Below, one piece after another: positions 1-64,000 of a stretch of 64,000 bases of DNA. The notes below the pieces were generated by a model, which had not been told where the DNA came from, ran no database searches, and saw only the letters and a list, made by a program, of their open reading frames with translations. The stretch is taken from assembly GCF_017311415.1 (NCBI RefSeq), contig NZ_JAEKIS010000001.1, forward strand, positions 558,001 through 622,000, given 5' to 3'. A program made the translations under genes and the position numbers. The stretch comes from Salipiger abyssi. GTDB lineage: Bacteria > Pseudomonadota > Alphaproteobacteria > Rhodobacterales > Rhodobacteraceae. Each line of letters opens with the position of its first letter. Position 1 is the stretch's first letter.

Positions 1-233
1 ACCTCATTCACGAGCTGCTGCCCGCGCGCGGTGACGGCATGCGCTGGAGCAATTCCGATCCGGTCACCGGGCAGGCCGCCTGGTTCGACCTGCGCGTGAA
101 ACTGGAAAAATCCGCCGCCCCCGACGAGGCGCAGCCGGTCTTCCCGGTGATCCCGGGCTTTCATCTTTCTGCAAATACTCAAAAAACACCCTCTCCAGAG
201 GCGCAGCCCCCGGACAATGAGGGCACGCCATGA
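1..233 (+). CDS. soeA: Molybdopterin oxidoreductase catalytic subunit, C-terminal end (SoeA-like), partial
   Basis: Only the last ~77 codons are present; the frame is open from base 3 and ends at TGA 231-233. The tail contains a DPVTGQ-type segment followed by a beta-strand-like FDLRVKLEK stretch, as at the end of the molybdopterin-dinucleotide-binding domain of DMSO-reductase-family enzymes. The identity comes mostly from context: the next two genes encode a four-cluster ferredoxin subunit and a DmsC/NrfD-like anchor, the order of cytoplasmic sulfite dehydrogenase SoeABC, which oxidises sulfite to sulfate and passes electrons to quinone. The stop overlaps the next start as ATGA, indicating translational coupling. 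Another DMSO-reductase-family substrate (polysulfide, thiosulfate, DMSO) cannot be excluded because the catalytic domain lies outside the window. Confidence 0.6.
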   Translation, partial: LIHELLPARGDGMRWSNSDPVTGQAAWFDLRVKLEKSAAPDEAQPVFPVIPGFHLSANTQKTPSPEAQPPDNEGTP

Positions 234-979
234 CCGACCTGCCCCAGCACAGCGAGAAAAAGCTCGGTCTGGTGATCGACCTCGACACCTGTGTCGGCTG
301 TCACGCCTGTGTCGTGGCCTGCAAGGGCTGGAACGATCAGGCCTATGGCGCGCCGCTGTCGGACAGTGAACCTTACGGCGCCGATCCCTCCGGCGCCTTC
401 CTCAACCGCGTGCACAGCTACGAGGTGCTGCCCGAAACCGGCCCCGCCCAGCATGTGCATTTCCCGAAATCCTGCCTGCATTGCGAGGATGCGCCCTGCG
501 TGCCGGTCTGCCCGACCGGCGCCAGCTACAAGCGTGCCGAGGACGGCATCGTGCTGGTCAATGAAGACGCGTGCATCGGCTGCGGCCTCTGCGCCTGGGC
601 CTGCCCCTATGGCGCGCGGGAAATGGACCCGTCGGCGGGGGTGATGAAGAAATGCACGCTCTGCGTCGACCGGATCTATAACGACGCGCTCCCGGAGGAA
701 GACCGCGAGCCCGCCTGCGTGCGCACCTGCCCGGCAAACGCCCGGCATTTCGGCGATCTCGGCGATCCGGAGAGCGCGGTGTCGCAGCTTGTGGCCGAGC
801 GCGGCGGTATCGACCTGATGCCCGAGCAGGGCACCAGGCCGGTGAACAAATACCTGCCGCCGCGCCCGCGCGACGGCTGGGGCGGGGACACCGATGTGCT
901 GGCGCCCTATCTGGAGCCGGTGGCCGAGGAGCCGGAGGGCTTTCTCGGCTGGCTCGACCGCACGCTGGGGAAGCTCTGA
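230..979 (+). CDS. soeB: 4Fe-4S ferredoxin electron-transfer subunit (SoeB/DmsB-like)
   Basis: This 249-residue iron-sulfur subunit carries electrons between the molybdenum subunit and the membrane anchor. Four cysteine clusters are visible: CVGCHACVVAC at residues 21-31, CLHCEDAPC with a following CP, CIGCGLCAWACP, and CTLC paired with a later CVRTCP. That is the DmsB/PsrB/SoeB arrangement of four [4Fe-4S] clusters. No signal peptide is seen, consistent with a cytoplasmic complex. The start ATG at 230 overlaps the upstream stop (ATGA), and the stop is directly followed by the anchor gene. The SoeB label, rather than DmsB or PhsB, rests on the Rhodobacteraceae context and the DmsC-like third subunit. 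Confidence 0.8.
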   Translation: MTDLPQHSEKKLGLVIDLDTCVGCHACVVACKGWNDQAYGAPLSDSEPYGADPSGAFLNRVHSYEVLPETGPAQHVHFPKSCLHCEDAPCVPVCPTGASYKRAEDGIVLVNEDACIGCGLCAWACPYGAREMDPSAGVMKKCTLCVDRIYNDALPEEDREPACVRTCPANARHFGDLGDPESAVSQLVAERGGIDLMPEQGTRPVNKYLPPRPRDGWGGDTDVLAPYLEPVAEEPEGFLGWLDRTLGKL

Positions 980-1849
980 ATGCACCCGGCAAAGTCGATC
1001 ATTCTTTTCACCACGCTCTCGGGGCTCGGCTTCGGGCTGCTGGTCTGGCTGGGTCTCGACCCGACCCCGCCCACCGGCTGGGTCGCCTTTGTCTTCTTCG
1101 CCGTCGCCTATGCGCTGGCGCTGGGCGGGCTCGCGGCATCGAGCCGCCATCTGCGGCGCCCGGAGCGTGCGCTCAAGGCGTTTTCGCAATGGCGCAGCAG
1201 CTGGCTCTCGCGCGAGGCCTGGGGCGCGCTTCTGGCGCTCAGCGTCATGGCGCTTTACGCGCTCTTGCTGCTTTTCGGCGTGGCCGTGCTGCCGCTGGGC
1301 TGGCTGGGCGCGGCGCTATCGCTGGCCACGGTGGGGGCCACGGCGATGATCTATGCACAGCTCAAGACGGTGCCGCGCTGGCACCACTGGTCGACGCCGG
1401 CGCTGTTCCTGTCCCTCGCACTGACCGGCGGCGCGCTGCTTTCGGGGCGGGTGCTGGCGGCGAGCCTCTTGCTGATCGTCTCGGGCGCGCTGCAAGCCTG
1501 GGTCTGGTGGGATGGCGACAAACGCTTTGCCCGCGCCGGCACGACGCTCTCCAGCGCTACGGGGCTGGGCGAGCGTGGCACGCCGCGGGCGCTGTTTCCG
1601 CCGCATACCGGCAGCAATTACCTGCTCGACGAGATGGTCTATGTGGTCGGTCGCCGCCATGCGCAAAAGCTGAGGGTCATTGCGCTGCTGCTCATGGCGC
1701 TGCTGCCCTTGATACTGCTGCAACTGCCGCTGCCGCATGTTTTCGGGCTGCTGGCCCTTGTCTCGCACACGGCGGGCGTGCTTGTCTCGCGATGGTTGTT
1801 TTTTGCCGAGGCGGAGCACGTCGTCGGCCTGTATTACGGGAGGCGCTGA
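980..1849 (+). CDS. soeC: DmsC/SoeC-like membrane anchor subunit
   Basis: The 289-residue protein is almost entirely hydrophobic, with about eight predicted membrane helices, and fits the DmsC family of quinone-reactive anchors. Conserved-looking polar patches between helices (RHLRRPERA around residues 55-63; a YLLDEM segment near residue 215) match what is usual for this family. ATG 980 follows the SoeB stop without a gap. It completes the three-subunit oxidoreductase and would deliver electrons to the quinone pool. Sulfite as substrate is inferred from the operon type. Confidence 0.75.
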   Translation: MHPAKSIILFTTLSGLGFGLLVWLGLDPTPPTGWVAFVFFAVAYALALGGLAASSRHLRRPERALKAFSQWRSSWLSREAWGALLALSVMALYALLLLFGVAVLPLGWLGAALSLATVGATAMIYAQLKTVPRWHHWSTPALFLSLALTGGALLSGRVLAASLLLIVSGALQAWVWWDGDKRFARAGTTLSSATGLGERGTPRALFPPHTGSNYLLDEMVYVVGRRHAQKLRVIALLLMALLPLILLQLPLPHVFGLLALVSHTAGVLVSRWLFFAEAEHVVGLYYGRR

Positions 1850-2800
1850 GTGGGTTTTCTCGCCGGGTTCGATGACCGCTGGCAGGATGCCGCATCCTAT
1901 CTCGACGCGCTGCGCCATGATCTGGGCGAAGGGCAGCGGCTGGATCTGGTTCCCGAGTATCTCGCCCCGGATGTGGTGGTGCAGGACGGCGCGGCTGTGC
2001 TGTCCGGTCCCGAGGCGGTGGGCACCGCGCTCGCGGCGCGGCGGGCGGCGCTGCCGGGACTCTCGCTCTGCGCTGAGGAGACGCTCTGGTCGGCCTCGGC
2101 GCCAAACGCCTTTGTCGCGGCGCAGCGCTTCCAGTGCCGGGCGCGGCATGGCGGGCCGGGGCTTTACGGTGCGCCGGGCGGCAGGGCGCTGAGCTATCTG
2201 GAGATGAGCGAGAGCTGGTGCGTGTCTGGCGCGTTGCGGGCGCAATGGGTGCTGCGCGACGAACTGGCGATCCTGGCACAGATCGGCGTGACCCCGGAGG
2301 AGGGCGCGCGCTGGCGCCTTTCCCAGATGGCAGGGCCGGAGGAACCGCCCGACATGCCCGATCCGGGGCCGGGCAATGACGATGCCTGGGGCCATACGCT
2401 GGGCGATCTGGTGCATCGCATCATGAGCGGCGATCTCTCGGTGATCGCGCGGCATTACGATCCGGCGGCAGAGCTGTTCCAGCCCGGCGCCGTCATCGGT
2501 CATGGCCCGGCAGAGGCCGAAGCCTTCTGGCTGGGGCTACGCGCTGCGCTGCCCTCGGCACGGTTCGAGGTGCAGCACCTGCTGGGCGCCGAAGAGCATC
2601 TGTCGCCGCCGCGCGCCGCGATCCGCTGGGCGCTGACCGGCACACATGACGGGCATGGCGTTTTCGGCAGCCCGAGCGGCGCCGAGGTCACGGTGCTGGG
2701 GATGACGCAGGCGGAATTCGGGCCGGACGGGCTGCGCCGGGAATGGACGCTTTACGATGCGCCGGGCGTGCTGGCGCAGATCCTGCGGGCGCGCGGCTGA
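1850..2800 (+). CDS. Tandem NTF2-like (SnoaL-type) domain protein
   Basis: The gene begins with GTG immediately after the soeC stop, so it looks like the fourth gene of the operon. The 316-residue product shows two NTF2/SnoaL-like halves, roughly residues 1-160 and 185-316. Each has an alpha-helical opening (DALRHDLGEG; LVHRIMSGD), a YDPAAELFQPG-type or YLAPDVVVQDG-type strand, and a W-rich sheet (AIRWALTGTHDG; REWTLYD). Single-domain members bind small hydrophobic ligands or act as cyclases and isomerases; the function of a duplicated form next to a sulfite dehydrogenase is unknown. No signal peptide is seen. An assembly or accessory role for the oxidoreductase is only a guess from position. 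Confidence 0.6.
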   Translation: MGFLAGFDDRWQDAASYLDALRHDLGEGQRLDLVPEYLAPDVVVQDGAAVLSGPEAVGTALAARRAALPGLSLCAEETLWSASAPNAFVAAQRFQCRARHGGPGLYGAPGGRALSYLEMSESWCVSGALRAQWVLRDELAILAQIGVTPEEGARWRLSQMAGPEEPPDMPDPGPGNDDAWGHTLGDLVHRIMSGDLSVIARHYDPAAELFQPGAVIGHGPAEAEAFWLGLRAALPSARFEVQHLLGAEEHLSPPRAAIRWALTGTHDGHGVFGSPSGAEVTVLGMTQAEFGPDGLRREWTLYDAPGVLAQILRARG

Positions 2801-2818
2801 CCGCGCGCCGGGCGCTGT

Positions 2819-3379
2819 CTACTGGCCAAAGCTCGTCATGGCGTCGAAATCCATCGCTTCGAGCAGCATCTTGCGGGTGTCGGCCTCCGGGCCATCGACT
2901 TGGATCAGGATGCGGTTGGCGATCAGCCCCATGGTCTGGTCGTCCTGAAGCGCGAATTTCTGCCGTCCGATGCGGTCGGTCTTGAGCCCCATGGCGCCGG
3001 CATTGGTGATCATCGCCGACATGCTGGCCACCATCGGATTGTCGGCAAACATCTGGATGCTGTAGATCGCGCCGTCGGGGTCGGTGTAGTCCGCCTGCGC
3101 CGAAACGCCGCCGCCCATCATCGCCATGGCGGCATTGGCCTCGCTGTCGACCTCGCGGCTCCAGCCCTCCGGCGCCTCGGGCAGAAACGCCCCCAGCGCG
3201 TCGGTCTTCATCTCGATCAGCTTGGAGCGGGCGAAATCCAGCTCTTCCAGCGCGTATTGCACATCGCCGTCCTCATAGGCCTCGATGGCCGATTGCAGCG
3301 TGTCGGTGACCTCGTCGGCCAGCGCCGGCGCGGCGCTCAGCACGGCGAAGGGAAGGGCGAAGATGAAGGAGCGGTGCAT
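2819..3379 (-). CDS. Periplasmic protein of unknown function
   Basis: The 186-residue protein starts with a clear Sec signal peptide (MHRSFIFALPF... ending APALA-D, cleavage near residue 22). The mature part has an alpha-helical segment resembling a tetratricopeptide-like helix pair (LQSAIEAYEDGDVQYALEEL). A methionine-rich middle region (ANAAMAMMGGG) and a beta-rich C-terminal domain follow. I do not recognise the family. It is convergent with the oxidoreductase operon (18 bp gap), so it is transcribed separately. The ATG is preceded on its strand by a weak AGAGG-like ribosome-binding site. Confidence 0.65.
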   Translation of the reverse strand: MHRSFIFALPFAVLSAAPALADEVTDTLQSAIEAYEDGDVQYALEELDFARSKLIEMKTDALGAFLPEAPEGWSREVDSEANAAMAMMGGGVSAQADYTDPDGAIYSIQMFADNPMVASMSAMITNAGAMGLKTDRIGRQKFALQDDQTMGLIANRILIQVDGPEADTRKMLLEAMDFDAMTSFGQ

Positions 3380-3525
3380 GGAAAACCTCTGCCTGCAAAT
3401 GTGTGAACAGACGGGACCATGCCGGAGCGGGCGCGATGCGGCAAGGTGCGGAAATCCTCACCCGGCGCTTGATTTTCACCGCGCGACCGGTCAGGTGAGA
3501 TGCGGGTTTGCAGAGGAAAGCGCAT

Positions 3526-3792
3526 ATGCTGGCGCTTCTACGATTGCTGGGGATCGGGTTCGTCCTGCTGACGGTGGTCTATGTGGCGCTGTCGCTCTGG
3601 TCGCGCTCGGTGCGCCGGCGCAAGCTCGGGCAGGAATGGGACGAGCAACAGGGGCCGGGCGCGCGGCATCGCTTTGTCGAAGAGGGCCTGAAGGACTATG
3701 ATCACTCCCTGCGGCGCAAGCTCATCCTGGGCGTGTATATCCTGCCGCTTTGCCTTATGGCGCTGATCATCTATCTGACGAATTTTTACTAG
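3526..3792 (+). CDS. Small two-helix membrane protein
   Basis: An 88-residue protein with a membrane helix at each end (LLRLLGIGFVLLTVVYVALSL and LGVYILPLCLMALIIYLT) and a charged central segment of about 40 residues. ATG 3526 is preferred over the in-frame TTG at 3508 because AGAGGAAAG lies at proper spacing before it and the helix begins right after. It is followed 9 bp later by a DUF1523 gene, a pairing that I associate with Rhodobacteraceae; homologues are often loosely labelled efflux-pump related, without evidence. Function unknown. Confidence 0.6.
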   Translation: MLALLRLLGIGFVLLTVVYVALSLWSRSVRRRKLGQEWDEQQGPGARHRFVEEGLKDYDHSLRRKLILGVYILPLCLMALIIYLTNFY

Positions 3793-3801
3793 GGAACCGA
3801 C

Positions 3802-4419
3802 ATGCGCTATGTGAAATGGGTCATCATCCTGCTGTTCTGGGCGCTGGTCGCGGCGTTCCTGCATTACACCCTGCCGCAGCACGATATCGCGCGGATCTCG
3901 GACACCTACGAGAAACGCATCGACCCGGGCGAGAACCGCTGGTTCTGGTCGCAATCGGCGAGCGGTGAAAGCATGTCTGTCACCGGGCGCGATGTGTTCT
4001 TCATCCAGACGCGGCTGAACAACAATGAAGTGATGGTCTATCGCAACGAGGATACCGGCTGGGGCTGGCCGCCCTATTTCAAGTTCGACACCTCGAACCT
4101 GCAAGCCGAGGCCGCCGATCTGCGCTCGACCTCGGGCAGCCCGCAATGGGTGGTGATCACCCATTACGGCTGGCGCAACGAATTCCTGTCGATCTATCCC
4201 AACGCCATCGGGCTGCGCCCGGTCGAGGGGCCGGATGTGCGCATCATCCCGTGGTTCAACATCATCTTCCTGACGCTGCTGGTGGCGATCTGCTGGGCGA
4301 TCTATGTGCGCTGGCGCCGCTTCCGCGAGGCCCGCATCGATCCGGTTTTCGAGGAGATGGGCGACAATCTCGACGATGCCGGCGGCTGGCTGAAGGGCCT
4401 CTTCGGGCGCAAGCGCTAA
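3802..4419 (+). CDS. DUF1523 family membrane protein
   Basis: The 205-residue product has an N-terminal helix (VKWVIILLFWALVAAFLHY) and a C-terminal helix (IIFLTLLVAICWAIYV). Between them lies a soluble domain of about 130 residues rich in aromatic strands (NRWFWSQS, GWGWPPYFKF, WVVITHYGWRNEFLSIYPN). This two-anchor architecture and the YGWRNEFLS-type motif match DUF1523, a family largely restricted to Rhodobacteraceae. It is probably co-transcribed with the preceding small membrane gene. The domain should face the periplasm. No biochemical function is established. Confidence 0.75.
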   Translation: MRYVKWVIILLFWALVAAFLHYTLPQHDIARISDTYEKRIDPGENRWFWSQSASGESMSVTGRDVFFIQTRLNNNEVMVYRNEDTGWGWPPYFKFDTSNLQAEAADLRSTSGSPQWVVITHYGWRNEFLSIYPNAIGLRPVEGPDVRIIPWFNIIFLTLLVAICWAIYVRWRRFREARIDPVFEEMGDNLDDAGGWLKGLFGRKR

Positions 4420-4428
4420 GCGCGGGCA

Positions 4429-4451
4429 AGGGTGGGCAGATTGCCCACCCT
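4429..4451. repeat. Perfect inverted repeat between convergent genes
   Basis: AGGGTGGGCA (4429-4438) and TGCCCACCCT (4442-4451) form a 10-bp perfect stem with a GAT loop. It sits between the convergent DUF1523 and creatinase genes. It lacks a T tract, but could end transcripts in both directions. GTGGGCAnnnTGCCCAC palindromes are, to my knowledge, dispersed REP-like repeats in Rhodobacteraceae genomes. Confidence 0.6.
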
Positions 4452-4456
4452 ACGGG

Positions 4457-5659
4457 TCAGCCGACCACGTTGAATTCCGGTCCGTAAGGATAGCCGGTGA
4501 TGTTCTCGTTGCCGTCCTCGGTGATCACCAGAATGTCGTGCTCGCGATAGCCGCCGGCGCCCGGTGTGCCCTCGGGCAGCGTCAGCATCGGCTCCATCGA
4601 GATCACCATGCCCGGCTCAAGCACCGTGTCGATATCCTCGCGCAGCTCCAGCCCGGCCTCGCGCCCGTAGTAATGCGACAGCAGGCCGAAGCTGTGGCCA
4701 TAGCCGAAGGTGCGGTACTGCAGCAGGTCGCGCTCGGCGAAGAAGGCGTTGATCTGCTCGGTGACGGCGGCGCAGCTGACCCCCGGTTTCAGCAGGCTCA
4801 TGCCATATTCATGCGCCGCGACATTGGCTTCCCAGATCTTCAGCGAGGCGGCATCGACTTCTTCCACGAACATGGTGCGCTCCAGCGCCGTGTAATAGCC
4901 CGAGATCATCGGGAAGGCGTTGAGCGACAGGATATCGCCACGCTCCAGCACCCGGGCCGTGACCGGGTTATGGGCGCCGTCGGTGTTGATGCCGGACTGG
5001 AACCAGACCCAGGTGTCGCGATACTCGGCCTCGGGAAAGCGTTTGGCGATTTCCAGCTCCATCGCGTCGCGGCCCGCCATGGCCACGTCGATCTCTCGCA
5101 CGCCGGCGCGCACCGCGTCACGGATCGCGTAGCCGCCGATATCGGCGACCTGCGCGCCCGCGCGGATCAGCGCGATCTCGGCGGGAGATTTGTGCATCCG
5201 CTGGCGCATGGTGGCCCCCGCGATGTCGACGGTGACCGCTGGCGACAGGAAATCCTCCAGCAGCTCGCGCTGCGCCAGCGTCAGGTGATCGGCCTCGTAG
5301 CCGATGGATTTGCCCTCGCCGGTGACCGAGAGGATGGCGCGCCAGTAATTGTGCCGCGCCCAGTCGGTGTAGGTGATGTTGTCGCCATGACAGCGCCGCC
5401 AGGGCTGCGCGGCGTCGATCCCCGCCGAGATCGTGACGCTTTCTGTTTCGGTTACCACCAGCGCATAGGGGCGGCCGAAGCTGCAATAGAGAAAGCCCGA
5501 GTAATAGGCGATATTGTGCATCGAGGTCAGCACGCAGGCGGCGACGCCGGCCTCGTCCATGAGCGCGCGCAGCCCGGCGAGGCGGGTATCGTATTCCTCT
5601 GGCGCAAAGGGCAGCACGCGCTGGCCCTGATGAAAGCGGTAGAATGCGGGACGGTCCAT
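4457..5659 (-). CDS. Creatinase (creatine amidinohydrolase)
   Basis: This 400-residue protein belongs to the pita-bread (M24 peptidase) fold and hydrolyses creatine to sarcosine and urea. Hallmarks of true creatinase are present almost verbatim: HNIAYYSGFLYCSFGRPYA (residues 48-66), GINTDGAHNPVT (223-234) with the catalytic histidine at about residue 230, YYTALERT, LQYRTFGYGHSFG, HYYGREAGLELREDID and the GGYREHDIL segment near the end. Metal ligands of the M24 aminopeptidases are not conserved, as expected for this metal-independent enzyme. ATG 5659 is preceded by GGAGG at good spacing; an upstream in-frame extension reads through noncoding-looking sequence and was not used. No creatininase or sarcosine oxidase is adjacent. 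Confidence 0.93.
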   Translation of the reverse strand: MDRPAFYRFHQGQRVLPFAPEEYDTRLAGLRALMDEAGVAACVLTSMHNIAYYSGFLYCSFGRPYALVVTETESVTISAGIDAAQPWRRCHGDNITYTDWARHNYWRAILSVTGEGKSIGYEADHLTLAQRELLEDFLSPAVTVDIAGATMRQRMHKSPAEIALIRAGAQVADIGGYAIRDAVRAGVREIDVAMAGRDAMELEIAKRFPEAEYRDTWVWFQSGINTDGAHNPVTARVLERGDILSLNAFPMISGYYTALERTMFVEEVDAASLKIWEANVAAHEYGMSLLKPGVSCAAVTEQINAFFAERDLLQYRTFGYGHSFGLLSHYYGREAGLELREDIDTVLEPGMVISMEPMLTLPEGTPGAGGYREHDILVITEDGNENITGYPYGPEFNVVG

Positions 5660-5907
5660 ATCGGCCCTCCTTTGAAATCGCGGAGGGCCGGACCCGACCC
5701 TGCCGCAGTGGCAAAGCAAGGTCCCGGCGTTCAGGACGGATGGAACGGGCGTGCCTTGCGCGGCACCGGCGACGCCATCGCCTGCCCGACATGGACGATG
5801 CTGCGTCGCGCGCGATTTGGCAAGGGGGGGCCTGCGGCCCGGCAATGTGCCGCGTGGCGGGACCGGACGCCTCCGGCGGGAGTATTTTCCGGAAACATGA
5901 AGGCGTG
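5660..5907. other. Intergenic region with dyad repeats, no gene
   Basis: 248 bases between the creatinase start and the next gene's stop. It holds the creatinase promoter and, near 5868-5890, a CGCCTCCGGCGGGAGTATTTT segment. That segment combines a GC dyad with a following T run, and reads like a terminator for leftward transcription or a dispersed repeat. I see no coding signal. Confidence 0.4.
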
Positions 5908-6276
5908 TCAGGGACGCCCGAACCAGAGCTTGTATTGCAGCCGGGCGCCTTCGCGTGCCGCGAGGCGCAGCTTGCTCTGGAACAGGATAAACGCCTTATG
6001 CGGGTCGCGGTGATCGTCCCAGTTCTCGCCGGGCGCATCGGCGCCGAGGATTTCCCAGGAAATATCGCGGGGCGGCTCGTGCATGGTGAAGGCCGCCGCC
6101 TCCATCAGCCGGATGCCTTCGCCATGCGTGAGGGCAAAGCGCGCCAGCGCTTCGGCCTGTTCGGGGCGCAGCCAGGGCGTGCCGCCACCGGTCCGCGCCG
6201 CCGCAAGCCAGGCGAGGAGCTGCTCCTCGCCCGGGGTCGGGTCGGGCGCGAGAAAATCCTCGCGCGCCGGGCTCAT
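5908..6276 (-). CDS. Hypothetical small cytoplasmic protein
   Basis: A 122-residue protein without signal peptide or membrane segment. It is mostly alpha-helical and acidic at the N-terminus (FLAPDPTPGEEQLLAWLAAA), then has a QAEALARFALTHGEGIRLMEA helix and a C-terminus ending KLWFGRP. Its ATG overlaps the stop of the aldehyde dehydrogenase gene (ATGA at 6273-6276), so the two are translationally coupled. I do not recognise the family. Confidence 0.55.
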   Translation of the reverse strand: MSPAREDFLAPDPTPGEEQLLAWLAAARTGGGTPWLRPEQAEALARFALTHGEGIRLMEAAAFTMHEPPRDISWEILGADAPGENWDDHRDPHKAFILFQSKLRLAAREGARLQYKLWFGRP

Positions 6277-7754
6277 ACGCTCATGCAGACGTATTTCATT
6301 TCAAGGAAATCCTCGATGCCGTGATGGCTGCCTTCACGGCCGAGACCCGACTGCTTGACGCCGCCGAAGGGCGCCACCTCGGTCGAGATGATGCCTGTGT
6401 TGACGCCGACGATGCCGTATTCCAGCGCCTCGGCGACCTTGTAGACCCGGCTCAGATCCTTGGCATAGAAATACGAGGCCAGACCGAAGATCGTGTCATT
6501 GGCGAGCTCGATCACGTCGTCTTCGGTCTCGAACTTGAAGAGCGGTGCCAGCGGGCCGAAGGTCTCGTCGGTGGAGAACAGCATGTCCCTGGTGGCGCCG
6601 GTGACGATGGTCGGCTCGATGAAATTGCCCGCGCCCTGAAGCACGTCGCCGCCGCCCAGGATCACCTCGGCGCCCTTGGATTTGGCATCGGCGATATGCT
6701 GCTGCACCTTCTCGATCGCCTCGGTGGTGATCAGCGGACCGAGGTCAGTGCCCTCTTCCAGCCCGTCGCCGACCTTCATCTTTGCGACCGCCGCCTTCAG
6801 TTTCTCGGCAAAGGCGTCATAGACCCCGGCCTGCACATAGATGCGGTTGGCGCAGACGCAGGTCTGACCGTTGTTGCGGAACTTGCACATGATGGCGCCT
6901 TCCACGGCGGCATCCAGATCGGCGTCGTCGAACACGATGAAGGGCGCGTTGCCGCCCAGCTCCATCGAGCATTTCATCACCTGATCGGCGGCCTGGCGCA
7001 GCAGGATGCGGCCCACCTCGGTCGAGCCGGTGAAGGTGATCTTGCGCACCTTGGGGTTCTCGCAGAATTCCTTGCCGACCTCGGAGGCGCTCGACGAGGG
7101 CACCACGTTGAACACGCCCGCCGGAATGCCGGCGCGTTCGGCCAGCACCGCCAGCGCGATGGCCGAGAGCGGCGTCTCAGAGGCCGGGCGCGCGACAAAG
7201 GCGCAGCCCGCGGCCAGCGCCGGGGCGGCCTTGCGGGTGATCATCGCATTGGGGAAGTTCCACGGCGTGATCGAGGCGGCGACGCCGATGGGTTGCTTGA
7301 TCACGGTGATGCGCTTGTCGCGCTGATGGCCGGGGATGGTCTCGCCATAGATGCGCTTGGCCTCTTCACCGAAGAATTCGATGAAGCTGGCGCCATAGGC
7401 GATCTCGCCCACGGCCTCGTTGAGCGGCTTGCCCTGTTCGGCGGTCAGGATGATGCCCAGATCCTTCTGGTTCGCCATCATCAGGTCGAACCATTTGCGC
7501 AGCGCCTGCGCGCGTTCCTTGCCGGTCCAGGAGGCCCATTCCTTCTGCGCGGCATAGGCGGCGTCGATCGCGGCCCCCACCTGCGCGCGCGACAGGTCGG
7601 CAACCTCGGCGATCACGTCGCCACGGGCCGGGTTGGTCACCTCGAAAGTGCCGGTGTCGCCGTCGATCCAGGCGCCGTTCACGTAGCCTTGGGTCTTCAG
7701 GAGGCTCGGATCGTCGAGAAGGGTGGCAAGGTTTGTGGCGGTGTGATCCAGCAT
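6273..7754 (-). CDS. gabD: NAD(P)-dependent succinate-semialdehyde dehydrogenase
   Basis: A full-length 493-residue aldehyde dehydrogenase that oxidises succinate semialdehyde to succinate, the last step of GABA-type degradation. Visible motifs are TPWNFPNAMITRK (residues 163-175), GSTEVG (244-249), the general base in MELGGNAPF (Glu265) and the nucleophile in NNGQTCVC (Cys299). A conserved C-terminal EVAPFGGVKQSGLGREG segment is also present. The usual coenzyme-binding lysine of the KPA-x-TP motif is arginine here (ARPASETP), which I have seen as a recurrent variant in this subgroup. ATG 7754 is preceded by AGGAG. It heads a short leftward unit with the small gene at 5908. Confidence 0.88.
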   Translation of the reverse strand: MLDHTATNLATLLDDPSLLKTQGYVNGAWIDGDTGTFEVTNPARGDVIAEVADLSRAQVGAAIDAAYAAQKEWASWTGKERAQALRKWFDLMMANQKDLGIILTAEQGKPLNEAVGEIAYGASFIEFFGEEAKRIYGETIPGHQRDKRITVIKQPIGVAASITPWNFPNAMITRKAAPALAAGCAFVARPASETPLSAIALAVLAERAGIPAGVFNVVPSSSASEVGKEFCENPKVRKITFTGSTEVGRILLRQAADQVMKCSMELGGNAPFIVFDDADLDAAVEGAIMCKFRNNGQTCVCANRIYVQAGVYDAFAEKLKAAVAKMKVGDGLEEGTDLGPLITTEAIEKVQQHIADAKSKGAEVILGGGDVLQGAGNFIEPTIVTGATRDMLFSTDETFGPLAPLFKFETEDDVIELANDTIFGLASYFYAKDLSRVYKVAEALEYGIVGVNTGIISTEVAPFGGVKQSGLGREGSHHGIEDFLEMKYVCMSV

Positions 7755-7835
7755 GAGATCCTCCTAGAATTTCTCTGTGGTACAGGGCAGACCATCGGAT
7801 AAGACGAAAGTCTAGCGCAAGAGGGGAGAAAAACC

Positions 7836-8624
7836 ATGGACCTCAGCGATACCTATGCCAACGCCCCGCATATCCTCGATGCGGATCAATACCCTCCGCG
7901 CTGGGCAGCGTCGGCCGCTGCCTATCGTGACGAGATGACCGCGCGCGGTCGGCTGCGCGCGGGGCTTCCCTATGGCGCGGGCACACGCGAGGCCTTCGAT
8001 CTGTTCCTGCCCGAGGGTCGGGCAAAGGGGCTCGCGATGTTTGTGCATGGCGGGTTCTGGCTGGCCTTCGGGCGCGAGGACTGGTCGCATCTGGCGGCAG
8101 GGCCGGTGGCGCGGGGCTGGGCGGTGGCGCTGCCCTCCTACGATCTTTGCCCGGCGGTGCGGATCTCGCAGATCACCACCCAGGTCGCGCGGGCGGTGAC
8201 GGCGGCAGCGGCGGAGGTGGCGGGGCCGATCCGGCTGGCCGGGCATTCGGCGGGCGGGCATCTGGTGGCGCGCATGCTGGCGCCGGGGATGCTGCCCGAG
8301 GCGGTGGTGGCGCGGCTCGCGCATGTCATGCCGATCTCGCCGCTGTCGGATCTGCGGCCGCTGATGCAGACGGGCATGAACGAAAAATTCGGCCTCGACG
8401 CGGCGGAGGCCTGGGCCGAGAGCCCGATCGCGATGCCGGCGCCGGAGCTGCCGGTGACGGTCTGGGTCGGCTCGGAGGAGCGCCCGGCCTTTCTCGATCA
8501 GGCGCGCTGGCTGGCCGAGGCCTGGGGATGCGGGCTGGTGGAAGAGCCCGGCCGGCATCATTTCAACGTCATCGATGGGCTGACCGACCCCGAAAGCGCC
8601 ATGACCGGCGCTTTGCTGGCATAG
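7836..8624 (+). CDS. Alpha/beta hydrolase, kynurenine formamidase-like
   Basis: The 262-residue protein has the HGGFW oxyanion motif (about residues 71-75) and the nucleophile elbow GHSAGGHL (about residues 135-142). A late acid and a C-terminal EEPGRHHFNVIDGL segment supply the catalytic histidine. This combination is typical of the arylformamidase/carboxylesterase subgroup, which hydrolyses N-formylkynurenine or short acyl esters. No kynurenine-pathway gene is nearby, so the substrate is open. ATG 7836 follows a GGGGAG site at good distance. It is divergent from gabD across an 81-bp promoter gap. Confidence 0.7.
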   Translation: MDLSDTYANAPHILDADQYPPRWAASAAAYRDEMTARGRLRAGLPYGAGTREAFDLFLPEGRAKGLAMFVHGGFWLAFGREDWSHLAAGPVARGWAVALPSYDLCPAVRISQITTQVARAVTAAAAEVAGPIRLAGHSAGGHLVARMLAPGMLPEAVVARLAHVMPISPLSDLRPLMQTGMNEKFGLDAAEAWAESPIAMPAPELPVTVWVGSEERPAFLDQARWLAEAWGCGLVEEPGRHHFNVIDGLTDPESAMTGALLA

Positions 8625-8645
8625 GTGCGGCACGCTTTCGCAAAT

Positions 8646-8674
8646 CTGTAACCGGTCTGTCACGCGGACGTTAC
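8646..8674 (+). promoter_or_regulatory. Pho-box-like direct repeat
   Basis: CTGTAAC (8646-8652), CGGT, CTGTCAC (8657-8663), then GCGG and a weaker third unit ACGTTAC (8668-8674). The units repeat every 11 bp, the arrangement bound by PhoB. It lies 44-72 bp before the start of a secreted phytase-like protein. Match to PhoB consensus is by eye. Confidence 0.6.
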
Positions 8675-8717
8675 CCTCCGGGCTCAAGGCGATGCCGGAA
8701 CCAACAGGGGGACCCTC

Positions 8718-10877
8718 ATGACATTCCGCACGATCTGCCTCACCTCGGTGCTGGCGCTGTCGGCGCACGCCGCCGCCGCCGAGATGAGCTTCAACCGCAT
8801 CGCGTCCTTTGCCACGCCGCGCAACATGGCGCCGGGCGAAGACACCGCCCGCGTGACCTCTGCCGAGATCATCTATGCCACCGAAGACGGCAATACGCTG
8901 GTCTATACCGACAGCCCGCTGGGCGTGATCGGCCGTATCGACATCACCGACGCCGCCAACCCGCAGCCGCTGGGCAATGTCGACATGGGCGGCGAGCCGA
9001 CCTCGGTCGCGATCTCCGGCACCACCGCCTTTGTCGGCGTGAACACCTCGGAAAGCTACACCGCGCCCTCGGGCAAGCTGGTGGTGCTCGACGCGCTGTC
9101 GGGTGAGGTTGCTGGCGAATGCGATCTCGGCGGCCAGCCGGATTCGGTGGCGCTGGCGCAGGACGGCAGCTTTGTCACCATCGCCATCGAGAACGAGCGC
9201 GACGAGGATCTGGGCGACGGCCGCGTGCCGCAGATGCCCGCCGGCTATGTGGCGATCCTCGATGTCGCCGACGGCATGGCGCAATGCGACAGCCTGGTCA
9301 AAGCCGATGTGACCGGCCTTGCCGAGATCGCGCCGGAAGATCCCGAGCCGGAATTCGTCGATGTGAACGGTCTGGGCGAGATCGTCGTGACGATGCAGGA
9401 AAACAACCACATGGTGGTGCTGAACAAGGCGGGCGAAGTGCTGTCGCATTTCTCCGCCGGCAGCGTGGACCTGACCGGGATCGACGCCACCGACGAGCGC
9501 GGCGCGCTGATCTTCACCGAGAGCCAGGAAGGCCGCCTGCGCGAGCCCGACTCGGTGCAGTGGATCGACGACGACCATTTCGCCATCGCCAACGAGGGCG
9601 ACATGGATGGCGGCTCGCGCGGCTTCACCATCTTTGCCAAGGACGGCACCGAGGTCTATGAGAGCGGCAACAGCTTCGAACACGCGGTGATCCAGGTCGG
9701 CCACTATCCGGACAAGCGCTCCGACGCCAAGGGCGCCGAGCCCGAAGGCATGGAGTTCGCCACCTTCGGCGATACGCCCTATCTCTTCGTGATGTCCGAG
9801 CGCGGCTCGGTTGTCGGCGTCTATGACGCGACCGATCCGGCCAGCCCGGTGCTGACCCAGATGCTGCCCTCGGGCATCGCTCCGGAAGGCGCCGTGGCGA
9901 TCCCCAGCCGCAATCTCTTTGTCACCGCGAACGAGGAAGATCTGGTCGAGGATGGCGGCGTGCGCGCCCATGTCATGCTCTACGACTATGCCGAAGGTCC
10001 GGCGCAGTACCCGACGCTGACCTCCGAGGGTGCCGACGAGCTGATCGGCTGGGGTGCGATCTCGGGCATGGTCGCGGGCGATGACGGCATGCTCTATGCG
10101 GTCAATGACAGCTTCTACGGCTATCAGCCGACGATCTTCACCATCGACCCCTCGGCGACCCCCGCACGCATCACCGCCGCCACCCGCGTCACCCGCGCGG
10201 GCTATCCGGCGCAGAAGCTCGATCTCGAAGGCATCACCACCGACGGCGAAGGCGGGTTCTGGCTGGCCTCCGAAGGCCGCACCGACCGGGTGATCCCGCA
10301 CGCGCTCTACCATGTGAACGCCGAGGGCGAGATCCAGGAAGAGGTGGGTCTGCCCGCCGAGCTGATGGCGGTGGAAAAGCGCTTTGGCTTCGAAGGCGTG
10401 ACCATGATCGACGGCACGCTCTGGATGGCGGTGCAGCGTGAATGGGGCGACGATCCGAAGGATCACGTCAAGCTCGTCTCCTACAACCCGGCCAGCAAGG
10501 AATGGGGTGCCGTGCTCTATCCGAAGGCCGCGCCGGCCAAGGGCTGGGTCGGTCTCTCCGAGATCGTCGCGCATGGCGATTATGTCTATGTGGTCGAGCG
10601 CGACAACCAGATCGGCGCCGATGTGGTGACCAAGAAGATCTACCGCATTCCGCTGGCCGAGATGGCGCCTGCGGCGCTGGGCGGCGAGCTGCCGGTGGTG
10701 TCGAAGGAAGAGGTCCGCGACCTGATCCCCGACCTGCAAGGCTGGAACGGCTTTGTGGTCGACAAGGTCGAGGGTCTGGCGATCACCGGGGACGGCACCG
10801 CCTATGTCTCGACCGACAACGATGGCGTCGATGACAGCTCGGGCGAGACCTTCTTCTGGTCGTTCAAGCTGGACTGA
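8718..10877 (+). CDS. Secreted phytase-like beta-propeller protein
   Basis: The 719-residue product has a Sec signal peptide (cleavage near AHAAAA-E, residue ~21). Its N-terminal beta-propeller half resembles choice-of-anchor-I/alkaline-phosphatase-associated repeats (NTLVYTDSPLGVIGRIDI, GGEPTSVAISGTTAFVG, GMEFATFGDTPYLFVMSERG). The C-terminal half, about residues 420-719, looks like the esterase-like phytase domain: AISGMVAGDDGMLYAVND, KLDLEGITTDGEGGFWLASE, FEGVTMIDG, VEGLAITGDGTAYVSTDND. It is likely periplasmic or extracellular and probably frees phosphate from organic phosphoesters; catalysis is untested in this family. The upstream Pho-box-like repeat supports induction by phosphate starvation. 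It is followed by a strong terminator. Confidence 0.78.
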   Translation: MTFRTICLTSVLALSAHAAAAEMSFNRIASFATPRNMAPGEDTARVTSAEIIYATEDGNTLVYTDSPLGVIGRIDITDAANPQPLGNVDMGGEPTSVAISGTTAFVGVNTSESYTAPSGKLVVLDALSGEVAGECDLGGQPDSVALAQDGSFVTIAIENERDEDLGDGRVPQMPAGYVAILDVADGMAQCDSLVKADVTGLAEIAPEDPEPEFVDVNGLGEIVVTMQENNHMVVLNKAGEVLSHFSAGSVDLTGIDATDERGALIFTESQEGRLREPDSVQWIDDDHFAIANEGDMDGGSRGFTIFAKDGTEVYESGNSFEHAVIQVGHYPDKRSDAKGAEPEGMEFATFGDTPYLFVMSERGSVVGVYDATDPASPVLTQMLPSGIAPEGAVAIPSRNLFVTANEEDLVEDGGVRAHVMLYDYAEGPAQYPTLTSEGADELIGWGAISGMVAGDDGMLYAVNDSFYGYQPTIFTIDPSATPARITAATRVTRAGYPAQKLDLEGITTDGEGGFWLASEGRTDRVIPHALYHVNAEGEIQEEVGLPAELMAVEKRFGFEGVTMIDGTLWMAVQREWGDDPKDHVKLVSYNPASKEWGAVLYPKAAPAKGWVGLSEIVAHGDYVYVVERDNQIGADVVTKKIYRIPLAEMAPAALGGELPVVSKEEVRDLIPDLQGWNGFVVDKVEGLAITGDGTAYVSTDNDGVDDSSGETFFWSFKLD

Positions 10878-10902
10878 TCGTCTCAGAGCCATGACACCGG
10901 AG

Positions 10903-10930
10903 CGCCCCGCAGGATCCCGCGGGGCGTTTT
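10903..10930 (+). terminator. Rho-independent terminator
   Basis: CGCCCCGC (10903-10910), an 8-base loop and GCGGGGCG (10919-10926) followed by TTTT. It lies 26 bp after the phytase-like gene. Confidence 0.85.
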
Positions 10931-10952
10931 GCGTTGGTGCATGTGCAGAGCG

Positions 10953-11013
10953 CGAGGTCCCGGGTCAAGCCCGGGACAGGGAGAGCCCACCGCCCCGGAC
11001 CTGATCCGGGGGC
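10953..11013. repeat. Two adjacent REP-like palindromes
   Basis: GTCCCGGG-TCAAG-CCCGGGAC (10957-10977) and CCCCGGA-CCTGA-TCCGGGG (10993-11011) are two perfect dyads placed side by side between convergent genes. Their sequence type (CCCGGGTCAAGCCCGGG) is, as far as I recall, a dispersed intergenic repeat in Rhodobacteraceae. Confidence 0.6.
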
Positions 11014-11037
11014 TCACCGCAAACCGCCCCGCACAAA

Positions 11038-11066
11038 CGAAAAAGCCCCGGCAGCGCGCCGGGGCT
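11038..11066 (-). terminator. Terminator of the Hsp20 gene
   Basis: Read leftward, AGCCCCGGC/GCCGGGGCT form a 9-bp stem (11044-11052 with 11058-11066), followed by a run of Ts (plus-strand CGAAAAA). It lies 22 bp beyond the Hsp20 stop. Confidence 0.8.
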
Positions 11067-11087
11067 TCGCGGTTGACCGGGACGGGG

Positions 11088-11561
11088 TCAGTTCACCGTC
11101 TTGGCGTCCACCACATCCTTTTCGACACGCGGCTCCTCTCCCCGCGCGATGGCGATGCGGCGCGGCTTCAGCGCTTCGGGAATCTCGCGCTTGAGGTCGA
11201 TATGCAGCATGCCGTTCTCATGCGTGGCGCCGGTGACGCGCACATGATCGGCCAGCGTAAAGCGGCGCTCGAAGGCGCGGGTGGCGATGCCGCGATGCAG
11301 ATAGGTCTTGGCCTCGTCCTCACCCGCCTTGCGGGCGGAGACGACGAGCTGATGCTCCTTCAGCTCCACCGACAGGTCGGCATCCGAGAAACCGGCCACG
11401 GCGATCGAGATGCGCCAGGCATCGTCGGCGGTCTTTTCGATATTGTAGGGAGGGTAGCTGGGCTGGGCGACGTCGCTGGACAGGGCCCGGTCCATCAGGT
11501 CGGCGATCTGGTCGAAGCCGACGGTTGCGCGGTAAAGCGGTGCGAAATCAAAGTGACGCAT
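11088..11561 (-). CDS. Small heat-shock protein, Hsp20/IbpA family
   Basis: A 157-residue cytoplasmic holdase. The N-terminus (MRHFDFAPLYRATVGFDQIADLMDRAL) and the following YPPYNIEKTADDAWRI segment are typical of class A rhizobial/IbpA small heat-shock proteins. The alpha-crystallin domain runs from about residue 38 to 130, with the conserved GIATRAFERRFTLADHV loop. The C-terminal IPEALKPRRIAI includes the I-x-I-type anchoring motif. It is monocistronic, with GGAGGATGACCC just before ATG 11561 and a strong terminator downstream. I could not identify a convincing RpoH promoter. Confidence 0.9.
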   Translation of the reverse strand: MRHFDFAPLYRATVGFDQIADLMDRALSSDVAQPSYPPYNIEKTADDAWRISIAVAGFSDADLSVELKEHQLVVSARKAGEDEAKTYLHRGIATRAFERRFTLADHVRVTGATHENGMLHIDLKREIPEALKPRRIAIARGEEPRVEKDVVDAKTVN

Positions 11562-11704
11562 GGGTCATCCTCCATTGAGCGATACCATATGTGATGCGCC
11601 TTCCCGGCATGGGACAGGCGGCTTTGCCTTGACCGGAGCCCTGCTGAGGCACCCCGGGTGCGATTTAGGTGGGGAGGGGTTTCGGGGGTTTCAAGCCCCG
11701 CCCG
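11562..11704. other. Intergenic region
   Basis: Holds the Hsp20 promoter region and the end of the protease pair. GGGTGCGATTTAGGTGGGGAGGGGTTTCGGGGGTTTC around 11656-11692 is G/T-rich, but no stable hairpin with T tract is evident. Confidence 0.3.
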
Positions 11705-12529
11705 TCAGGGCCGGACGAAGCGCGCGCCGATATCCTGCCTTGCGCCGCCGCCCACGGTGATGCGCCGTGCCCCGGCGGTGACCTTGGGGCGGGCATCCTC
11801 GCGGTTCAGCCGTCCGGAGAGTTCGGGCACGAAGGCCTGTAGGCTGGGCCCGAAGGCCTCGCCCGCATCCGTGCCCGACGAGATCACAGACAGGATACGC
11901 AAACGTCCGTTCTCGCGTACGAAGACCGGGGCGCCAGACGAGCCGAAGGTCACGTCGCAATCGAAGCCCAGGATATCGCCGCGATAACGCTGGGTCATCT
12001 GACAATCGGGCTCGCGCGAGAGCACTTCCTCGCGCCCGCGCCCATAGGAGACGACGCTGACATCGGTGCCCTCGGCGGGCACCTCATGCACCCGGAACGG
12101 ATCCGCTTCGGCGCTCGCCACCGGCGCTTCGAGTTTGAGCAGCGCGACATCGCTCGAGACTGCCTCGGTTCGGGTGGCCGAGCCCTTGCTGCGCATCACC
12201 GCCTCGTAGCGCTCCGGCACCACCCAGCGCAGCACGCGCCGGGCGGTGATCTCGGAGCCGCGATGATAGCCGGCGCGAAACACCATGCCCCGGGCGGGCC
12301 GTGGTGCGCCGGTTTTGGCATCGAAGACGCAATGCGCCGCCGTCAGCACCAGATCGCGCCCGATCAGCGCGCCGGTGCAGAAGCCGCCGGGCAGGTCGAG
12401 CCGCCCGACCGCCTCCCAGCCGAGCAGCTCGCCGCGGTTGTCCATGACGTCGAAGGCCGTGCGCTGCTGCGCCTCGGCGGCGGGCAGCGCGGCGCAGAGC
12501 GCGAGGCCGAACGCGGCGAGATATCTCAG
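11705..12529 (-). CDS. Secreted S1-type serine protease (apparent CTG start)
   Basis: A 274-residue trypsin-like protease paralogous to the upstream gene. Catalytic features are TAAHC (His), SSDVALLKL (Asp) and FGSSGAPV (Ser). An ATG start at 12445 would remove all secretion signal. Reading further back in frame gives a good Sec signal peptide (RYLAAFGLALCAALPAAEA) beginning at CTG 12529-12527, which overlaps the upstream TGA stop as CTGA. No ATG, GTG or TTG lies at this position, so I infer a coupled non-canonical CTG start. The nucleophile context is GSSGAP instead of GDSGGP. The cofactor-free chymotrypsin fold is kept. Probable role: periplasmic or secreted proteolysis. Confidence 0.72.
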   Translation of the reverse strand: MRYLAAFGLALCAALPAAEAQQRTAFDVMDNRGELLGWEAVGRLDLPGGFCTGALIGRDLVLTAAHCVFDAKTGAPRPARGMVFRAGYHRGSEITARRVLRWVVPERYEAVMRSKGSATRTEAVSSDVALLKLEAPVASAEADPFRVHEVPAEGTDVSVVSYGRGREEVLSREPDCQMTQRYRGDILGFDCDVTFGSSGAPVFVRENGRLRILSVISSGTDAGEAFGPSLQAFVPELSGRLNREDARPKVTAGARRITVGGGARQDIGARFVRP

Positions 12530-13305
12530 GGACGGATGAATTTCGCCCCCGTTTCCCGCCGCATCCCTGCGGCGACCGTCTCGCGCACCGATTCCACCGA
12601 CATGGCGTCGCGCAGCGTGGCGAGCGAGCTGTCGAGCTCGGCCCCCAGCGAGACCGGCATGCCTTCGGCATCGGCCTTGGCCGAGATCACCGAGACGATG
12701 CGCGGCGTGCCGTCCTCGAAGGAAAAGACCGGCGAGCCGGAGCTGCCGAAATCCACCTGACAGGAGAGCACGAAGGCGCGTTCCTGCCGGTCGAGCACAT
12801 TACAAAGGCCCTGGAGCGAGGGCGCCTCGGAGCGGTCATGCGCGTAGGAGACCACGCTGACCTCGGCGCCGCGCCGCGGATGCGGGCCGGTCTGGAACGG
12901 CGTGATCGTGGTGTTGCGGATCGGCAGTTGCAGCTCGATCAGCGCGATATCCCTGCCGACGCGGTCGGCGCTGGCGGGCGCGTTGAAATCATAGTCGGGA
13001 TGCGCCATGGCGCGGCGCACCCGGCGATAGGCCGAGGCGCGACCGCTGCGCCAGCCGGCGAGAAACTGGATGTCCTCCACCGCGACCGGCGCGCCGCTGG
13101 CGCTGTCATAGAGGCAATGCGCGGCGGTCAGCACCAGGTCGGGCGCGATCAGCGCGCCGGTGCAAAAGGCCTTGCCCGCCAGTTCCAGCCGGCCCACCGC
13201 CTCCCATTCGCGGCCGTCCTCACGGCTCTGCATCGAGAACAGCCCGCCATCGGCATGCGCCGCCGACGTCAGGCAAATCGCCAGAATTGCCAGAAATACC
13301 CGCAC
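12526..13305 (-). CDS. Secreted S1-type serine protease
   Basis: A 259-residue trypsin-like protease with Sec signal peptide (MRVFLAILAICLTSAAHA, cleavage near residue 18). The catalytic triad is visible: TAAHC (His63), GRDIALIEL (Asp119) and FGSSGSPVF (Ser189). The cysteines around CTGALI/TAAHC and CNVL/LSCQVDF could form the classical disulfides. The oxyanion-loop motif GSSGSP departs from GDSGGP, as in the downstream paralogue. The pair shares the same C-terminal pattern (AKFIRP and ARFVRP), showing a tandem duplication. Translation of the second gene is probably coupled to this one. Confidence 0.82.
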   Translation of the reverse strand: MRVFLAILAICLTSAAHADGGLFSMQSREDGREWEAVGRLELAGKAFCTGALIAPDLVLTAAHCLYDSASGAPVAVEDIQFLAGWRSGRASAYRRVRRAMAHPDYDFNAPASADRVGRDIALIELQLPIRNTTITPFQTGPHPRRGAEVSVVSYAHDRSEAPSLQGLCNVLDRQERAFVLSCQVDFGSSGSPVFSFEDGTPRIVSVISAKADAEGMPVSLGAELDSSLATLRDAMSVESVRETVAAGMRRETGAKFIRP

Positions 13306-13391
13306 CGTCTTCCCCTCTGTCGTGCGACGGGGATAAAGGCGAGATTTGTCAAAAATTGGGCAGATGCGCCGCTTTCGGGTCTGACGCGGCG

Positions 13392-14684
13392 TTATCCCGC
13401 CGCGCCGAGCGCGCGCGGTTTCGGCCCGCCGGTCGCCCAGTCGAGCAGCTCGACCGTATGCACCACGGGCACGTCGGTGCCAGAGCCGATCTGCATCATG
13501 CAGCCGATATTGCCCGCCGCGATTATATCCGGGGCCTTGGCCTCCAGCGTGCGGATCTTGCGGGTTTTCAGCTGCCCGGAGATTTCGGGCTGCAACAGAT
13601 TGTAGGTGCCGGCGCTGCCGCAGCAGAGATGGCTGTCGGCGGGCTCCACCACCTCGAATCCCGCGCGTTTCAGCAGGGTCTTGGGGTGGGTCTTGATCTT
13701 CTGCCCGTGTTGCAGCGAGCAGGCGGCGTGATAGGCGACGCGCGTGTCCTTCGCGGCGCCCTCCGGCAGCTCCAGCGTCATCAGCAGTTCGCTGATATCC
13801 ATGGCCCGCTCGGAGACCCGCGCCGCGTCGGCGGCGAGCGGCTCGTTGCGGAACATATGGCCGTAATCCTTCACCGTGGTGCCACAGCCGCTGGTGTTGA
13901 TGACGATGGCGTCGAGCCCCTCGCCGTCGATCTCGTCACACCAGGCGCGGATATTGCGCGCGGCGGAGGCGTGGCTGTCGTCTTCCTTGCCCATGTGATG
14001 GGTCAGCGCGCCGCAGCAGCCGGCGCCCTTCGCCACCACCACCTCGCAGCCGAGCCGGGTGAGCAGCCGGATCGTGGCGTCGTTGATATCGGTGTTGAGC
14101 GCCTTCTGCGCGCAGCCGGTCATCAGCGCCACGCGCTTCTTGCGCGGCGCACTGGGCGCAAAGCTCTGCGGATCGTCGTTGCGGCTGACCGGCGGGATGG
14201 TCTTCGGCGCCATATCGAGCATGGCGCGCAGCCGCGCATCGGGCATCAGACGCCTGAACGGCTGGCCGAGCTTGGCGCCCAGCAGCGCCAGCCGGAACCG
14301 CCCGGGATAGGGGATGATCCGCGCCAGCAGCCAGCGCAGGGCGCGGTCGCTCCACGGGCGCTGATAGCGTTTCTCGATATAGGCGCGGGCGTGATCGACC
14401 AGATGCATGTAATGCACGCCCGAGGGGCAGGTGGTCATGCAGGCGAGGCAGCTCAGGCAGCGGTCGATATGTTTGACCGTCTTCTCGTCCGGATCGCGGT
14501 CGTTCTCCAGCATGTCCTTGATCAGGTAGATGCGCCCGCGCGGGGAATCCAGCTCGTCGCCCAGCACCTGATAGGTCGGGCAGGTGGCGGTGCAGAAGCC
14601 GCAGTGCACGCAGGCGCGCAGGATCTCGTTGGCGCGCGCGATGCCGGGCTCTTGCAGTTGCTCTTCGGTGAAATTGGTCTGCAT
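13392..14684 (-). CDS. glcF: Glycolate oxidase iron-sulfur subunit
   Basis: The 430-residue subunit relays electrons from the flavin subunits of glycolate oxidase, which converts glycolate to glyoxylate. Two ferredoxin-type clusters appear near the N-terminus, CVHCGFCTATCP (about residues 25-36) and CLSCLACMTTCP (about 77-88). Two CCG-domain motifs follow (GAGCCGALTHHMG and LCCGSAGTYN), each with a preceding cysteine-rich strand (TSGCGTTVKDYG; YHAACSLQHGQ). It is the last gene of glcD-glcE-orf-glcF, read leftward. Confidence 0.92.
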   Translation of the reverse strand: MQTNFTEEQLQEPGIARANEILRACVHCGFCTATCPTYQVLGDELDSPRGRIYLIKDMLENDRDPDEKTVKHIDRCLSCLACMTTCPSGVHYMHLVDHARAYIEKRYQRPWSDRALRWLLARIIPYPGRFRLALLGAKLGQPFRRLMPDARLRAMLDMAPKTIPPVSRNDDPQSFAPSAPRKKRVALMTGCAQKALNTDINDATIRLLTRLGCEVVVAKGAGCCGALTHHMGKEDDSHASAARNIRAWCDEIDGEGLDAIVINTSGCGTTVKDYGHMFRNEPLAADAARVSERAMDISELLMTLELPEGAAKDTRVAYHAACSLQHGQKIKTHPKTLLKRAGFEVVEPADSHLCCGSAGTYNLLQPEISGQLKTRKIRTLEAKAPDIIAAGNIGCMMQIGSGTDVPVVHTVELLDWATGGPKPRALGAAG

Positions 14685-14692
14685 CTCGGCTC

Positions 14693-15031
14693 TCAGGACA
14701 TCAGCATCCGGGCGGTGGCGAGCCCGAACCAGGGAAGGGTGGTGACCAGCAGGCCGATGATGGTGACGCCGCGCCGCAGCTGGGGCACGCGGCGGTGCAG
14801 GGTCAGCGCCAGCATGGCGATGGCGAGCACCCAGGCGAACCAGAGCAGCGCCAGCGCGGCAAAGAGCATGCCGCCCGCCTGCAACCAGATCGCCGCCAGT
14901 GCCGCGGCAACGACCCCCAGCGCCAGCGACAGCAGCAGGGCCAGCGACTGGCCGAGCTGGAGGATCAGCGCAAAGAGCAGCGGCCCGGCGACAAAACAGA
15001 GGGTGAAGACGGTGAGGGTTTCCGGCGTCAT
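14693..15031 (-). CDS. Small membrane protein within the glycolate oxidase operon
   Basis: A 112-residue protein with three to four membrane helices (LTVFTLCFVAGPLLFALIL; LALLLSLALGVVAAALAAIWL; MLFAALALLWFAWVLAIAMLAL; GVTIIGLLVTTLPWFGL). The ATG at 15031 overlaps the glcE stop (ATGA), and the gene ends 8 bp before glcF, so it is firmly inside the operon. A longer upstream reading frame covers glcE and is not used. Its position suggests a membrane tether or quinone-contact partner for GlcDEF, but this is inference. Confidence 0.7.
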   Translation of the reverse strand: MTPETLTVFTLCFVAGPLLFALILQLGQSLALLLSLALGVVAAALAAIWLQAGGMLFAALALLWFAWVLAIAMLALTLHRRVPQLRRGVTIIGLLVTTLPWFGLATARMLMS

Positions 15032-16137
15032 GCCATAAGCCCCGGATTCAGCACGCCCCGCGGGTCGAACCGTGCACGCAGGCCCTGGCTCAGCGCCGCC
15101 ACCGGCGCCGGTTCGGGCTGGAAGACCGGGCTTTCGCCCTCGCCGCGCACCCTTGTGGCGTGGCCGCCGAAGGCGCCCAGCCGGGCTCGGGCATCGCTGC
15201 CCTCGGGCAGCAGCGCCCAGATCAGCCCGCCGCCCCAGTCGAAGAGCGTGGCCTCCGCCCCGAGCCGCGCCGCCAGTTCCGGCCCGTCCGAAGGTTTGCA
15301 CGAGATCCGCCAGACATCGCCGGCGCGGGTATGAAACGGCGCCACGTCACGGATATCGCGCCAGAGCGCGGCGTTGCGCTCCGGGTCGGTCTCGATCCGC
15401 ACCGCGCTGCCGGCGAAGAGATCGCGCAGCCGCCCGGCGCGATAGGCGACCGACTCGGCAAAGCCCTCGACCCGCAGCAGCGTCAGCGGCGCGCCCTCCG
15501 GGCCCTCGGGCAGATGCGCCGCGCCGGAAATGTCGAAGGGCGATCCCAGCGCCCGCGCCATCGCGTCGGTGGCCGCCCCTTGCGTCAGCCCGTCCAGCAG
15601 CACGCTCGCCACCGCCTCGGGCTTCGGCAGCACCTTGAAGGCGACCTCGGTCAGCACCCCCAGCGTGCCCCAGCTTCCGGCCATGAGCTTGACCAGATCG
15701 TAGCCGGTGACGTTCTTCATCACCCGCCCGCCATTGCGCAGGATCTGGCCAGCCCCGTCGACAAAGCGCACGCCCAGCATGTAATCGCGGCAGGCGCCGG
15801 CCTGCACCCGGCGCGGCCCCGAGGCATTTGCCGCCGCCATGCCGCCCACGGTTGGCGCGCCTGTCGTGCCAAGCAGCCCGCGATGATCCATCGGCTCGAA
15901 GGGCAGGCGCTGGCCCTCGGCCTCCAGCGCCGCCTCGATCTCGGCCAGCGGCGTGCCGGCCCTGGCCACCAGCGTCAGCGCGCCGGGCTCGTAAAGCACG
16001 ATGCCCGACAGCCCGCCGGTTTCCAGCACCTCGCCGGTGCTCCACCCGATGGCCCGCGTGCCGCCGCCGCGCAGCCGCAAGGGCCCCGATGCCGCCTTGA
16101 TCGTCTCGGCCAGCTCTGCCTCTGTCTCAGGTCTCAT
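15028..16137 (-). CDS. glcE: Glycolate oxidase FAD-binding subunit
   Basis: A 369-residue FAD-linked oxidase subunit of glycolate oxidase. The PCMH-type FAD-binding domain is marked by LRLRGGGTRAIG near residue 20, a GTTGAPTVGGMAAANASGPRR segment around residues 90-110, and NVTGYDLVKLMAGSWGTLGVLTEV around 140-165. It lacks the long C-terminal domain of GlcD, as usual for GlcE. It follows glcD by about 70 bp and overlaps the small membrane gene downstream. Confidence 0.9.
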   Translation of the reverse strand: MRPETEAELAETIKAASGPLRLRGGGTRAIGWSTGEVLETGGLSGIVLYEPGALTLVARAGTPLAEIEAALEAEGQRLPFEPMDHRGLLGTTGAPTVGGMAAANASGPRRVQAGACRDYMLGVRFVDGAGQILRNGGRVMKNVTGYDLVKLMAGSWGTLGVLTEVAFKVLPKPEAVASVLLDGLTQGAATDAMARALGSPFDISGAAHLPEGPEGAPLTLLRVEGFAESVAYRAGRLRDLFAGSAVRIETDPERNAALWRDIRDVAPFHTRAGDVWRISCKPSDGPELAARLGAEATLFDWGGGLIWALLPEGSDARARLGAFGGHATRVRGEGESPVFQPEPAPVAALSQGLRARFDPRGVLNPGLMA

Positions 16138-16168
16138 GTGTTTCCATTGGCTCTAAATATCCCGGGGA

Positions 16169-16188
16169 GTCCCGGCCCCGGCCGGGAC
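16169..16188. repeat. Hairpin between glcD and glcE
   Basis: GTCCCGGC-CCCG-GCCGGGAC is a perfect 8-bp stem in the 69-bp gap between glcD and glcE. With no T tract it is more likely an RNA-stabilising hairpin or dispersed repeat than a terminator. Confidence 0.45.
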
Positions 16189-16206
16189 GGGGCAGCGCCC
16201 CAAATC

Positions 16207-17649
16207 TCACTCCGCTGCCACCACGCGCCGCGCCGCCGACACGTCCAGCGGAAACACCTTGGCGGGGTTCAGCAGCCATTCGGGGTCGAACACGTCCTTG
16301 ACCGCCATCTGCACCTCCAGATCCGCCGCGCCGTATTGCACGGTCATCAGGTCGCGCTTTTCGATCCCCACACCGTGCTCGCCGGTCAGGCAGCCGCCGA
16401 CCTCGACACAAAGCTTGAGGATTTCCGCGCCGAAGCGCTCGCAGAGCTCCAGATCGCCGGGCTTGTTGGCGTCGAAGAGGATCAGCGGGTGCATATTGCC
16501 ATCGCCCGCGTGGAACACATTGGCCACGCCCAGCCCGAACTCCGCCGACATCTCGCCGATGCGCCGCAGCACAAGCGGCAGCGCCGAGACCGGGATCGTG
16601 CCGTCGAGACACATGTAATCGTTGATCTGGCCCATGGCGCCGAAGGCGCTCTTGCGGCCGAGCCAGATCCGCGCCGCCTCGTCGGCATCCTGCGCTTCGC
16701 GCAGCTCCACCGGATCGTGGCGGCGGGCGATTTGCAGGATCAGCCCGAGCTGTTCGGCGATCTCGGCCTCCGAGCCCTCGACCTCGACGATCAGCAGCGC
16801 CTCGCAGTCGGGATAGCCGGCATGGGCAAAGGCCTCGCAGGCCTCGATACAGGGGCGGTCCATGAATTCGATCGCCACCGGCAGCACGCCGGCCTTGATG
16901 ATGTCCGACACGCATTCGCCGGCCACCTCGTTCGAGCCGAAGCCCATCAGCACCGGGCGCGCGCCCTCGGGTTTGCGCAGGATGCGCAGGGTCGCCTCGG
17001 TCACCACGCCGAGCTGGCCTTCGGAGCCGCAGACCACCCCCAGCAGGTCGAGCCCGCCGGCATCGAGATGCGCGCCGCCCAGCTCGATTACAGTGCCGTC
17101 CATCAGCACCATGGTGACGCCCAGCAGGTTGTTGGTTGTGACGCCGTATTTCAGGCAATGCGCACCGCCGGAATTCATCGCGATATTGCCGGCGATGGCG
17201 CAGGCGAGCTGCGACGAGGGGTCGGGGGCGTAGAAGAATTCCTCCTCCTCGACGGCGCCGCTGACCGAGAGGTTCGTGCGCCCGGTCTGCACCCGGATGA
17301 AGCGGTTGGCGTAATCGGTTTCCAGCACCTCGTTCATCCGCGCCACGCCCAGGATCACTGAATCCGCCGTCGGCAGCGCGCCGCCCGCCAGCGAGGTGCC
17401 CGAGCCGCGCGGCACCACCGGCACGCCCTCCTCGTGGCAGATCGTCAGCACCGCCGAGACCTCTTCGGTGCTTGCAGGCAGCACGGCGCAGAGCGGCGGG
17501 CAGCGATAGGCGGTGAGCGCGTCGCATTCATAGGCGCGGGTCTCGGCGGGGTCTTCGATCACCGCGTCATCCGGCAGCACGGCGCGCAGCCGCGCCACGA
17601 TCTGCGCCTTGCGCGACAGCACGCGCGTATCCGGTTCCGGCATCTGCAT
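16207..17649 (-). CDS. glcD: Glycolate oxidase catalytic FAD subunit
   Basis: The 480-residue FAD-linked oxidase oxidises glycolate (and probably D-lactate) to the 2-oxo acid. The FAD-binding domain shows VVPRGSGTSLAGGALP near residue 79, IAGNIAMNSGGAHCLKYG near residue 155 and GSEGQLGVVTEATLRI near residue 212. The C-terminal half has AGDGNMHPLI and LTGEHGVGIEKRDLM. These are hallmarks of GlcD/D-lactate dehydrogenases. It is the first gene of the operon, with an inverted repeat directly in its promoter region. Confidence 0.92.
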   Translation of the reverse strand: MQMPEPDTRVLSRKAQIVARLRAVLPDDAVIEDPAETRAYECDALTAYRCPPLCAVLPASTEEVSAVLTICHEEGVPVVPRGSGTSLAGGALPTADSVILGVARMNEVLETDYANRFIRVQTGRTNLSVSGAVEEEEFFYAPDPSSQLACAIAGNIAMNSGGAHCLKYGVTTNNLLGVTMVLMDGTVIELGGAHLDAGGLDLLGVVCGSEGQLGVVTEATLRILRKPEGARPVLMGFGSNEVAGECVSDIIKAGVLPVAIEFMDRPCIEACEAFAHAGYPDCEALLIVEVEGSEAEIAEQLGLILQIARRHDPVELREAQDADEAARIWLGRKSAFGAMGQINDYMCLDGTIPVSALPLVLRRIGEMSAEFGLGVANVFHAGDGNMHPLILFDANKPGDLELCERFGAEILKLCVEVGGCLTGEHGVGIEKRDLMTVQYGAADLEVQMAVKDVFDPEWLLNPAKVFPLDVSAARRVVAAE

Positions 17650-17668
17650 CGGATGGCCCTCCCTGCGA

Positions 17669-17693
17669 AATTGGTAAAATCATATAACCAATT
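17669..17693 (-). promoter_or_regulatory. Candidate operator upstream of glcD
   Basis: AATTGGT (17669-17675) and ACCAATT (17687-17693) form an inverted repeat with an 11-bp A/T-rich spacer, 20-44 bp before the glcD start. TTGGT/ACCAA half-sites are typical of the GntR/FCD regulators of glycolate, lactate and pyruvate genes (GlcC, LldR, PdhR), although their spacer is normally about 3 bp. Confidence 0.5.
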
Positions 17694-17772
17694 CGACCCG
17701 GATGCCAGAGCTTTTCCCCTGCGCGCCCGCGCCGCCTTGCGTCTTGCCGCGAAAAGATAGCACTACTGGCGC

Positions 17773-18183
17773 ATGGACTGGGTTAAGATCATTCATATTC
17801 TCTGCGTCATGGGCTGGATGACCTCCATCTTCGCCGTGCCGCGCGCGCTGATCTACTGGAAGCGCGAATACACGCGGCTGGACGAGTTCGGCCCGCTGGG
17901 CGACCTGACGATCCGGCTTTACCGGTTCTCCGCCGGGCTGGCGGTGATCGCGGTGATCACCGGGCTGTGGCTCGGCTGGTTCTGGGACTGGGCCGGCTGG
18001 GTGCATCTCAAGATCGCGCTGGTGGCGCTTCTGGCGGTGCATTACGTCTGGACCGGCCGGATGGTGATGCGGGCCCGGCGCGGGCTCTTCCGGGAATCCG
18101 AGCTGTTCCTGCGCATCTTCAACGAAATCAGTGTGCTCGGCGTCATCGCGGTCCTCTGGGTCGTGGTGGTCAAGCCGTTCTGA
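17773..18183 (+). CDS. HemJ/CopD-like four-helix membrane protein
   Basis: A 136-residue integral membrane protein with four helices. It opens with WVKIIHILCVMGWMTSIFAVPRA, the KxxHI...WM...PR pattern of HemJ-type protoporphyrinogen oxidases, and carries later conserved charges (HLKIALVALLAVHYVW). HemJ oxidises protoporphyrinogen IX to protoporphyrin IX using a bound heme. Paralogues of unknown role exist, so enzymatic identity is tentative. It may form an operon with the DUF599 gene 4 bp downstream. Confidence 0.6.
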   Translation: MDWVKIIHILCVMGWMTSIFAVPRALIYWKREYTRLDEFGPLGDLTIRLYRFSAGLAVIAVITGLWLGWFWDWAGWVHLKIALVALLAVHYVWTGRMVMRARRGLFRESELFLRIFNEISVLGVIAVLWVVVVKPF

Positions 18184-18187
18184 GCCG

Positions 18188-18889
18188 ATGGTCTGGCTCG
18201 ATCAGCTTGGCTATTTCACCCCGCTCGACCTGGTGGCGACGGTGCTGCTGGCGATAAGCTGGCTCGGCTGTTCCTTTGCGGTCGAGAACCCGCTGGCGAA
18301 ACGGCCCTCGGTGTCGCGGCTGATGGCGAATTACCGGCGCGTCTGGATGCACGAATTCGTCACCCGACAGCCGCGCATCTTCGACGCGCAGATCGTCGCC
18401 TCGCTGCGCCAGAGCACCGCCTTCTTCGCCTCCGCCTCGATGATCGCCATCGGCGGGATCTTTGCGCTGCTCGGCAATGCCGATCAGTTGCGCGGCGTGG
18501 CGGGGGATCTGGCGGCGGGCGATGCGCCGGTGGTGGTCTGGGAGGTCAAGCTCATGCTGACGCTGCTCTTTGCCGCCAACGCCTTTCTGAAATTCGTCTG
18601 GTCGAACCGGCTTTTCGGCTATTGCTCGGTGATGATGGGGGCTGTGCCCAACGAGCCGACCGAGACCGCCTATGCCCGCGCCGCCAAGGCCGCCGAGCTC
18701 AATATCTTTGCCGCGCGCAGCTACAATCGCGGGTTGCGGGTGGTCTATTTCGGCATCGCCTCGGCGGCTTGGCTGGTCGGAGCCGAGGCGCTGATCGCGG
18801 CGACGCTGGTCACGCTGGTGGTGATCCTGCGCCGCGAATTCGCATCGCAGTCGCGCGCGGTGCTGCTCGAAACCGACGCAGAGGGCTGA
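18188..18889 (+). CDS. DUF599 domain membrane protein
   Basis: The 233-residue protein has four predicted helices (FTPLDLVATVLLAISWLGCSF; AFFASASMIAIGGIFALLG; VKLMLTLLFAANAFLKFVWSNRLFGYCSVMMG; YFGIASAAWLVGAEALIAATLVTLVVIL). The NYRRVWMHE motif near residue 44 and the FKFVWSxRLFGYC-type motif mark DUF599. ATG 18188 was chosen because it begins 4 bp after the preceding stop and immediately precedes the first helix. The function of DUF599 is not known. Confidence 0.7.
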   Translation: MVWLDQLGYFTPLDLVATVLLAISWLGCSFAVENPLAKRPSVSRLMANYRRVWMHEFVTRQPRIFDAQIVASLRQSTAFFASASMIAIGGIFALLGNADQLRGVAGDLAAGDAPVVVWEVKLMLTLLFAANAFLKFVWSNRLFGYCSVMMGAVPNEPTETAYARAAKAAELNIFAARSYNRGLRVVYFGIASAAWLVGAEALIAATLVTLVVILRREFASQSRAVLLETDAEG

Positions 18890-18966
18890 GCGTCGGGGCA
18901 AAGCGCTTGCAAATCCGCGGCAAAAGCTTTGCTCTCGGCGGGAGCCGCCTTGCAAGGATGCCCGCC

Positions 18967-19935
18967 ATGACCACCGATCCCTTCTTTCACCCGATCTCTG
19001 GATTCGAACTTCCGCGCTACGCGGGGGTGCCGAGCTTCATGCGGCTGCCGCTGCTTCCGCCCGAGCATGAGCGTTTCAGAGAGGTGGAGATCGGTATCGC
19101 GGGCGTGCCCTGGGACAGCGGCACCACCAACCGCCCCGGTCCCCGCCACGGGCCGCGCCAGCTCCGCGATGCCTCGACGATGATTCGTGCCGAGCATCCG
19201 GTGACCGGGCTGCGCCCCTTCGAGGCGAAGGCCTGCGCCGATCTCGGCGATGTCGGGCCGAATCCGGCGGATATTCTCGACAGCATGGAGCGGATCACCG
19301 CGTTTTACGGCAAGCTGATGCGCAACGGCACGCGACCGCTGACGGCGGGCGGCGATCACCTGACCTCGCTTCCGGTGCTGCGTGCGCTGGCGCGCGAGGA
19401 GCCGCTGGGCATGGTGCATTTCGACAGCCATACCGATCTCTACAACTCCTATTTCGGCGGCACGATGTATACCCACGGCACGCCGTTCCGCCGCGCGGTG
19501 GAGGAGGGGCTTCTTGACCCGAAGCGCGTGGTGCAGATCGGCATCCGGGGCAGCATGTACGACCGCGAGGACCGCGATTTCGCCGCTGCCAACGGCATCC
19601 GCATTGTCCCGATCGAGGAATTCCACGCCCGTGGTGTGGCCGATGTGATGGCCGAGGCGCGCGATATCGTCGGTTCCGAGCCCTGTTACGTCAGCTACGA
19701 TATCGACTTTGTCGATCCGACCTTTGCGCCCGGCACCGGCACGCCCGAGGTCGGCGGGCCGAACAGTTATCAGGCGTTGCAGGTGGTGCGCGAGCTCGAC
19801 GGGCTCGACATCGCCGGCGCCGATCTGGTCGAGGTCTCGCCGCCCTTCGACGCCAGCGGCGGCACCGCCTTTCTGGGTGTTTCGATCATGTTCGAGCTGC
19901 TTTGCGCGATGATCGGGTCTAAAGCGGCGGCCTGA
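18967..19935 (+). CDS. speB: Agmatinase/arginase-family amidinohydrolase
   Basis: A 322-residue ureohydrolase with the binuclear manganese motifs GGDH (near residue 125), HFDSHTDLY (near 149) and SYDIDFVDPTFAPGTGTPE (near 244). An N-terminal YAGVPSFMRLP and GIPWDSGT-type segment (VPWDSGTTNRPGPRHGP) is typical of agmatinases and guanidinobutyrases. The reaction would release urea from a guanidino compound. Start at ATG 18967 is preferred over the in-frame ATG at 18958 because AAGG lies 9 bp before it. No polyamine genes are adjacent, so the exact guanidine substrate is unresolved. Confidence 0.82.
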   Translation: MTTDPFFHPISGFELPRYAGVPSFMRLPLLPPEHERFREVEIGIAGVPWDSGTTNRPGPRHGPRQLRDASTMIRAEHPVTGLRPFEAKACADLGDVGPNPADILDSMERITAFYGKLMRNGTRPLTAGGDHLTSLPVLRALAREEPLGMVHFDSHTDLYNSYFGGTMYTHGTPFRRAVEEGLLDPKRVVQIGIRGSMYDREDRDFAAANGIRIVPIEEFHARGVADVMAEARDIVGSEPCYVSYDIDFVDPTFAPGTGTPEVGGPNSYQALQVVRELDGLDIAGADLVEVSPPFDASGGTAFLGVSIMFELLCAMIGSKAAA

Positions 19936-19950
19936 GCCCGAGCGAGCGGC

Positions 19951-20292
19951 TTACTCGATTGGGCGGATTAGCTTGCGTTCCAGCACGCGCAGCACGGTGC
20001 GCAGATCGTGTCCGCGTTTCAGCACCTGCCCGTCCATGCCGATCACCGCGTATTCGCCCTGTCTGCTCCGCAGCTTGGGGCGTTTCTCGATGCGGTAGAG
20101 CGGGTTTTCGGCGGTGCGCCGGAAGACAGAGAACACCGCCACGTCGCGCAGCGAGGAAATCCCGTAATCGCGCCATTCCCCGGCCGCGACCATGCGGCCG
20201 TAGAGCGACAGGATGACATTCAGCTCAGTCCGGTGAAAGGCCACGACATCGCTCGTGCCCCCGCGCCCCGGAAAAGGAGTAAGGCTGTTCAT
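19951..20292 (-). CDS. DUF2794 family protein
   Basis: A 113-residue protein with the DUF2794 signature: VAFHRTELNVILSLYGRMVAAGEWRDY near the N-terminus, VAVFSVFRR, then NPLYRIEKRPKLR and GQVLKRGHDLRTVLRVLERKLI. ATG 20292 is used because the conserved domain begins shortly after it, although longer in-frame starts exist. The family is confined mainly to Alphaproteobacteria and its function is unknown. Confidence 0.8.
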   Translation of the reverse strand: MNSLTPFPGRGGTSDVVAFHRTELNVILSLYGRMVAAGEWRDYGISSLRDVAVFSVFRRTAENPLYRIEKRPKLRSRQGEYAVIGMDGQVLKRGHDLRTVLRVLERKLIRPIE

Positions 20293-20324
20293 ACTGGATA
20301 AGCTGCGCTCGTTGCCGCCGCAAA

Positions 20325-21653
20325 TCAAGAGTCTGGCGCGAAACTCGCTGTTTTCCCGGGCTGTGGCGGCTCGGGTGCCTCTGCCGTCCGCGCGACGCCG
20401 CGGGCGCATTCGCGGGCGTGGATGCCGAGCATCATCAGGGCCGGCCAGAGCAGATAGGCCTCGATCTCGATATTCTCGCCGAAGGATAGCAGCACCAGCA
20501 CCATGCAGAGCCCCAGGGGCAGGCGTCCGCGCGCCCCCTGTGCCGCATCCTTGAGCGCGAGGCCGATCTGCCAGATCAGCGGCACGGCAAAGGCCAAGAG
20601 CCCCACCAGCCCCTTGACGAAGAGCAGGCCGAACCAGGTGTGGTGGCTGCCGATGGGCATGTATTCCACCAGATGCGGGCCGGGCTGCACGGTGCCGTGG
20701 CCGAACCAGACCGCCTCTTCCTGCCAGCGCTCATGGGCAATGCGTTGCAGCGTGGCGCGCACGCGGGTGCTGTCGGAGCGGGCGGATTTGAAGCCGTCGA
20801 TGCCGGCGCCGATGGTCCGCGCGAGCCACGGCCCGGTGATCGCAAGCGAGGCGGTGAGCCCGGCCAGCACCGCCCAGGCCCAGCTGCGCAGCACCAGCGG
20901 CATCATCCGCGGCCCGATCGTGCAGGCGACGAGCCCCACCAGCCCCATCCGCGATTTCGATGCGAGGATCATCAGCGTGCCGGCGGCGATGCCCGCCGCG
21001 CGCCAGCGGTTCTCTTTCTCCTCCAGCGCGAACAGCACCATCGTGACCCCCAGCAGCGCCGCAAAGGGCGACCAGGGCGCGTAGAACTGCCAGCGCGGCG
21101 TCCAGGAGGCGGGATCGTAGGTGAAGAAGAACACCGAAAAATATTCCGGCCCCGGCCCGCCCACCGCCTTGAGCGGCGAGGTCCAGATGCGCTCGGGCAG
21201 GCCGATATAGGGCGCGATGAGCAGCGCGGGGGCGATGCAGAGGGTCCAGAACCCCAGGCGACATTGCGCCCGGATCAGTACCTCGCGCCGCACCGGCAGG
21301 ATCGCCCCCGCCAGCGGAAAGAGCGCCAGCAGCGCCCAGCCCTTGGCCCAGCCGATGGAGGATTTGATCGTCTGCTTGAGCCCCAGATCCCAGTTCAGAT
21401 GCCCGGCCCAGAGCGCCACCAGCATGACCAGCATGCCGAGCATCCAGGCCCAGATCACCGGCGGCACCGTCCCGGTGGCGCGCAGATCGTCGCGGATCGC
21501 CGGGCCGAGATAGAGCGACAGCACCACCAGCCCCGCCAGCAGCCAGGCCAGCACCGGCCCGACCACGTAAAGCGCGCCGATCCCGTAGAACGGCCAGGTC
21601 CAGAGGATCGTCTTCCAGACCATGGATTCGGCGGGGGTCTGCGGCGCAATCAT
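20325..21653 (-). CDS. O-antigen ligase/polymerase (Wzy-like) membrane protein
   Basis: The 442-residue protein has around ten membrane helices. A large periplasmic loop before the last helices contains GHGTVQPGPHLVEYMPIGSHHTWFGLLFVKG, the pattern of the Wzy_C/O-antigen ligase domain. It would polymerise undecaprenyl-linked repeat units of the exopolysaccharide or transfer the chain. It overlaps the Wzz-like gene by 4 bp and lies with it in one leftward transcription unit. Polymerase versus ligase cannot be decided from sequence alone. Confidence 0.72.
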   Translation of the reverse strand: MIAPQTPAESMVWKTILWTWPFYGIGALYVVGPVLAWLLAGLVVLSLYLGPAIRDDLRATGTVPPVIWAWMLGMLVMLVALWAGHLNWDLGLKQTIKSSIGWAKGWALLALFPLAGAILPVRREVLIRAQCRLGFWTLCIAPALLIAPYIGLPERIWTSPLKAVGGPGPEYFSVFFFTYDPASWTPRWQFYAPWSPFAALLGVTMVLFALEEKENRWRAAGIAAGTLMILASKSRMGLVGLVACTIGPRMMPLVLRSWAWAVLAGLTASLAITGPWLARTIGAGIDGFKSARSDSTRVRATLQRIAHERWQEEAVWFGHGTVQPGPHLVEYMPIGSHHTWFGLLFVKGLVGLLAFAVPLIWQIGLALKDAAQGARGRLPLGLCMVLVLLSFGENIEIEAYLLWPALMMLGIHARECARGVARTAEAPEPPQPGKTASFAPDS

Positions 21654-23092
21654 GCCAGACGCCCTTTCTCGGAGAGCAGACGCTCGATCAGCGCGCGGCG
21701 GATCCAGCCCAGCGACAGGGCGAAGAACAGCAGGAAACTGGCGGCGCCACCGGCGGCAATGGCGAGCTTTTTGCGCGGCGAGGTCGGGCTGTCGGGCAGG
21801 GTCGGGTCTTCGAGCACCTGCACCAGCGGATAGGAAGCGTAGATATCGGCCTTGCTCGACTGCGCCCGCGCGATGGCGGAGGCAAAGACCGCCTCGGCGA
21901 CGTTGAAATCCCGTTGCAGGTCTTCCAGCCGCGCCGCAAGCGGCGCCAGACGCTCCAGCCGCGCGGTCTGAATGCTGAGCAGCGCGCGCAGCTCTGCCAG
22001 CTCGGCCTCAAGCCCCGCACGTTCCGATTCCTGCCGCACCAGCTCGGTCAGAAGCGCCGCGCGGGCACCGTCGGAGGAGCGTTCCAGCGCGCCGGACAGA
22101 CCGGTCAGCGCCGTGGCGCGGGCCTCGGCCTTGTCGCGGGCGGAGGCCATGGCCGAGGCCGCCTTGACCACCTCCGGGTGACGCGCGCCATAGCTCGCGC
22201 GCGCCTCGGCCAGATCGCTGGCGGCCAGCGCCATCGCCTCGATCAGCGCGATATAGGCGGTGTCGCCATTGAGCCGCAGGATGCGGGCGGCGGTTTCCGC
22301 ATCGGTGCCGAGCCGCGCCTCCAGCCCGCGCACGGTGGCGAGCTTGCGCTCGTATTCGGCGGCGGCGGTGTCGATGCGGCCGCGCAGGTCGTCGGCCTCG
22401 TCGAGCTGGCGGTTGTATTGCGCGACCGAATGCAGCCCGCTCTCGTCGCGCAGCCGCGAGATTTCGCTCCGCGTCGCGGCAACCGAGTCGCGATATTCCC
22501 GGATCGCGTCGAGCCCGCCGGTCTGGCGGCTCTCCAGCTCGTCGCCGCGCAGTCGGTCGATCTCGACGAAAAACGCCTCGAGCAACGCGGCGTTGCGCGC
22601 CTGCGCCGCATCGGGATCGGGCCCGGTGATCTTTACGTGCATGAAGGCGGTCTGGTCCACGAGCTGGACCTGCGGCTTGCCGAACGCCTTGGCGTCGATG
22701 TCCAGACGCCGCGCCGCATCCTTCAGCACGCGGTCGGCGGCGAGCAGGCGCTTGTAGGTCTCGGTCGGGCTGATGGAATTGCTGGAAAAGGCCGAGTTGG
22801 CATGGCTCGACGCCTGCCCGATCTCGGCGAGATTCACTGAAGAGGCAGAGCCCGAGCCCGGCAGGATCAGCGACATATGGCTGGCAAAGACCGGCGCGGC
22901 GGTCTTGAGATAGCCGGTGATCGGCGCCCAGATCCCGGCCAGGCCCAGCGCACAGATCCACACATAGCGCGGCAGGCGGCGGCGGTCGGTCACCGACCCG
23001 CCGATCAGCGCGCGGCGCAGAAAGCGGCGGCGTTTTCCGGGCGTTGCCTTGGCGGCGGGCAGCTCTGTCGTGGCGGTGTCTTGCAGGGTCAT
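21650..23092 (-). CDS. Wzz/GumC-type chain-length regulator
   Basis: A 480-residue polysaccharide co-polymerase. It has a basic N-terminal cytoplasmic tail, a first membrane helix near residue 45 (YVWICALGLAGIWAPITGYL) and a long periplasmic region with extended coiled coil (residues ~180-400, rich in E/R/L heptads). It ends with a SPRKK motif and a final helix (LAIAAGGAASFLLFFALSLGWI). The proline-rich DPTLPDSPTSPRK segment before the last helix is diagnostic. No cytoplasmic tyrosine kinase domain is fused. ATG 23092 has GGAGA at good spacing. A promoter-region palindrome lies about 100 bp upstream. Confidence 0.82.
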   Translation of the reverse strand: MTLQDTATTELPAAKATPGKRRRFLRRALIGGSVTDRRRLPRYVWICALGLAGIWAPITGYLKTAAPVFASHMSLILPGSGSASSVNLAEIGQASSHANSAFSSNSISPTETYKRLLAADRVLKDAARRLDIDAKAFGKPQVQLVDQTAFMHVKITGPDPDAAQARNAALLEAFFVEIDRLRGDELESRQTGGLDAIREYRDSVAATRSEISRLRDESGLHSVAQYNRQLDEADDLRGRIDTAAAEYERKLATVRGLEARLGTDAETAARILRLNGDTAYIALIEAMALAASDLAEARASYGARHPEVVKAASAMASARDKAEARATALTGLSGALERSSDGARAALLTELVRQESERAGLEAELAELRALLSIQTARLERLAPLAARLEDLQRDFNVAEAVFASAIARAQSSKADIYASYPLVQVLEDPTLPDSPTSPRKKLAIAAGGAASFLLFFALSLGWIRRALIERLLSEKGRLA

Positions 23093-23183
23093 CGGCGGGT
23101 CTCCTTCGCCGCCGAAACTACTCTGCCTTGTGGTCGCGCGCTCTCGCGCAACGGTGGGGAGAAAGGAGGCGTTTACCCCGCCG

Positions 23184-23202
23184 CCTATCCTTTCGGGTAT
23201 GC
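23184..23202. promoter_or_regulatory. EPS-locus palindrome, copy 1 (upstream of wzz)
   Basis: CCTATCC-TTTC-GGGTATG: TATCC at 23186-23190 and GGGTA at 23195-23199, spacer TTTC. It lies about 95-110 bp before the Wzz-like start and abuts the response-regulator stop. It matches three other copies in the locus. Confidence 0.6.
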
Positions 23203-23204
23203 GC

Positions 23205-23819
23205 TCAGAACAGCCCCGCGTCGCGCGCCACAATGGCCGCCTGGGTGCGGTTGTTGACCTCCAGCTTGCGATAGAGCGTCTTCATATGCAGCTTGATCGT
23301 CGGCTCGGTGAGATCGAGATCGCGGGCGATCTCCTTGTTCGACTTGCCCTCGGTGAGCCCCGCCAGCACCTCCATCTCGCGCTTGGTCAGGCGCTCGGCC
23401 ATGGGGTGAGTCTTGGTCTCTTCCGGCGCGGTCATAAAGCCGATGGGGGCGTATTGCTCGCCCATGGCCATGAACTTCACCGCATTGACCAGCGATTTCG
23501 CCGGCAGGGTCTTGGGGATGAAGCCGGCGGCACCGAGGCTCAGCGCCTGTTCCGCCACTTCGCGCGTGGCCTGGCCGGAGATCAGCGCCACGCGCTGGCC
23601 GCCCTTCATGCCGATCGCCTCGGTGAGACTGTCCAGACCGTTCATGCCGGGCATCTTGTAATCCAGCAACACCAGGTTGTACGCCTCGTCCTCGCGGATG
23701 CGCTCGCAGGCCTCGTCAAAGCTTGCCGCGCTGCCCAGTTCGATATCGTCCTCGGCGCCCAGAAACGCGATCAGCGTATCCCGCAGCAGGTCGTGGTCGT
23801 CGGCAATCAGCACTCTCAT
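23205..23819 (-). CDS. LuxR/NarL-family response regulator
   Basis: A 204-residue regulator with an N-terminal receiver (LIADDHDLLRD; phosphoacceptor Asp53 in LLDYKMPGMNG; FIPKTLP lysine). The C-terminal LuxR-type helix-turn-helix is LTKREMEVLAGLTEGKSNKEIARDLDLTEPTIKLHMKTLYRKL. ATG 23819 is supported by AAAGGATC before it; the conserved receiver begins right after. It is placed centrally in the polysaccharide cluster and is divergent from the WecG-fusion gene, with a shared 283-bp promoter region carrying a palindrome. It probably controls the locus and is the likely partner of the hybrid kinase at 26099. Confidence 0.88.
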   Translation of the reverse strand: MRVLIADDHDLLRDTLIAFLGAEDDIELGSAASFDEACERIREDEAYNLVLLDYKMPGMNGLDSLTEAIGMKGGQRVALISGQATREVAEQALSLGAAGFIPKTLPAKSLVNAVKFMAMGEQYAPIGFMTAPEETKTHPMAERLTKREMEVLAGLTEGKSNKEIARDLDLTEPTIKLHMKTLYRKLEVNNRTQAAIVARDAGLF

Positions 23820-23917
23820 CTGGCGCGATCCTTTCTTGAACTGGTCGGCAAAGCTACCGCCGGTCTCTGACCATTTTAAGGCATTGCTAACCAAGTGTAA
23901 CCGAGAACCCGGCTAGG

Positions 23918-23939
23918 GCCTATATCCCTTCGGATAGGC
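23918..23939. promoter_or_regulatory. EPS-locus palindrome, copy 2 (divergent promoter)
   Basis: GCCTATATCC-CTTC-GGATAGGC: core TATCC (23923-23927), spacer CTTC, GGATA (23932-23936). It lies ~100 bp before the response-regulator start and ~165 bp before the WecG/sugar-transferase start. Confidence 0.65.
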
Positions 23940-24103
23940 GCTGCGCCGCCCGCATCGTTAACCGCAGCTTTCGGAGCGCGGGGGGCGCCGCCGCGTCCGG
24001 ACGGTCGCGAATGCGTGCCGCGCCCATCCCGGCGCGAAATTGCGAGAATCGGGGGTGGCGGCGCACGGATAGGGCGAGTTCAACACCTGCCCTGGAGCCC
24101 CCG

Positions 24104-25480
24104 ATGAAACATCAGCCGACCCTCGCCTTCCGTGACGCAACCCTTGTCGCCGATCTGCCGAAACGCCCGATCCTCGGGCTGCCCGTGGTGAATGCCACCA
24201 CCGAAGCGACCGTGAACGCCCTGCTCTCGGGCGCGGCGCGCAGCGTGTTTTTCCTCAATGCCCATTGCGCCAACCTGCGCGCCGGCAATCGCGAGTATGC
24301 CGATGCCCTCACCCGAGCCGATATGGTGCTGCCCGACGGCATCGGGGTCGAGCTGGCCGCGCGTATGACCGGCGGCGGGCTGACCGAGAATCTCAACGGC
24401 ACCGATTTCACCCCCGCCCTGCTGCGTCAGGCGGCGCGGCACGGGATGTCGGTCTTTCTCTTCGGCGCGCAGCCCGGCACCGCCGAAAAGGCCGCGCTGA
24501 CGCTCGCCGCAAAGATCCCCGGCCTGCGCATCGCCGGCACGCTCGACGGCTACGAAGGCGCCGCCGATCCCGAAGCGGCCATCGCGCGAATCAACACCTC
24601 CGGCGCCGATATCCTGCTGGTCGCCATGGGCGTGCCGATGCAGGAGCTGTGGATCGACCGCCACCTGCCCGAGCTGCGCCCCCGGCTGGTGCTGGGCGTC
24701 GGCGCACTCTTCGATTTCCTCGCCGGCAATGTCCGCCGCGCGCCCGCCGCCGTGCGCAAGGCTAGGCTGGAATGGGGCTGGCGACTGATGCAGGAGCCGC
24801 GCCGGCTGGCCAAGCGCTATCTGATCGGCAACGGCACTTTCCTTGCCCGCGCCTCGGTGCATGCGCTGCACGTCGCCGGGCGCGAGGCTGTGGCCAAGCG
24901 CGCGCTCGACATGGCGCTGAGCGCAACGCTGCTGGTCATGCTCGCCCCGGTTCTGCTGCTCGTGGCGGCGCTGATCCGGCTGGAAAGCAAGGGCCCCGCG
25001 CTCTTCCATCAGCAGCGGGTCGGGCGTGATGGGCGGCCCTTCACCATCCTCAAGTTCCGCACTATGCATACCGATGCCGAGGCGCGGCTGGCGGCGATCC
25101 GGGCGCAATCCGACCGGCAGGGCATCTGCTTCAAGTCGCGCCACGATCCGCGCGTGACGCGGGTGGGCCGGTTCCTGCGCCGCTATTCGGTGGATGAGCT
25201 GCCGCAGATCCTCAACGTCTTCAAAGGTGACATGTCGCTGGTCGGCCCGCGCCCTGCGCTGCCCTCCGAGGTCGCGGCCTATCCCGCCGCTGCGCTGGAG
25301 CGGCTGAAGGCGCGGCCCGGCATCACCGGGCTCTGGCAGGTCTCGGGCCGTGCCGATATCGGCTTCGACAAGATGGTCGACATGGATGTGGCCTATGTCC
25401 GCTCGCGCAGCGTGCTGCTCGACCTGATGCTGCTGGCGCTGACCGCGCGGGCGGTGCTGTCGGGGCGCGGCGCCTACTGA
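24104..25480 (+). CDS. WecG/TagA glycosyltransferase fused to initiating sugar-phosphate transferase
   Basis: The 458-residue protein joins two enzymes. Residues ~18-215 are a WecG/TagA/CpsF (GT26) domain: FFLNAHCANL, ADMVLPDGIGVELAARM, NGTDFTPALL, FLFGAQPGTAEKAA, VAMGVPMQELWI. Residues ~262-458 are a polyisoprenyl-phosphate sugar-1-phosphate transferase: one N-terminal hydrophobic segment, FTILKFRTMHTDAE, SVDELPQILNVFKGDMSLVGPRPALP and RPGITGLWQVSGR. The second half would load the first sugar on undecaprenyl phosphate and the first half add the next. ATG 24104 has GGAG upstream. It is the likely initiating enzyme for the exopolysaccharide. Confidence 0.88.
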   Translation: MKHQPTLAFRDATLVADLPKRPILGLPVVNATTEATVNALLSGAARSVFFLNAHCANLRAGNREYADALTRADMVLPDGIGVELAARMTGGGLTENLNGTDFTPALLRQAARHGMSVFLFGAQPGTAEKAALTLAAKIPGLRIAGTLDGYEGAADPEAAIARINTSGADILLVAMGVPMQELWIDRHLPELRPRLVLGVGALFDFLAGNVRRAPAAVRKARLEWGWRLMQEPRRLAKRYLIGNGTFLARASVHALHVAGREAVAKRALDMALSATLLVMLAPVLLLVAALIRLESKGPALFHQQRVGRDGRPFTILKFRTMHTDAEARLAAIRAQSDRQGICFKSRHDPRVTRVGRFLRRYSVDELPQILNVFKGDMSLVGPRPALPSEVAAYPAAALERLKARPGITGLWQVSGRADIGFDKMVDMDVAYVRSRSVLLDLMLLALTARAVLSGRGAY

Positions 25481-25493
25481 GCGCGACGGGACA

Positions 25494-25519
25494 GGCACCT
25501 ATCCCAACGGATAGGTGCC
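25494..25519. promoter_or_regulatory. EPS-locus palindrome, copy 3 (perfect 11-bp arms)
   Basis: GGCACCTATCC (25494-25504), spacer CAAC, GGATAGGTGCC (25509-25519): a perfect inverted repeat of 11-bp arms. It lies 74 bp before the SUOX-fold gene and 14 bp after the glycosyltransferase stop. It contains the same TATCC-N4-GGATA core as the other copies. No T tract follows, so a terminator is less likely. Confidence 0.7.
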
Positions 25520-25592
25520 CGATCCTGATGTCCGGCTGCTTTTTGCCCCGCAACATGGCAGTTTATCCCTAACACAACATGAGGCCCGACCG

Positions 25593-26102
25593 ATGCTCTT
25601 CCCCCGCCTTGCGACCGCCGCTCTTGCAACCGCGCTTTTCGCGCTGCCCGCCGGGGCCGAAACCCTGCCCATGCCCACCGGGCCGGTGATCCTGACGATC
25701 TCCGGCGAGATCGAGAATACCAATGGCGACGGCACCGCCGCCTTCGATCTCGACATGCTGCGCGCCCTGGGCGAGAGCGAGATCGTCACCGAAACCATCT
25801 GGACGCCCGACACCCATACCTTCACCGGCGTGCGGCTCAAGACACTGCTCGACCATGTCGGCGCCGAGGGTGACGAGATCACCGCCATGGCGATCAACGA
25901 TTACGGCGTGACGATCCCGTTCGAAGACGCGACCGAAACCGGCCCCATCGTCGCCTACGAGATGGACGGCGCGCAGATGTCGCGCCGCGACAAGGGCCCG
26001 CTCTGGGTGATTTACCCGTTCTCCTCTTCGAGTGACTACCGCACCGAAGTGATCTATTCCCGGAGCATATGGCAGCTCGACCGGATGACGATCGAAGAAT
26101 GA
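25593..26102 (+). CDS. Periplasmic SUOX-fold protein lacking the molybdenum cysteine
   Basis: A 169-residue exported protein (signal peptide ending PAGA-E near residue 22). It matches the small oxidoreductase-molybdopterin-binding fold: LTISGEIENTNGDGTAAFDLDML, FTGVRLKTLLDHVGA, AINDYGVTIPFEDA, GPLWVIYPF, RSIWQLDRM. The mature chain has no cysteine at all, so it cannot provide the thiolate that ligates molybdenum in sulfite oxidase or YedY/MsrP. Its stop overlaps the hybrid kinase start (ATGA), which suggests it acts with that kinase, for example as a periplasmic ligand-binding partner. Start ATG 25593 directly precedes the signal peptide. Confidence 0.7.
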   Translation: MLFPRLATAALATALFALPAGAETLPMPTGPVILTISGEIENTNGDGTAAFDLDMLRALGESEIVTETIWTPDTHTFTGVRLKTLLDHVGAEGDEITAMAINDYGVTIPFEDATETGPIVAYEMDGAQMSRRDKGPLWVIYPFSSSSDYRTEVIYSRSIWQLDRMTIEE

Positions 26103-28609
26103 CCGAAGCCTTTTCGAACCGTCGAAAAGGTGATGCTTCCCTGTGGCGCCGCGGCCGGCTCTTGCTGGCTGCGGTCGGTCTGCTTTGCGTGATCGCGATC
26201 ACCTTTCTGGTGTCCGAGATCGTGCAGGAGATGCGCTTTCTCAATTCTGCCAGCTCCGACAATGTCCACTGGGTGCTGTCGCAGGCCGAGGTGGAGTTTC
26301 TGGAGTTCCACAACGCCATCGACCTCGCGCGGCAGAGCGACGACCCTGAGACGCTGAACGCGGTGATTGTCGAGTTCGACGTGTTCTACAGCCGCATGAT
26401 GACGCTCGGCACCGGCTCGCTCTATGCCGATCTGCGTGCCATCGGGAATTTCGGCTATCCGGTCTCGGTCATCCGCGAAAAGCTCGACGCGATGATCCCG
26501 CTCATCGACGGCAGCAGGCCCGAACTGCGCGCCGGGCTCGGCACGCTGGCGGCGGAGGCCGACGAGATCCGCCCGCTGCTGCGGCGGGTGGCGACGACCG
26601 GGCTCCAGTTCTTTGCCGAACGCTCGGACGAAAGCCGCAGCTCGGTGGCGGTCACCATGCTGCGGCTGGCGCTGATCACCGTGGCGCTGGTGCTGGCGCT
26701 GGTCGTGCTGCTGAGCCACACGCGGCGCGTCAGCAACCAGACCGAGCGGCGCGGTCAGGAACTGGCGGATGCCTATGCGCGGCTCAACACGATCCTGCAA
26801 ACCTCGCTGGATGCGGTGGTGGTCTCGGACCTTCAGGGCAAGATCCTCAATTTCAACGCCGCCGCCGAGCGGATCTTTCAGTACAGCCGCGACGAGGTGA
26901 TCGGCCGCAACATCGCCGAGGTTCTCATCCCCGACGATTACCGCGCCGCCCATGCGGCAGGCATGGCGCGGATGCGCGAAACCGGAGAGCACCGGGTCGT
27001 CGGACATGGCCGCATCCGGCTCGAATCGAAACGGCGCAACGGTCAGATCTTCCCGGTCGAGCTGGCCATCGAAAAGGCGCAGGCGGGCGAGGAAGAGGTG
27101 ATGGTCGCCTTCCTGCGCGACATCTCGCACCGCGTCGCCTCGGAAAAGGAGCTGGTCGAGGCGCGCGACAAGGCGCTGGCCGGGGAAAAGGCCAAGGCCG
27201 AATTCCTTGCCATGATGACCCACGAGATCCGCACACCGCTGAACGGGCTGCTGGGCAATCTCGCGCTGCTGGACAAGACCCCGCTCTCTTCCGCGCAGGG
27301 CCGCTATGTCCGCAATATGCAGATCTCGGGCGGCGTGCTGATGCACCATGTCGACACGGTACTGGATGTGGCGCGGTTCGAATCCGGCGTCTCCGTCGCA
27401 CGGGAAGAGGTCGTGCATATCGGCGAGCTGTTCCAGAACATCGTGGATTCGCAGGCCAGCGCCGCCGAGGCCAACGGCAACCAGATGCTCTGGGGCTGGG
27501 TTGGCGAGCCGGCGGACTGGGTGCGGATCGACGCCTCGCGGCTGCGGCAGGTGCTGCTCAACCTCGTGGGCAACGCGACCAAGTTCACCCGCGACGGGCG
27601 CATTCTGATAGAGGCGGAGCGCTCTGCCGAGACGACGGGAGAGATGCTGGAGATCCGGGTGATCGATTCCGGCATCGGCATTTCCGAAGAGGATCAGGAG
27701 CGGGTCTTCAACGATTTCCAGACGGTGGGCGACGCGAATTTCGCCGGACAGGCCGGCACCGGGCTGGGGCTTGGCATCGCGCGGCGCTTTGTCGAGGCGA
27801 TGGGCGGCGAGATCGGCGTGGAAAGCACCCCGGGCGAGGGCAGCGTGTTCTGGCTGCGCCTGCCGCTGGTCCTTGCCGACGGTCCCGGAAAGCCGGAGGA
27901 ACACTCCGCAGCAGCGCCTGAAGCGCCCGGTCGCGACATCCTTCTGGTGGAGGACAACGAGATCAATCTGGAGCTGGCGCGCGAGATGCTGACGGGCCTC
28001 GGCCACCGGGTGACCGAAGCCCGCGACGGCGAGCAGGCGGTGGCCGCCGCCAGCGGGCACCGGTTCGACCTGATCCTGATGGATATCCGCATGCCCCGGC
28101 TCGACGGGCTCGGCGCCACCCGCGCCATCCGTTCGGGCGCCGGCGCCAGCCGCGACGTGCCCATCGTGGCGCTCTCGGCGAATGTGCTGCCGGAGGCGCG
28201 GGACAGCTTTACCGAGGCCGGCATGACGGGCTTTCTGCCGAAACCGCTGACCGAGGACGGGCTGCTCCAGGTCATCGCCCGCTTCTGCTCCGGCGCAAAG
28301 CCGGCGCCCGACCCCGCGCCTCAGCCGCCTGAACCGGCAATCAGCCCGATGGACAGGCTGCGCCGCCGCTACGAGGACGAGACCCGCACGCTCTTCGACT
28401 GGCTCGCCACCGGTCCTGCCGACCGGGCAGAGATCGCCCATCGGGCGCATCAGGTGGCGGGCAGCGCGGCGGCCTTCGGGCAATCGGAGCTGCGCGAGGC
28501 GCTGGTGGCGGTCGAAATGGCGGCGGATCGCAATGCACCGGAACTGGGAGCCACCATCGCGGCGGCCCGCACCGCCTGGGAAAACGCGCCCGCGCCGACG
28601 CTCTCCTGA
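26099..28609 (+). CDS. Hybrid sensor histidine kinase (PAS-HisKA-HATPase-REC-Hpt)
   Basis: An 836-residue membrane sensor. Two helices (residues ~21-41 and ~184-206) bracket a 140-residue mostly helical periplasmic domain. Then follow a PAS domain (~226-345), HisKA with FLAMMTHEIRTP (His375), HATPase_c (N-box region LLNLVGNATKF, DSGIGI, GTGLGLGI), a receiver (LLVEDNEINL; Asp662 in MDIRMPRLDG) and a C-terminal Hpt-like domain (AHRAHQVAGSAAAFG, His784). The full phosphorelay set implies transfer to a separate response regulator, most simply the LuxR-type one at 23205. The ATG overlaps the preceding stop. Confidence 0.88.
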   Translation: MTEAFSNRRKGDASLWRRGRLLLAAVGLLCVIAITFLVSEIVQEMRFLNSASSDNVHWVLSQAEVEFLEFHNAIDLARQSDDPETLNAVIVEFDVFYSRMMTLGTGSLYADLRAIGNFGYPVSVIREKLDAMIPLIDGSRPELRAGLGTLAAEADEIRPLLRRVATTGLQFFAERSDESRSSVAVTMLRLALITVALVLALVVLLSHTRRVSNQTERRGQELADAYARLNTILQTSLDAVVVSDLQGKILNFNAAAERIFQYSRDEVIGRNIAEVLIPDDYRAAHAAGMARMRETGEHRVVGHGRIRLESKRRNGQIFPVELAIEKAQAGEEEVMVAFLRDISHRVASEKELVEARDKALAGEKAKAEFLAMMTHEIRTPLNGLLGNLALLDKTPLSSAQGRYVRNMQISGGVLMHHVDTVLDVARFESGVSVAREEVVHIGELFQNIVDSQASAAEANGNQMLWGWVGEPADWVRIDASRLRQVLLNLVGNATKFTRDGRILIEAERSAETTGEMLEIRVIDSGIGISEEDQERVFNDFQTVGDANFAGQAGTGLGLGIARRFVEAMGGEIGVESTPGEGSVFWLRLPLVLADGPGKPEEHSAAAPEAPGRDILLVEDNEINLELAREMLTGLGHRVTEARDGEQAVAAASGHRFDLILMDIRMPRLDGLGATRAIRSGAGASRDVPIVALSANVLPEARDSFTEAGMTGFLPKPLTEDGLLQVIARFCSGAKPAPDPAPQPPEPAISPMDRLRRRYEDETRTLFDWLATGPADRAEIAHRAHQVAGSAAAFGQSELREALVAVEMAADRNAPELGATIAAARTAWENAPAPTLS

Positions 28610-29827
28610 CTACTGCCCGAGCACCGTCCCCGCGGCGGCCACCGCCCCCACCACACCGGCGGCTTCGGCCAGGTTGGTGACGCTGCTGTCATAGCAGGCG
28701 ATGGAATCGCCGGGCAGCAGATAGGGGTCGTAATCGTCGCGGTCGGCGCGGCGCAGCATGTCCTCGATATTGCGCTCGATCACCGTCGAGACGCCGGTCA
28801 TCGGGTTGCGCGTGAACAGGATCGCCGAGCGATGCGCGCTGGTCGCCCGCGCGCCGCCCACGCAATTGGTGTCGATCACCGCCTGCATGAATCGCGTGCC
28901 ATAGGGCATCTCGCGCACCTCGCGCCCGATGGCCGAGGGGGCGTTGCCGGTGGCGGGCTGGGTCAGGTTGGAGAGGAACAGCGACACGCCCGGCGGGCTC
29001 ACCGGGCCGGGGCGCATGAGATCGTCCTGAAAGCACTGGCGCGAGGGCACGGTGATCTCGTCGCCGGTCAGCAGCATCACGTCCACCGCATGCTGCCCCT
29101 CGAACACACCGCGCATATCAAGGTGATAGCTTTTGCCGCCGCGCCGCAGTTCGACCGCCGAGAGATCCGCATCGGGCCGCACCCCGCCGACCGAGCGCAG
29201 CGCCGCCGAGAGGTTGCGCGCCTCGGTGGAGGCGCCGAGCGCATTCTGGCGCAGCGTGTCGCGGTCGTCGGCGCCGCTATTGCCGATCTCGATCGCATGC
29301 GGCTCGAACACCGCGCCGGAAACCGCGACGCTGATGCTGGCGAAATCCGCCAGCCGCACGGAAATGCGCGGCGCCTCGTCATAGAACCCCTCGCTCACCA
29401 GCAGCCGGGCCAGCGCGGCCTCGACATCCTCGGGGCGCTGCCCCTGCGCGGGGATCGGCGGCAAGAAGGGCAGTTTGAGGCTGCCATCGCGCGACACGAC
29501 GTAATCGCCGTTGAAGGTCTCGTCGTCGCTGACGCGGATATCCACCAGATCGTTGCGCGAGAGCCGCTCGCCGCGCAGCGCCGTGGCGACAAGCCCGCCG
29601 CCCTTGCCGCCGGCGCGGTCCACGGGGCGGCATTTCTCGGCGTTCATCCGCTCCGAGAGCAGCAGTGGCTCGGATTGGGTGGAAGTCACCGGGTCGCGAT
29701 ACTGCGCCTGATAGCCACCGCCCGCGCGGATCTGGCCGATATTCTCGGGCGAGGGCGCGGGGCCGCAGCCGGCGGTGAGGCCGAGGCTCAGACAGGTGCC
29801 GAGCAGAATGGTTCGAGCAGACGCCAT
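28610..29827 (-). CDS. Wza/KpsD-like polysaccharide export lipoprotein
   Basis: A 405-residue outer-membrane export protein. The N-terminus is a lipoprotein signal peptide (LSLGLTAGC, lipidated Cys near residue 21). A polysaccharide-export domain follows (RLSRNDLVDIRVSDDETFNGDYVVSRDGSLKLPFLPPIPAQGQ), then SLBB-like segments (ISVAVSGAVFEPHAIEIG; DVMLLTGDEITVPS). The C-terminus ends in a hydrophobic, glycine/alanine-rich stretch. It would form the channel that takes the chain across the periplasm and outer membrane, working with the Wzz-like protein. Long upstream in-frame extensions have no signal peptide and were rejected in favour of ATG 29827. Confidence 0.82.
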   Translation of the reverse strand: MASARTILLGTCLSLGLTAGCGPAPSPENIGQIRAGGGYQAQYRDPVTSTQSEPLLLSERMNAEKCRPVDRAGGKGGGLVATALRGERLSRNDLVDIRVSDDETFNGDYVVSRDGSLKLPFLPPIPAQGQRPEDVEAALARLLVSEGFYDEAPRISVRLADFASISVAVSGAVFEPHAIEIGNSGADDRDTLRQNALGASTEARNLSAALRSVGGVRPDADLSAVELRRGGKSYHLDMRGVFEGQHAVDVMLLTGDEITVPSRQCFQDDLMRPGPVSPPGVSLFLSNLTQPATGNAPSAIGREVREMPYGTRFMQAVIDTNCVGGARATSAHRSAILFTRNPMTGVSTVIERNIEDMLRRADRDDYDPYLLPGDSIACYDSSVTNLAEAAGVVGAVAAAGTVLGQ

Positions 29828-29903
29828 GGAGATCCCTTGCAAACTCTCCTCATGGTTTAGCGCGATCCGGCGCCCGTGACTATTCGCGAGCGCGGTTGAG
29901 ACC

Positions 29904-29922
29904 CCTACCCGAAGGGATAGGT
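29904..29922. promoter_or_regulatory. EPS-locus palindrome, copy 4 (divergent promoter)
   Basis: On the minus strand ACCTATCC-CTTC-GGGTAGG; plus-strand span 29904-29922. It lies ~77 bp before the Wza-like start and ~100 bp before the flippase start, in the divergent gap. Confidence 0.62.
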
Positions 29923-30020
29923 CGCAATTCCTTCGCGGCCTGTTGCCCTCCTGCCGCGTCCGGGACAGCGGCGGCCGCTGCGGAATATTGGTTAGCGGAA
30001 CCTTTAGAGGACGATGACCC

Positions 30021-31250
30021 GTGCCCAAACCCGCCACCTCCATGCTGAGCCACCTGCTGGCCTACGGCGCCTCCGAGATCGCGACGAAGCTGTCGCGTCT
30101 GGGCGTGGTGATCGCCGTGGCGCGCACGCTCGACGCCGCCGAGATCGGCGTGGCCGCTGCCGCGCTGGCCACCGGCGACCTGCTGAAATCGCTGACCGAA
30201 AACGGTGTCGGCCAGCGCATCATCGCGGCCTCGCAAGCCGAGCTCTCGGCCACCTGCAACCGCGCGCACGGGCTGTTCTGGGTCTGGTGCGGGGGGCTCT
30301 TCGCCGTGCAGTCGCTGATTGCAGGCGCGGTCTGGATGCTCACCGGCAATCCCGCGCTCGCCGCGCTGATCCTGGTGCTGGCCGGCGAATACCTCTTCAT
30401 GCCGGGCGGGCTGGTGCAGACCGGGCTGGCGCTGCGTGCCGGCAAGCTGAAACAGACCGCCGCCATCGCCGGCGGTCAGGCGGTCATGGCCAACCTGATG
30501 TCGGTGGCGCTGGCGCTGGTCTGGCCCTCGGCGCTGGCGCTGGTGCTGCCGCGCCTGCTGACCGCGCCGTTCTGGCTGCTCTCGATGCGCCGCCTGCACC
30601 CGTGGTCGCACGACCCCGAGGCCGGCAAGGCGCCGATCCGCCCCTTCCTCCGCTTCGGCGCCCCGATCCTCGGCACCGAGATCGTCAAGACCGCGCGTCT
30701 GCATGCCGACAAGCTGATCGTCGGCGCGCTGCTCGGACCGGAGATCCTCGGGCTCTATTTCATGGCCTTCAACGCCGGCCTCAGCCTCGCCACCTCCTTC
30801 TCCGCCGCCTTCGCCGCCGTGCTCTTCCCGCATCTCTGCACCGGGGCCGACCGCGCCGCCGCCATGCGGCAGGGGCTCGCTGTCTCGATCGGCCTCGTCG
30901 CCCCGGCGGTCATCCTTCAGGCGGTGCTGGCGCCCTGGTACGTGCCGCTGCTGCTGGGCGAGGGCTGGGACGGGCTGGCCGAGCCGGTGTCGATCCTCTG
31001 CCTCGTGGCCATCCCGACCATGCTCTGGACCGCCACCGCCGGCTGGCTGCGCGCCGAGAATCGCCCGCTGGCCGAGCTGCGCGGCACCGCCATCCTCACC
31101 GCCGCGATGATCGCGAACACTGTGATCGCCGCGCCCTACGGTCTGACCGCCCTCGCCTGGGGTTACCTCGCGACCGCCTGCGTCACCATGCTGATGCTGT
31201 CGCGCCCTGCCCTGTCCCTCGCCCTCTTCCCCGCAAACCGGAGTGCCTGA
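30021..31250 (+). CDS. Wzx-type oligosaccharide flippase
   Basis: The 409-residue protein has about 12 hydrophobic helices and the MATE/MOP-fold pattern of polysaccharide transporters (YGASEIATKLSRLGVVIAVARTLDAAEIG near the N-terminus; FLRFGAPILGTEIVKTARLHADKLIVGALLGPEILGLYFMAFN in the middle). It should flip undecaprenyl-linked repeat units to the periplasm for polymerisation. It starts at GTG 30021 with GAGGA about 10 bp upstream. An overlapping 589-codon frame starting at 30014 is antisense-like in composition and rejected. Confidence 0.82.
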   Translation: MPKPATSMLSHLLAYGASEIATKLSRLGVVIAVARTLDAAEIGVAAAALATGDLLKSLTENGVGQRIIAASQAELSATCNRAHGLFWVWCGGLFAVQSLIAGAVWMLTGNPALAALILVLAGEYLFMPGGLVQTGLALRAGKLKQTAAIAGGQAVMANLMSVALALVWPSALALVLPRLLTAPFWLLSMRRLHPWSHDPEAGKAPIRPFLRFGAPILGTEIVKTARLHADKLIVGALLGPEILGLYFMAFNAGLSLATSFSAAFAAVLFPHLCTGADRAAAMRQGLAVSIGLVAPAVILQAVLAPWYVPLLLGEGWDGLAEPVSILCLVAIPTMLWTATAGWLRAENRPLAELRGTAILTAAMIANTVIAAPYGLTALAWGYLATACVTMLMLSRPALSLALFPANRSA

Positions 31251-31253
31251 GCC

Positions 31254-32177
31254 ATGCCGCTGATTTCCGTGATCATCCCCGTCTACAACGCCGCAGAGAT
31301 CCTGGAGCAGACCATCGCCGCGCTGCAAACCCAGAGCTTCACCGACTGGGAGGCCATCCTCGTCGAAGACGGCTCCAGCGACGAGAGCTTGCAGGTGGCC
31401 GAAATGCTGCGGGACGAAGACCCCCGCCTGACGCTGCTGCACAACCCCGGCAAGGGGCCGAGCACCGCCCGCAACTTCGGCGCGCTGGGTCGCGCCAGGG
31501 GCGAGATCCTTGCCTTCTGCGATGCCGACGACCTCTGGGAGCCGGGCAAGCTGGCCGATGTGGCCAAGGCGCTGACCGAGGGGTCCGCCGATGCGGTCTT
31601 CGGCGTGACCGGGTTCTTTCGCGACGACCCGGCGGAAATCCGCAGCCGCTCCACCATGCCTGCCGGGCCGGTCACCGTCTCGATGCTGATGGGCGAAAAC
31701 CCGGTCTGCACGCTGTCGAACCTGTCGCTGCGCCGCTCGGTCTTTGCCGCGCTCGGCGGGTTCCGCGAGGACATGGTGCATAACGAGGATCTGGAATTCC
31801 TGATCCGTCTGGTGGGCCGGGGTCGCCGGCTCGAAGGGATCGACGCCGATCATGTCCGCTATCGCCTCAGCCCCAGCGGCCTCTCCGCCGATCTCGACGC
31901 GATGCGCGCCGGGCGGGAAGAGGCGCTGCGCACGGCGGCGGCCTTCGGCCATCCGCCCGAGCCGCGCGCCGAGGCGATCCACCTGCGCTACCTCGCCCGC
32001 CGCGCGCTGCGGCTGGGCGCCCCTACGGCGCTCGTGCGCCGGCTGGTGATCGAGGGCTGCCGCGCCGATGTCCGCGCCTTCCTGCTGCCCGCCCGGCGCG
32101 GCGCGCTCATCGCGCTGGCCGCCACCCTCCTGCCCGTCCTGCCGCGCCCCCTGCGCCGCGCCCTGTTCTCGAACTGA
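31254..32177 (+). CDS. Family 2 glycosyltransferase
   Basis: A 307-residue GT-A fold glycosyltransferase. It begins with ISVIIPVYNAAEILEQTIAALQTQSFTDWEAILVEDGSSDES and contains the metal-binding DADDLW (FCDADDLWEPGKLADV). The acceptor-side NEDLEFLIRLVGRG segment follows. It starts 3 bp after the flippase stop, so the genes are co-transcribed. The sugar donor cannot be told from sequence. Confidence 0.85.
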   Translation: MPLISVIIPVYNAAEILEQTIAALQTQSFTDWEAILVEDGSSDESLQVAEMLRDEDPRLTLLHNPGKGPSTARNFGALGRARGEILAFCDADDLWEPGKLADVAKALTEGSADAVFGVTGFFRDDPAEIRSRSTMPAGPVTVSMLMGENPVCTLSNLSLRRSVFAALGGFREDMVHNEDLEFLIRLVGRGRRLEGIDADHVRYRLSPSGLSADLDAMRAGREEALRTAAAFGHPPEPRAEAIHLRYLARRALRLGAPTALVRRLVIEGCRADVRAFLLPARRGALIALAATLLPVLPRPLRRALFSN

Positions 32178-32188
32178 GGAAGCCTCCG

Positions 32189-33175
32189 ATGCCCTACGCC
32201 TCCATCGTCGTCCCCGCCTACAACGCCGCCCGCACCCTGTCGGAAACGCTGCGCTCGCTCAGCGCGCAGAGCTTCCGCGATCTGGAAATCGTCGTGGTCG
32301 ATGACGGCTCGACCGACAGCACCGCCGGGATCGCCCGCCTGCATGCGGCGCAGGACCCGCGCATCCGGCTGGTGCGCCAGTTCAACCGGGGCCTTGCCGG
32401 CGCGCGCAACAGCGGCATCGCCGCCAGCACCGGCGCGCTGATCGGGTTTTGCGATGCCGACGATCTCTGGCTGCCGGGCAAGCTTGCCGCCCATGTGATG
32501 CATCTCGACGGCGCGCCGGATGTCGGGCTGAGCTATTCCGGCTCGGCGCTGATCGACGAAGACTCCCGCCGCATGGGTCACGCACAGCGCCCGCGCCTGC
32601 GCGACGTGACCACCGCGCATGTGTTCAAGCGCAACCCGGTGGGCAACGGCTCGGCCCCGGTGATCAGGCGCGAGATGCTCGACGCCGTCGCCTGGCGCCC
32701 GGCGGTCGAGATCCAGCGCGACTGGGTGTTCGACGAGACCTTCCGCCAGTCCGAGGATATCGAGTGCTGGCTGCGGCTCTGCCTGCGCACCGACTGGATG
32801 ATCGAGGGCGTGCCCGGCCTGCTCACCGAATACCGCATCAGCGGTGGCGGCCTCTCGGCGAATGTCGAGGCACAGTTTGCCTCCTGGGAGCGGATGGTAA
32901 CCAAGCTGCGCCCGCTCGCGCCGGAATTCTTTGCCAAGCACGAGCCCGCCGCCCGCGCCTATCAGCTGCGCTATCTGGCGCGGCGCGCGGTGAGCAGCGG
33001 CGACGGTGCCGCCGCCTGCGATCTGATCGCCCGCGCCTTCGCACAATCCCGCACGCCCATCGCCGAGGAGCCCCTGCGCAGCCTCACCACCTGGGCCGCG
33101 GCCCATGCCACCGCCCGTTTCGGCAATGCACCGATGCGGCTCGCCCGCGCGGTGCTGTCCGCCGCCCGTACCTGA
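32189..33175 (+). CDS. Family 2 glycosyltransferase
   Basis: A 328-residue GT-A fold enzyme, related in layout to its upstream neighbour: ASIVVPAYNAARTLSETLRSLSAQSFRDLEIVVVDDGSTDST, FCDADDLWLPGKLAAHV, and a QSEDIECWLRLC segment for the catalytic-base region. A helical C-terminal region of about 80 residues follows. It probably adds another residue of the repeat unit. Spacing of 11 bp to the previous gene supports one operon. Confidence 0.85.
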   Translation: MPYASIVVPAYNAARTLSETLRSLSAQSFRDLEIVVVDDGSTDSTAGIARLHAAQDPRIRLVRQFNRGLAGARNSGIAASTGALIGFCDADDLWLPGKLAAHVMHLDGAPDVGLSYSGSALIDEDSRRMGHAQRPRLRDVTTAHVFKRNPVGNGSAPVIRREMLDAVAWRPAVEIQRDWVFDETFRQSEDIECWLRLCLRTDWMIEGVPGLLTEYRISGGGLSANVEAQFASWERMVTKLRPLAPEFFAKHEPAARAYQLRYLARRAVSSGDGAAACDLIARAFAQSRTPIAEEPLRSLTTWAAAHATARFGNAPMRLARAVLSAART

Positions 33176-33199
33176 TTGCCCTCCGAGGAGACCCAAGCC

Positions 33200-34228
33200 A
33201 TGACCGACATGCCCCGCATCCTGCACCTCGTCGACGATGCCACCCCCGGCGGCGTCACCCGCGTGCTCAACCATATCCGCAGCTGCCCGCTGATGGCGCA
33301 GACCGCCCGGCACGAGCTCTGGACCGTCGCCCGCAACGCCGCGCTGCCGCGTTGCGAGGCGGACATGATCGTCTCGCATCTGAGCCTGAGCTGGCGCGGC
33401 CTGCCGGCGCTGATCTCGCTGCGCGCGCGTCACCCGGGCACCCCGCTGGTGCATGTGGAGCACAGCTATACCGAGGCCTTCACCGCGCTCAACGTCCGCG
33501 CCAAGCTGCGGTTTTTCACCATGCTGCGCACCGCCTATGCGCTTTTCGACCGGGTTGTCGCGGTGAGCGAGGCGCAGGGCGCATGGCTGACCCGCCGCCG
33601 CCTCGTGCCCGCCGGTGCGTTGCGGGTGATCCCGCCGGTGGTGGATCTCGCGGGTTTCCGTGCGCTGCCCGCGCCGCAGGGCGCGCCGCGTGTCATCGGC
33701 GCCATCGGGAGGCTGCATGGCCAGAAAGGGTTCGATGTGCTGATCCGGGCGTTTCGCGACCTGCCGCGCGACGATATCGAGCTGCACATCTTTGGCACCG
33801 GCCCCGAAGAGCAGGCGCTGCGCGCGCTGGCGGCGGAAGATCCGCGCATCCGTTTCTTCGGCCATGCGGACACTCCCGAGGCCGCGATGCAGGCGGTCGA
33901 CATCGTGGCGATGCCGTCGCGATGGGAAGCCTTCGGACTCGTGGCGCTCGAAGCGCGCGCGGCGGGGCGCCCGGTGATCTGCACAAAGCTCGATGGCCTG
34001 CCGACCAGCGCTGGCGCGTCGGCAACCTATGTGCCGGGCCATAGCGTCAGGGACTGGACGCTGGCGCTTCAGGCGCAGCTGGGAGCGAAGCCGGGCCCCG
34101 GCACTGCGGCGCGCGCCGGACGCGCCGAAGCGGCGTTTGCGTCGGCCTGGGCAGAGATGATCGCGGGCGCGGTGTTCGGGGCCGCGCCTTCGCAGGCGGC
34201 GCAAAGCGGTGCGCTCAGCCTCGCCTGA
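33200..34228 (+). CDS. Family 4 glycosyltransferase
   Basis: A 342-residue GT-B fold retaining glycosyltransferase. The N-terminal domain begins ILHLVDDATPGGVTRVLNHI. The C-terminal donor domain has VIGAIGRLHGQKGFDVLIRAF, HIFGTGPEEQALR and MPSRWEAFGLVALEARAAGRPVI, the E-x7-E type signature of GT4. ATG 33200 has GAGGAG upstream. It is the last gene of the polysaccharide cluster, and insertion-sequence debris begins 160 bp downstream. Confidence 0.82.
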   Translation: MTDMPRILHLVDDATPGGVTRVLNHIRSCPLMAQTARHELWTVARNAALPRCEADMIVSHLSLSWRGLPALISLRARHPGTPLVHVEHSYTEAFTALNVRAKLRFFTMLRTAYALFDRVVAVSEAQGAWLTRRRLVPAGALRVIPPVVDLAGFRALPAPQGAPRVIGAIGRLHGQKGFDVLIRAFRDLPRDDIELHIFGTGPEEQALRALAAEDPRIRFFGHADTPEAAMQAVDIVAMPSRWEAFGLVALEARAAGRPVICTKLDGLPTSAGASATYVPGHSVRDWTLALQAQLGAKPGPGTAARAGRAEAAFASAWAEMIAGAVFGAAPSQAAQSGALSLA

Positions 34229-34390
34229 CACGATTGCGGGGCGATGCAGGCGGTCCGCGGCCCTGCGATATCCGTCCCGAAGCCCCTCAGTTCGGCGGCA
34301 ATTTGCCCAAGCTCTGACCGGCGACGCCGTTTGGACGGTTGCCGGCCCGACCCGGACAAAGCACCGCGTGCAGTCCGGGTCGTTCTCGCC

Positions 34391-34800
34391 TAGGTCGTGT
34401 TGACAAAAGGGATTCCGCTCGGCGGGTAGGGCATGATTCAAGCTGACATCTGCGATGGAGACCAGCTTGGCACGAGACCTTATGCCGGACGAGGAATGGG
34501 CGTTCTTTGAGCGCTTCATCCTCGCCGTCCGCGCCCCGAACGGACGCAAAGCCACCAACCACCGCCTCGTCCTTGATGGGATTTTCTGGATTGCCCGAAC
34601 CGGGGCTCCGTGGCGGGACCTACCTGGCGAGTTCGGCAAATGGTCAAGCATTTACCGACAGTTCCCGCGCTGGACACTGGCGGGCCTCTGGGAGGACATC
34701 ATGGATGCCCTGAACCAGAGCGGAGCCGTGCCAAGCGCCCTGCAAATGAACGACAGCACCGTGATCCGCGCCTATCATCCACTGCCAGGCGGTGAATTGC
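34391..34800 (+). mobile_element. IS5-family element remnant (left end)
   Basis: A terminal sequence resembling an IS427-group end (GGTCGTGTTGACAAAAGG from 34393), flanked by CTA/TAG, is followed by the 5' part of an IS5-type transposase gene. The right half and right terminal repeat are missing. Sequence identity to the family is lost at about 34782. Confidence 0.6.
34455..34782 (+). pseudogene. Truncated IS5-family transposase OrfA
   Basis: About 109 codons of a DUF4096/IS5 OrfA: LMPDEEWAFFERFI, GRKATNHRLVLDGIFWIARTGAPWRDLP, FGKWSSIYRQFPRWTLAGLWEDIMDALNQSGAVP. A DST motif follows (NDSTVIRAYH) with the aspartate of the catalytic site. After this the frame runs into unrelated sequence and then the IS110-type element. 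It is non-functional because the OrfB part with the remaining catalytic residues is absent. Confidence 0.75.
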
Positions 34801-34829
34801 GAAGCAATGTTCCGTGTATGGACGCCCCC

Positions 34830-35070
34830 GGGGCTGCAAGCGATTTTTTGACTTTGGCAACAGCATTGCGGTCGAGTTCCTTCGTGTATCCGGCCTCTGG
34901 TTGCGACCTTCAATGCCGCGGGCCCTCATGGTGAGTTCGAGGAACAGGTCCAAAACGAGAGGCCGTAGTACAAGCTACTCGGGACATTACTGGTTTTCCC
35001 ATTCCTGATCTCGTCGACGCTTTGCCATGACCTCCATTCAGAACCACCGCACCCCAGCCTGCCTTCGCGC
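34830..35070 (-). ncRNA. Candidate bridge-RNA region of the IS1111-type element
   Basis: This 241-bp non-coding stretch lies between the transposase stop and the element's downstream end. In the IS1111 group that is where the structured RNA guiding target and donor recognition is encoded. I have not folded it. The call is by position only. Confidence 0.35.
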
Positions 35071-36096
35071 TCAGGCGTTGGCAGGGGTCTCGTAGACGCC
35101 GCCATGAGCCATGATCGCCCAGGCCATCCGCGCCATCTTGTTTGCCAGCGCAACTGCAACCAGCATTTTAGGTTTGCGAGCCAACATACGGGCCAGCCAC
35201 GACCCATCTGGCGCGCCGCCGCGTTTTTGCGCGGCTTGGATCGCGGACATTGCACCGATGATCAGCAAACGCCGCAGGTCGCGCTGACCCATTTTTGATA
35301 TCTTGCCCAGCCTTGTTTTACCGCCCGTAGAATGCTGGCGTGGTGCCAGCCCGATCCAGGCTGCGAAGTCGCGCCCCTTGCTGAACATCTCTGGCGGTGC
35401 CGCCAGCACGGCAATCGATACCGCCGTCACCGGGCCGATCCCCGGCATGGTCATCAACCTGCGCGCCACATCGTCCTGTCGGGCAATCTGTCGAAGTTGC
35501 CGGGTCAGCGCGTCAATGCGCGCGCTTAGCCCGGCGATGAGATCGAAGAATATTTGGCAAAGGCCGGTGACTTCGGGCGGCAATCGTTCTCCATTCTCAG
35601 CCACAGCCTTTTCCAACCGAGGCAGATGCTGAGGGCCTTTCGGCGCGACAATCCCATGTTCAGCCAGATGCCCTCGCAATGCGTTGATCGCCTGGGTACG
35701 TTGCCCTGTCAAAAGATCGCGGGTCTTGAGTACCATCGACTGACCTTGTTGCTCGGTTGTCTTGGTCGTCACAAAGCGCATGGTCGGTCGGGACGCTGCT
35801 TCAGCGATGGCTTCGGCATCATTCGCATCGTTCTTTTGCCGCTTCACATAGGGTTTGACGTATTGCGGGGCGATGAGCCTGACATCGTGGCCAAGTCTGG
35901 AAAGCTCCCGGCTCCAGTGATGCGCACCCGCGCAAGCCTCCAAAGCGATGGTGCAAGGCTCAATCTGACCGAAAAACTCTAGCACCCGCCCTCGCGGCAA
36001 CGCCTTGCTAAAGACCTTAGATCCATTTGCCGCCGCGCCATGCGCGTGAAACGAACTCTTGGCAATATCCAGCCCTACAATGCTAACCTTCTCCAT
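35071..36096 (-). CDS. IS110-family DEDD transposase
   Basis: A 341-residue recombinase. The N-terminal RuvC-like DEDD domain shows VGLDIAKSSFHAHG (first Asp), IALEACAGAHHW (Glu) and KNDANDAEAIAEAA (Asp-Asp). The C-terminal Tnp20/transposase_20 domain shows MTMPGIGPVTAVSI, FAAWIGLAPRQHSTGGKTRLGKISKMGQRDLRRLLIIGA, with the conserved serine-containing region. Length is normal for the family, with no frameshift. Likely active. Confidence 0.9.
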   Translation of the reverse strand: MEKVSIVGLDIAKSSFHAHGAAANGSKVFSKALPRGRVLEFFGQIEPCTIALEACAGAHHWSRELSRLGHDVRLIAPQYVKPYVKRQKNDANDAEAIAEAASRPTMRFVTTKTTEQQGQSMVLKTRDLLTGQRTQAINALRGHLAEHGIVAPKGPQHLPRLEKAVAENGERLPPEVTGLCQIFFDLIAGLSARIDALTRQLRQIARQDDVARRLMTMPGIGPVTAVSIAVLAAPPEMFSKGRDFAAWIGLAPRQHSTGGKTRLGKISKMGQRDLRRLLIIGAMSAIQAAQKRGGAPDGSWLARMLARKPKMLVAVALANKMARMAWAIMAHGGVYETPANA

Positions 36097-36170
36097 GGAC
36101 GCTTCCTCCTCGTAGCGAATTTCGACACCGCTACCTTGGCACAGCGATGCCGTGAGGGGGCGTCCACACC

Positions 36171-36512
36171 ATCAAGAGGGGTCGACTGCACCTGCTTCTT
36201 GGACGCGAAGGCTGGAAGGTGAACTGGAAGAAGCTCTACCGGATCTACCGAGAAGAAGGCTTAACAGTCCGTAAACGGGACGGTCGCAAGCCGGCCCCGG
36301 GGTCCAGGGCGCCCATGGCGATCCCGCAGGGGCCGAACCAGCGCTGGTCACTGTACTTCCTGTCAGACAGCCTTTCGGATGGTCGCCGCTTCCGGGTGCT
36401 GTGCGTCATCGATGACTTCAGCAGAGAATGCCTTGCCTGTGTGGTCGATACATCGCTGTCGGGTCAGAGAGTAGCGCGGGAGCTCGACAACATCACCCGG
36501 GTTCGCGGCTAA
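36171..36512 (+). pseudogene. IS3-family (IS407-type) OrfB fragment
   Basis: About 113 codons of an rve-type integrase: RLHLLLGREGWKVNWKKLYRIYREEGLTVRKR, PMAIPQGPNQRWSL, FRVLCVIDDFSREC and LSGQRVARELD. Both ends are lost: the N-terminal part is cut near the IS110 junction, and the chain stops at TAA 36510-36512. The first catalytic aspartate (normally WSLDF) is tyrosine (WSLYF), so the residue is mutated as well as truncated. Confidence 0.8.
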
Positions 36513-36588
36513 GGGTGTTCAATCTACGTGTTTTTGCCGGAAGGTCGCGGGTCACGCTCCGAGTCCCGACCGTCCGGTCAGATTTCAG

Positions 36589-38130
36589 TCAAGCCGATGC
36601 AGACCCGGCTTTGGCCATACGGCGCACCATGGCGCCGGTGGTTCTGAAGGACGAATGCCAGTCGAAGGCTTCTTCCAGGACATGAGGGGTCTGGCCGCCC
36701 CGCCTGCAGGCGCGTTCGAAATAATCGCTCAGCGTATCGCGCCAGTCCGGATGCGCGCAGGTGTCGATGATGATGCGCGCACGTTCGCGCGGCGCCAGGC
36801 CGCGAAGGTCGGCCAGACCCTGTTCGGTAACCAGCACGTCCACGTCATGTTCGGTGTGATCGACATGACTGACCATAGGAACGACAGAGGTCACGAGACC
36901 GCCCTTGGCCTGGGATTTCGTAACGAAGATGGACAGACCTGCATTGCGGGCGAAATCGCCCGACCCGCCGATGCCGTTCATCATGTGGCTGCCCATGACA
37001 TGGGTCGAATTCACGTTGCCATAGATGTCGAATTCCAGCGCCGTGTTGATCGCGACGATGCCGAGGCGGCGCACGATCTCGGGGTGGTTCGAGATTTCCT
37101 GCGGGCGCAGGACAAGACGGTCCTTGTAGTGATCGAGCCGACCCATGACGTCGGCATGCCGGGCCGCGCTCAGCGTGATCGAGGAGGCCGATGCAAAGTC
37201 GAGCTTTCCACAATCCATCAGGTCGAACGCCGAGTCCTGAAGCACTTCGGAATACATGGTCATGTTGGAGAAGGGCGCATCGGTCAATCCGGAAAGCACG
37301 GAATTGGCGATGCTACCGATTCCCGCCTGGAGCGGCGGCAGCGACGGCGGCAATGCGCCGCGTCTGACCTCGCGCTCGAGGAAGGCTGTGATGTGATGCG
37401 ATATGGCGCGCGTGTCGTCGTCGGCATCTCCGAGGTTGGCATAGCTGTCCAAGCGGTCGGACAGGACGATCGCGGCGATCCGGTCACGGTCCACCCGGAT
37501 CACGGATGTGCCGATACGGTCGTCCGGATTGCGAAGGAACAGCGGTTCGCGCGCGGGTCTGTCGGAAGGAATGAAGATGTCGTGCATGCCTTCAAGGGCC
37601 GTTGGCGCGCATGTGTTGAGCTCGACGATCACCTGCTGCGCCTGGGTTGCGAAGCCGGCGGAATTCCCGACGGAGGTGGTCGGGACGATGCCCCCATCCT
37701 CGGTGATCGCCGCGGCTTCGATCACCGCGATGTCGGGCTTGGGAAACTGCCCCGATCGCAGCTGTTCGACCGTCTCGGACAGGTGTTGATCGAGGTACAT
37801 AACCGAGCCGTCGTTGATCTTGGCCCGCAGGCGCGCATCGGATTGAAACGGCAACCTGCGCTGAATCACGCCGCTGTCTGCCAGAAGCCCGTCCAAATCG
37901 TTGCCGAGGGACGCACCGGTGATCAAGGTTATGCCGACCGGATCGGTAGCAGCCCTGCGGGCGAGCGCTAGCGGCACCGCCTTTGCTTCGCCCGATCTGG
38001 TGAATCCCGACATGCCGACAACCATTCCGTCGCGGATTAGACCTGCCGCCACATCCGCCGAAACAATGCGGGTCAGAAGAGAATGGTCACGGATGCGAGG
38101 GTGCGCTTCATCGGATTGGGGGCTGGTCAT
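36589..38130 (-). CDS. Acetyl-CoA hydrolase/succinyl-CoA:acetate-type CoA-transferase
   Basis: A 513-residue class I CoA-transferase of the Cat1/AarC/Ach1 family, which moves CoA between succinyl-CoA (or acetyl-CoA) and a carboxylate. Recognisable segments are VVGMSGFTRSGEAKAVPLAL at the N-terminus, PPLQAGIGSIANSVLSGL, the catalytic glutamate region MYSEVLQDSAFDLMD, and VMGSHMMNGIGGSGDFARNAGLSIF in the C-terminal domain. It is the first catabolic gene inside the IS-bounded island. ATG 38130 is preferred over an upstream in-frame ATG because the family N-terminus fits it. AT-rich operator-like palindromes lie 46-150 bp upstream. Confidence 0.82.
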   Translation of the reverse strand: MTSPQSDEAHPRIRDHSLLTRIVSADVAAGLIRDGMVVGMSGFTRSGEAKAVPLALARRAATDPVGITLITGASLGNDLDGLLADSGVIQRRLPFQSDARLRAKINDGSVMYLDQHLSETVEQLRSGQFPKPDIAVIEAAAITEDGGIVPTTSVGNSAGFATQAQQVIVELNTCAPTALEGMHDIFIPSDRPAREPLFLRNPDDRIGTSVIRVDRDRIAAIVLSDRLDSYANLGDADDDTRAISHHITAFLEREVRRGALPPSLPPLQAGIGSIANSVLSGLTDAPFSNMTMYSEVLQDSAFDLMDCGKLDFASASSITLSAARHADVMGRLDHYKDRLVLRPQEISNHPEIVRRLGIVAINTALEFDIYGNVNSTHVMGSHMMNGIGGSGDFARNAGLSIFVTKSQAKGGLVTSVVPMVSHVDHTEHDVDVLVTEQGLADLRGLAPRERARIIIDTCAHPDWRDTLSDYFERACRRGGQTPHVLEEAFDWHSSFRTTGAMVRRMAKAGSASA

Positions 38131-38175
38131 CGAACGTCTCCACATGGGTTTGCAGCCAGAGCGTCTGGCACATAA

Positions 38176-38187
38176 ATAATGCATTTT
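38176..38187. promoter_or_regulatory. Island operator candidate 1
   Basis: ATAATGCATTTT, 10 of 12 matches to ATAATGCATTAT, about 46 bp before the start of the class I CoA-transferase. Confidence 0.5.
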
Positions 38188-38269
38188 TTTATAAATAAAG
38201 AGCTAAATTTCAATCGAAAATCGCTATTATTGCGCCAATATCAGCGATTCACTAACATACATGTCATTT

Positions 38270-38281
38270 ATAGTGCATTAT
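38270..38281. promoter_or_regulatory. Island operator candidate 2
   Basis: ATAGTGCATTAT, 11 of 12 matches to the island palindrome, ~140 bp before the class I CoA-transferase. Confidence 0.5.
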
Positions 38282-38407
38282 TTTGCGCATAGACCTGATC
38301 GTGTCGTGGTTTGTGTGGGCGCCGGCCAAACAAAATGGCGACCCTGCACGTTGGCGGGGCCGCCATTCTTGAACGTCGAGGCTGGCCCTGACGAGCCGCC
38401 CGGCAGA

Positions 38408-39637
38408 TTAGCTTGCAGCGCTGGCCTTGCGCGGCTTTGCCCAAAGCGCGACCTCGGGGTCGGACTGCACGGCCGCGCCCTGATCGATGATTTCCGCGAT
38501 CCGGTCGTCCGAGAAGCCAAGCTCTTGCATGATCTGGGTCGAATGCTCGCCAAGCAGCGGCGGCGGTAGGGAGCCTGCCACATCGCCCAGCAACGGACCC
38601 AGGGGCAGCTCGGGCGTCTGAAATTCGTACCCGGCAAAATCGAACCCGGACACCTTCTCTCCGGCCTGCGCCTGGGGCGCGTCGAGCACACGATCCAGCG
38701 GCAGCACTTCCGTATAGCCGACACCGGCGGCGTCGAGCCTTTCAGTAAGCGCGTCGAACCCGAAACCCGCGACAGCCTGGCTGACGATCCGCTCGACATC
38801 GGGGCGACGCGCCCGCCGCTGGCGCAGAGTCGCGAGCTCGGGGTCGGGGGAGAGGCCGACGGCGGCTTCGAACTTGCGCCAATGGTCATCGGTCAGCATG
38901 ACCAGGTAGATCCAGCGCCCGTCCTGCGTTTCGTAGGCGCCATAGCCCGGAATCGAGAATTCGGCGGAAGGTTCCTGCTCGGGCCGCCCCAGGAGCTGGG
39001 ATTTCAGCTGGACGCCCAGCAGGTCCCGCGCCGCGATGTGCAGCCCGGTTTCATACAGGCCGATCTCGATGTTGCGGCGCTCTTCGGATCGGTCCGACTG
39101 CAACGCGGCGAGAATTGCCATCACCGCGTAACACCCCGCGAACTGGTCGTGATACGATGGTCCGAGTCGCGCGGGTCGGCCATCGGGGCGGTTGTAGTAC
39201 ATGACACCCGTTGCGGCTTCGGCGATCGGATTGGAGGCGACCTGTTCCTCAAGCGGCCCTGCGCCGTATCCCTTGATATGACAGAAGATGATGTCGGGAT
39301 TGATCGCGTTGCAGTCTTTGAACGTCACTCCCAGCTTGCGCGCGGCCGAGGGCGACAGGTTCTGAAGGACAATGTCCGCGCTGGCAATCAGTTTGCGGAA
39401 CGCGTCTTTCCCATCCTCCGATGTCATGTCGAGGCAGAGACTGCGTTTCCCCCTGTTGAACGCGAGATAGCTCCCGCTGGGCCCGCCCCGGACGAGTTTT
39501 CGGGTCGTTTCACCTGCCGGAGGCTCGATCTTGATCACGTCTGCGCCAAGCTGATTCAGCAGATGCGCACCATAGGGCGCGGCGATCATGCTGCCCAGCT
39601 CGACCACGGTTTTGCCGGCGAGAACACCAGTTTTCAT
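38408..39637 (-). CDS. Class III CoA-transferase (CaiB/BaiF family)
   Basis: A 409-residue family III CoA-transferase. The N-terminal Rossmann half opens with LAGKTVVELGSMIAAPYGAHLLNQLGADVIKIEPP, and NRGKRSLCLDM follows. The catalytic aspartate is present at residue 164 (SYHDQFAG). The C-terminal half has VDVS-equivalent (RNIEIGLYE), the DGRWIYLVMLTDDHW segment and GEHSTQIMQELG. It transfers CoA from a thioester donor to an organic acid; the acceptor is unknown but the context suggests a dicarboxylate. ATG 39637 follows AAGGAG. The promoter carries a perfect copy of the island palindrome. Confidence 0.85.
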   Translation of the reverse strand: MKTGVLAGKTVVELGSMIAAPYGAHLLNQLGADVIKIEPPAGETTRKLVRGGPSGSYLAFNRGKRSLCLDMTSEDGKDAFRKLIASADIVLQNLSPSAARKLGVTFKDCNAINPDIIFCHIKGYGAGPLEEQVASNPIAEAATGVMYYNRPDGRPARLGPSYHDQFAGCYAVMAILAALQSDRSEERRNIEIGLYETGLHIAARDLLGVQLKSQLLGRPEQEPSAEFSIPGYGAYETQDGRWIYLVMLTDDHWRKFEAAVGLSPDPELATLRQRRARRPDVERIVSQAVAGFGFDALTERLDAAGVGYTEVLPLDRVLDAPQAQAGEKVSGFDFAGYEFQTPELPLGPLLGDVAGSLPPPLLGEHSTQIMQELGFSDDRIAEIIDQGAAVQSDPEVALWAKPRKASAAS

Positions 39638-39716
39638 GCATTTTCTCCTTGCCGAACGGCGCTGGACCGCGCCGATTTCGGGAACTTCAAATTTTTCCTT
39701 GCCATACGGAGAATGC

Positions 39717-39728
39717 ATAATGCATTAT
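39717..39728. promoter_or_regulatory. Island operator candidate 3 (perfect)
   Basis: ATAATGCATTAT, preceded by an overlapping AATGCAT (39712-39718), in the divergent gap between a CoA-transferase (80 bp away) and the ABC transporter operon. Confidence 0.6.
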
Positions 39729-39895
39729 CTAGGCGTCAAGAGCATTCTTGGTTCGGAGTGGGCTGGGGCTATGGAGGATCGGCCCCACTGGCTGCGCAAG
39801 ATTGCTGGCCTGTGCCTGGGGGTGATTGAGTTGGGTGACGTCCTGGCCGCAGCCAGCAGGGGTTATTTGCACATACGTCTCAGGGAGGAGGCACA

Positions 39896-41104
39896 ATGTA
39901 CAATAAGAAATGGAAACAAGCGGCGCTCGCCGTTGTTGCAGCAACGGCGCTATCCACGGGGCCGGCACTTGCTGAATCCGGTGTCGACCTGGAAAACAAG
40001 GTTGTCACGATCGGGGCGTTTACCCCCGTGACCGGCCCGGTGCCGTTCTACGCGGTCCTGACCCACGCGGCCGAAGCCTATTTCAAGACGATCAACGAAT
40101 CCGGCGAAGTCGACGGCTGGACGTTCAGCTACGTTACCAAGGATGACGGGTACGATCCGGCGCGCAGCGTTGCGGTCGCCCGCAGCCTGGTCGAGGACGA
40201 CAGCATCTTCGCCCTGTCCGCGCCGATCGGAACCGCGACCAACGTGGCGGTTCTGCCCTATGCCAAGGAAGCCGGCGTTCCCGTCATTGGACCGGTCGGC
40301 GGATCCAGCCAGTTCTTCGAAGTCCCGACCGTCTTCCCGCTGTTGCCGGACTACGGGTGGTCCGCCGCATCCGCGGCTGAATACGCGGCCAACGGCCTGG
40401 GTCACCAGAAGATCGCCCTGCTGTGGGAAAACGACGAGCTGGGCAAATCCGCCAGGCGCGGATTCGATCTCGTGATGGAGGATCTCGGCCTTGAGCCTGC
40501 GGAATCCATTCCCTTCGACGTCAAGACGACCAGCTTCAGCGCACATATCCGGCGCATCCAGAATTCCGGCGCGCAAACGGTGTTGCTCTACGGGTCGAAC
40601 GCCAACCTCGCGGCGGCCCTCAAGGCGGCTGACCTGCAAGGTGTCGATGTCGCCTGGTTCGCGCCCTTCTTCACCGCCGACCCGTCGACCCTGAAACTGG
40701 CAGGCGACCTGCTGGAGGGCGTCTACTTCTCGTCCTGGCTGCTGCCCGTCTCCAGTGACGAGCCGGAGGTGGAGGCATACCGCGAAGCCGTCGCCGAGTA
40801 TTTTCCGAATGACCCGATCGGCGTTCTGGGCCTGAACGGCTGGAGCAACGCCGCCTTGTTCCACAAGGGTTTCCAGCTGCTTCTGGACAGCGGAGACGAG
40901 ATCACGCGGGACAATCTCGTCAAGGCGATGAACACGATGACCGACGCGGCCGTCGGAGGTGCGCGCGGCGTGACCTTCAGCGCGGAGGATCACCGCGGGA
41001 CCCGTCAGGAAGGCATTATCCAGTACAAGGATGGCGACTTTGTCCTCGTCCGCGGGTTCCAGCCCTATCCCGACGTCGCCTTCAACGCCGCCGAGGGCGG
41101 GTAA
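39896..41104 (+). CDS. Branched-chain-type ABC transporter substrate-binding protein
   Basis: A 402-residue periplasmic binding protein of the LivK/type I family. It has a Sec signal peptide (cleavage after PALA near residue 26). The mature domain opens with VVTIGAFTPVTGPVPFYAVLTHAAEAYFKTINE and continues with AGVPVIGPVGGSS, KIALLWENDELGKS and QTVLLYGSNANLAAALKAADLQG. GGGAGGAGG lies before ATG 39896. It begins a rightward operon that ends with the two ATPases. Members bind branched-chain amino acids, amides or aromatic and aliphatic acids, so the ligand is not fixed. Confidence 0.85.
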   Translation: MYNKKWKQAALAVVAATALSTGPALAESGVDLENKVVTIGAFTPVTGPVPFYAVLTHAAEAYFKTINESGEVDGWTFSYVTKDDGYDPARSVAVARSLVEDDSIFALSAPIGTATNVAVLPYAKEAGVPVIGPVGGSSQFFEVPTVFPLLPDYGWSAASAAEYAANGLGHQKIALLWENDELGKSARRGFDLVMEDLGLEPAESIPFDVKTTSFSAHIRRIQNSGAQTVLLYGSNANLAAALKAADLQGVDVAWFAPFFTADPSTLKLAGDLLEGVYFSSWLLPVSSDEPEVEAYREAVAEYFPNDPIGVLGLNGWSNAALFHKGFQLLLDSGDEITRDNLVKAMNTMTDAAVGGARGVTFSAEDHRGTRQEGIIQYKDGDFVLVRGFQPYPDVAFNAAEGG

Positions 41105-41176
41105 CGAAGGCGATACGGCCCGCTGGCCTCCCGTCGGCGGGCGAGTGTTTTTCAACTTAAACAATCGGGGATCTCT

Positions 41177-41926
41177 ATGCCCACCATCCCAATCAGCGCG
41201 CCCGCACGTCTTGATGGCAAGATTGCGCTTGTCACTGGCGCAGCAGGGGGAATCGGCCGTGCTACGGCCCTTGCTCTCGCAGAGGCCGGCGCGACGGTTG
41301 TCGCCACCGACATCGCGGACCATGCCGAGTTCGAGTCCGACAAGATCATCTATCGCCGCTACGACGTCACCTCCCGGGACGAAACGCGGTCGATCATTGC
41401 CGAAACCAAAGCCGAGCATGGGGCGATCGACGCGCTGATCCTGTGTGCCGGAACGATCTCTCACAAGCACCTGGTCGACTCGACGGATGAAGAATGGCGG
41501 TCGATCCTGGACGTGAACCTCATGGGGGTCGTCAACCCGGTGCGGGAGGTCTTTCCGGTGATGGCCGAGCAGGGCATGGGAAAGATCGTCGCTCTGGGCT
41601 CGATTGCCTCCAAGATCGGGGGCGTGGCCTCTGGCCCGTCCTACGTCGCGGCCAAGTCGGCGGTACACGGGCTGATGAAATGGGTCGCAAAGAACGGCGC
41701 CGACAAAGGCATCTATGCCAGTGTCATCGCTCCCGGCCCCGTGGAAACCCCGATGTGGGAAACCGTGACGCAGAGGGCCGCGCCCTCACCCAATGGCAGC
41801 GTCCCTCTTGGCCGGTTCGGCCAGCCTGAAGATATCGCCCAGGCGATCCTCTTCCTCGCGTCGCCTGCCTCGAACTGGATTACCGGCACCGTTCTCGACG
41901 TGAACGGCGGCATGTTGATGGACTGA
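41177..41926 (+). CDS. SDR-family oxidoreductase
   Basis: A 249-residue classical short-chain dehydrogenase. The coenzyme-binding [16 protein letters not shown] appears at residues 19-34. The catalytic set is Ser142 (GSIASK), Tyr156 and Lys160 ([11 protein letters not shown]). DVN at 112-114 and the ending [16 protein letters not shown] are typical. Aspartate after the second strand (ATDIADH) favours NAD. It likely oxidises or reduces a hydroxy-intermediate of the pathway. Confidence 0.85.
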
Positions 41927-41936
41927 GGGGATAACA

Positions 41937-42824
41937 ATGGCCGACATTATCGGATTTATCGGACTGGGCGTCATGGGCGGGCCGATGTGCCGTAACATCG
42001 CGATCAAGCATCCGGGCCGTGTCCTCTGCTTTGACCTGTCCGACGCTGCGCGCGCGGCTCTTGCCGACACCAAGGCTGAACAGGTGGACAGAGTCGAGGC
42101 GCTGGCGAAAGAGGCCGACATCATCTGCATGTCGTTGCCGGGAGGCCCTCAGGTTCTGAAGGTGGCCGAGGCGATCGCAGAGTCCGCCCGGCCCGGGACG
42201 GTGGTCGTCGACTTGTCCACCACTACGGTGGCTGACGCCCGCAAGGCTGGCCAGCTGCTTGCAGAACACGAGATCGCATTTGCGGATGCTCCGGTCGCTC
42301 GTACACGGCAGGCCGCGCAGGAAGGCAAGCTGAGCATCATGGTTGGCGCGACGCCCGAGCTTTACGACCGCATCAGGCCGGTGCTCGACTACATGGCTTC
42401 GGACATCACCCATGGCGGCGACATCGGCGCGGGGCAGGTGCTCAAGCTGGCCAACAACATGCTGGTTTTCGCCAACACCGTGGCCCTGGCCGAGATGATC
42501 GTTCTGGGCGAGCGGGCCGGGGTGAAGGCCGACACGCTGCTGGAAGCCGTCTCGAAAGGGTCGGGCGACAGTTTCGTGCTGCGCAACCACGGCATGAAGG
42601 CCATGGCGCCGCGCGAGTTTCCCGCGCACTCGTTCCCGGCCGAGTACGTGCTCAAGGACATTTCCTACGTTTTCGATCTGGCTGACGAAACCGGCACCCC
42701 CATTCCAGCGGCCAACCAGGCCCGCGCCTATTATGCAACCGCAGTCGAGCGGGGATTCGGAGACAAATACTTCCCCTCGGTCATTCAGCTGGTTGAGTCA
42801 GATGCGATGGAGAAACCCCAATGA
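41937..42824 (+). CDS. Beta-hydroxyacid dehydrogenase-family reductase
   Basis: A 295-residue member of the 3-hydroxyisobutyrate dehydrogenase family. The Rossmann motif GFIGLGVMGGPM lies at residues 6-17. The catalytic lysine is in GAGQVLKLANN (Lys170). The substrate motif usually reading DAPVSGG is DAPVART (residues 117-123), which places an arginine in the carboxylate/sulfonate-binding loop. That resembles sulfolactaldehyde reductases and gamma-hydroxybutyrate dehydrogenases more than true HIBADH. The start lies 10 bp after the SDR gene, and the end overlaps the permease gene by 4 bp. Confidence 0.82.
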   Translation: MADIIGFIGLGVMGGPMCRNIAIKHPGRVLCFDLSDAARAALADTKAEQVDRVEALAKEADIICMSLPGGPQVLKVAEAIAESARPGTVVVDLSTTTVADARKAGQLLAEHEIAFADAPVARTRQAAQEGKLSIMVGATPELYDRIRPVLDYMASDITHGGDIGAGQVLKLANNMLVFANTVALAEMIVLGERAGVKADTLLEAVSKGSGDSFVLRNHGMKAMAPREFPAHSFPAEYVLKDISYVFDLADETGTPIPAANQARAYYATAVERGFGDKYFPSVIQLVESDAMEKPQ

Positions 42825-43720
42825 GCTTCTGGGACTCGCTTCTTTACGACCTCTTTCCATTGATCTGGTCAGGCATGATCACCGGCTGTCTCTACGCGCT
42901 CGGTGCGCTCGGTCTGGTCATGATCTTCAAATGCTCGAAGGTCGTCAATTTCAGCCATGGCAACGTCGCCGGCCTCACCGCTTTCCTTGTCTATGGCCTG
43001 TCGTCCGGAATGCTGATGTCCCTATCCTGGGGCGCGGCCGTTCTGGTCGCCTTGCTTGCAGCCGTCGCCATCGCGTTCCTGATCTACTCCATCATCTCTC
43101 CGCTGGTGTTCGAGAGCGATCTCACCTCGACCATCGCAACGCTCGGTTTCGGGCTGATCGCCCAGGGCGTGACTCTGCTGACCTTCGGGGCTGATATCGT
43201 CGCGCTCGACCTGCCGATCCCGCGCTTCGCCTTTTCGGTGCTGGGGCTGCTGATCACGGGTTATGACCTGACCGTGCTGGCCGTGGCGGTGGTGACCATC
43301 GGCGCCTTGTTCATCATTATCGACTACACCAAGCTGGGCATTGCCTTCCGCGCGATATCGGAGAACCCGTTCGCCGCCGAGGTCTGCGGCCTGAACCTCC
43401 GCTCCGTGCATTATTTCGCATGGATCACGGCGGCCATTCTGGGCGTGGTGGGGGCGCTGCTGATCGTGCCGACGACGTTCCTGTCGGTGACGACCGTGGC
43501 GACCTTCATGCTCCAGGCCTTTGCGGCAGCCGTGATCGGGGGCTTCGCGTCCCTCCCCGGAGCACTGGTCGGCGGCGTCCTGGTCGGCGTGCTGATGAAT
43601 CTGTTCACCTTCTACGTGTCGCCCGAGTTCTCGTCGACATTCCTGCTGGCCGTCATCCTTGTGGCGCTGAACATCTTCCCCAATGGCATCCTGCAAAAGG
43701 TTGGAGGTTCCCGTGTCTGA
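42821..43720 (+). CDS. Branched-chain-type ABC transporter permease (LivH)
   Basis: A 299-residue inner-membrane permease with eight or so helices and the LivH pattern: GCLYALGALGLVMIFKCSKVVNFSHGNVAGLTAF near the N-terminus and GIAFRAISENPFAAEVCGLN in the cytoplasmic EAA-like loop. It pairs with the LivM-like subunit downstream. The ATG overlaps the preceding stop. Confidence 0.88.
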   Translation: MSFWDSLLYDLFPLIWSGMITGCLYALGALGLVMIFKCSKVVNFSHGNVAGLTAFLVYGLSSGMLMSLSWGAAVLVALLAAVAIAFLIYSIISPLVFESDLTSTIATLGFGLIAQGVTLLTFGADIVALDLPIPRFAFSVLGLLITGYDLTVLAVAVVTIGALFIIIDYTKLGIAFRAISENPFAAEVCGLNLRSVHYFAWITAAILGVVGALLIVPTTFLSVTTVATFMLQAFAAAVIGGFASLPGALVGGVLVGVLMNLFTFYVSPEFSSTFLLAVILVALNIFPNGILQKVGGSRV

Positions 43721-44699
43721 TCAGGCGACGCATATCATACCGGGCCAAAGCGTCGTGTCGCGCCTGTCCGGCATGGCCACCTCCGGCCTGACAACAGCCG
43801 TCGTGGTGGCGGTGCTGATCTTCATGCCCCTTCTGCTTGGCGGGTCATGGACCTTTACGCTCGGCCTCTGCTTTGCCAACTCGATCGGTGTTCTCGCCGT
43901 TTCGCTGCTGGTCCGCTACGGCGGAGAGGTCTCGATCGGCCACACGTTCTTTACGGCACTCGGCGCCTATTCTGTCGGGGTGCTGGACACCCGGTACGGC
44001 ATCTCGCTTTGGGCCTCGGTGCCGCTGGCACTGCTGCTTGGCGTGGTGTTCGGTCTGCTCTTTGCCTGGCCGTCCCGCAATCTCCACGGCATTTACCTGG
44101 CGGTGACGACGCTGGCGCTGGCGCTGGCGGTGCCCGAGATGATCAACAATTTCGACGTGCTCACCGGCGGTTACGAGGGGCTGTATGTCGCGACCCCCTT
44201 CATTCCCGGGATCGAGATGGGGCTACAGCGGTACTACGTGGCGCTTTTCATGCTCGTGATCGTCTGCCTGGCGGTTGCCCGCCTGCGCCTGTCGCGCCAG
44301 GGTATGGCGCTGCTGCTCGCCAAGGCGCATCCGGCCGCGGCCGATGCCTTTGGCACCCGCCGGGTCTGGGCGCGTGTCTCAATCATGGGGATCTCGGGCG
44401 GGATCGGTGCGATCTGCGGCGCGACGCTGGCGTTCTCCGGTTCGACCGTTTCGCCCGGAGGCTTCACCTTCTGGCAGGCGATCTTCCTGCTTGTGGGCTC
44501 TGTCGTCAGTTTCTACGGCCTGTCCCTGACCCGCGTGTTGATCGGCGGAGCGTTCGTTACCCTGGTTCCGCAACTGCTGTCCGCATCCGGAGCATGGATT
44601 CCCGTGCTCTATGGCTTGGCCCTGCTCGGGATGATCCTTTTGGGCCACTACATGCCGCGCATCCGCAAGGCGATGAACCGTAAAGCGGAGGCCAATTGA
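43713..44699 (+). CDS. Branched-chain-type ABC transporter permease (LivM)
   Basis: A 328-residue LivM-type permease: SLLVRYGGEVSIGHTFFTALGAYSVGVL, NLHGIYLAVTTLALALAVPE and a C-terminal helix bundle with GGIGAICGATLAFSGSTVSPGGFTFWQAIFLL. The GTG at 43713 overlaps the LivH stop by 8 bp and has GGAGG about 7 bp upstream, so it is preferred over the ATG at 43683. Confidence 0.85.
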   Translation: MSDQATHIIPGQSVVSRLSGMATSGLTTAVVVAVLIFMPLLLGGSWTFTLGLCFANSIGVLAVSLLVRYGGEVSIGHTFFTALGAYSVGVLDTRYGISLWASVPLALLLGVVFGLLFAWPSRNLHGIYLAVTTLALALAVPEMINNFDVLTGGYEGLYVATPFIPGIEMGLQRYYVALFMLVIVCLAVARLRLSRQGMALLLAKAHPAAADAFGTRRVWARVSIMGISGGIGAICGATLAFSGSTVSPGGFTFWQAIFLLVGSVVSFYGLSLTRVLIGGAFVTLVPQLLSASGAWIPVLYGLALLGMILLGHYMPRIRKAMNRKAEAN

Positions 44700-45470
44700 T
44701 GGACCAGACGACCAATGCCCTGCGCGGCGAAGGGATCGCGCTTTCCTTTGGTGGGATCAAAGTGCTCAGGGGGCTCGACGTGGAGTTCCGCGCCGGAGAG
44801 ATCACCGGGCTGATAGGGCCCAATGGTGCCGGCAAGACCAGCCTCTTCAACTGCCTGACAGGGGCCTATTTGCCGCAAGAGGGGACCATCTCCTATGCTG
44901 GCGATCCGCTGAACGGCCTGCCGCCCGCGGCCCGCGCCAACAAGGGGATCGTCCGCAGCTTTCAGCATGTGGCGCTCTGCCCGGACCTGACTGTCCGCGA
45001 GAACGTGATGATGGGCATCGCCCGCAATGGCTCGGCGGGATGGCTCTCTGCCTTCCTGCCGCTTCCGGGCGGCACCCGCGAGCGCGAGGAGATGGCCCGT
45101 TCGGCGGACGAGGCCCTTGCCGATCTCGGATTGCCCGATGTCGGGGACAAGCTTCCCGGAGAGCTTCCCCCCGGCATGCAGCGCCTGGTCGAGATCGCCC
45201 GTGCCGTCGTTGGCAAGCCTTCGGTGCTGATGCTGGACGAGCCGGCGGCGGGTCTCAACAACTCGGAAACCCGCGACCTGACGAAAGTGCTGCGCAAACT
45301 TGCGTCGACTGACCTGGTGATGGTCGTGGTCGAACATGACATGGATCTCGTCATGTCGATTTGCGACCGGATCTACGTGCTCAATTTCGGTGAGTTCGTC
45401 GCTGTCGGATCGCCCGAAGAGGTTCGCAGCAACCCGGACGTGGTCCGTATCTATCTGGGGAGTGATGACG

Positions 45471-45478
<8 letters not shown>
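44699..45478 (+). CDS. ABC transporter ATP-binding protein (LivG)
   Basis: A 259-residue ATPase. Walker A is GPNGAGKTSLFNCLTG (near residue 42), the Q-loop region follows (GIVRSFQHV), the signature-like motif is PGMQRLVEIARA and Walker B is SVLMLDEPAAGLN, with the switch histidine in VVEHDMDLVM. The ABC signature LSGG is replaced by LPPG (GELPPGMQ), seen in some LivG proteins. Start ATG 44699 overlaps the LivM stop (TGATG). Confidence 0.88.
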
Positions 45479-46202
<724 letters not shown>

Positions 46203-46211
46203 GGGGATGCC

Positions 46212-47012
46212 ATGAAGACCTGGGAAATCTACGCCATCAGACACGCTACGAACGAAACGCGCACCCGTGGGGTCAACTTCATCTCGGACCCGGATCCCAC
46301 GGCGCCCCTGACGCTCGATTTCTTTTGCTGGGTGCTCAGGAGCGGTCGGGAGGTGATTATCGTGGATACCGGGATCGATCCCGCAAAGGGCGAACCGAAC
46401 GGTCACAGGCAGGTCATGTCCCCGCCCGACGGCTGGGCGGCGCTTGGGATCGACCCTGCCGAAGTGTCGACCGTTCTGCTGACCCATGCCCATTACGATC
46501 ACCTCGGCTATCTCGATGCGTTGCCGAACGCGCGGTTCTACATGCAGGCCGAAGAAATGGCGTATGTCACGGGGCCATGGATGCAGAAACCGACGTTCCG
46601 TCATGCCTACAAGGCGGACGAGATCGCGCGGTTGGTGCATCTTCTGCATGACGGACGCCTGCACCTGCATGGCCGGGACTTCGACGTGACCGACGGGATC
46701 AGCGCTCATTGGGTCGGGGGCCATTGCGCGGGGCAGGAGGTCTTGCGCATCCGGACGGAGCGCGGCTGGGTCGTGCTCGCCTCGGATGCATTGCATTACT
46801 ACGAGGAGTTCGAGCGCGGTATTCCCTTTACCGTTGCGTTCAATATTTCCGACATGATTGCAGCCCACGACCGGATTCGGGAATTGGCCGACAGCGACGA
46901 TCACGTGCTTCCAGCTCATGATCCGAAGCTTCTGGACAAATATGCTGCGATAAGTCCGGAAATGGCCGGCCACGTCCTCCGACTTGACCAGGCTCCGGAG
47001 ACTGGGGCATGA
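46212..47012 (+). CDS. MBL-fold hydrolase, N-acyl-homoserine-lactonase-like
   Basis: A 266-residue metallo-beta-lactamase-fold protein with the dinuclear zinc motif THAHYDHLGY (His92, His94, Asp96, His97), a third histidine in VGGHCAGQEV and an ASDALHYY aspartate. LPAHDP completes the site near the C-terminus. This layout matches the AHL-lactonase (AiiA/AttM) family. In catabolic operons such enzymes often open lactones of pathway intermediates, so quorum quenching is not implied. It is 9 bp after livF. Confidence 0.75.
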   Translation: MKTWEIYAIRHATNETRTRGVNFISDPDPTAPLTLDFFCWVLRSGREVIIVDTGIDPAKGEPNGHRQVMSPPDGWAALGIDPAEVSTVLLTHAHYDHLGYLDALPNARFYMQAEEMAYVTGPWMQKPTFRHAYKADEIARLVHLLHDGRLHLHGRDFDVTDGISAHWVGGHCAGQEVLRIRTERGWVVLASDALHYYEEFERGIPFTVAFNISDMIAAHDRIRELADSDDHVLPAHDPKLLDKYAAISPEMAGHVLRLDQAPETGA

Positions 47013-47013
47013 G

Positions 47014-47025
47014 AGTATGCATTGT
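47014..47025. promoter_or_regulatory. Island operator candidate 4 (before the GntR gene)
   Basis: AGTATGCATTGT, 9 of 12 matches to ATAATGCATTAT, 36 bp before the GntR-family start. It would fit autoregulation. Confidence 0.4.
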
Positions 47026-47060
47026 GCACTCGTGCAACACCATTCGGGGGCTAATTGGTG

Positions 47061-47708
47061 ATGGAAAGCCAGGCGAAGCATCAGACCAAGGAAGAATACG
47101 TCGCGGATTTCCTTCGGGAAGGCATCATCTCGGGTCAGTTCCCGCGTGGTTCCAAGCTCAAGCAGGCGCAGATCGCCGAGATGATCGGCACGTCGATCAC
47201 CCCCGTTCGAGAGGCGATCAAGCTGTTGGAGGCCGAGGGCTTTATCCTGGGCACGTCGCACCGCGGAGCGATCGTGGCTCCCTTCGACATCAACGCGACC
47301 GAAGAGATCACCGATTTGCGGGTCACGCTGGAATGCAAGCTGGGGCTCAAGGCGGTCAGCCGCCTGACCTCGCAGGACATCGAGGAGCTGCGCGTTCTTC
47401 AGGACCAGATCGAGGACGCCGCGGCGCGCGGCGACAAGGACGCGGTCCGCACGATCAACTACCGGTTTCACGAGCTGATCTACATCGCGGCCGAGCTGCC
47501 GCAGACCCTGCGGTTCGTCCGGGCGCTCTGGGCACGTTATCCGTTCGACCTCATCAACCGTCTGGAAAACCGCATCGACCGTGCTTCGCAGGAGCACCGG
47601 GACATGCTGAGCGCCATCATTGCCCGCGACGAAGTCGCCTTTGTCCAGGCCCTGCGATCGCATATCCGCTCGGCCTGGGACGAGTTCAAGGTCAGCTACT
47701 CCGAATAG
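47061..47708 (+). CDS. GntR-family transcriptional regulator (FCD subfamily)
   Basis: A 215-residue regulator. The winged helix-turn-helix is GIISGQFPRGSKLKQAQIAEMIGTSITPVREAIKLLEAEGFI. The FCD ligand domain has TEEITDLRVTLECKLGLKAV, a RFHELIY helix with a metal-type histidine and EHRDMLSAIIARD. Such proteins usually bind an acid or its CoA ester and repress transport and catabolic genes. It is the only regulator inside the island and is the best candidate to bind the ATAATGCATTAT-like sites. ATG 47061 is used, within a TTG-GTG-ATG string. Confidence 0.88.
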   Translation: MESQAKHQTKEEYVADFLREGIISGQFPRGSKLKQAQIAEMIGTSITPVREAIKLLEAEGFILGTSHRGAIVAPFDINATEEITDLRVTLECKLGLKAVSRLTSQDIEELRVLQDQIEDAAARGDKDAVRTINYRFHELIYIAAELPQTLRFVRALWARYPFDLINRLENRIDRASQEHRDMLSAIIARDEVAFVQALRSHIRSAWDEFKVSYSE

Positions 47709-47761
47709 CCCCCGCGCCCTTTCCGGCCCGGGGACGAACCCTAGCCTGAAAGGATTGCACA

Positions 47762-48340
47762 ATGGCATCTGACTCTATCCTCCTTGTCATGGACATGCTG
47801 AACGACCTCGTTCATCCCGACGGGATGGGCGGCAAGAGCTATGTCCCGCTCATGCAGGATCGCGGCGTCTATGACGCGACAGAACTTGCGATCAGCAAGG
47901 CCCGTGCGGCGGGCGTGATGGTCGGTTACGTGCGTGTCGGGTTTTCCCCGAATTACGCGGAATGCCCGCCGGGATCGCCGGTATTCTCGAAGGCGCGCGA
48001 CAACGGGGTGTTCAAGCTTGGCGACTGGGGAACCGAGGTGCTGGACCGGTTTGCCCCCCAGCCCGGCGACCCGGATATCATCAAGCACAGGGTCAGCCCG
48101 TTCTACGCGACCAAGCTCGAACCTCTTCTGAGAGCGCAGGGCATCCGGCGCCTGGTCCTGTCCGGAGTGTCGACGAACGGCGTCGTTTCTGCGGCGGTCC
48201 GCGAAGGCCACGACCGCGACTACGAATGCGTGCTGCTTGAAGACTGCTGTGCCGGCGCGACCGCCGATGAGCATGACCACGCCCTGTCCGGGCTGCGCCG
48301 CTTTGCGCAGGTGACGAGCGCAACCGACGTGGCCTTCTAA
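47762..48340 (+). CDS. Isochorismatase-fold hydrolase lacking the catalytic cysteine
   Basis: A 192-residue protein of the cysteine-hydrolase/isochorismatase fold. It has Asp11 (LLVMDMLNDLV) and Lys108 (IIKHRVSPFY) of the usual triad. The position of the nucleophile in the GVxTNxCV motif is valine (GVSTNGVV, Val141). Similar GVVxS variants exist in uncharacterised members and in true isochorismatases, which work without a cysteine. The ring or amide substrate cannot be assigned. The start is 53 bp after the GntR gene. Confidence 0.75.
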   Translation: MASDSILLVMDMLNDLVHPDGMGGKSYVPLMQDRGVYDATELAISKARAAGVMVGYVRVGFSPNYAECPPGSPVFSKARDNGVFKLGDWGTEVLDRFAPQPGDPDIIKHRVSPFYATKLEPLLRAQGIRRLVLSGVSTNGVVSAAVREGHDRDYECVLLEDCCAGATADEHDHALSGLRRFAQVTSATDVAF

Positions 48341-48353
48341 ACGAAACGCCAAA

Positions 48354-48365
48354 TGAATGCATCAT
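48354..48365. promoter_or_regulatory. Island operator candidate 5
   Basis: TGAATGCATCAT, 9 of 12 matches to the island palindrome, in the 200-bp gap before the hydratase operon. Confidence 0.35.
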
Positions 48366-48461
48366 AATTGTCCGGCGAGAGCCGGATTCGGGGAGGTTTG
48401 TCCGAAATTCAGCGTAAGTCAGGACTTAAGCCTGCAAAATGCGCGCTTGACCGTCGCAAAA

Positions 48462-48473
48462 ATAATGCATTAT
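48462..48473. promoter_or_regulatory. Island operator candidate 6 (perfect)
   Basis: ATAATGCATTAT, a perfect 12-bp palindrome identical to the copy at 39717, in an AT-rich patch 68 bp before the hydratase gene start. CAAAATGCGCAT (48490-48501) follows and may be a degenerate second copy. Confidence 0.6.
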
Positions 48474-48540
48474 ATGAAAAATAGCCGCGCAAAATGCGCA
48501 TGACACCACCGAACGCCAGACTGATAGGGAGACCCTGAAA

Positions 48541-49764
48541 GTGACCACCGCTGAAAAGACCAAGGAAGACGACGCCAAGGGCATGGGCGGCGCGCCCGCC
48601 GAGGGCAAAATCACCGATGAGGCGATTGCCGCCGCCGAAAAGATGGTCGGGCTGCAACTGCGCCCCGAAGGTCCGTACCTTCAGGATGCGACCGCCGACA
48701 CGCTGCGCAACTGGTGCAACGGCATCGGCGACCTCAACCCGCTCTACCGTGATCCCGGCTACGGCGCGGCGTCGCGCTACGGCACGCAGCTCGGCCATCC
48801 GATGTTCCCGATGGCGCTTGGCTGGATTGGCCGGACCCGCTGGGGCCTGCCGGGCGTCCATGGCTTCTACGCGGGCAACGACTGGGAAATCTTCCGCCAC
48901 ATCCGCCCCGGCGACCGGATTAACGCCATCGAGCGCGTGATCGGGATCGACGTGAAGGAAAGCAAGTTCTCGGGCCGGCTGGTGCTGCAATATGTCGAGG
49001 CGACCTATTTCAACCAGCATGGCGACATGCTGTCTCGCGCCCTGGGCACCTGCACCCGCCACGAGCGCAAGGCGGCGCGCGATGCCGGCAAGTACAAGGA
49101 CATCACCACTTACGACTACACCCAGGAGGAGTTCGAGGCGCTCGACGCCTGCATCATGGAGGAGCCGATGAAGATCCGCGGCTCCAAGGTGCGCTACTGG
49201 GAGGACGTCACCGAAGGCGAAAGTCTCGACACCATCGTGCGCGGCCCGCTGTCGCTGATGGATACCATGGGCTTCCTCGTGGGCTCGGGTCGCGGCCATA
49301 CCCATGGCGTGGTCTTCCAGAACGCGATGAAGCACCCGGGCCACTTCTTCCGCAACCCCGAGGCCGGCGGCGGCATCGAGTACACCGGCATCGGGCACCA
49401 CCGCGAAAGCACAGCCAAGGAGGTCGGCGTGCCCGGCGTCTACGACTACGGCCCGCAACGGTCGTCGTGGATGGCGTCGCTCGTCACCAACTGGATGGGG
49501 GATGCGGCCTTCCTCAAGCGCGTCCGCACCGAGATGCGCCGCTTCAACACCATGGGCGACAGCACCTGGTGCAAGGGCAAGGTGACCAAGAAGTACATCA
49601 AGGACGGCCACGCCCTGGTGGACATCGAGATCTGGGGCGAGAACCAGCGCGGCGAAGTCACAACGCCGGGCATCGCCACCGTCGCCCTCCAGTCGCGCGA
49701 CCCCGAGCTTCGGGTGTTCCTCGACTGCGGCAATCTCGAACTGGACCTTCCGGTCGTTCGCTGA
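48541..49764 (+). CDS. FAS1/MaoC-like acyl-CoA dehydratase, double hot-dog
   Basis: A 407-residue protein with two hot-dog halves. The first (residues ~30-190) has DLNPLYRDPGYGAASRYGTQLGHPMFPMALGW and PGVHGFYAGNDWEIFRHIRPGD. The second (~210-400) carries VFQNAMKHPGHFFRNPEAGGGIEY and VTKKYIKDGHALVDIEIWGENQRGEVTTPG. It belongs to the MaoC-type N-terminal-domain (FAS1-like) dehydratases acting on enoyl-CoA thioesters. It starts at GTG 48541 after GGGAGA. With the CoA-transferases downstream it likely hydrates or dehydrates a pathway CoA ester. Confidence 0.75.
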   Translation: MTTAEKTKEDDAKGMGGAPAEGKITDEAIAAAEKMVGLQLRPEGPYLQDATADTLRNWCNGIGDLNPLYRDPGYGAASRYGTQLGHPMFPMALGWIGRTRWGLPGVHGFYAGNDWEIFRHIRPGDRINAIERVIGIDVKESKFSGRLVLQYVEATYFNQHGDMLSRALGTCTRHERKAARDAGKYKDITTYDYTQEEFEALDACIMEEPMKIRGSKVRYWEDVTEGESLDTIVRGPLSLMDTMGFLVGSGRGHTHGVVFQNAMKHPGHFFRNPEAGGGIEYTGIGHHRESTAKEVGVPGVYDYGPQRSSWMASLVTNWMGDAAFLKRVRTEMRRFNTMGDSTWCKGKVTKKYIKDGHALVDIEIWGENQRGEVTTPGIATVALQSRDPELRVFLDCGNLELDLPVVR

Positions 49765-49780
49765 AGAAAGGGGGTCGGCC

Positions 49781-50932
49781 ATGACTGACAAGCCTCTATC
49801 CGGCCTTCGCGTCATTGAACGTGCCACTGGCGTGGCCGCGGCGCAGGCGGGGCGCCTGATGTGTCAGATGGGTGCCGAGGTCATCATGGCCGAGCCTTCC
49901 GGAGGCAGCCCGCTCAGGGAGGCGCCTCCGCTCCTCCCCGGGGGGCAGAGCGCGCTGTTCACTTACCTGTCCCTCGGCAAGCGCAGCGTCGTTTGCGATC
50001 CGGTGGGACCGGATTTCCAGAAGGATCTGCACAAGCTCCTGGCGGAGGCCGACATATTCATCGACGACACACCGGTCGCGGATCGCACCGGGTTGGCGCT
50101 CGATGAAGCGACCATCGCAAGGGAGCACCCGCACATCGTGCACCTGTCCGTCCTGCCATTCGGCGCTTTCGGGCCCAAGGCGGGCTGGAAAGGTGACGAG
50201 ATCAACCTGATCCACGCCGGAGGGGAGGGGTTCCTGTTGCCGAACGGGCTGACGGCCGACCTCTTCCCGGATCGTCCGCCGCTGAAGATCGCTGGGCATT
50301 TCGCCGAGATGCAGGGCGGCACGACGGCGGCGATGGCGGCGCTGGCCGCGCTCTGGGCCGGGCAGGGCCAGTTCGTCGATGCCTCCGTTCAGGACGCCAA
50401 CGTTGCCGTCGGCGCTTTCGCGATCCAGCGCTTTGGCGACGGATCGGTGGAACACCGCCTGACCCGGTCGTTCAAGTTCGGCGGCGTGATCGAATGCGCG
50501 GATGGCTACGTCGAACTTCTGACACTGGAAACCCGCCAGTGGCTTGGACTGATCGAGCTTCTCGGTGCCGATGACTGGGCGCAGGACCCGGAACTTGCCG
50601 ACGAGGTCGGGCGCAGCGCGCGCGGCGCCGAGATCAACCAGCGCATCCGCGACTGGGCGCGTCACCGCAAGGTCGAGGATCTGGTCGCGCAAGCCCAGAC
50701 ACTCGGCGTCCCAATGGCGCGCTACAACGCGCCGGAACAGGTTCTGACCGGCCTTCAGGAAACCGCGCGGGGCATCTTCGCGACGATCGACACCCCCGAT
50801 GGGCCGGTGCAGGTACAATCGCTGCCGTTCCGCTTCGGGCCGGACGCGCTGCCGGTCCGCGGCACGCTTGCCAGCCTCGGCGCGGACCAGTCGATCCTGT
50901 CCTGCCAACCCGGTCGGAGGGCTACCGCATGA
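49781..50932 (+). CDS. Class III CoA-transferase-like subunit, catalytic Asp replaced
   Basis: A 383-residue CaiB/BaiF-family protein: LSGLRVIERATGVAAAQAGRLMCQMGAEVIMAEP, LSLGKRSVVCDP, and the GQFVDASVQDANVA motif. At the catalytic position, where the family has aspartate (D-x3-G), it has Glu176 (HFAEMQGG). It overlaps the next CoA-transferase by 4 bp. Heteromeric family III enzymes such as BbsEF or SmtAB are encoded by two adjacent homologous genes, so this is probably the non-catalytic partner of the protein at 50929. Confidence 0.78.
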   Translation: MTDKPLSGLRVIERATGVAAAQAGRLMCQMGAEVIMAEPSGGSPLREAPPLLPGGQSALFTYLSLGKRSVVCDPVGPDFQKDLHKLLAEADIFIDDTPVADRTGLALDEATIAREHPHIVHLSVLPFGAFGPKAGWKGDEINLIHAGGEGFLLPNGLTADLFPDRPPLKIAGHFAEMQGGTTAAMAALAALWAGQGQFVDASVQDANVAVGAFAIQRFGDGSVEHRLTRSFKFGGVIECADGYVELLTLETRQWLGLIELLGADDWAQDPELADEVGRSARGAEINQRIRDWARHRKVEDLVAQAQTLGVPMARYNAPEQVLTGLQETARGIFATIDTPDGPVQVQSLPFRFGPDALPVRGTLASLGADQSILSCQPGRRATA

Positions 50933-52122
50933 AACCTCTCGCAGGTCTTCGCATCGCCGATTTTACGGTCCATGCCGCCGGGCCTTTCTGCACCCACATG
51001 CTCAGCCAGATGGGGGCCGAGGTCATCAAGGTCGAAACCGCGTTGCGGCCCGACATCTTCCGAAAGCCGCATGCCGTCTATGGGCGCCAGGGGCCGGCGA
51101 CCTTCGATCAGGTGTCCTCGAACAAGCTCTCGGTACGGCTGAACCTGAAACACCCCGAGGGGGTCGCTCTGGCGAAGAAGTTGGTCGGCGTCGCCGATGT
51201 CGCCGCCGAAAGCTTCCGCGCGGGTGTGATGGCACGTCTCGGGCTCGGCTACGACATCCTGCGCGACGTGAAGCGCGATATCGTCATGGTGTCCGTGTCC
51301 TCTTCGGGTCAGACCGGCCCGGAAAGCCATTTCGCCGGCTACGCCCCGCTCTTTGGCGCATGGGGAGGGCTGGGCTATCTCTCGGGTCATGCCGACGGAC
51401 CACCGGTCGAGATGCGGCACGTCATGGACCACTCGGTCGGAATGCACGCGGCGCTTGCCACGCTGGCCGCCCTGAACCGTCGCCGCCGCACCGGCGAGGG
51501 GTGCCATGTAGATATCGCCGCCCGCGAAGTCGCCTCGTCCCTTGTGGGCGACTTCCTGACCGCGGCCTCCGCGGGGGTGTCCGTCGGACGCATGGGCAAT
51601 GACGATATGGCGCGCGCGCCCCACGGGCTTTTCCCGACCGCCGACGCGGATCGCTGGCTGTCGATCTCCGTGTCCAGCGACGCCGAATGGAAGGTGCTGG
51701 CAGGCATCATCGGGCAGCCGCAGTTGGCCGATGATCCCCGCTTTGCCACGCAGGCCGAGCGGCACGCGAACCGCCGCGCGCTCGACGCGCCGATCGGCGC
51801 CTGGTCCGCCAGGCAGGGGGGCGAAGCCGCGGCGGAACGGCTCCAGGCGGAGGGGATTGCCGCGCACCTGTCCTGGGCCGCCTCGGACATCGTGGCGGAT
51901 CCACACATGCGGGCACGGGGCGCGATCCTCGACATTGCCGAAACCGATGGCAAGATTCGCGCCGCAATCGGCCACCCCGCGCGGTTCGCCGGGGATGACG
52001 CCCCGGGCATCACGCGCGGCACGCCCGCGCTCGGTGGCGACGAGGACTACGTTTACGGGGAACTCCTTGGCCTTAGCCGGGCGCAGATCGGCGCTCTGGT
52101 CGAGGACGAGGCCATCTACTGA
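50929..52122 (+). CDS. Class III CoA-transferase (catalytic subunit)
   Basis: A 397-residue CaiB/BaiF-family CoA-transferase that keeps the catalytic aspartate (Asp167 in HVMDHSVGMH). N-terminal motifs are LAGLRIADFTVHAAGPFCTHMLSQMGAEVIKVE and LSVRLNLKHPEGVALAKKLV. The C-terminal part has GLFPTADADRWLSISVSSDAEW and the GEGCHVDIAAREV segment. Its ATG overlaps the preceding stop, and the pair is followed by itaconyl/mesaconyl-CoA hydratase- and citramalyl-CoA lyase-like genes. It is therefore likely to activate a C5 dicarboxylate by CoA transfer. Confidence 0.85.
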   Translation: MKPLAGLRIADFTVHAAGPFCTHMLSQMGAEVIKVETALRPDIFRKPHAVYGRQGPATFDQVSSNKLSVRLNLKHPEGVALAKKLVGVADVAAESFRAGVMARLGLGYDILRDVKRDIVMVSVSSSGQTGPESHFAGYAPLFGAWGGLGYLSGHADGPPVEMRHVMDHSVGMHAALATLAALNRRRRTGEGCHVDIAAREVASSLVGDFLTAASAGVSVGRMGNDDMARAPHGLFPTADADRWLSISVSSDAEWKVLAGIIGQPQLADDPRFATQAERHANRRALDAPIGAWSARQGGEAAAERLQAEGIAAHLSWAASDIVADPHMRARGAILDIAETDGKIRAAIGHPARFAGDDAPGITRGTPALGGDEDYVYGELLGLSRAQIGALVEDEAIY

Positions 52123-52132
52123 AGGGCCAAAG

Positions 52133-52984
52133 ATGACATCCACACCTGATTACTCCGATGCGGTCGGCCGGACCGAACGCCATGTTCAGACGATCTCGGC
52201 CGACCGCGCCGCGGGCTTGGCTGCGACGCTGGACATGGATCACGCGCCAGCCGACGGCGACCCGCTGCCGCCGGGATGGCATTGGCTCTATTTCAATCCG
52301 TTCGTGCAGCGACGGAACATCGGGCCGGACGGACATCCCAAGCGCGGCGGTTTCCTGCCCGCCGTCACCTTGCCCCGCCGCATGTGGGCCGGCGGCCGCC
52401 TCACGTACCACGCGCCGCTCACGATTGGTCGCGAGGCCGAGAAGGTCAGCGAGATCATCGGCGTGAAGGCAAAGTCCGGCCGCGCGGGCCAGCTGGTCTT
52501 TGTTACGGTGAAACACAGCCTGTCACAGGACGGAACGCTCTGCGTCGAGGAAGAACAGGATATCGTCTACCGCGAGGCGCCCGCACCCGGCGCGCCCAAG
52601 CCCGTGCCGGCCCCGGCCCCCGAGGGCGCCACTCGCTCGGAAGAGATCACGCCCGATCCCGTGTTCTTGTTCCGCTATTCCGCGCTGACCTCGAATGGCC
52701 ACCGCATCCATTACGACCGGACCTATGCCCGCGAAGAAGAGGATTACCGCGATCTTGTCGTGCATGGCCCGCTCACGGCGACCCTGCTCCAGTGCTTTGC
52801 CACGGCGGCCGGCGCGGGGCGACTGACCCGGTTTGAGTTCCGTGGCATGGCGCCGCTCTTTGGCGACCGCCCGTTCACGCTCGAAGCCGGGGAAGAGGCC
52901 GATGGCGCCATGCCGATCTGGGCAAAGGGCCCGGACGGGGAGCTTGCCATGCAGGCCAGCGCCGTGGTCGCGCCCGCGTCATGA
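52133..52984 (+). CDS. Itaconyl-CoA/mesaconyl-C4-CoA hydratase-like protein
   Basis: A 283-residue double hot-dog hydratase. The characteristic GDPLPPGWHWLYFNPFVQRRNIGPDGHPKRGGFLP (residues ~42-77) and PRRMWAGGRLTYH come first, then GQLVFVTVKHSLS, EEQDIVYREAP, PDPVFLFRYSALTSNGHRIHYDRTYA and VVHGPLTATLL with catalytic His/Asp-type residues. This is the pattern of Ich (itaconyl-CoA hydratase) and Meh (mesaconyl-C4-CoA hydratase), which yield citramalyl-CoA. The start is 10 bp after the CoA-transferase, and the end overlaps the lyase gene. Confidence 0.82.
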   Translation: MTSTPDYSDAVGRTERHVQTISADRAAGLAATLDMDHAPADGDPLPPGWHWLYFNPFVQRRNIGPDGHPKRGGFLPAVTLPRRMWAGGRLTYHAPLTIGREAEKVSEIIGVKAKSGRAGQLVFVTVKHSLSQDGTLCVEEEQDIVYREAPAPGAPKPVPAPAPEGATRSEEITPDPVFLFRYSALTSNGHRIHYDRTYAREEEDYRDLVVHGPLTATLLQCFATAAGAGRLTRFEFRGMAPLFGDRPFTLEAGEEADGAMPIWAKGPDGELAMQASAVVAPAS

Positions 52985-53787
52985 AGACCCCGCGCAGCTA
53001 CCTCTTCGTTCCCGGCCGCATGCCCGGCAGGTTTGCCAAGGCGGCGGGGTCGGGGGCCGACGCCATCATTCTCGACCTGGAGGACGCGGTCGGCGCCGAA
53101 GCGAAGCCCGAAGCGCGGGATCATGTCGCCGACTGGTTCGGCAACGGCGGGGCGGGCCTCGTGCGGATCAACGGCGCGGATACGCCCTGGTTCGACGACG
53201 ACTTGGCGGCGCTGGCCTCTTGCGATGTCTCGGCGGTCATGGTGCCGAAAGCCACCCCCGAAAGCCTGTCGGCGGTGGCCGACAAGCTGCCGGGGCGCGC
53301 GCTGGTCGCGCTGATCGAAACCGCCGAAGGTCTCGCCGCGCTGCGCCGCTCGGTCACTTGCCCCGGGGTGACCCGGTTTGCTTTCGGCAACCTGGATTTC
53401 GGCGCGGATACCCGGATACCCGGCACCGGCCCCGTGCTCGATCCCGCCCGGTTCGAAATCGTCCTTGCCTCGCGCCTTGGCGGCCTGGTTCCGCCGGTGG
53501 ATGGCGTGACACCCGAGCTGAAGGACGGCGGTATCCTTGCGGATGAAGTGGCAAGGTCACGCATGCTCGGCTTTGGTGCAAAGCTCTGCATTCACCCCGC
53601 ACAGGTCGGCTTTACGAACGATGGGTTCACCCCGTCCGAGGCCGAAGTCGACTGGGCAAGCCGCGTGTTGTCGGCCTTGTCGGCCGCCTCGGGGTCCGTG
53701 GTACAGGTCGATGGCAAGATGGTCGACCGACCGGTGATCGAACGCGCAAGACAGGTTCTGGCCGACGTCGGGCAGGCCCCGCAGTAA
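52981..53787 (+). CDS. CitE-like CoA-ester lyase (citramalyl/malyl-CoA lyase type)
   Basis: A 268-residue TIM-barrel lyase. Conserved residues are RSYLFVPG at the N-terminus, Asp32/Asp35 of ILDLEDAV, Arg63 (LVRING), Glu113 of the magnesium site (LIETAEGL) and Asp139 (FGNLDFGAD), with CIHPAQV in the C-terminal part. It would cleave citramalyl-CoA (or malyl-CoA) to acetyl-CoA plus pyruvate (or glyoxylate). Overlap with the hydratase gene (ATGA) makes citramalyl-CoA the favoured substrate. Confidence 0.82.
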   Translation: MKTPRSYLFVPGRMPGRFAKAAGSGADAIILDLEDAVGAEAKPEARDHVADWFGNGGAGLVRINGADTPWFDDDLAALASCDVSAVMVPKATPESLSAVADKLPGRALVALIETAEGLAALRRSVTCPGVTRFAFGNLDFGADTRIPGTGPVLDPARFEIVLASRLGGLVPPVDGVTPELKDGGILADEVARSRMLGFGAKLCIHPAQVGFTNDGFTPSEAEVDWASRVLSALSAASGSVVQVDGKMVDRPVIERARQVLADVGQAPQ

Positions 53788-53913
53788 GACGGCCCTGCCG
53801 GCTCCGGCTGGCGTCGTGCAGGAACGGGAGGAGATCGGCCAGCTGGAATCTTTTCTGGTCGAGCCCGGAAATCCGGGCAACAAAGGCAACCAACGTCTTA
53901 GGGAGGAGACATA
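53788..53913. other. Gap before the TRAP transporter genes
   Basis: This 126-bp gap precedes the TRAP solute-binding gene and may hold a secondary promoter. No ATAATGCATTAT-like site or hairpin was noticed. AGGGAGGAG just before ATG 53914 is a strong ribosome-binding site. Confidence 0.4.
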
Positions 53914-54876
53914 ATGAAACACGCAATTGCCGGCACCATACTGTCCGCCGGGCTGATCGCCGCAGGCGGCGCGCATGCCGAAGACATCCTCTTCGGATCG
54001 ACCTCGGCCTCGTCCAGTCACTACGGCTATATCGTTGCCGTCGGAAAGCTGATCAACGAAAGCGATGCGGGCATCAATGCCACGGTTGTCGAAACCGGCG
54101 CCGCGATGGACAATATCCGCCGGATGGAGCGGGGCCAGATGGACCTTGGCATCATCACGACGAACGTGGTGCAGCATGCCGTCTCCGGGACACATGAATT
54201 CGAAGGCAAGCCGCAGGATCTCCAGATGCTCTGGGTCTATGCGCCGTCGCCGCAGAACGTCATCATGCGCGCGGATTCGGGCGTCGAGAGCCTTGAGGGG
54301 CTGAGCGGCGTGCGCCTCAACCCCGGGATCAAGGGATCGGCGACGGAAACCACGACCGAAGCCGTCTTCGACGTGCTCGGGATCAAGCCGGAGTATGTGC
54401 GCGGGTCCACCACCGACATCATCGACTCGATCAAGGACAACCGTCTGCCCGGCTATGTAAAGTCCGGCTCGCCGACCGCCCTCGATAGCTCGACCATGGA
54501 TCTGAGCACGGCGACGGACATCAAGATCCTCGGGCTGACGCACGAGCAGGCCGAGAAGATCCAGGCAAACATGCCGGATATCTCGATCATGGACGTGGCC
54601 GCCGGCGTGGCAGAGGGGATCCCGGCCTACACGATCTGGAGCTTCGGTGTCGGCATCGCCGCGCCCAGCACGATGTCCGAGGAAACCGCCTATCAGATCG
54701 TGAAGGCCGTGATGACCGACGAGTCCGTGCAGGGCAATGCCATGGCCAGCGTCAAGGGGGCGGACCTGGCCCAGATGACGCTCGACTATTCCACTGTTCC
54801 GCTGCATCCGGGCGCCGTCCGCTGGTTCGAGGAAAACGGCCACACCGTTCCCGACAAGCTGAAACCGGCCAACTGA
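53914..54876 (+). CDS. TAXI-family TRAP transporter solute-binding protein
   Basis: A 320-residue periplasmic binding protein with a signal peptide (cleavage near AHA-E, residue ~22). The TAXI pattern is visible: LFGSTSASSSHYGYIVAVGKLINE, VVETGAAMDNIRRMERGQMDLGIITTNV and LRL-NPG-type segment (GVRLNPGIKGSATETTTEAVFDVLGI). It delivers an organic acid to the fused permease downstream. TAXI proteins often handle dicarboxylates or 2-oxo acids, in keeping with the pathway, but the ligand is not readable. Confidence 0.85.
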   Translation: MKHAIAGTILSAGLIAAGGAHAEDILFGSTSASSSHYGYIVAVGKLINESDAGINATVVETGAAMDNIRRMERGQMDLGIITTNVVQHAVSGTHEFEGKPQDLQMLWVYAPSPQNVIMRADSGVESLEGLSGVRLNPGIKGSATETTTEAVFDVLGIKPEYVRGSTTDIIDSIKDNRLPGYVKSGSPTALDSSTMDLSTATDIKILGLTHEQAEKIQANMPDISIMDVAAGVAEGIPAYTIWSFGVGIAAPSTMSEETAYQIVKAVMTDESVQGNAMASVKGADLAQMTLDYSTVPLHPGAVRWFEENGHTVPDKLKPAN

Positions 54877-54889
54877 TACGGCGGACAGG

Positions 54890-56749
54890 ATGCGATTTCC
54901 GGACCCAGCGAAGACCCTGGCGCTGATCGTCGGTGCCTTCGTATTCTATACTGCGGCCACCGGTCCGTTCGAAAGCCTGATCCAGCGCGGGATATTTCTC
55001 GCGCTGGTGATCTGCCTGGGCTTCGCGCTCTACCCGCTTGGGAAAGGCAAGCCCTGGCGCCCGGTCGGGCTGGCAGTGGACCTGGCGTTGATGGCGGTCA
55101 GCGTGGCGGCCTGCGGCTACATCATCCTGAACTACGACAGGATCATGACCGAGCTGCCCTGGGCGACGCCGCTCGACATGGTGCTGGCAGCGGGCCTTGT
55201 CCTTGCCGTACTGGAACTTGCGCGCCGCACGGTCGGCCTGATCTTTCCGATCCTGGTCCTGGTCGGGCTGGCCTATGCCCGGTTCGGCGCCTACATGCCC
55301 GGCCCGATGCGGCATCGGGGGTTCGACAGCTACTACATCACCGAAACCGTGTTCCTGGGCGATCTCGGGATCTGGGGCATGCTCACCGGCGTTGCCGCAA
55401 CGGTGATCGCGGCCTTCGTCCTGTTCGGCACCTTGCTGCTCCACACGGGCGGAGGTCAGGCCTTCATCGACCTGGCGATGCGTCTCGGCGGACGGCAGGT
55501 CGGCGGCGCGGCCAAGATCGCAACCATCGCCAGCGGTCTCTTCGGCATGATCTCCGGCTCCTCCGTCGCCAACGTTGCGACGACCGGCAACTTCACCATC
55601 CCGATGATGATCCGCCTTGGCTATCCCCGCCCTTTCGCTGCGGCGGTCGAGGCGGTCGCCTCCACCGGTGGTCAGATTGCGCCGCCCATCATGGGCGCGG
55701 CCGCCTTTGTCATGGCCGAGATCGTCGGCATGCCCTACACCGACATCATCCGCGCCGCGCTGTTGCCCGCCGTCTTCTTCTACCTTGCCGTTTTCGTGAC
55801 GGTGCATTTCGTATCCGAGAAACGCGGCCTGGCGCTTGTCCCATCCGAGGAATTGCCGGCCTGGGCCAATATCCTCGCGCCACGCCGCATCGGGCCGGTG
55901 GTCGCGGCGCTGATCGGGCTGGGCATCGGCTTTTGGCTGGGACGTTCGGTGGCGACCTCGGCGTTCTACGGGATCATGGGCCTGCTGGCCGCGTTCATCG
56001 TTACGCAGGCCGGGCGGAAGCCGCTGCGCGACATGGCCCGCATGGTTCTGGCCGGCGTTGAGGATGCCGGGCGCGGCCTCGTGATCATCGGGGTCCTGCT
56101 GGCAGGTGCGCAGGTGTTGGTGTCGATGGTCAACCTGACAGGCGCAGGCGTCGCGCTGTCGTCGGCCATCGTGTCGCTGGGCGGCGATTCCACCGTCATG
56201 ATCGCCCTCATGGTCGCACTGGTCTGCCTGATCATGGGCATGGGCCTGCCGACGACCGCCGCCTATGTCCTGGTCGCTGCCGTTCTGGCACCGGCGCTGA
56301 CCGAAGTCGGCGTGCCGATTCTGACGGCGCATCTGTTCGTGTTCTACTTCGCCACGATCTCGGTCATCACGCCGCCGGTCTGTGTTGCGGTCTTTGTCGG
56401 GGCCGGGATCGCGCAGACAAACTGGGTGCCCGCCGCGTTCGAGGCCGTCCGGCTTGCCGCCATCACCTATCTGCTCCCCTTCCTGCTGCTGTTGTTTCCC
56501 GGCATGGTGTTGGAGGGGGGTGCTCTTTCGATTGTCGATGCGGCGCTGGCCGGGCTTATTCTGGTTTTCGCGATACCCGCGCTGCTGACCCGCATCCCGA
56601 TCACCCACAACCGGCTTCTTGACCGGGTGGTGCTGGCAACGGTGATCCTTCTTGCCATTTGGCCACATCCCGCCACGCCCGTGCTTGCGGCGGCGATACT
56701 GCTGACGGTCTGGAGCGGGGTAAAATACACGCAAAGGGTGTCGCGATGA
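54890..56749 (+). CDS. TRAP transporter permease, fused small and large subunits
   Basis: A 619-residue membrane protein. About 4-5 helices at the N-terminus represent the DctQ-like part. The 12-helix DctM-like part begins near residue 110, with LYFGMISGSSVANVATTGNFTIPMM-like and EAVASTGGQIAPPIMGAAAFVMAE motifs and MGMGLPTTAAYVLVAAVLAPAL later. This fused 4TM/12TM form is typical partner to TAXI binding proteins. Transport is sodium-coupled in characterised systems. It starts 13 bp after the binding-protein stop. Confidence 0.88.
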   Translation: MRFPDPAKTLALIVGAFVFYTAATGPFESLIQRGIFLALVICLGFALYPLGKGKPWRPVGLAVDLALMAVSVAACGYIILNYDRIMTELPWATPLDMVLAAGLVLAVLELARRTVGLIFPILVLVGLAYARFGAYMPGPMRHRGFDSYYITETVFLGDLGIWGMLTGVAATVIAAFVLFGTLLLHTGGGQAFIDLAMRLGGRQVGGAAKIATIASGLFGMISGSSVANVATTGNFTIPMMIRLGYPRPFAAAVEAVASTGGQIAPPIMGAAAFVMAEIVGMPYTDIIRAALLPAVFFYLAVFVTVHFVSEKRGLALVPSEELPAWANILAPRRIGPVVAALIGLGIGFWLGRSVATSAFYGIMGLLAAFIVTQAGRKPLRDMARMVLAGVEDAGRGLVIIGVLLAGAQVLVSMVNLTGAGVALSSAIVSLGGDSTVMIALMVALVCLIMGMGLPTTAAYVLVAAVLAPALTEVGVPILTAHLFVFYFATISVITPPVCVAVFVGAGIAQTNWVPAAFEAVRLAAITYLLPFLLLLFPGMVLEGGALSIVDAALAGLILVFAIPALLTRIPITHNRLLDRVVLATVILLAIWPHPATPVLAAAILLTVWSGVKYTQRVSR

Positions 56750-58080
56750 AAATCCTTCGCATCGGCACCGGAGCGGGCTTTTCCGGCGACGGGATCGGGC
56801 CGGCGGTCGATTTGGCCCGATCCGGAAAGCTGGACTATTTGGTCTTTGAATGCCTGGCGGAACGCACCATCGCGCTGGCGCAGCTTGACCGGCTCGGCGA
56901 TCCCGCCGCCGGATATGACAGGCGGTTGGAGCAGCGGATGCGGGCTGTGCTGCCGGACTGTCACCGTGCCGGGACGCGCATCATCACAAACATGGGCGCC
57001 GCCAATCCGCTGGAAGCGGCGCGGCGCACCGCGGAGATCGCCGCCGAACTGGGCCTGACGCTCCGGGTTGCGGCTGTGCTGGGTGACGACGTGCTGGACC
57101 GGATCGGGCCTTGTGTCCTTGAGGAAACCGGGCGTCCGGCCAGCGACCTTGGTGACCGTCTGGTGTCGGCGAATGCCTATCTTGGCGCCGAGGGGATTGT
57201 CGAGGCGTTGGCGCGAGAGGCCGATATCGTCATCTGTGGCCGTGTGGCCGATCCGTCGCTCTTTGTCGCGCCCATGATCCACGCATTCGGGTGGCCTTCC
57301 ATCGAGGACCATCGGCTGATCGGCCAGGCCACCGTCGTCGGGCATCTGATGGAATGCGGGGCGCAGGTGACGGGCGGATACTTCGCCGACCCCGGGGCCA
57401 AGGACGTGCCTGACCTTGCCACTGTCGGTTTCCCGATCGCCGAGGTGTCGCAGGACGGCACCGCAGTCATAACCAAGCTGCCGGGAACCGGCGGGCTGGT
57501 GTCGCGGGCGACGTGCATCGAACAACTGCTCTATGAACTGCATGATCCGGCGCGGTATTTCCAGCCTGACGTCGTCGCGGATTTTTCCGGTGTGGATTTT
57601 GCCGAAATCGGACCGAACCGGGTTGCCGTCAGCGGCGGGGCAGGGACTCCGGCAACGGGACGTCTTAAAGTGTCGGTTGGGGCGCGGGATGGCTGGATCG
57701 GACAGGGAGAGATATCCTATGCGGGGCCCGGTGCCGTGGCCCGGGCGCGGCTTGCGGGAGAGATCACGACCGAAAGGCTCGCTCCTCTTGCCAATCTGAT
57801 TGAGGATATGCGGGTCGATATCATCGGCCTGAACGCGATATCGCCTGTGGACCCCTCTGCGCCTGAGCCGCGCGAGGTCCGCCTGCGCGTTGCTGCGCGC
57901 TGTGCCGAAATCGAGGCCGCGCGCGCTGTTTCGGACGAAGTGGAAGGGCTCTATCTCAACGGCCCTGCGGGTGGTGGTGGCGTCGCCACGATGGTGCGCG
58001 AGGTCATCGGAATTCGGTCGGCATATCTGCCCAGGGCAGAGGTTGAAACCCATGTTCACATGTTCGGAGAGCCAGCATGA
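56746..58080 (+). CDS. AtuA-like acyclic terpene utilization family protein
   Basis: A 444-residue AtuA/DUF1446 protein: ILRIGTGAGFSGDGIGPAVDLA, DYLVFECLAERTIALAQ, ITNMGAANPLEAARRT, VSANAYLGAEGIVEAL, DIVICGRVADPSLFVAPMIHAFGW and GAQVTGGYFADPG. AtuA takes part in citronellol/geraniol catabolism in Pseudomonas, yet similar genes occur in many acid-degradation clusters where their reaction is unknown. The ATG overlaps the TRAP permease stop, and the following short gene encodes the small domain usually fused to the C-terminus. Confidence 0.8.
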   Translation: MKILRIGTGAGFSGDGIGPAVDLARSGKLDYLVFECLAERTIALAQLDRLGDPAAGYDRRLEQRMRAVLPDCHRAGTRIITNMGAANPLEAARRTAEIAAELGLTLRVAAVLGDDVLDRIGPCVLEETGRPASDLGDRLVSANAYLGAEGIVEALAREADIVICGRVADPSLFVAPMIHAFGWPSIEDHRLIGQATVVGHLMECGAQVTGGYFADPGAKDVPDLATVGFPIAEVSQDGTAVITKLPGTGGLVSRATCIEQLLYELHDPARYFQPDVVADFSGVDFAEIGPNRVAVSGGAGTPATGRLKVSVGARDGWIGQGEISYAGPGAVARARLAGEITTERLAPLANLIEDMRVDIIGLNAISPVDPSAPEPREVRLRVAARCAEIEAARAVSDEVEGLYLNGPAGGGGVATMVREVIGIRSAYLPRAEVETHVHMFGEPA

Positions 58081-58370
58081 AGCTCCACGAGATCGCCCAT
58101 GGCCGAGCCGGAGACAAGGGGACGACCTCGAACATCTCGGTCATCGCCTATCGCCCCGAAGACTGGCCGCGGATCGAGGCCGAGGTGACCGCCGAGCGGA
58201 TCGCCGCGATCTTCGGGCCGGATGTACAGGTCGACCGCTATGTGCTGCCGCAGCTCTTCGCGCTGAACTTCGTTTTGAAGAACGCGCTGAAAGGTGGGGT
58301 GACGCGCTCGGTGGCACTGGATGCGCACGGCAAGGGTCTCGTCTACGCGGTGCTCGACATGCGCCTCTAG
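58077..58370 (+). CDS. AtuA C-terminal-domain-like small protein
   Basis: A 97-residue protein beginning KLHEIAHGRAGDKGTTSNISVIAYRPEDWP, then VDRYVLPQLFALNFVLKNALKGGVTRS and ending LVYAVLDMRL. In many AtuA relatives this ferredoxin-like domain is the C-terminal part of one chain; here it is a separate gene overlapping the AtuA-like stop by 4 bp. The two products probably form one complex. Confidence 0.78.
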   Translation: MKLHEIAHGRAGDKGTTSNISVIAYRPEDWPRIEAEVTAERIAAIFGPDVQVDRYVLPQLFALNFVLKNALKGGVTRSVALDAHGKGLVYAVLDMRL

Positions 58371-58420
58371 GACGGCCTGGCAGACGGCACGAGCCCGATG
58401 GACCAGATAGGAGACTGGAA

Positions 58421-58810
58421 ATGAACGATAAGGCCCCGACTGCAAATCCTCTTATTCGCGTTGTGGCGCGCCCTGCGGATGCCAGTTTGCGGGGAGATAT
58501 TTTTGGTGGTTGGGTTATTTCACATATGGACATTGCGGGAGGCATCGTTGCCGCCGAAATCGCAGGCGAGAAGCTCGCGACCGTCGCAATTGATGCGATG
58601 CGGTTCCTAAGGCCCGTGAGGGTTGGTGATATCTTGTCGATCTATGGGCAAATCGAGCGGACCGGACGCACGTCTATCGCGGTTCACCTCGAGGCTTGGG
58701 TGAGGCGCGGCCGAATTGGGGACGACGAAAAGGTCACCGAGGGTAAATTCACTTTTGTTGCTCTTGATGATGCTGGCCGACCGAAGCTGGTAGCGATCCC
58801 CAAGGAATAA
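58421..58810 (+). CDS. YciA-like hot-dog acyl-CoA thioesterase
   Basis: A 129-residue single hot-dog protein: LRGDIFGGWVISHMDIAGGIVAAEIAGEKLATVAIDAMRFLRPVRVGDIL, the pattern of YciA/BfiT acyl-CoA thioesterases with the catalytic aspartate in HMDIAGG. It hydrolyses acyl-CoA to free acid and CoA, and may relieve CoA trapping in the pathway. ATG 58421 follows AGGAGA. Codon use is more AT-rich than the preceding genes (ATTTTTGGTGG, TTATTTCACATATG), which suggests separate acquisition. It is the last catabolic gene before the IS debris. Confidence 0.8.
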   Translation: MNDKAPTANPLIRVVARPADASLRGDIFGGWVISHMDIAGGIVAAEIAGEKLATVAIDAMRFLRPVRVGDILSIYGQIERTGRTSIAVHLEAWVRRGRIGDDEKVTEGKFTFVALDDAGRPKLVAIPKE

Positions 58811-58940
58811 TTGTTTCACTAGACGCTTTACTCCCTGGGCTTGAGACAAATCAGATTGACCCGTCCCGCGTTTGCCAGAGGCTGGTTGTCATTCGTTGCG
58901 CGTCGAATGCTCTGTCCCCTTAGGTGTTTGATCCCATGGT
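58811..58940. other. Gap between the last catabolic gene and IS debris
   Basis: 130 bases of average composition after the thioesterase. No gene, hairpin or operator copy was noticed. Confidence 0.4.
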
Positions 58941-59316
58941 TTGATGGTGCGATCCATTCGCTGGAATGTAAGAAAGCACTATGGGACAAGTTCGTTACGG
59001 CAGCGCCACTGCTCCAAGTGCTGCCACGAGCGGGGTGTCTTCGCCCGGATCATGGCGGGGTTGGCGGCCGAGCACGGTGAGGAGACGACCGTGATGATCG
59101 ACGCAACTCATCTGAAAGCCCATCGTACGGCGTCCAGCCTGGGCGTCAAAAAAGGGGGGGCGCAGGGGGCTGATTGGCCGAACCAAAGGCGTCATGAACA
59201 CGAATCTGCACGCCATTTGCGACAGATGAGCCATGTCGCGCCGCATGGCCGTCGTGATGCACCGGATGTGGATGATGGAACGGCCTTCAGGATGGAGGTT
59301 GCATCGCCCAATTGAT
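58941..59316 (+). pseudogene. IS5/IS110 transposase fragments (right island border)
   Basis: An internal IS5-family piece: ERGVFARIMAGLAAEHGEETTVMIDATHLKAHRTASSLGVKKGG. A run AAAAAAGGGGGGG (59149-59161) shifts the frame at the point where IS427-group elements change from OrfA to OrfB; the next frame continues RRGLIGRTKGVMNTNLHAICDR and stops. Immediately after, 59229-59316 resembles in another frame the extreme C-terminus of an IS110-type transposase (RRMAVVMHRMWM). The upstream part does not match a transposase N-terminus. Nothing here is functional. Confidence 0.65.
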
Positions 59317-59681
59317 CCTAACCGCTTCGCCAGCCTGACCGCGGGCTCTCGAGGTTCCGAAGGGACGCGGTTCTGGTGATGTCGGGGTCTGGACCGTAGC
59401 CAGCGTTGCTGAGCACACCTATGAGATGGACACATCGGAACTGCATCGAACCAGCATCATGTCGGCAGCCCTCGCGGCCGACCACAGACCGAAGCACGTT
59501 CTCCAAGGATCTCAGGACAGAGCCGCAAGATGCCGGGTGGATCGATTGAGCCGCAACAAGCCGTTAGAGGGGACAAATAGCTTGCCCGAAATCACTTGAC
59601 GAAGCGGGACCCGTTAACGAAGTCCAGAGCCTAAGCACTGGGGGCCGCCTTGCCGCAGCACTGAATTGCAAAGGATCGACC
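59317..59681. other. Non-coding junction after the island
   Basis: 365 bases with no convincing gene, tRNA or hairpin. Short matches to mobile-element sequence may persist, but I cannot place them. The promoter of the following deoxyribosyltransferase gene should lie near the end. Confidence 0.4.
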
Positions 59682-60266
59682 ATGACGAAAATCTATCTCG
59701 CCGGCCCCGATGTCTTCGCCGCCGATCCGCAGGCGCTTGGAGCGCGAAAAATGGCGCTTTGCGCGCAGCACGGGCTCGAAGGGGTCTTTCCAATGGGGCT
59801 GGTGGCGCTCGACACGTCGCGGGCGAAGCGGGAGCAGGGTCTGCAAATCTTCGACGTGATGGAGCGCGCCCTGTCGGATTGCGACGCGATGATCGTCAAT
59901 CTGACGCCGTTTCATGGCCCCAGCGCCGATGTGGGCACGGCGGTGGAGATCGGTTTCATGCGGGCACAGAACAAGCCGATCTTTGCCTATTCCAATTCGG
60001 ACGACCATTTTGCCGACCGGGTGTCGCGCTTCTGGGAGGGTGACGTCACGCAACGCGAGAGCGGAGCATTGCAGGGGGCGGACGGCATGGAGATCGAGGC
60101 GTTCGACATGTGCGACAACCTGATGGTGCATGGCAGTGTCGAACGCTCGACCGGCGTGCTCGTCACGCGGGATGTGCCGCAGGGCGCGGTCTATGACGAT
60201 CTCACCGCTTTCGAGGCCTGTGTCGTGAAGGCCGCGGCATGGCTTGCGGAGCGCGCCGAAGCCTGA
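59682..60266 (+). CDS. Nucleoside 2-deoxyribosyltransferase
   Basis: A 194-residue protein with the family's opening TKIYLAGPDVFAADPQALGARKMALCAQHGLEGVFP, the catalytic-region glutamate/aspartate segment DCDAMIVNLTPFHGPSADVGTAVEIGFM, and NKPIFAYSNSDD. It swaps the base of 2-deoxyribonucleosides in nucleotide salvage. It is the first backbone gene after the island debris. Confidence 0.85.
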   Translation: MTKIYLAGPDVFAADPQALGARKMALCAQHGLEGVFPMGLVALDTSRAKREQGLQIFDVMERALSDCDAMIVNLTPFHGPSADVGTAVEIGFMRAQNKPIFAYSNSDDHFADRVSRFWEGDVTQRESGALQGADGMEIEAFDMCDNLMVHGSVERSTGVLVTRDVPQGAVYDDLTAFEACVVKAAAWLAERAEA

Positions 60267-60310
60267 GCGGCGTGGCGATCGTCCGGTACGGCCCGCCGTC
60301 CGGTGGCGGG

Positions 60311-60928
60311 TCAGAGTGAGCGGTTGATCATTAACATGCCGAGTGCGCCGAAGAGGGTGCCGAACACTGCCTCGCTCATCTGCTGAAAGCGCGTGTAGAG
60401 GCCGCGCGCCCGTCCTGTGGAAAACAGCAGTCCGTAGCTGCCGTAGATCGCAAATATGATCAACGCGGAACCGGTGGTGAAGACCAGCAGCCCGCCCCAG
60501 GACTGGATCGCCGGGCCGACGAAGGTCGAGAGCGTGGCCCAGAGCAGCGCCACCTTGGGGTTGGTCGCCGTCACTGCGAGCCCGTGCAGGAAATCGTGCC
60601 TCAAGCCGGCGCCGGCGACCGGTGCGATCTGGCCGCCGCTGCCGGTCAGGGCCGAGCGCCATCCCTTGATTCCGAGCCAGACGAGATACGCCCCGCCGAT
60701 CGCACCCAGCAGTCGCAGCAGCCCGGGATAGAGCGCAAAGATCTGGCCCAGCCCGACCGCCGTCAGTATCGCCCAGGCAAAAGCGCCGCAGGCGAGCCCG
60801 GCGGCGACGGTCAGCGCCGGTAACCGCCCGGAGCCGAGCCCGCGCGAGGCCACCGCCACCATATTCGGGCCGGGAGAGATAGCGGCGCTGGCAAGCGCGA
60901 CCCAGGCGGTTGCGATCAGCGGCATCAT
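60311..60928 (-). CDS. LysE/RhtB-family exporter
   Basis: A 205-residue inner-membrane exporter with six helices and the family's ISPGPNMVAV signature near residues 18-27. IALWLGIKGW-type and VTATNPKVALLWATL segments are typical as well. These transporters export amino acids or homoserine-lactone-like metabolites. Its ATG overlaps the stop of the preceding monooxygenase gene (60925-60928). The substrate is unknown. Confidence 0.85.
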   Translation of the reverse strand: MMPLIATAWVALASAAISPGPNMVAVASRGLGSGRLPALTVAAGLACGAFAWAILTAVGLGQIFALYPGLLRLLGAIGGAYLVWLGIKGWRSALTGSGGQIAPVAGAGLRHDFLHGLAVTATNPKVALLWATLSTFVGPAIQSWGGLLVFTTGSALIIFAIYGSYGLLFSTGRARGLYTRFQQMSEAVFGTLFGALGMLMINRSL

Positions 60929-61269
60929 GAATGCGCCTCCTTGCTGTCATCCGGGGCTTCGTCGCGCTCGAACATGCCATAATCCCGCACGACGCTTGCA
61001 ATCCGGATGCGGTAATCGTCGAAGATTCCCTTTCTGCCCTGCGACTGCGCGCCGCGATGGGCACTGACCGTCCTCCAGCGTGCAATCGCCGCCTCGTCCT
61101 CGAAAAAGGACAGCGACAGGAGCTTGTTGGGGTTGGTCAGACTCTGGAACCGCTCGACCGAGATGAAGCCCTCGATTTCCTCAAGCAGTGGCCGCAGCCC
61201 GGCGGCGAGGTCGAGATAGTCCGCCCCGCGCCCCTCCGCCGGCTCGACCTCGAAAATCACCGCGATCAT
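60925..61269 (-). CDS. Antibiotic biosynthesis monooxygenase (ABM) domain protein
   Basis: A 114-residue dimeric alpha+beta barrel protein: MIAVIFEVEPAEG, a YLDLAAGLRPLLEEIEGFISVERFQSLTNPNKLLSLSFFEDEAAIARWRT core with the ABM W. It overlaps both neighbours by 4 bp and is thus in a tightly coupled unit NIPSNAP-ABM-LysE. ABM proteins oxidise aromatic or quinone-like compounds without cofactor, or act in detoxification. Confidence 0.82.
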   Translation of the reverse strand: MIAVIFEVEPAEGRGADYLDLAAGLRPLLEEIEGFISVERFQSLTNPNKLLSLSFFEDEAAIARWRTVSAHRGAQSQGRKGIFDDYRIRIASVVRDYGMFERDEAPDDSKEAHS

Positions 61270-61595
61270 TGTGCCGCTCCGGGGCCGTGCGGGGCGGAAG
61301 CGAGCTTGAGGAAGGTCCGGTCCTCGCGCAGCAGGAATTTCTCCTTCATGGCGAATTCGTAGTTTTCGCGCCCCAGCGGATCGGCGGCGAGTCGCGCCCG
61401 GTAGGCCTCGTATTCCGCGAGGCTTTCCAGATTGTAGATGCCATAGGCCAGCGTGCTGGAGCCCTCATGCGGCGCATAATAGCCGATCAGATCGGCGCCG
61501 CAGCGCGGGATCGCCTGGCCCCAGTTGCGGGCATATTGCTCGAACTGGGCCTTCTTGGTGGGGTCGATATGGTAGCGGATCACGCAGGTCAGCAT
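61266..61595 (-). CDS. NIPSNAP family protein
   Basis: A 109-residue NIPSNAP-like ferredoxin-fold protein: MLTCVIRYHIDPTKKAQFEQYARNW, DLIGYYAPHEGSSTLAYGIYNLESLAEYEAYRARLAAD. First gene of the leftward unit, divergent from the ArsR-type regulator, with GGAGACAG upstream of ATG 61595. Function unresolved, probably linked to stress or detoxification with the ABM protein. Confidence 0.82.
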   Translation of the reverse strand: MLTCVIRYHIDPTKKAQFEQYARNWGQAIPRCGADLIGYYAPHEGSSTLAYGIYNLESLAEYEAYRARLAADPLGRENYEFAMKEKFLLREDRTFLKLASAPHGPGAAQ

Positions 61596-61668
61596 GGCTG
61601 TCTCCTTGAGGTTTCTGTCCCCGGACTAGCAGATTGTCAGAGGTCTATGCTTCGATTAGGATCGAACT

Positions 61669-62352
61669 ATGAAAGAAGGTCCCGATATCGCCCGTATCGC
61701 CGCGCTGATTGGAGATCCCGCCCGCGCCAATATGCTGACCGCGCTGATGAGCGGCAAGGCGCTGACCGTCAGCGAGCTGGCGGAGGAGGCGGGAATCACC
61801 ATCCAGACGGCCAGCTCGCACCTGTCGAAACTCGACGAGGGCGGGTTGCTGCGCCCGCGCAAGCAGGGGCGGCACAAGTATTTCTCGCTGGCCAGCGACC
61901 AGGTGGCGCATGTGCTCGAGGGGTTGATGGGGCTGGCCGCCGGGGCGGGGCATCTGCGCCGGCGCACCGGCCCGAAAGACGCCGAGCTGCGGCAGGCGCG
62001 GGTCTGCTACAACCATCTGGCGGGCGATATGGGAACGCAGATGTTCGACAGTCTGATTGCGGGTGGCCATCTGCGGCTCGACGGCGAGGATCTCAGCCTG
62101 ACGGAGACGGGGGCCGGGCTGGTCACGGGTCTCGGCATCGACCTCGGCGCGCTGCAAAAGGGGCAGGCTGCGCTCTGCCGGGAATGCCTCGACTGGAGCG
62201 AACGCCGCTCGCATCTGGCGGGAAGTCTGGGCCGCGCGCTGCTGAGCCGGTTCGAAGAGCTGTCCTGGGCGAGGCGCGACCAGAAGACCCGCGTCGTCAG
62301 CTTTTCGCCCAATGGTGTCACGGAGTTCGAGCGGCTCTTCGGTTCCGGCTGA
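61669..62352 (+). CDS. ArsR-type winged-helix regulator with C-terminal domain
   Basis: A 227-residue regulator. The N-terminal winged helix (DIARIAALIGDPARANMLTALMSGKALTVSELAEEAGITIQTASSHLSKLDEGGLLRPRKQGRHKYFSLAS) is followed by a helical C-terminal domain (RVCYNHLAGDMG; LCRECLDWSERRSHLAGSLG). This longer ArsR subgroup commonly lies next to antibiotic-monooxygenase genes and represses them. Metal-site CXC motifs are absent. It is divergent from the NIPSNAP-ABM-LysE unit, across a 73-bp gap. Confidence 0.85.
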   Translation: MKEGPDIARIAALIGDPARANMLTALMSGKALTVSELAEEAGITIQTASSHLSKLDEGGLLRPRKQGRHKYFSLASDQVAHVLEGLMGLAAGAGHLRRRTGPKDAELRQARVCYNHLAGDMGTQMFDSLIAGGHLRLDGEDLSLTETGAGLVTGLGIDLGALQKGQAALCRECLDWSERRSHLAGSLGRALLSRFEELSWARRDQKTRVVSFSPNGVTEFERLFGSG

Positions 62353-62359
62353 GCGCCGC

Positions 62360-62767
62360 TCACTCCAGGCGCAATCGGTCGAAATAGGCCTGGTCGTACT
62401 CTTCTACGATGGGCAGGGCGCGGGCCAGCAGGGCTTCACCCTCCGCTGTCAGCGCCACCGGCTTGGCGCGCTGATCTGACTGCGCCGGCAGCCGCCGGAT
62501 CAGCCCGTCCGCCTCCAGCCGCTTCGAGATCTGCGAGACATGCATCCTGTCGAGCCCGACAAGATCGACCACCGCCTGCTGCGTCACCTCGCGACCGTCC
62601 TGCGCCAGCCAGCCGAACACCGCGAGAATAGCGAATTGCGGCTGCGTCAGTCCGAGCGGCCGCAGCGCGGCGTTGAGCCCGCGCTGCCACGCCATGAAAT
62701 CGCGCCACAGGGTGAAACCGGGGCTGTCATGCGGCCCGGCATAGCGCGACGGCCAGTCAGCCGGCAT
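62360..62767 (-). CDS. MarR-family transcriptional regulator
   Basis: A 135-residue winged-helix protein: PQFAILAVFGWLAQDGREVTQQAVVDLVGLDRMHVSQISKRLEADGLIRRLPAQSDQRAKPVALTAEGEALLARA, the MarR recognition helix and wing. It overlaps the end of the SRPBCC gene by 11 bp on the same strand, so it is coupled to it and may control it. Confidence 0.85.
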   Translation of the reverse strand: MPADWPSRYAGPHDSPGFTLWRDFMAWQRGLNAALRPLGLTQPQFAILAVFGWLAQDGREVTQQAVVDLVGLDRMHVSQISKRLEADGLIRRLPAQSDQRAKPVALTAEGEALLARALPIVEEYDQAYFDRLRLE

Positions 62768-63185
62768 TGACCGCGCCGCCCTCTTCGCTGACGCGCTTCA
62801 GCCCTGCGAGCGTGTTCGGCAGAGTCCGGTCGATCCCGGCGCCGATCAGTCGCCGGAACAGAAAGGCCAGAGGGCCGGAGAATGCGACCCAGTGGGTGGC
62901 GCTTGTGCGCTGGCCGTTGCCGGTCAGCTCGTGGCCAAAGGTCATGCGGCAGAGCGGCAGCTGCCCTTCGATGGTGAACGAGCGGTTCGGCAGCACCTCG
63001 GTGACCCGGATCTTCGCTCTGGGCCCCTCGCGCGGTTCCAGCCAGCCCGCTGCGCCGCGCCGCAGCTCCGGCAGGCCGACCGCCTTGGTCTCGCTGTCCC
63101 AGATCGGCCAAAGCTCGGGATTTGCGTAGAGCGCAAAGACGTTCGTCGCAGGGGCGTCGATCTCGATTGTGTGTGCGATGGTCAT
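62757..63185 (-). CDS. SRPBCC (START/Bet v1-like) family protein
   Basis: A 142-residue polyketide-cyclase-like protein: IEIDAPATNVFALYANPELWPIWDSETKAVGL with typical W-x2-WD motif, and FTIEGQLPLCRMTFGHELT. Members bind hydrophobic ligands or act in detoxification. ATG 63185 was chosen because upstream extensions cross the tRNA gene. It is first in a two-gene unit with the MarR regulator. Confidence 0.75.
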   Translation of the reverse strand: MTIAHTIEIDAPATNVFALYANPELWPIWDSETKAVGLPELRRGAAGWLEPREGPRAKIRVTEVLPNRSFTIEGQLPLCRMTFGHELTGNGQRTSATHWVAFSGPLAFLFRRLIGAGIDRTLPNTLAGLKRVSEEGGAVNAG

Positions 63186-63401
63186 GCGAGTCGTCCCATA
63201 ATAATAAATACATTTACTAAATGGCAGATCCTTGGCACCCCTGCAACCGACAAGCGAAGTGCTTGTAGAGCGGTCGTATCTGCGATGGCAGGCTAGGCTG
63301 TTTGGGTCGAGGCGAAAGGCATGCAAGCCCGCATCGCGAAATGGCGTTGCATAGAGCAGCGCAAAACCGCGCCGGAAATACTGTGTCTGTAAGGGGGATA
63401 G
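63186..63401. other. Promoter region of the SRPBCC gene
   Basis: 216 bases between the SRPBCC start and tRNA-Leu. The first part is AT-rich (TAATAATAAATACATTTACTAAATG, 63200-63224), likely promoter and MarR-site DNA. No gene is seen. Confidence 0.4.
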
Positions 63402-63488
63402 TGGTGCCCAGGAGAGGACTCGAACCTCCACGGCCGTTAAGCCACTGGTACCTGAAACCAGCGCGTCTACCAATTCCGCCACCTGGGC
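63402..63488 (-). tRNA. tRNA-Leu (anticodon CAG)
   Basis: On the minus strand the sequence starts GCCCAGGTGGCGGAATTGG and folds as a long-variable-arm tRNA. The acceptor stem is GCCCAGG/CCTGGGC, the anticodon arm CTGGT-TTCAGGT-ACCAG gives CAG, and the T arm has GGTTCGAGTCC. A discriminator A (63405) and encoded CCA (63402-63404) follow. Confidence 0.95.
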
Positions 63489-63642
63489 ACAGGTGGTGTG
63501 AGGCAGGCGTTTACGCGGCCCGCAATCCGGTGTCAACGCCGTTTTTTCGCTTTGTTTTCCATCTCGCGCCACGGCACCTTGCCGCGCTTGCCCGTGATCG
63601 GTATTCAGGGGCGGCAAACCGCGCATCACGGAGCTAGGTCAA

Positions 63643-64000
63643 TGAGCAAACTCGTCACCATCTACGGGGGATCCGGTTTTGTGGGGCGCTATATCGCGCG
63701 CCGCATGGCCAAGCTGGGCTGGCGTGTCCGTGTCGCGGTACGGCGCCCGAACGAGGCGCTTTTCGTCAAGCCCTACGGCGTTGTCGGCCAGGTGGAGCCG
63801 GTGCTCTGCAATATCCGCAACGACGAGTCGGTGCGCGCCGTGATGCATGGCGCGGATGCGGTGGTGAACTGCGTCGGCACCTTCGATGCCAAGGGCAAGA
63901 ACAATTTCGACGCGGTACAGTCTGAGGGCGCCGAGCGCATCGCGCGAATCGCCGCCGAGATGGGTGTCGCGCGGATGGTGCAGATCTCGGCCATCGGCGC
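63643..64000 (+). CDS. NDUFA9-like NAD(P)-binding protein, partial
   Basis: The first ~119 codons of a Rossmann-fold protein of the complex I NDUFA9-like/atypical SDR family: [24 protein letters not shown] with the GGSGFVGR dinucleotide motif, [29 protein letters not shown] and [12 protein letters not shown]. It continues beyond the window. Such proteins associate with complex I or act in lipid and quinone metabolism in Alphaproteobacteria. Confidence 0.85.

Follow-up and report, generated by a model that had tools for sequence, protein, structure and literature searches.

Palindromes of an exopolysaccharide locus in Salipiger abyssi as probable operators of a NarL-type response regulator encoded beside a PruR-like protein and a DTB-type kinase

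Which protein reads a palindrome that recurs four times within 6.7 kb of a single exopolysaccharide (EPS) locus of Salipiger abyssi, and what signal might reach that protein? The locus lies within the window, the 64,000-nucleotide stretch of DNA analyzed here (contig NZ_JAEKIS010000001.1, positions 558,001 to 622,000). A preliminary description had taken the palindromes to be the operator set of a LuxR-type response regulator (RR) encoded inside the locus. Module linkage, co-occurrence, and divergence together with the RR clade support this proposal, and our best reading is that the palindromes are the DNA output of a PruR–DTB phosphorelay, which would join two known kinds of system, PruR–DTB sensing and the NarL-type RR.

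Palindromes and genes of the locus

The genes and palindromes considered here are collected in Table 1. Glycosyltransferases identified by Pfam also belong to the EPS locus, and an IS110-family transposase is found just beyond the gene cluster, at window positions 35071 to 36096.

Table 1. Features of the EPS locus in window coordinates; gaps were counted on the sequence from palindrome core to start codon.
Feature	Coordinates	Strand	Evidence or position
O-antigen ligase/polymerase-like membrane protein	20325..21653	-	Named by eye; no Pfam or NCBIfam match; used as negative-control gene
Wzz/PCP-like chain-length protein	21650..23092	-	NCBIfam chain-length model 3.5e-12, far below cut-off; no Pfam match
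Palindrome 1	23184..23202, core 23186-23199 TATCCTTTCGGGTA	no strand	93 bp upstream of Wzz-like start codon
Response regulator with receiver and LuxR/NarL-type HTH, the candidate binder	23205..23819	-	Pfam Response_reg 1.1e-19, GerE 1.4e-21; NarL structure 1a04 9.6e-24
Palindrome 2	23918..23939, core 23923-23936 TATCCCTTCGGATA	no strand	Between divergent RR (gap 103 bp) and WecG/sugar-transferase (gap 167 bp) genes
WecG/TagA + bacterial sugar transferase fusion	24104..25480	+	Pfam Glyco_tran_WecG 1.9e-60, Bac_transf 1.5e-64
Palindrome 3	25494..25519, core 25500-25513 TATCCCAACGGATA	no strand	11-bp perfect arms; 79 bp upstream of PruR-like gene
PruR-like protein, SUOX fold	25593..26102	+	phmmer 7kos 1.2e-38; no Cys; PruR-site Tyr and Trp kept
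DTB-type hybrid kinase	26099..28609	+	WX7E motif, PAS, HisKA, HATPase, REC, weak Hpt
Wza-like polysaccharide export protein	28610..29827	-	Pfam Poly_export 6.7e-11
Palindrome 4	29904..29922, core 29906-29919 TACCCGAAGGGATA	no strand	Between divergent Wza-like (gap 78 bp) and flippase (gap 101 bp) genes
Wzx-like flippase	30021..31250	+	Pfam Polysacc_synt_3 3.4e-31

All four cores were located in the sequence where the preliminary description had placed them, including the perfect arms that it claimed for palindrome 3; the core of palindrome 4 matches TATCC-N4-GGGTA on the minus strand. The distance to start codons, estimated earlier at ~75 to 165 bp, is 78 to 167 bp by count, and the extended form CCTATCC-CTTC-GGATAGG is valid as a consensus and not as a literal sequence, from which most copies differ. 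With ≤1 mismatch allowed in the core and both strands scanned, the window yields 12 matches, eight of which come from the four sites, each counted once per strand; 100 shuffles average 1.81 matches and reach 8 at most. Exact TATCC-N4-GGRTA occurs at seven distinct places in the 5.2-Mb genome, four of them the intergenic copies in this locus and the other three inside open reading frames (mechanical ORF lists); the reversed control pattern gives two forward matches and no reverse match in the same scan. The even genomic spread that had been set beforehand as refuting the proposal is thus not seen.

The RR carries a receiver domain in the place where an autoinducer-binding domain would stand, followed by a GerE HTH (Pfam), and we rejected its identification as an acyl-homoserine-lactone LuxR on that basis. 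This architecture is common to NarL/FixJ-type regulators such as NarL and VraR. Residues D7, D8, D53, S81, and K103, which we take to be the phosphorylation residues of the receiver, are invariant in an alignment of 11 rows. The NarL half-site, TACYYMT, is similar to the palindrome half-site; NarL sites are arranged as 7-2-7, whereas four nucleotides separate TAYCC from GGRTA in the palindromes.

A PruR-like protein and its kinase partner

The preliminary description labeled the two genes downstream of palindrome 3 as a SUOX-fold protein plus kinase; fold and kinase were correctly recognized, and what escaped it is that the 7kos match and the WX7E motif point to a PruR homolog paired with a kinase that has features of DTB kinases. 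In a phmmer search of solved structures, residues 22 to 168 of the 169-residue protein match chain 7kos_A, titled "Pterin Binding Protein," and of the four structures matched, three have titles that name pterin-binding or putative pterin-binding proteins. The Pfam match of this small protein is Oxidored_molyb, and its N terminus resembles a secretion signal by eye. Among 71 PruR-like proteins of the named related loci, the pterin-site Tyr is kept in all and the Trp in 70; a Cys occurs somewhere in 15 of the 71, a count that takes in any position, irrespective of that of the Mo ligand. The kinase gene follows directly downstream, its ATG at 26099 overlapping the PruR-like stop codon at 26100 to 26102. 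Its WX7E motif reads WVLSQAEVE from residue 58, counting Met, in what is probably a periplasmic segment, and the motif is present in 70 of 73 kinases of the named loci; kinases of the sister clade described below have it in 17 of 21 cases.

Among NCBIfam models, TorS fits the kinase best (1.2e-104, 351 bits, under the cut-off of 676.5). TorT–TorS–TorR likewise combines a periplasmic binding protein, a kinase, and an RR, as the window locus appears to do with its TorS-like kinase; TorR is however OmpR-type and TorT is not SUOX-fold, in contrast to the NarL-type RR and SUOX-fold PruR-like protein found here.

A closer parallel is provided by PruR–DTB pairs, which are described in a review as widespread and as consisting of a SUOX-fold PruR without the Mo-binding Cys, encoded beside a kinase that is TorS-like and bears a WX7E motif; DTB kinases are recognized there by a two-gene operon with PruR, a periplasmic WX7E motif, and a TorS- or BaeS-like cytoplasmic part, and 7KOS is there the PruR of Agrobacterium tumefaciens (PMC13259868). 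The window locus is like these pairs in its Cys-free PruR-like protein and TorS-like WX7E kinase, and adds to them a dedicated LuxR/NarL-type RR with a conserved set of putative operators. The passages of this review that were consulted leave the output of the kinase in PruR–DTB pairs unnamed, and "response regulator" and "LuxR" have no occurrence in the main text (PMC13259868). A literature search that covered mostly titles and summaries, with the original PruR–DTB study outside its scope, found no description of such an RR–operator system. In the A. tumefaciens PruA–PruR–DcpA system, a periplasmic pterin-binding protein controls surface polysaccharide (PMC13259868); the likeness to the window locus is a periplasmic pterin-binding-type protein tied to surface polysaccharide, and the difference is that DcpA acts through cyclic-di-GMP turnover, whereas the partner here is a kinase for which we propose a transcriptional output.

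We are less sure of a pterin as ligand than of the RR as binder. The PruR-like protein may have taken on another ligand while the RR still binds the palindromes, an alternative compatible with the operator reading that we regard as doubtful, though the least so of those considered here. Ligand identity is unreadable from sequence, and no PruA orthologue was proven: the genome holds 34 SDR matches, all under the pteridine-reductase cut-off, the best of which passes the general SDR model only. Against another ligand stand the near-invariant pterin-site Tyr and Trp, the WX7E motif in nearly all partner kinases, and the titles of the matching structures. We retain a reduced pterin as the likelier ligand in the scheme proposed below.

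The sites in related loci and the protein that may bind them

The preliminary description regarded a lack of conservation upstream of orthologous loci as a result that would speak against it. In 80 named related loci, TAYCC-N4-GGRTA occurs in 158 copies versus three copies of the reversed control, with at least one copy in 71 loci; around RR homologs in 20 regions there are 38 copies versus 0 for the control, with a copy in 16 regions. These two sets are not independent, since the DNA of seven regions is found in both. The pooled site matrix reads C-C-T-A-T/c-C-C, N4 with a G..C preference, and then the mirror, and the consensus of the relatives is CCTAYCC-N4-GGRTAGG.

We scored a gene as bearing a site when one lay within 350 bp upstream of its start codon; genes were left out if less than 350 bp of upstream sequence was present in the locus, and matches if they fell below a per-gene identity floor or began past query residue 80. 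By this test, a site precedes PruR in 64 of 70 cases (median 82 bp, quartiles 75 to 88), Wza in 32 of 46 (median 79 bp, quartiles 77 to 85), Wzx in 32 of 46 (median 106 bp), Wzz in 31 of 50 (median 91 bp, quartiles 81 to 96), the RR in 31 of 79, and the WecG fusion in 17 of 51; because one divergent site is common to Wza and Wzx, the two counts are a single observation. Control genes give 0 of 50 (ligase-like), 1 of 73 (kinase), and 3 of 51, 1 of 50, and 0 of 21 (glycosyltransferases), and the reversed pattern is found upstream of one gene in total. Conservation is thus borne out, with a near-fixed distance before PruR, Wza, Wzx, and Wzz. A strict site is missing before six of the 70 PruR genes and from modules L239 and L240. 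L239 is the same DNA as L135, which together with L096 comes from records titled Nocardioides marinus and Enemella evansiae (Actinomycetota), respectively; both hold EPS/PruR loci of Rhodobacteraceae type, parts of their DNA recur in genomes of the window's family (that of L096 in L072, that of L135 in L239), and these assemblies look mislabeled or contaminated.

Nothing carries the site more constantly than the RR–PruR–kinase module, a point that the preliminary description had also missed. A copy is present in 20 of 22 named loci with RR, PruR, and kinase but without Wzz, the WecG fusion, Wza, Wzx, and the ligase-like gene; glycosyltransferase matches are absent as well from 15 of these loci, and 14 of the 15 have a copy. 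EPS genes may sit elsewhere in such genomes, as in G025. Where the EPS locus is on a contig other than that of the module (G280, G261, G155, and G025), the strict site is present at the Wza–Wzx promoter in all four. Ten Wza–Wzx gaps were compared, six of which carry the strict site and four a version with one to three mismatches in 18 positions. The RR is found in 24 of 25 genomes with a Wza homolog, and in the sole exception (G097, 42% identity) a stretch of 13.8 kb is free of strict sites. Other arrangements also occur: in L233 and L234 (G023 and G227), the RR adjoins a different hybrid kinase (PAS-HisKA-HATPase-REC) with the EPS genes kept, and no PruR match was found in the retrieved regions; G017 has the RR–PruR–kinase module at one place and elsewhere an EPS locus that carries a separate RR copy and no PruR–kinase pair (L069 and L073).

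Across 295 genomes of the family, strict CTATCC-N4-GGATAG is found in 71 (100 forward matches) and the reversed control in seven. The RR subfamily, present in 148 of the 295 at E values up to 1e-40, occurs in 64 of the 71 strict-motif genomes versus 84 of the 224 motif-free ones (odds ratio 15, p 6e-16, with relatedness ignored) and is missing at 1e-40 from seven strict-motif genomes. Among the matches listed, 75 of the 100 forward matches and the listed RR places only, 33 of 75 strict places lie ≤15 kb from a listed RR, versus ~1.5% assumed by chance, and 16 of the 33 lie ≤1.5 kb from one; the other 42 are away from any listed RR. In 40 regions, which span 40 of these far places and a single near one, a PruR–kinase pair was found in three (L174, L177, and L183) and an EPS locus in one (L192), and several far places lie between convergent genes in a terminator-like setting (crude ORF call). 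Four of them, L179, L185, L190, and L191, have a perfect CCTATCC-N4-GGATAGG far from any module in this setting. In the class outside the family, the motif occurs in 20 of 285 genomes and the control in nine, so the strong motif excess is a trait of the window's family.

Divergence of the site follows that of the RR. In a sister RR clade (51 to 57% identity) with its own PruR–kinase pairs, the strict site is present in one of 20 regions, and CTAT-N8-ATAG with ≤1 mismatch is found in 13 of 18 PruR promoters versus 1.6 expected, lying 81 to 124 bp before PruR in 10 of them; the 18 are those of 23 regions with a PruR match, and some are close relatives of each other. No common palindrome was recognized in single paralog intergenic regions, and pooled PruR promoters gave one. 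An RR tree of 103 rows, built without duplicate sequences and without rows lacking a PruR match in the same locus, contains a clade of 84 rows, 74 of which have the strict site before PruR versus one of the 19 others, with 10 label changes of site presence versus 24.9 in shuffles.

Could another related HTH regulator occupy the palindromes, either an acyl-homoserine-lactone LuxR or the paralogous RR of a second PruR–DTB module? LuxR-type boxes do resemble the palindrome half-sites in their general form. S. abyssi itself encodes a second PruR–kinase–RR module (L084; G000 contig C3, ~286 to 290 kb) with an RR that is 65% identical, and the recognition helix is nearly identical in paralogs whose loci are site-free, this one included; the L084 paralog could therefore bind the palindromes or engage in cross-talk. 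Helix differences, which we considered as a cause of site presence or absence, are uninformative for the same reason. Against a different binder, the site lies near genes of the locus RR subfamily, is found in the same genomes as this subfamily, and diverges along with it, it is kept in nearly all module loci that lack core EPS genes, and the 18-kb region around L084 has no strict copy. An SDR gene lies ~1 kb beyond the RR of L084. On balance we consider another HTH binder improbable, and the RR of the locus is quite likely the protein that binds the palindromes within a PruR–DTB–RR chain.

That the palindromes are RNA hairpins, such as terminators or leader structures, and no protein site at all, is highly improbable and was rejected: copies 1 and 3 directly follow the stop codons of the RR and WecG-fusion genes and convergent genes flank some family-wide matches, but copies 2 and 4 sit between divergent genes, the same sequence recurs at near-fixed distance from start codons, sense-strand U-G versus C-A counts of 9:5 (PruR), 3:6 (Wzz), and 2:2 (Wza) indicate that pairing is unprotected, and the outer N4 pair is complementary at a frequency of 0.373 versus 0.373 expected.

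Promoter architecture and proposed output

In the scheme that we favor, the PruR-like protein would bind a reduced pterin in the periplasm, and the pterin-bound form would dock on the WX7E sensor domain and thereby alter the activity of the DTB-type hybrid kinase. Phosphate would then pass through the REC domain and probable Hpt of the kinase to the RR, presumably in this order. An RR dimer is predicted to bind the palindromes and to set transcription of its own module, that is, RR and PruR–kinase, and also of the EPS units represented by Wzz, the WecG/sugar transferase, Wza, and Wzx with glycosyltransferases. It is the placement of the sites in relatives, which keep them together with a probable pterin-sensing system, that makes the palindromes most likely the landing sites of this regulator.

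We lean toward activation as the mode of action, since in PruR promoters of the relatives a TGGCAT-like word, which could belong to a -10 element, follows ~50 bp downstream of the site center. Near +55 in these promoters, TGCCAT is found in 36 of 64 and TGGCAT in 30 of 64 (one mismatch allowed), versus 22 to 25 for the best word of five shuffles. Wza promoters are barely above their shuffles (17 of 32 versus 13 to 15), and the best words of Wzz (23 of 31 versus 14 to 19) and Wzx promoters (27 of 32 versus 18 to 20) are GC-rich and differ; these word counts thus revealed no -10 element common to PruR, Wza, Wzz, and Wzx promoters. A third half-site is present at +20 in 31 of the 64 PruR promoters and absent from those of Wza, Wzz, and Wzx.

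The broadest claim, that this is a complete transcriptional arm of pterin signaling in which CCTAYCC-N4-GGRTAGG would define an EPS regulon across Roseobacteraceae/Paracoccaceae and sister modules with a diverged operator would form insulated parallel channels, we place just on the probable side of even. If it is true, slime production would respond to reduced pterins in the periplasm by way of transcription and not of cyclic-di-GMP, and the sister modules, which have the same layout, would provide such pterin channels within one cell. A motif of known position lets the regulon be read off genomes and makes the targets of periplasmic pterins testable in tractable marine bacteria.
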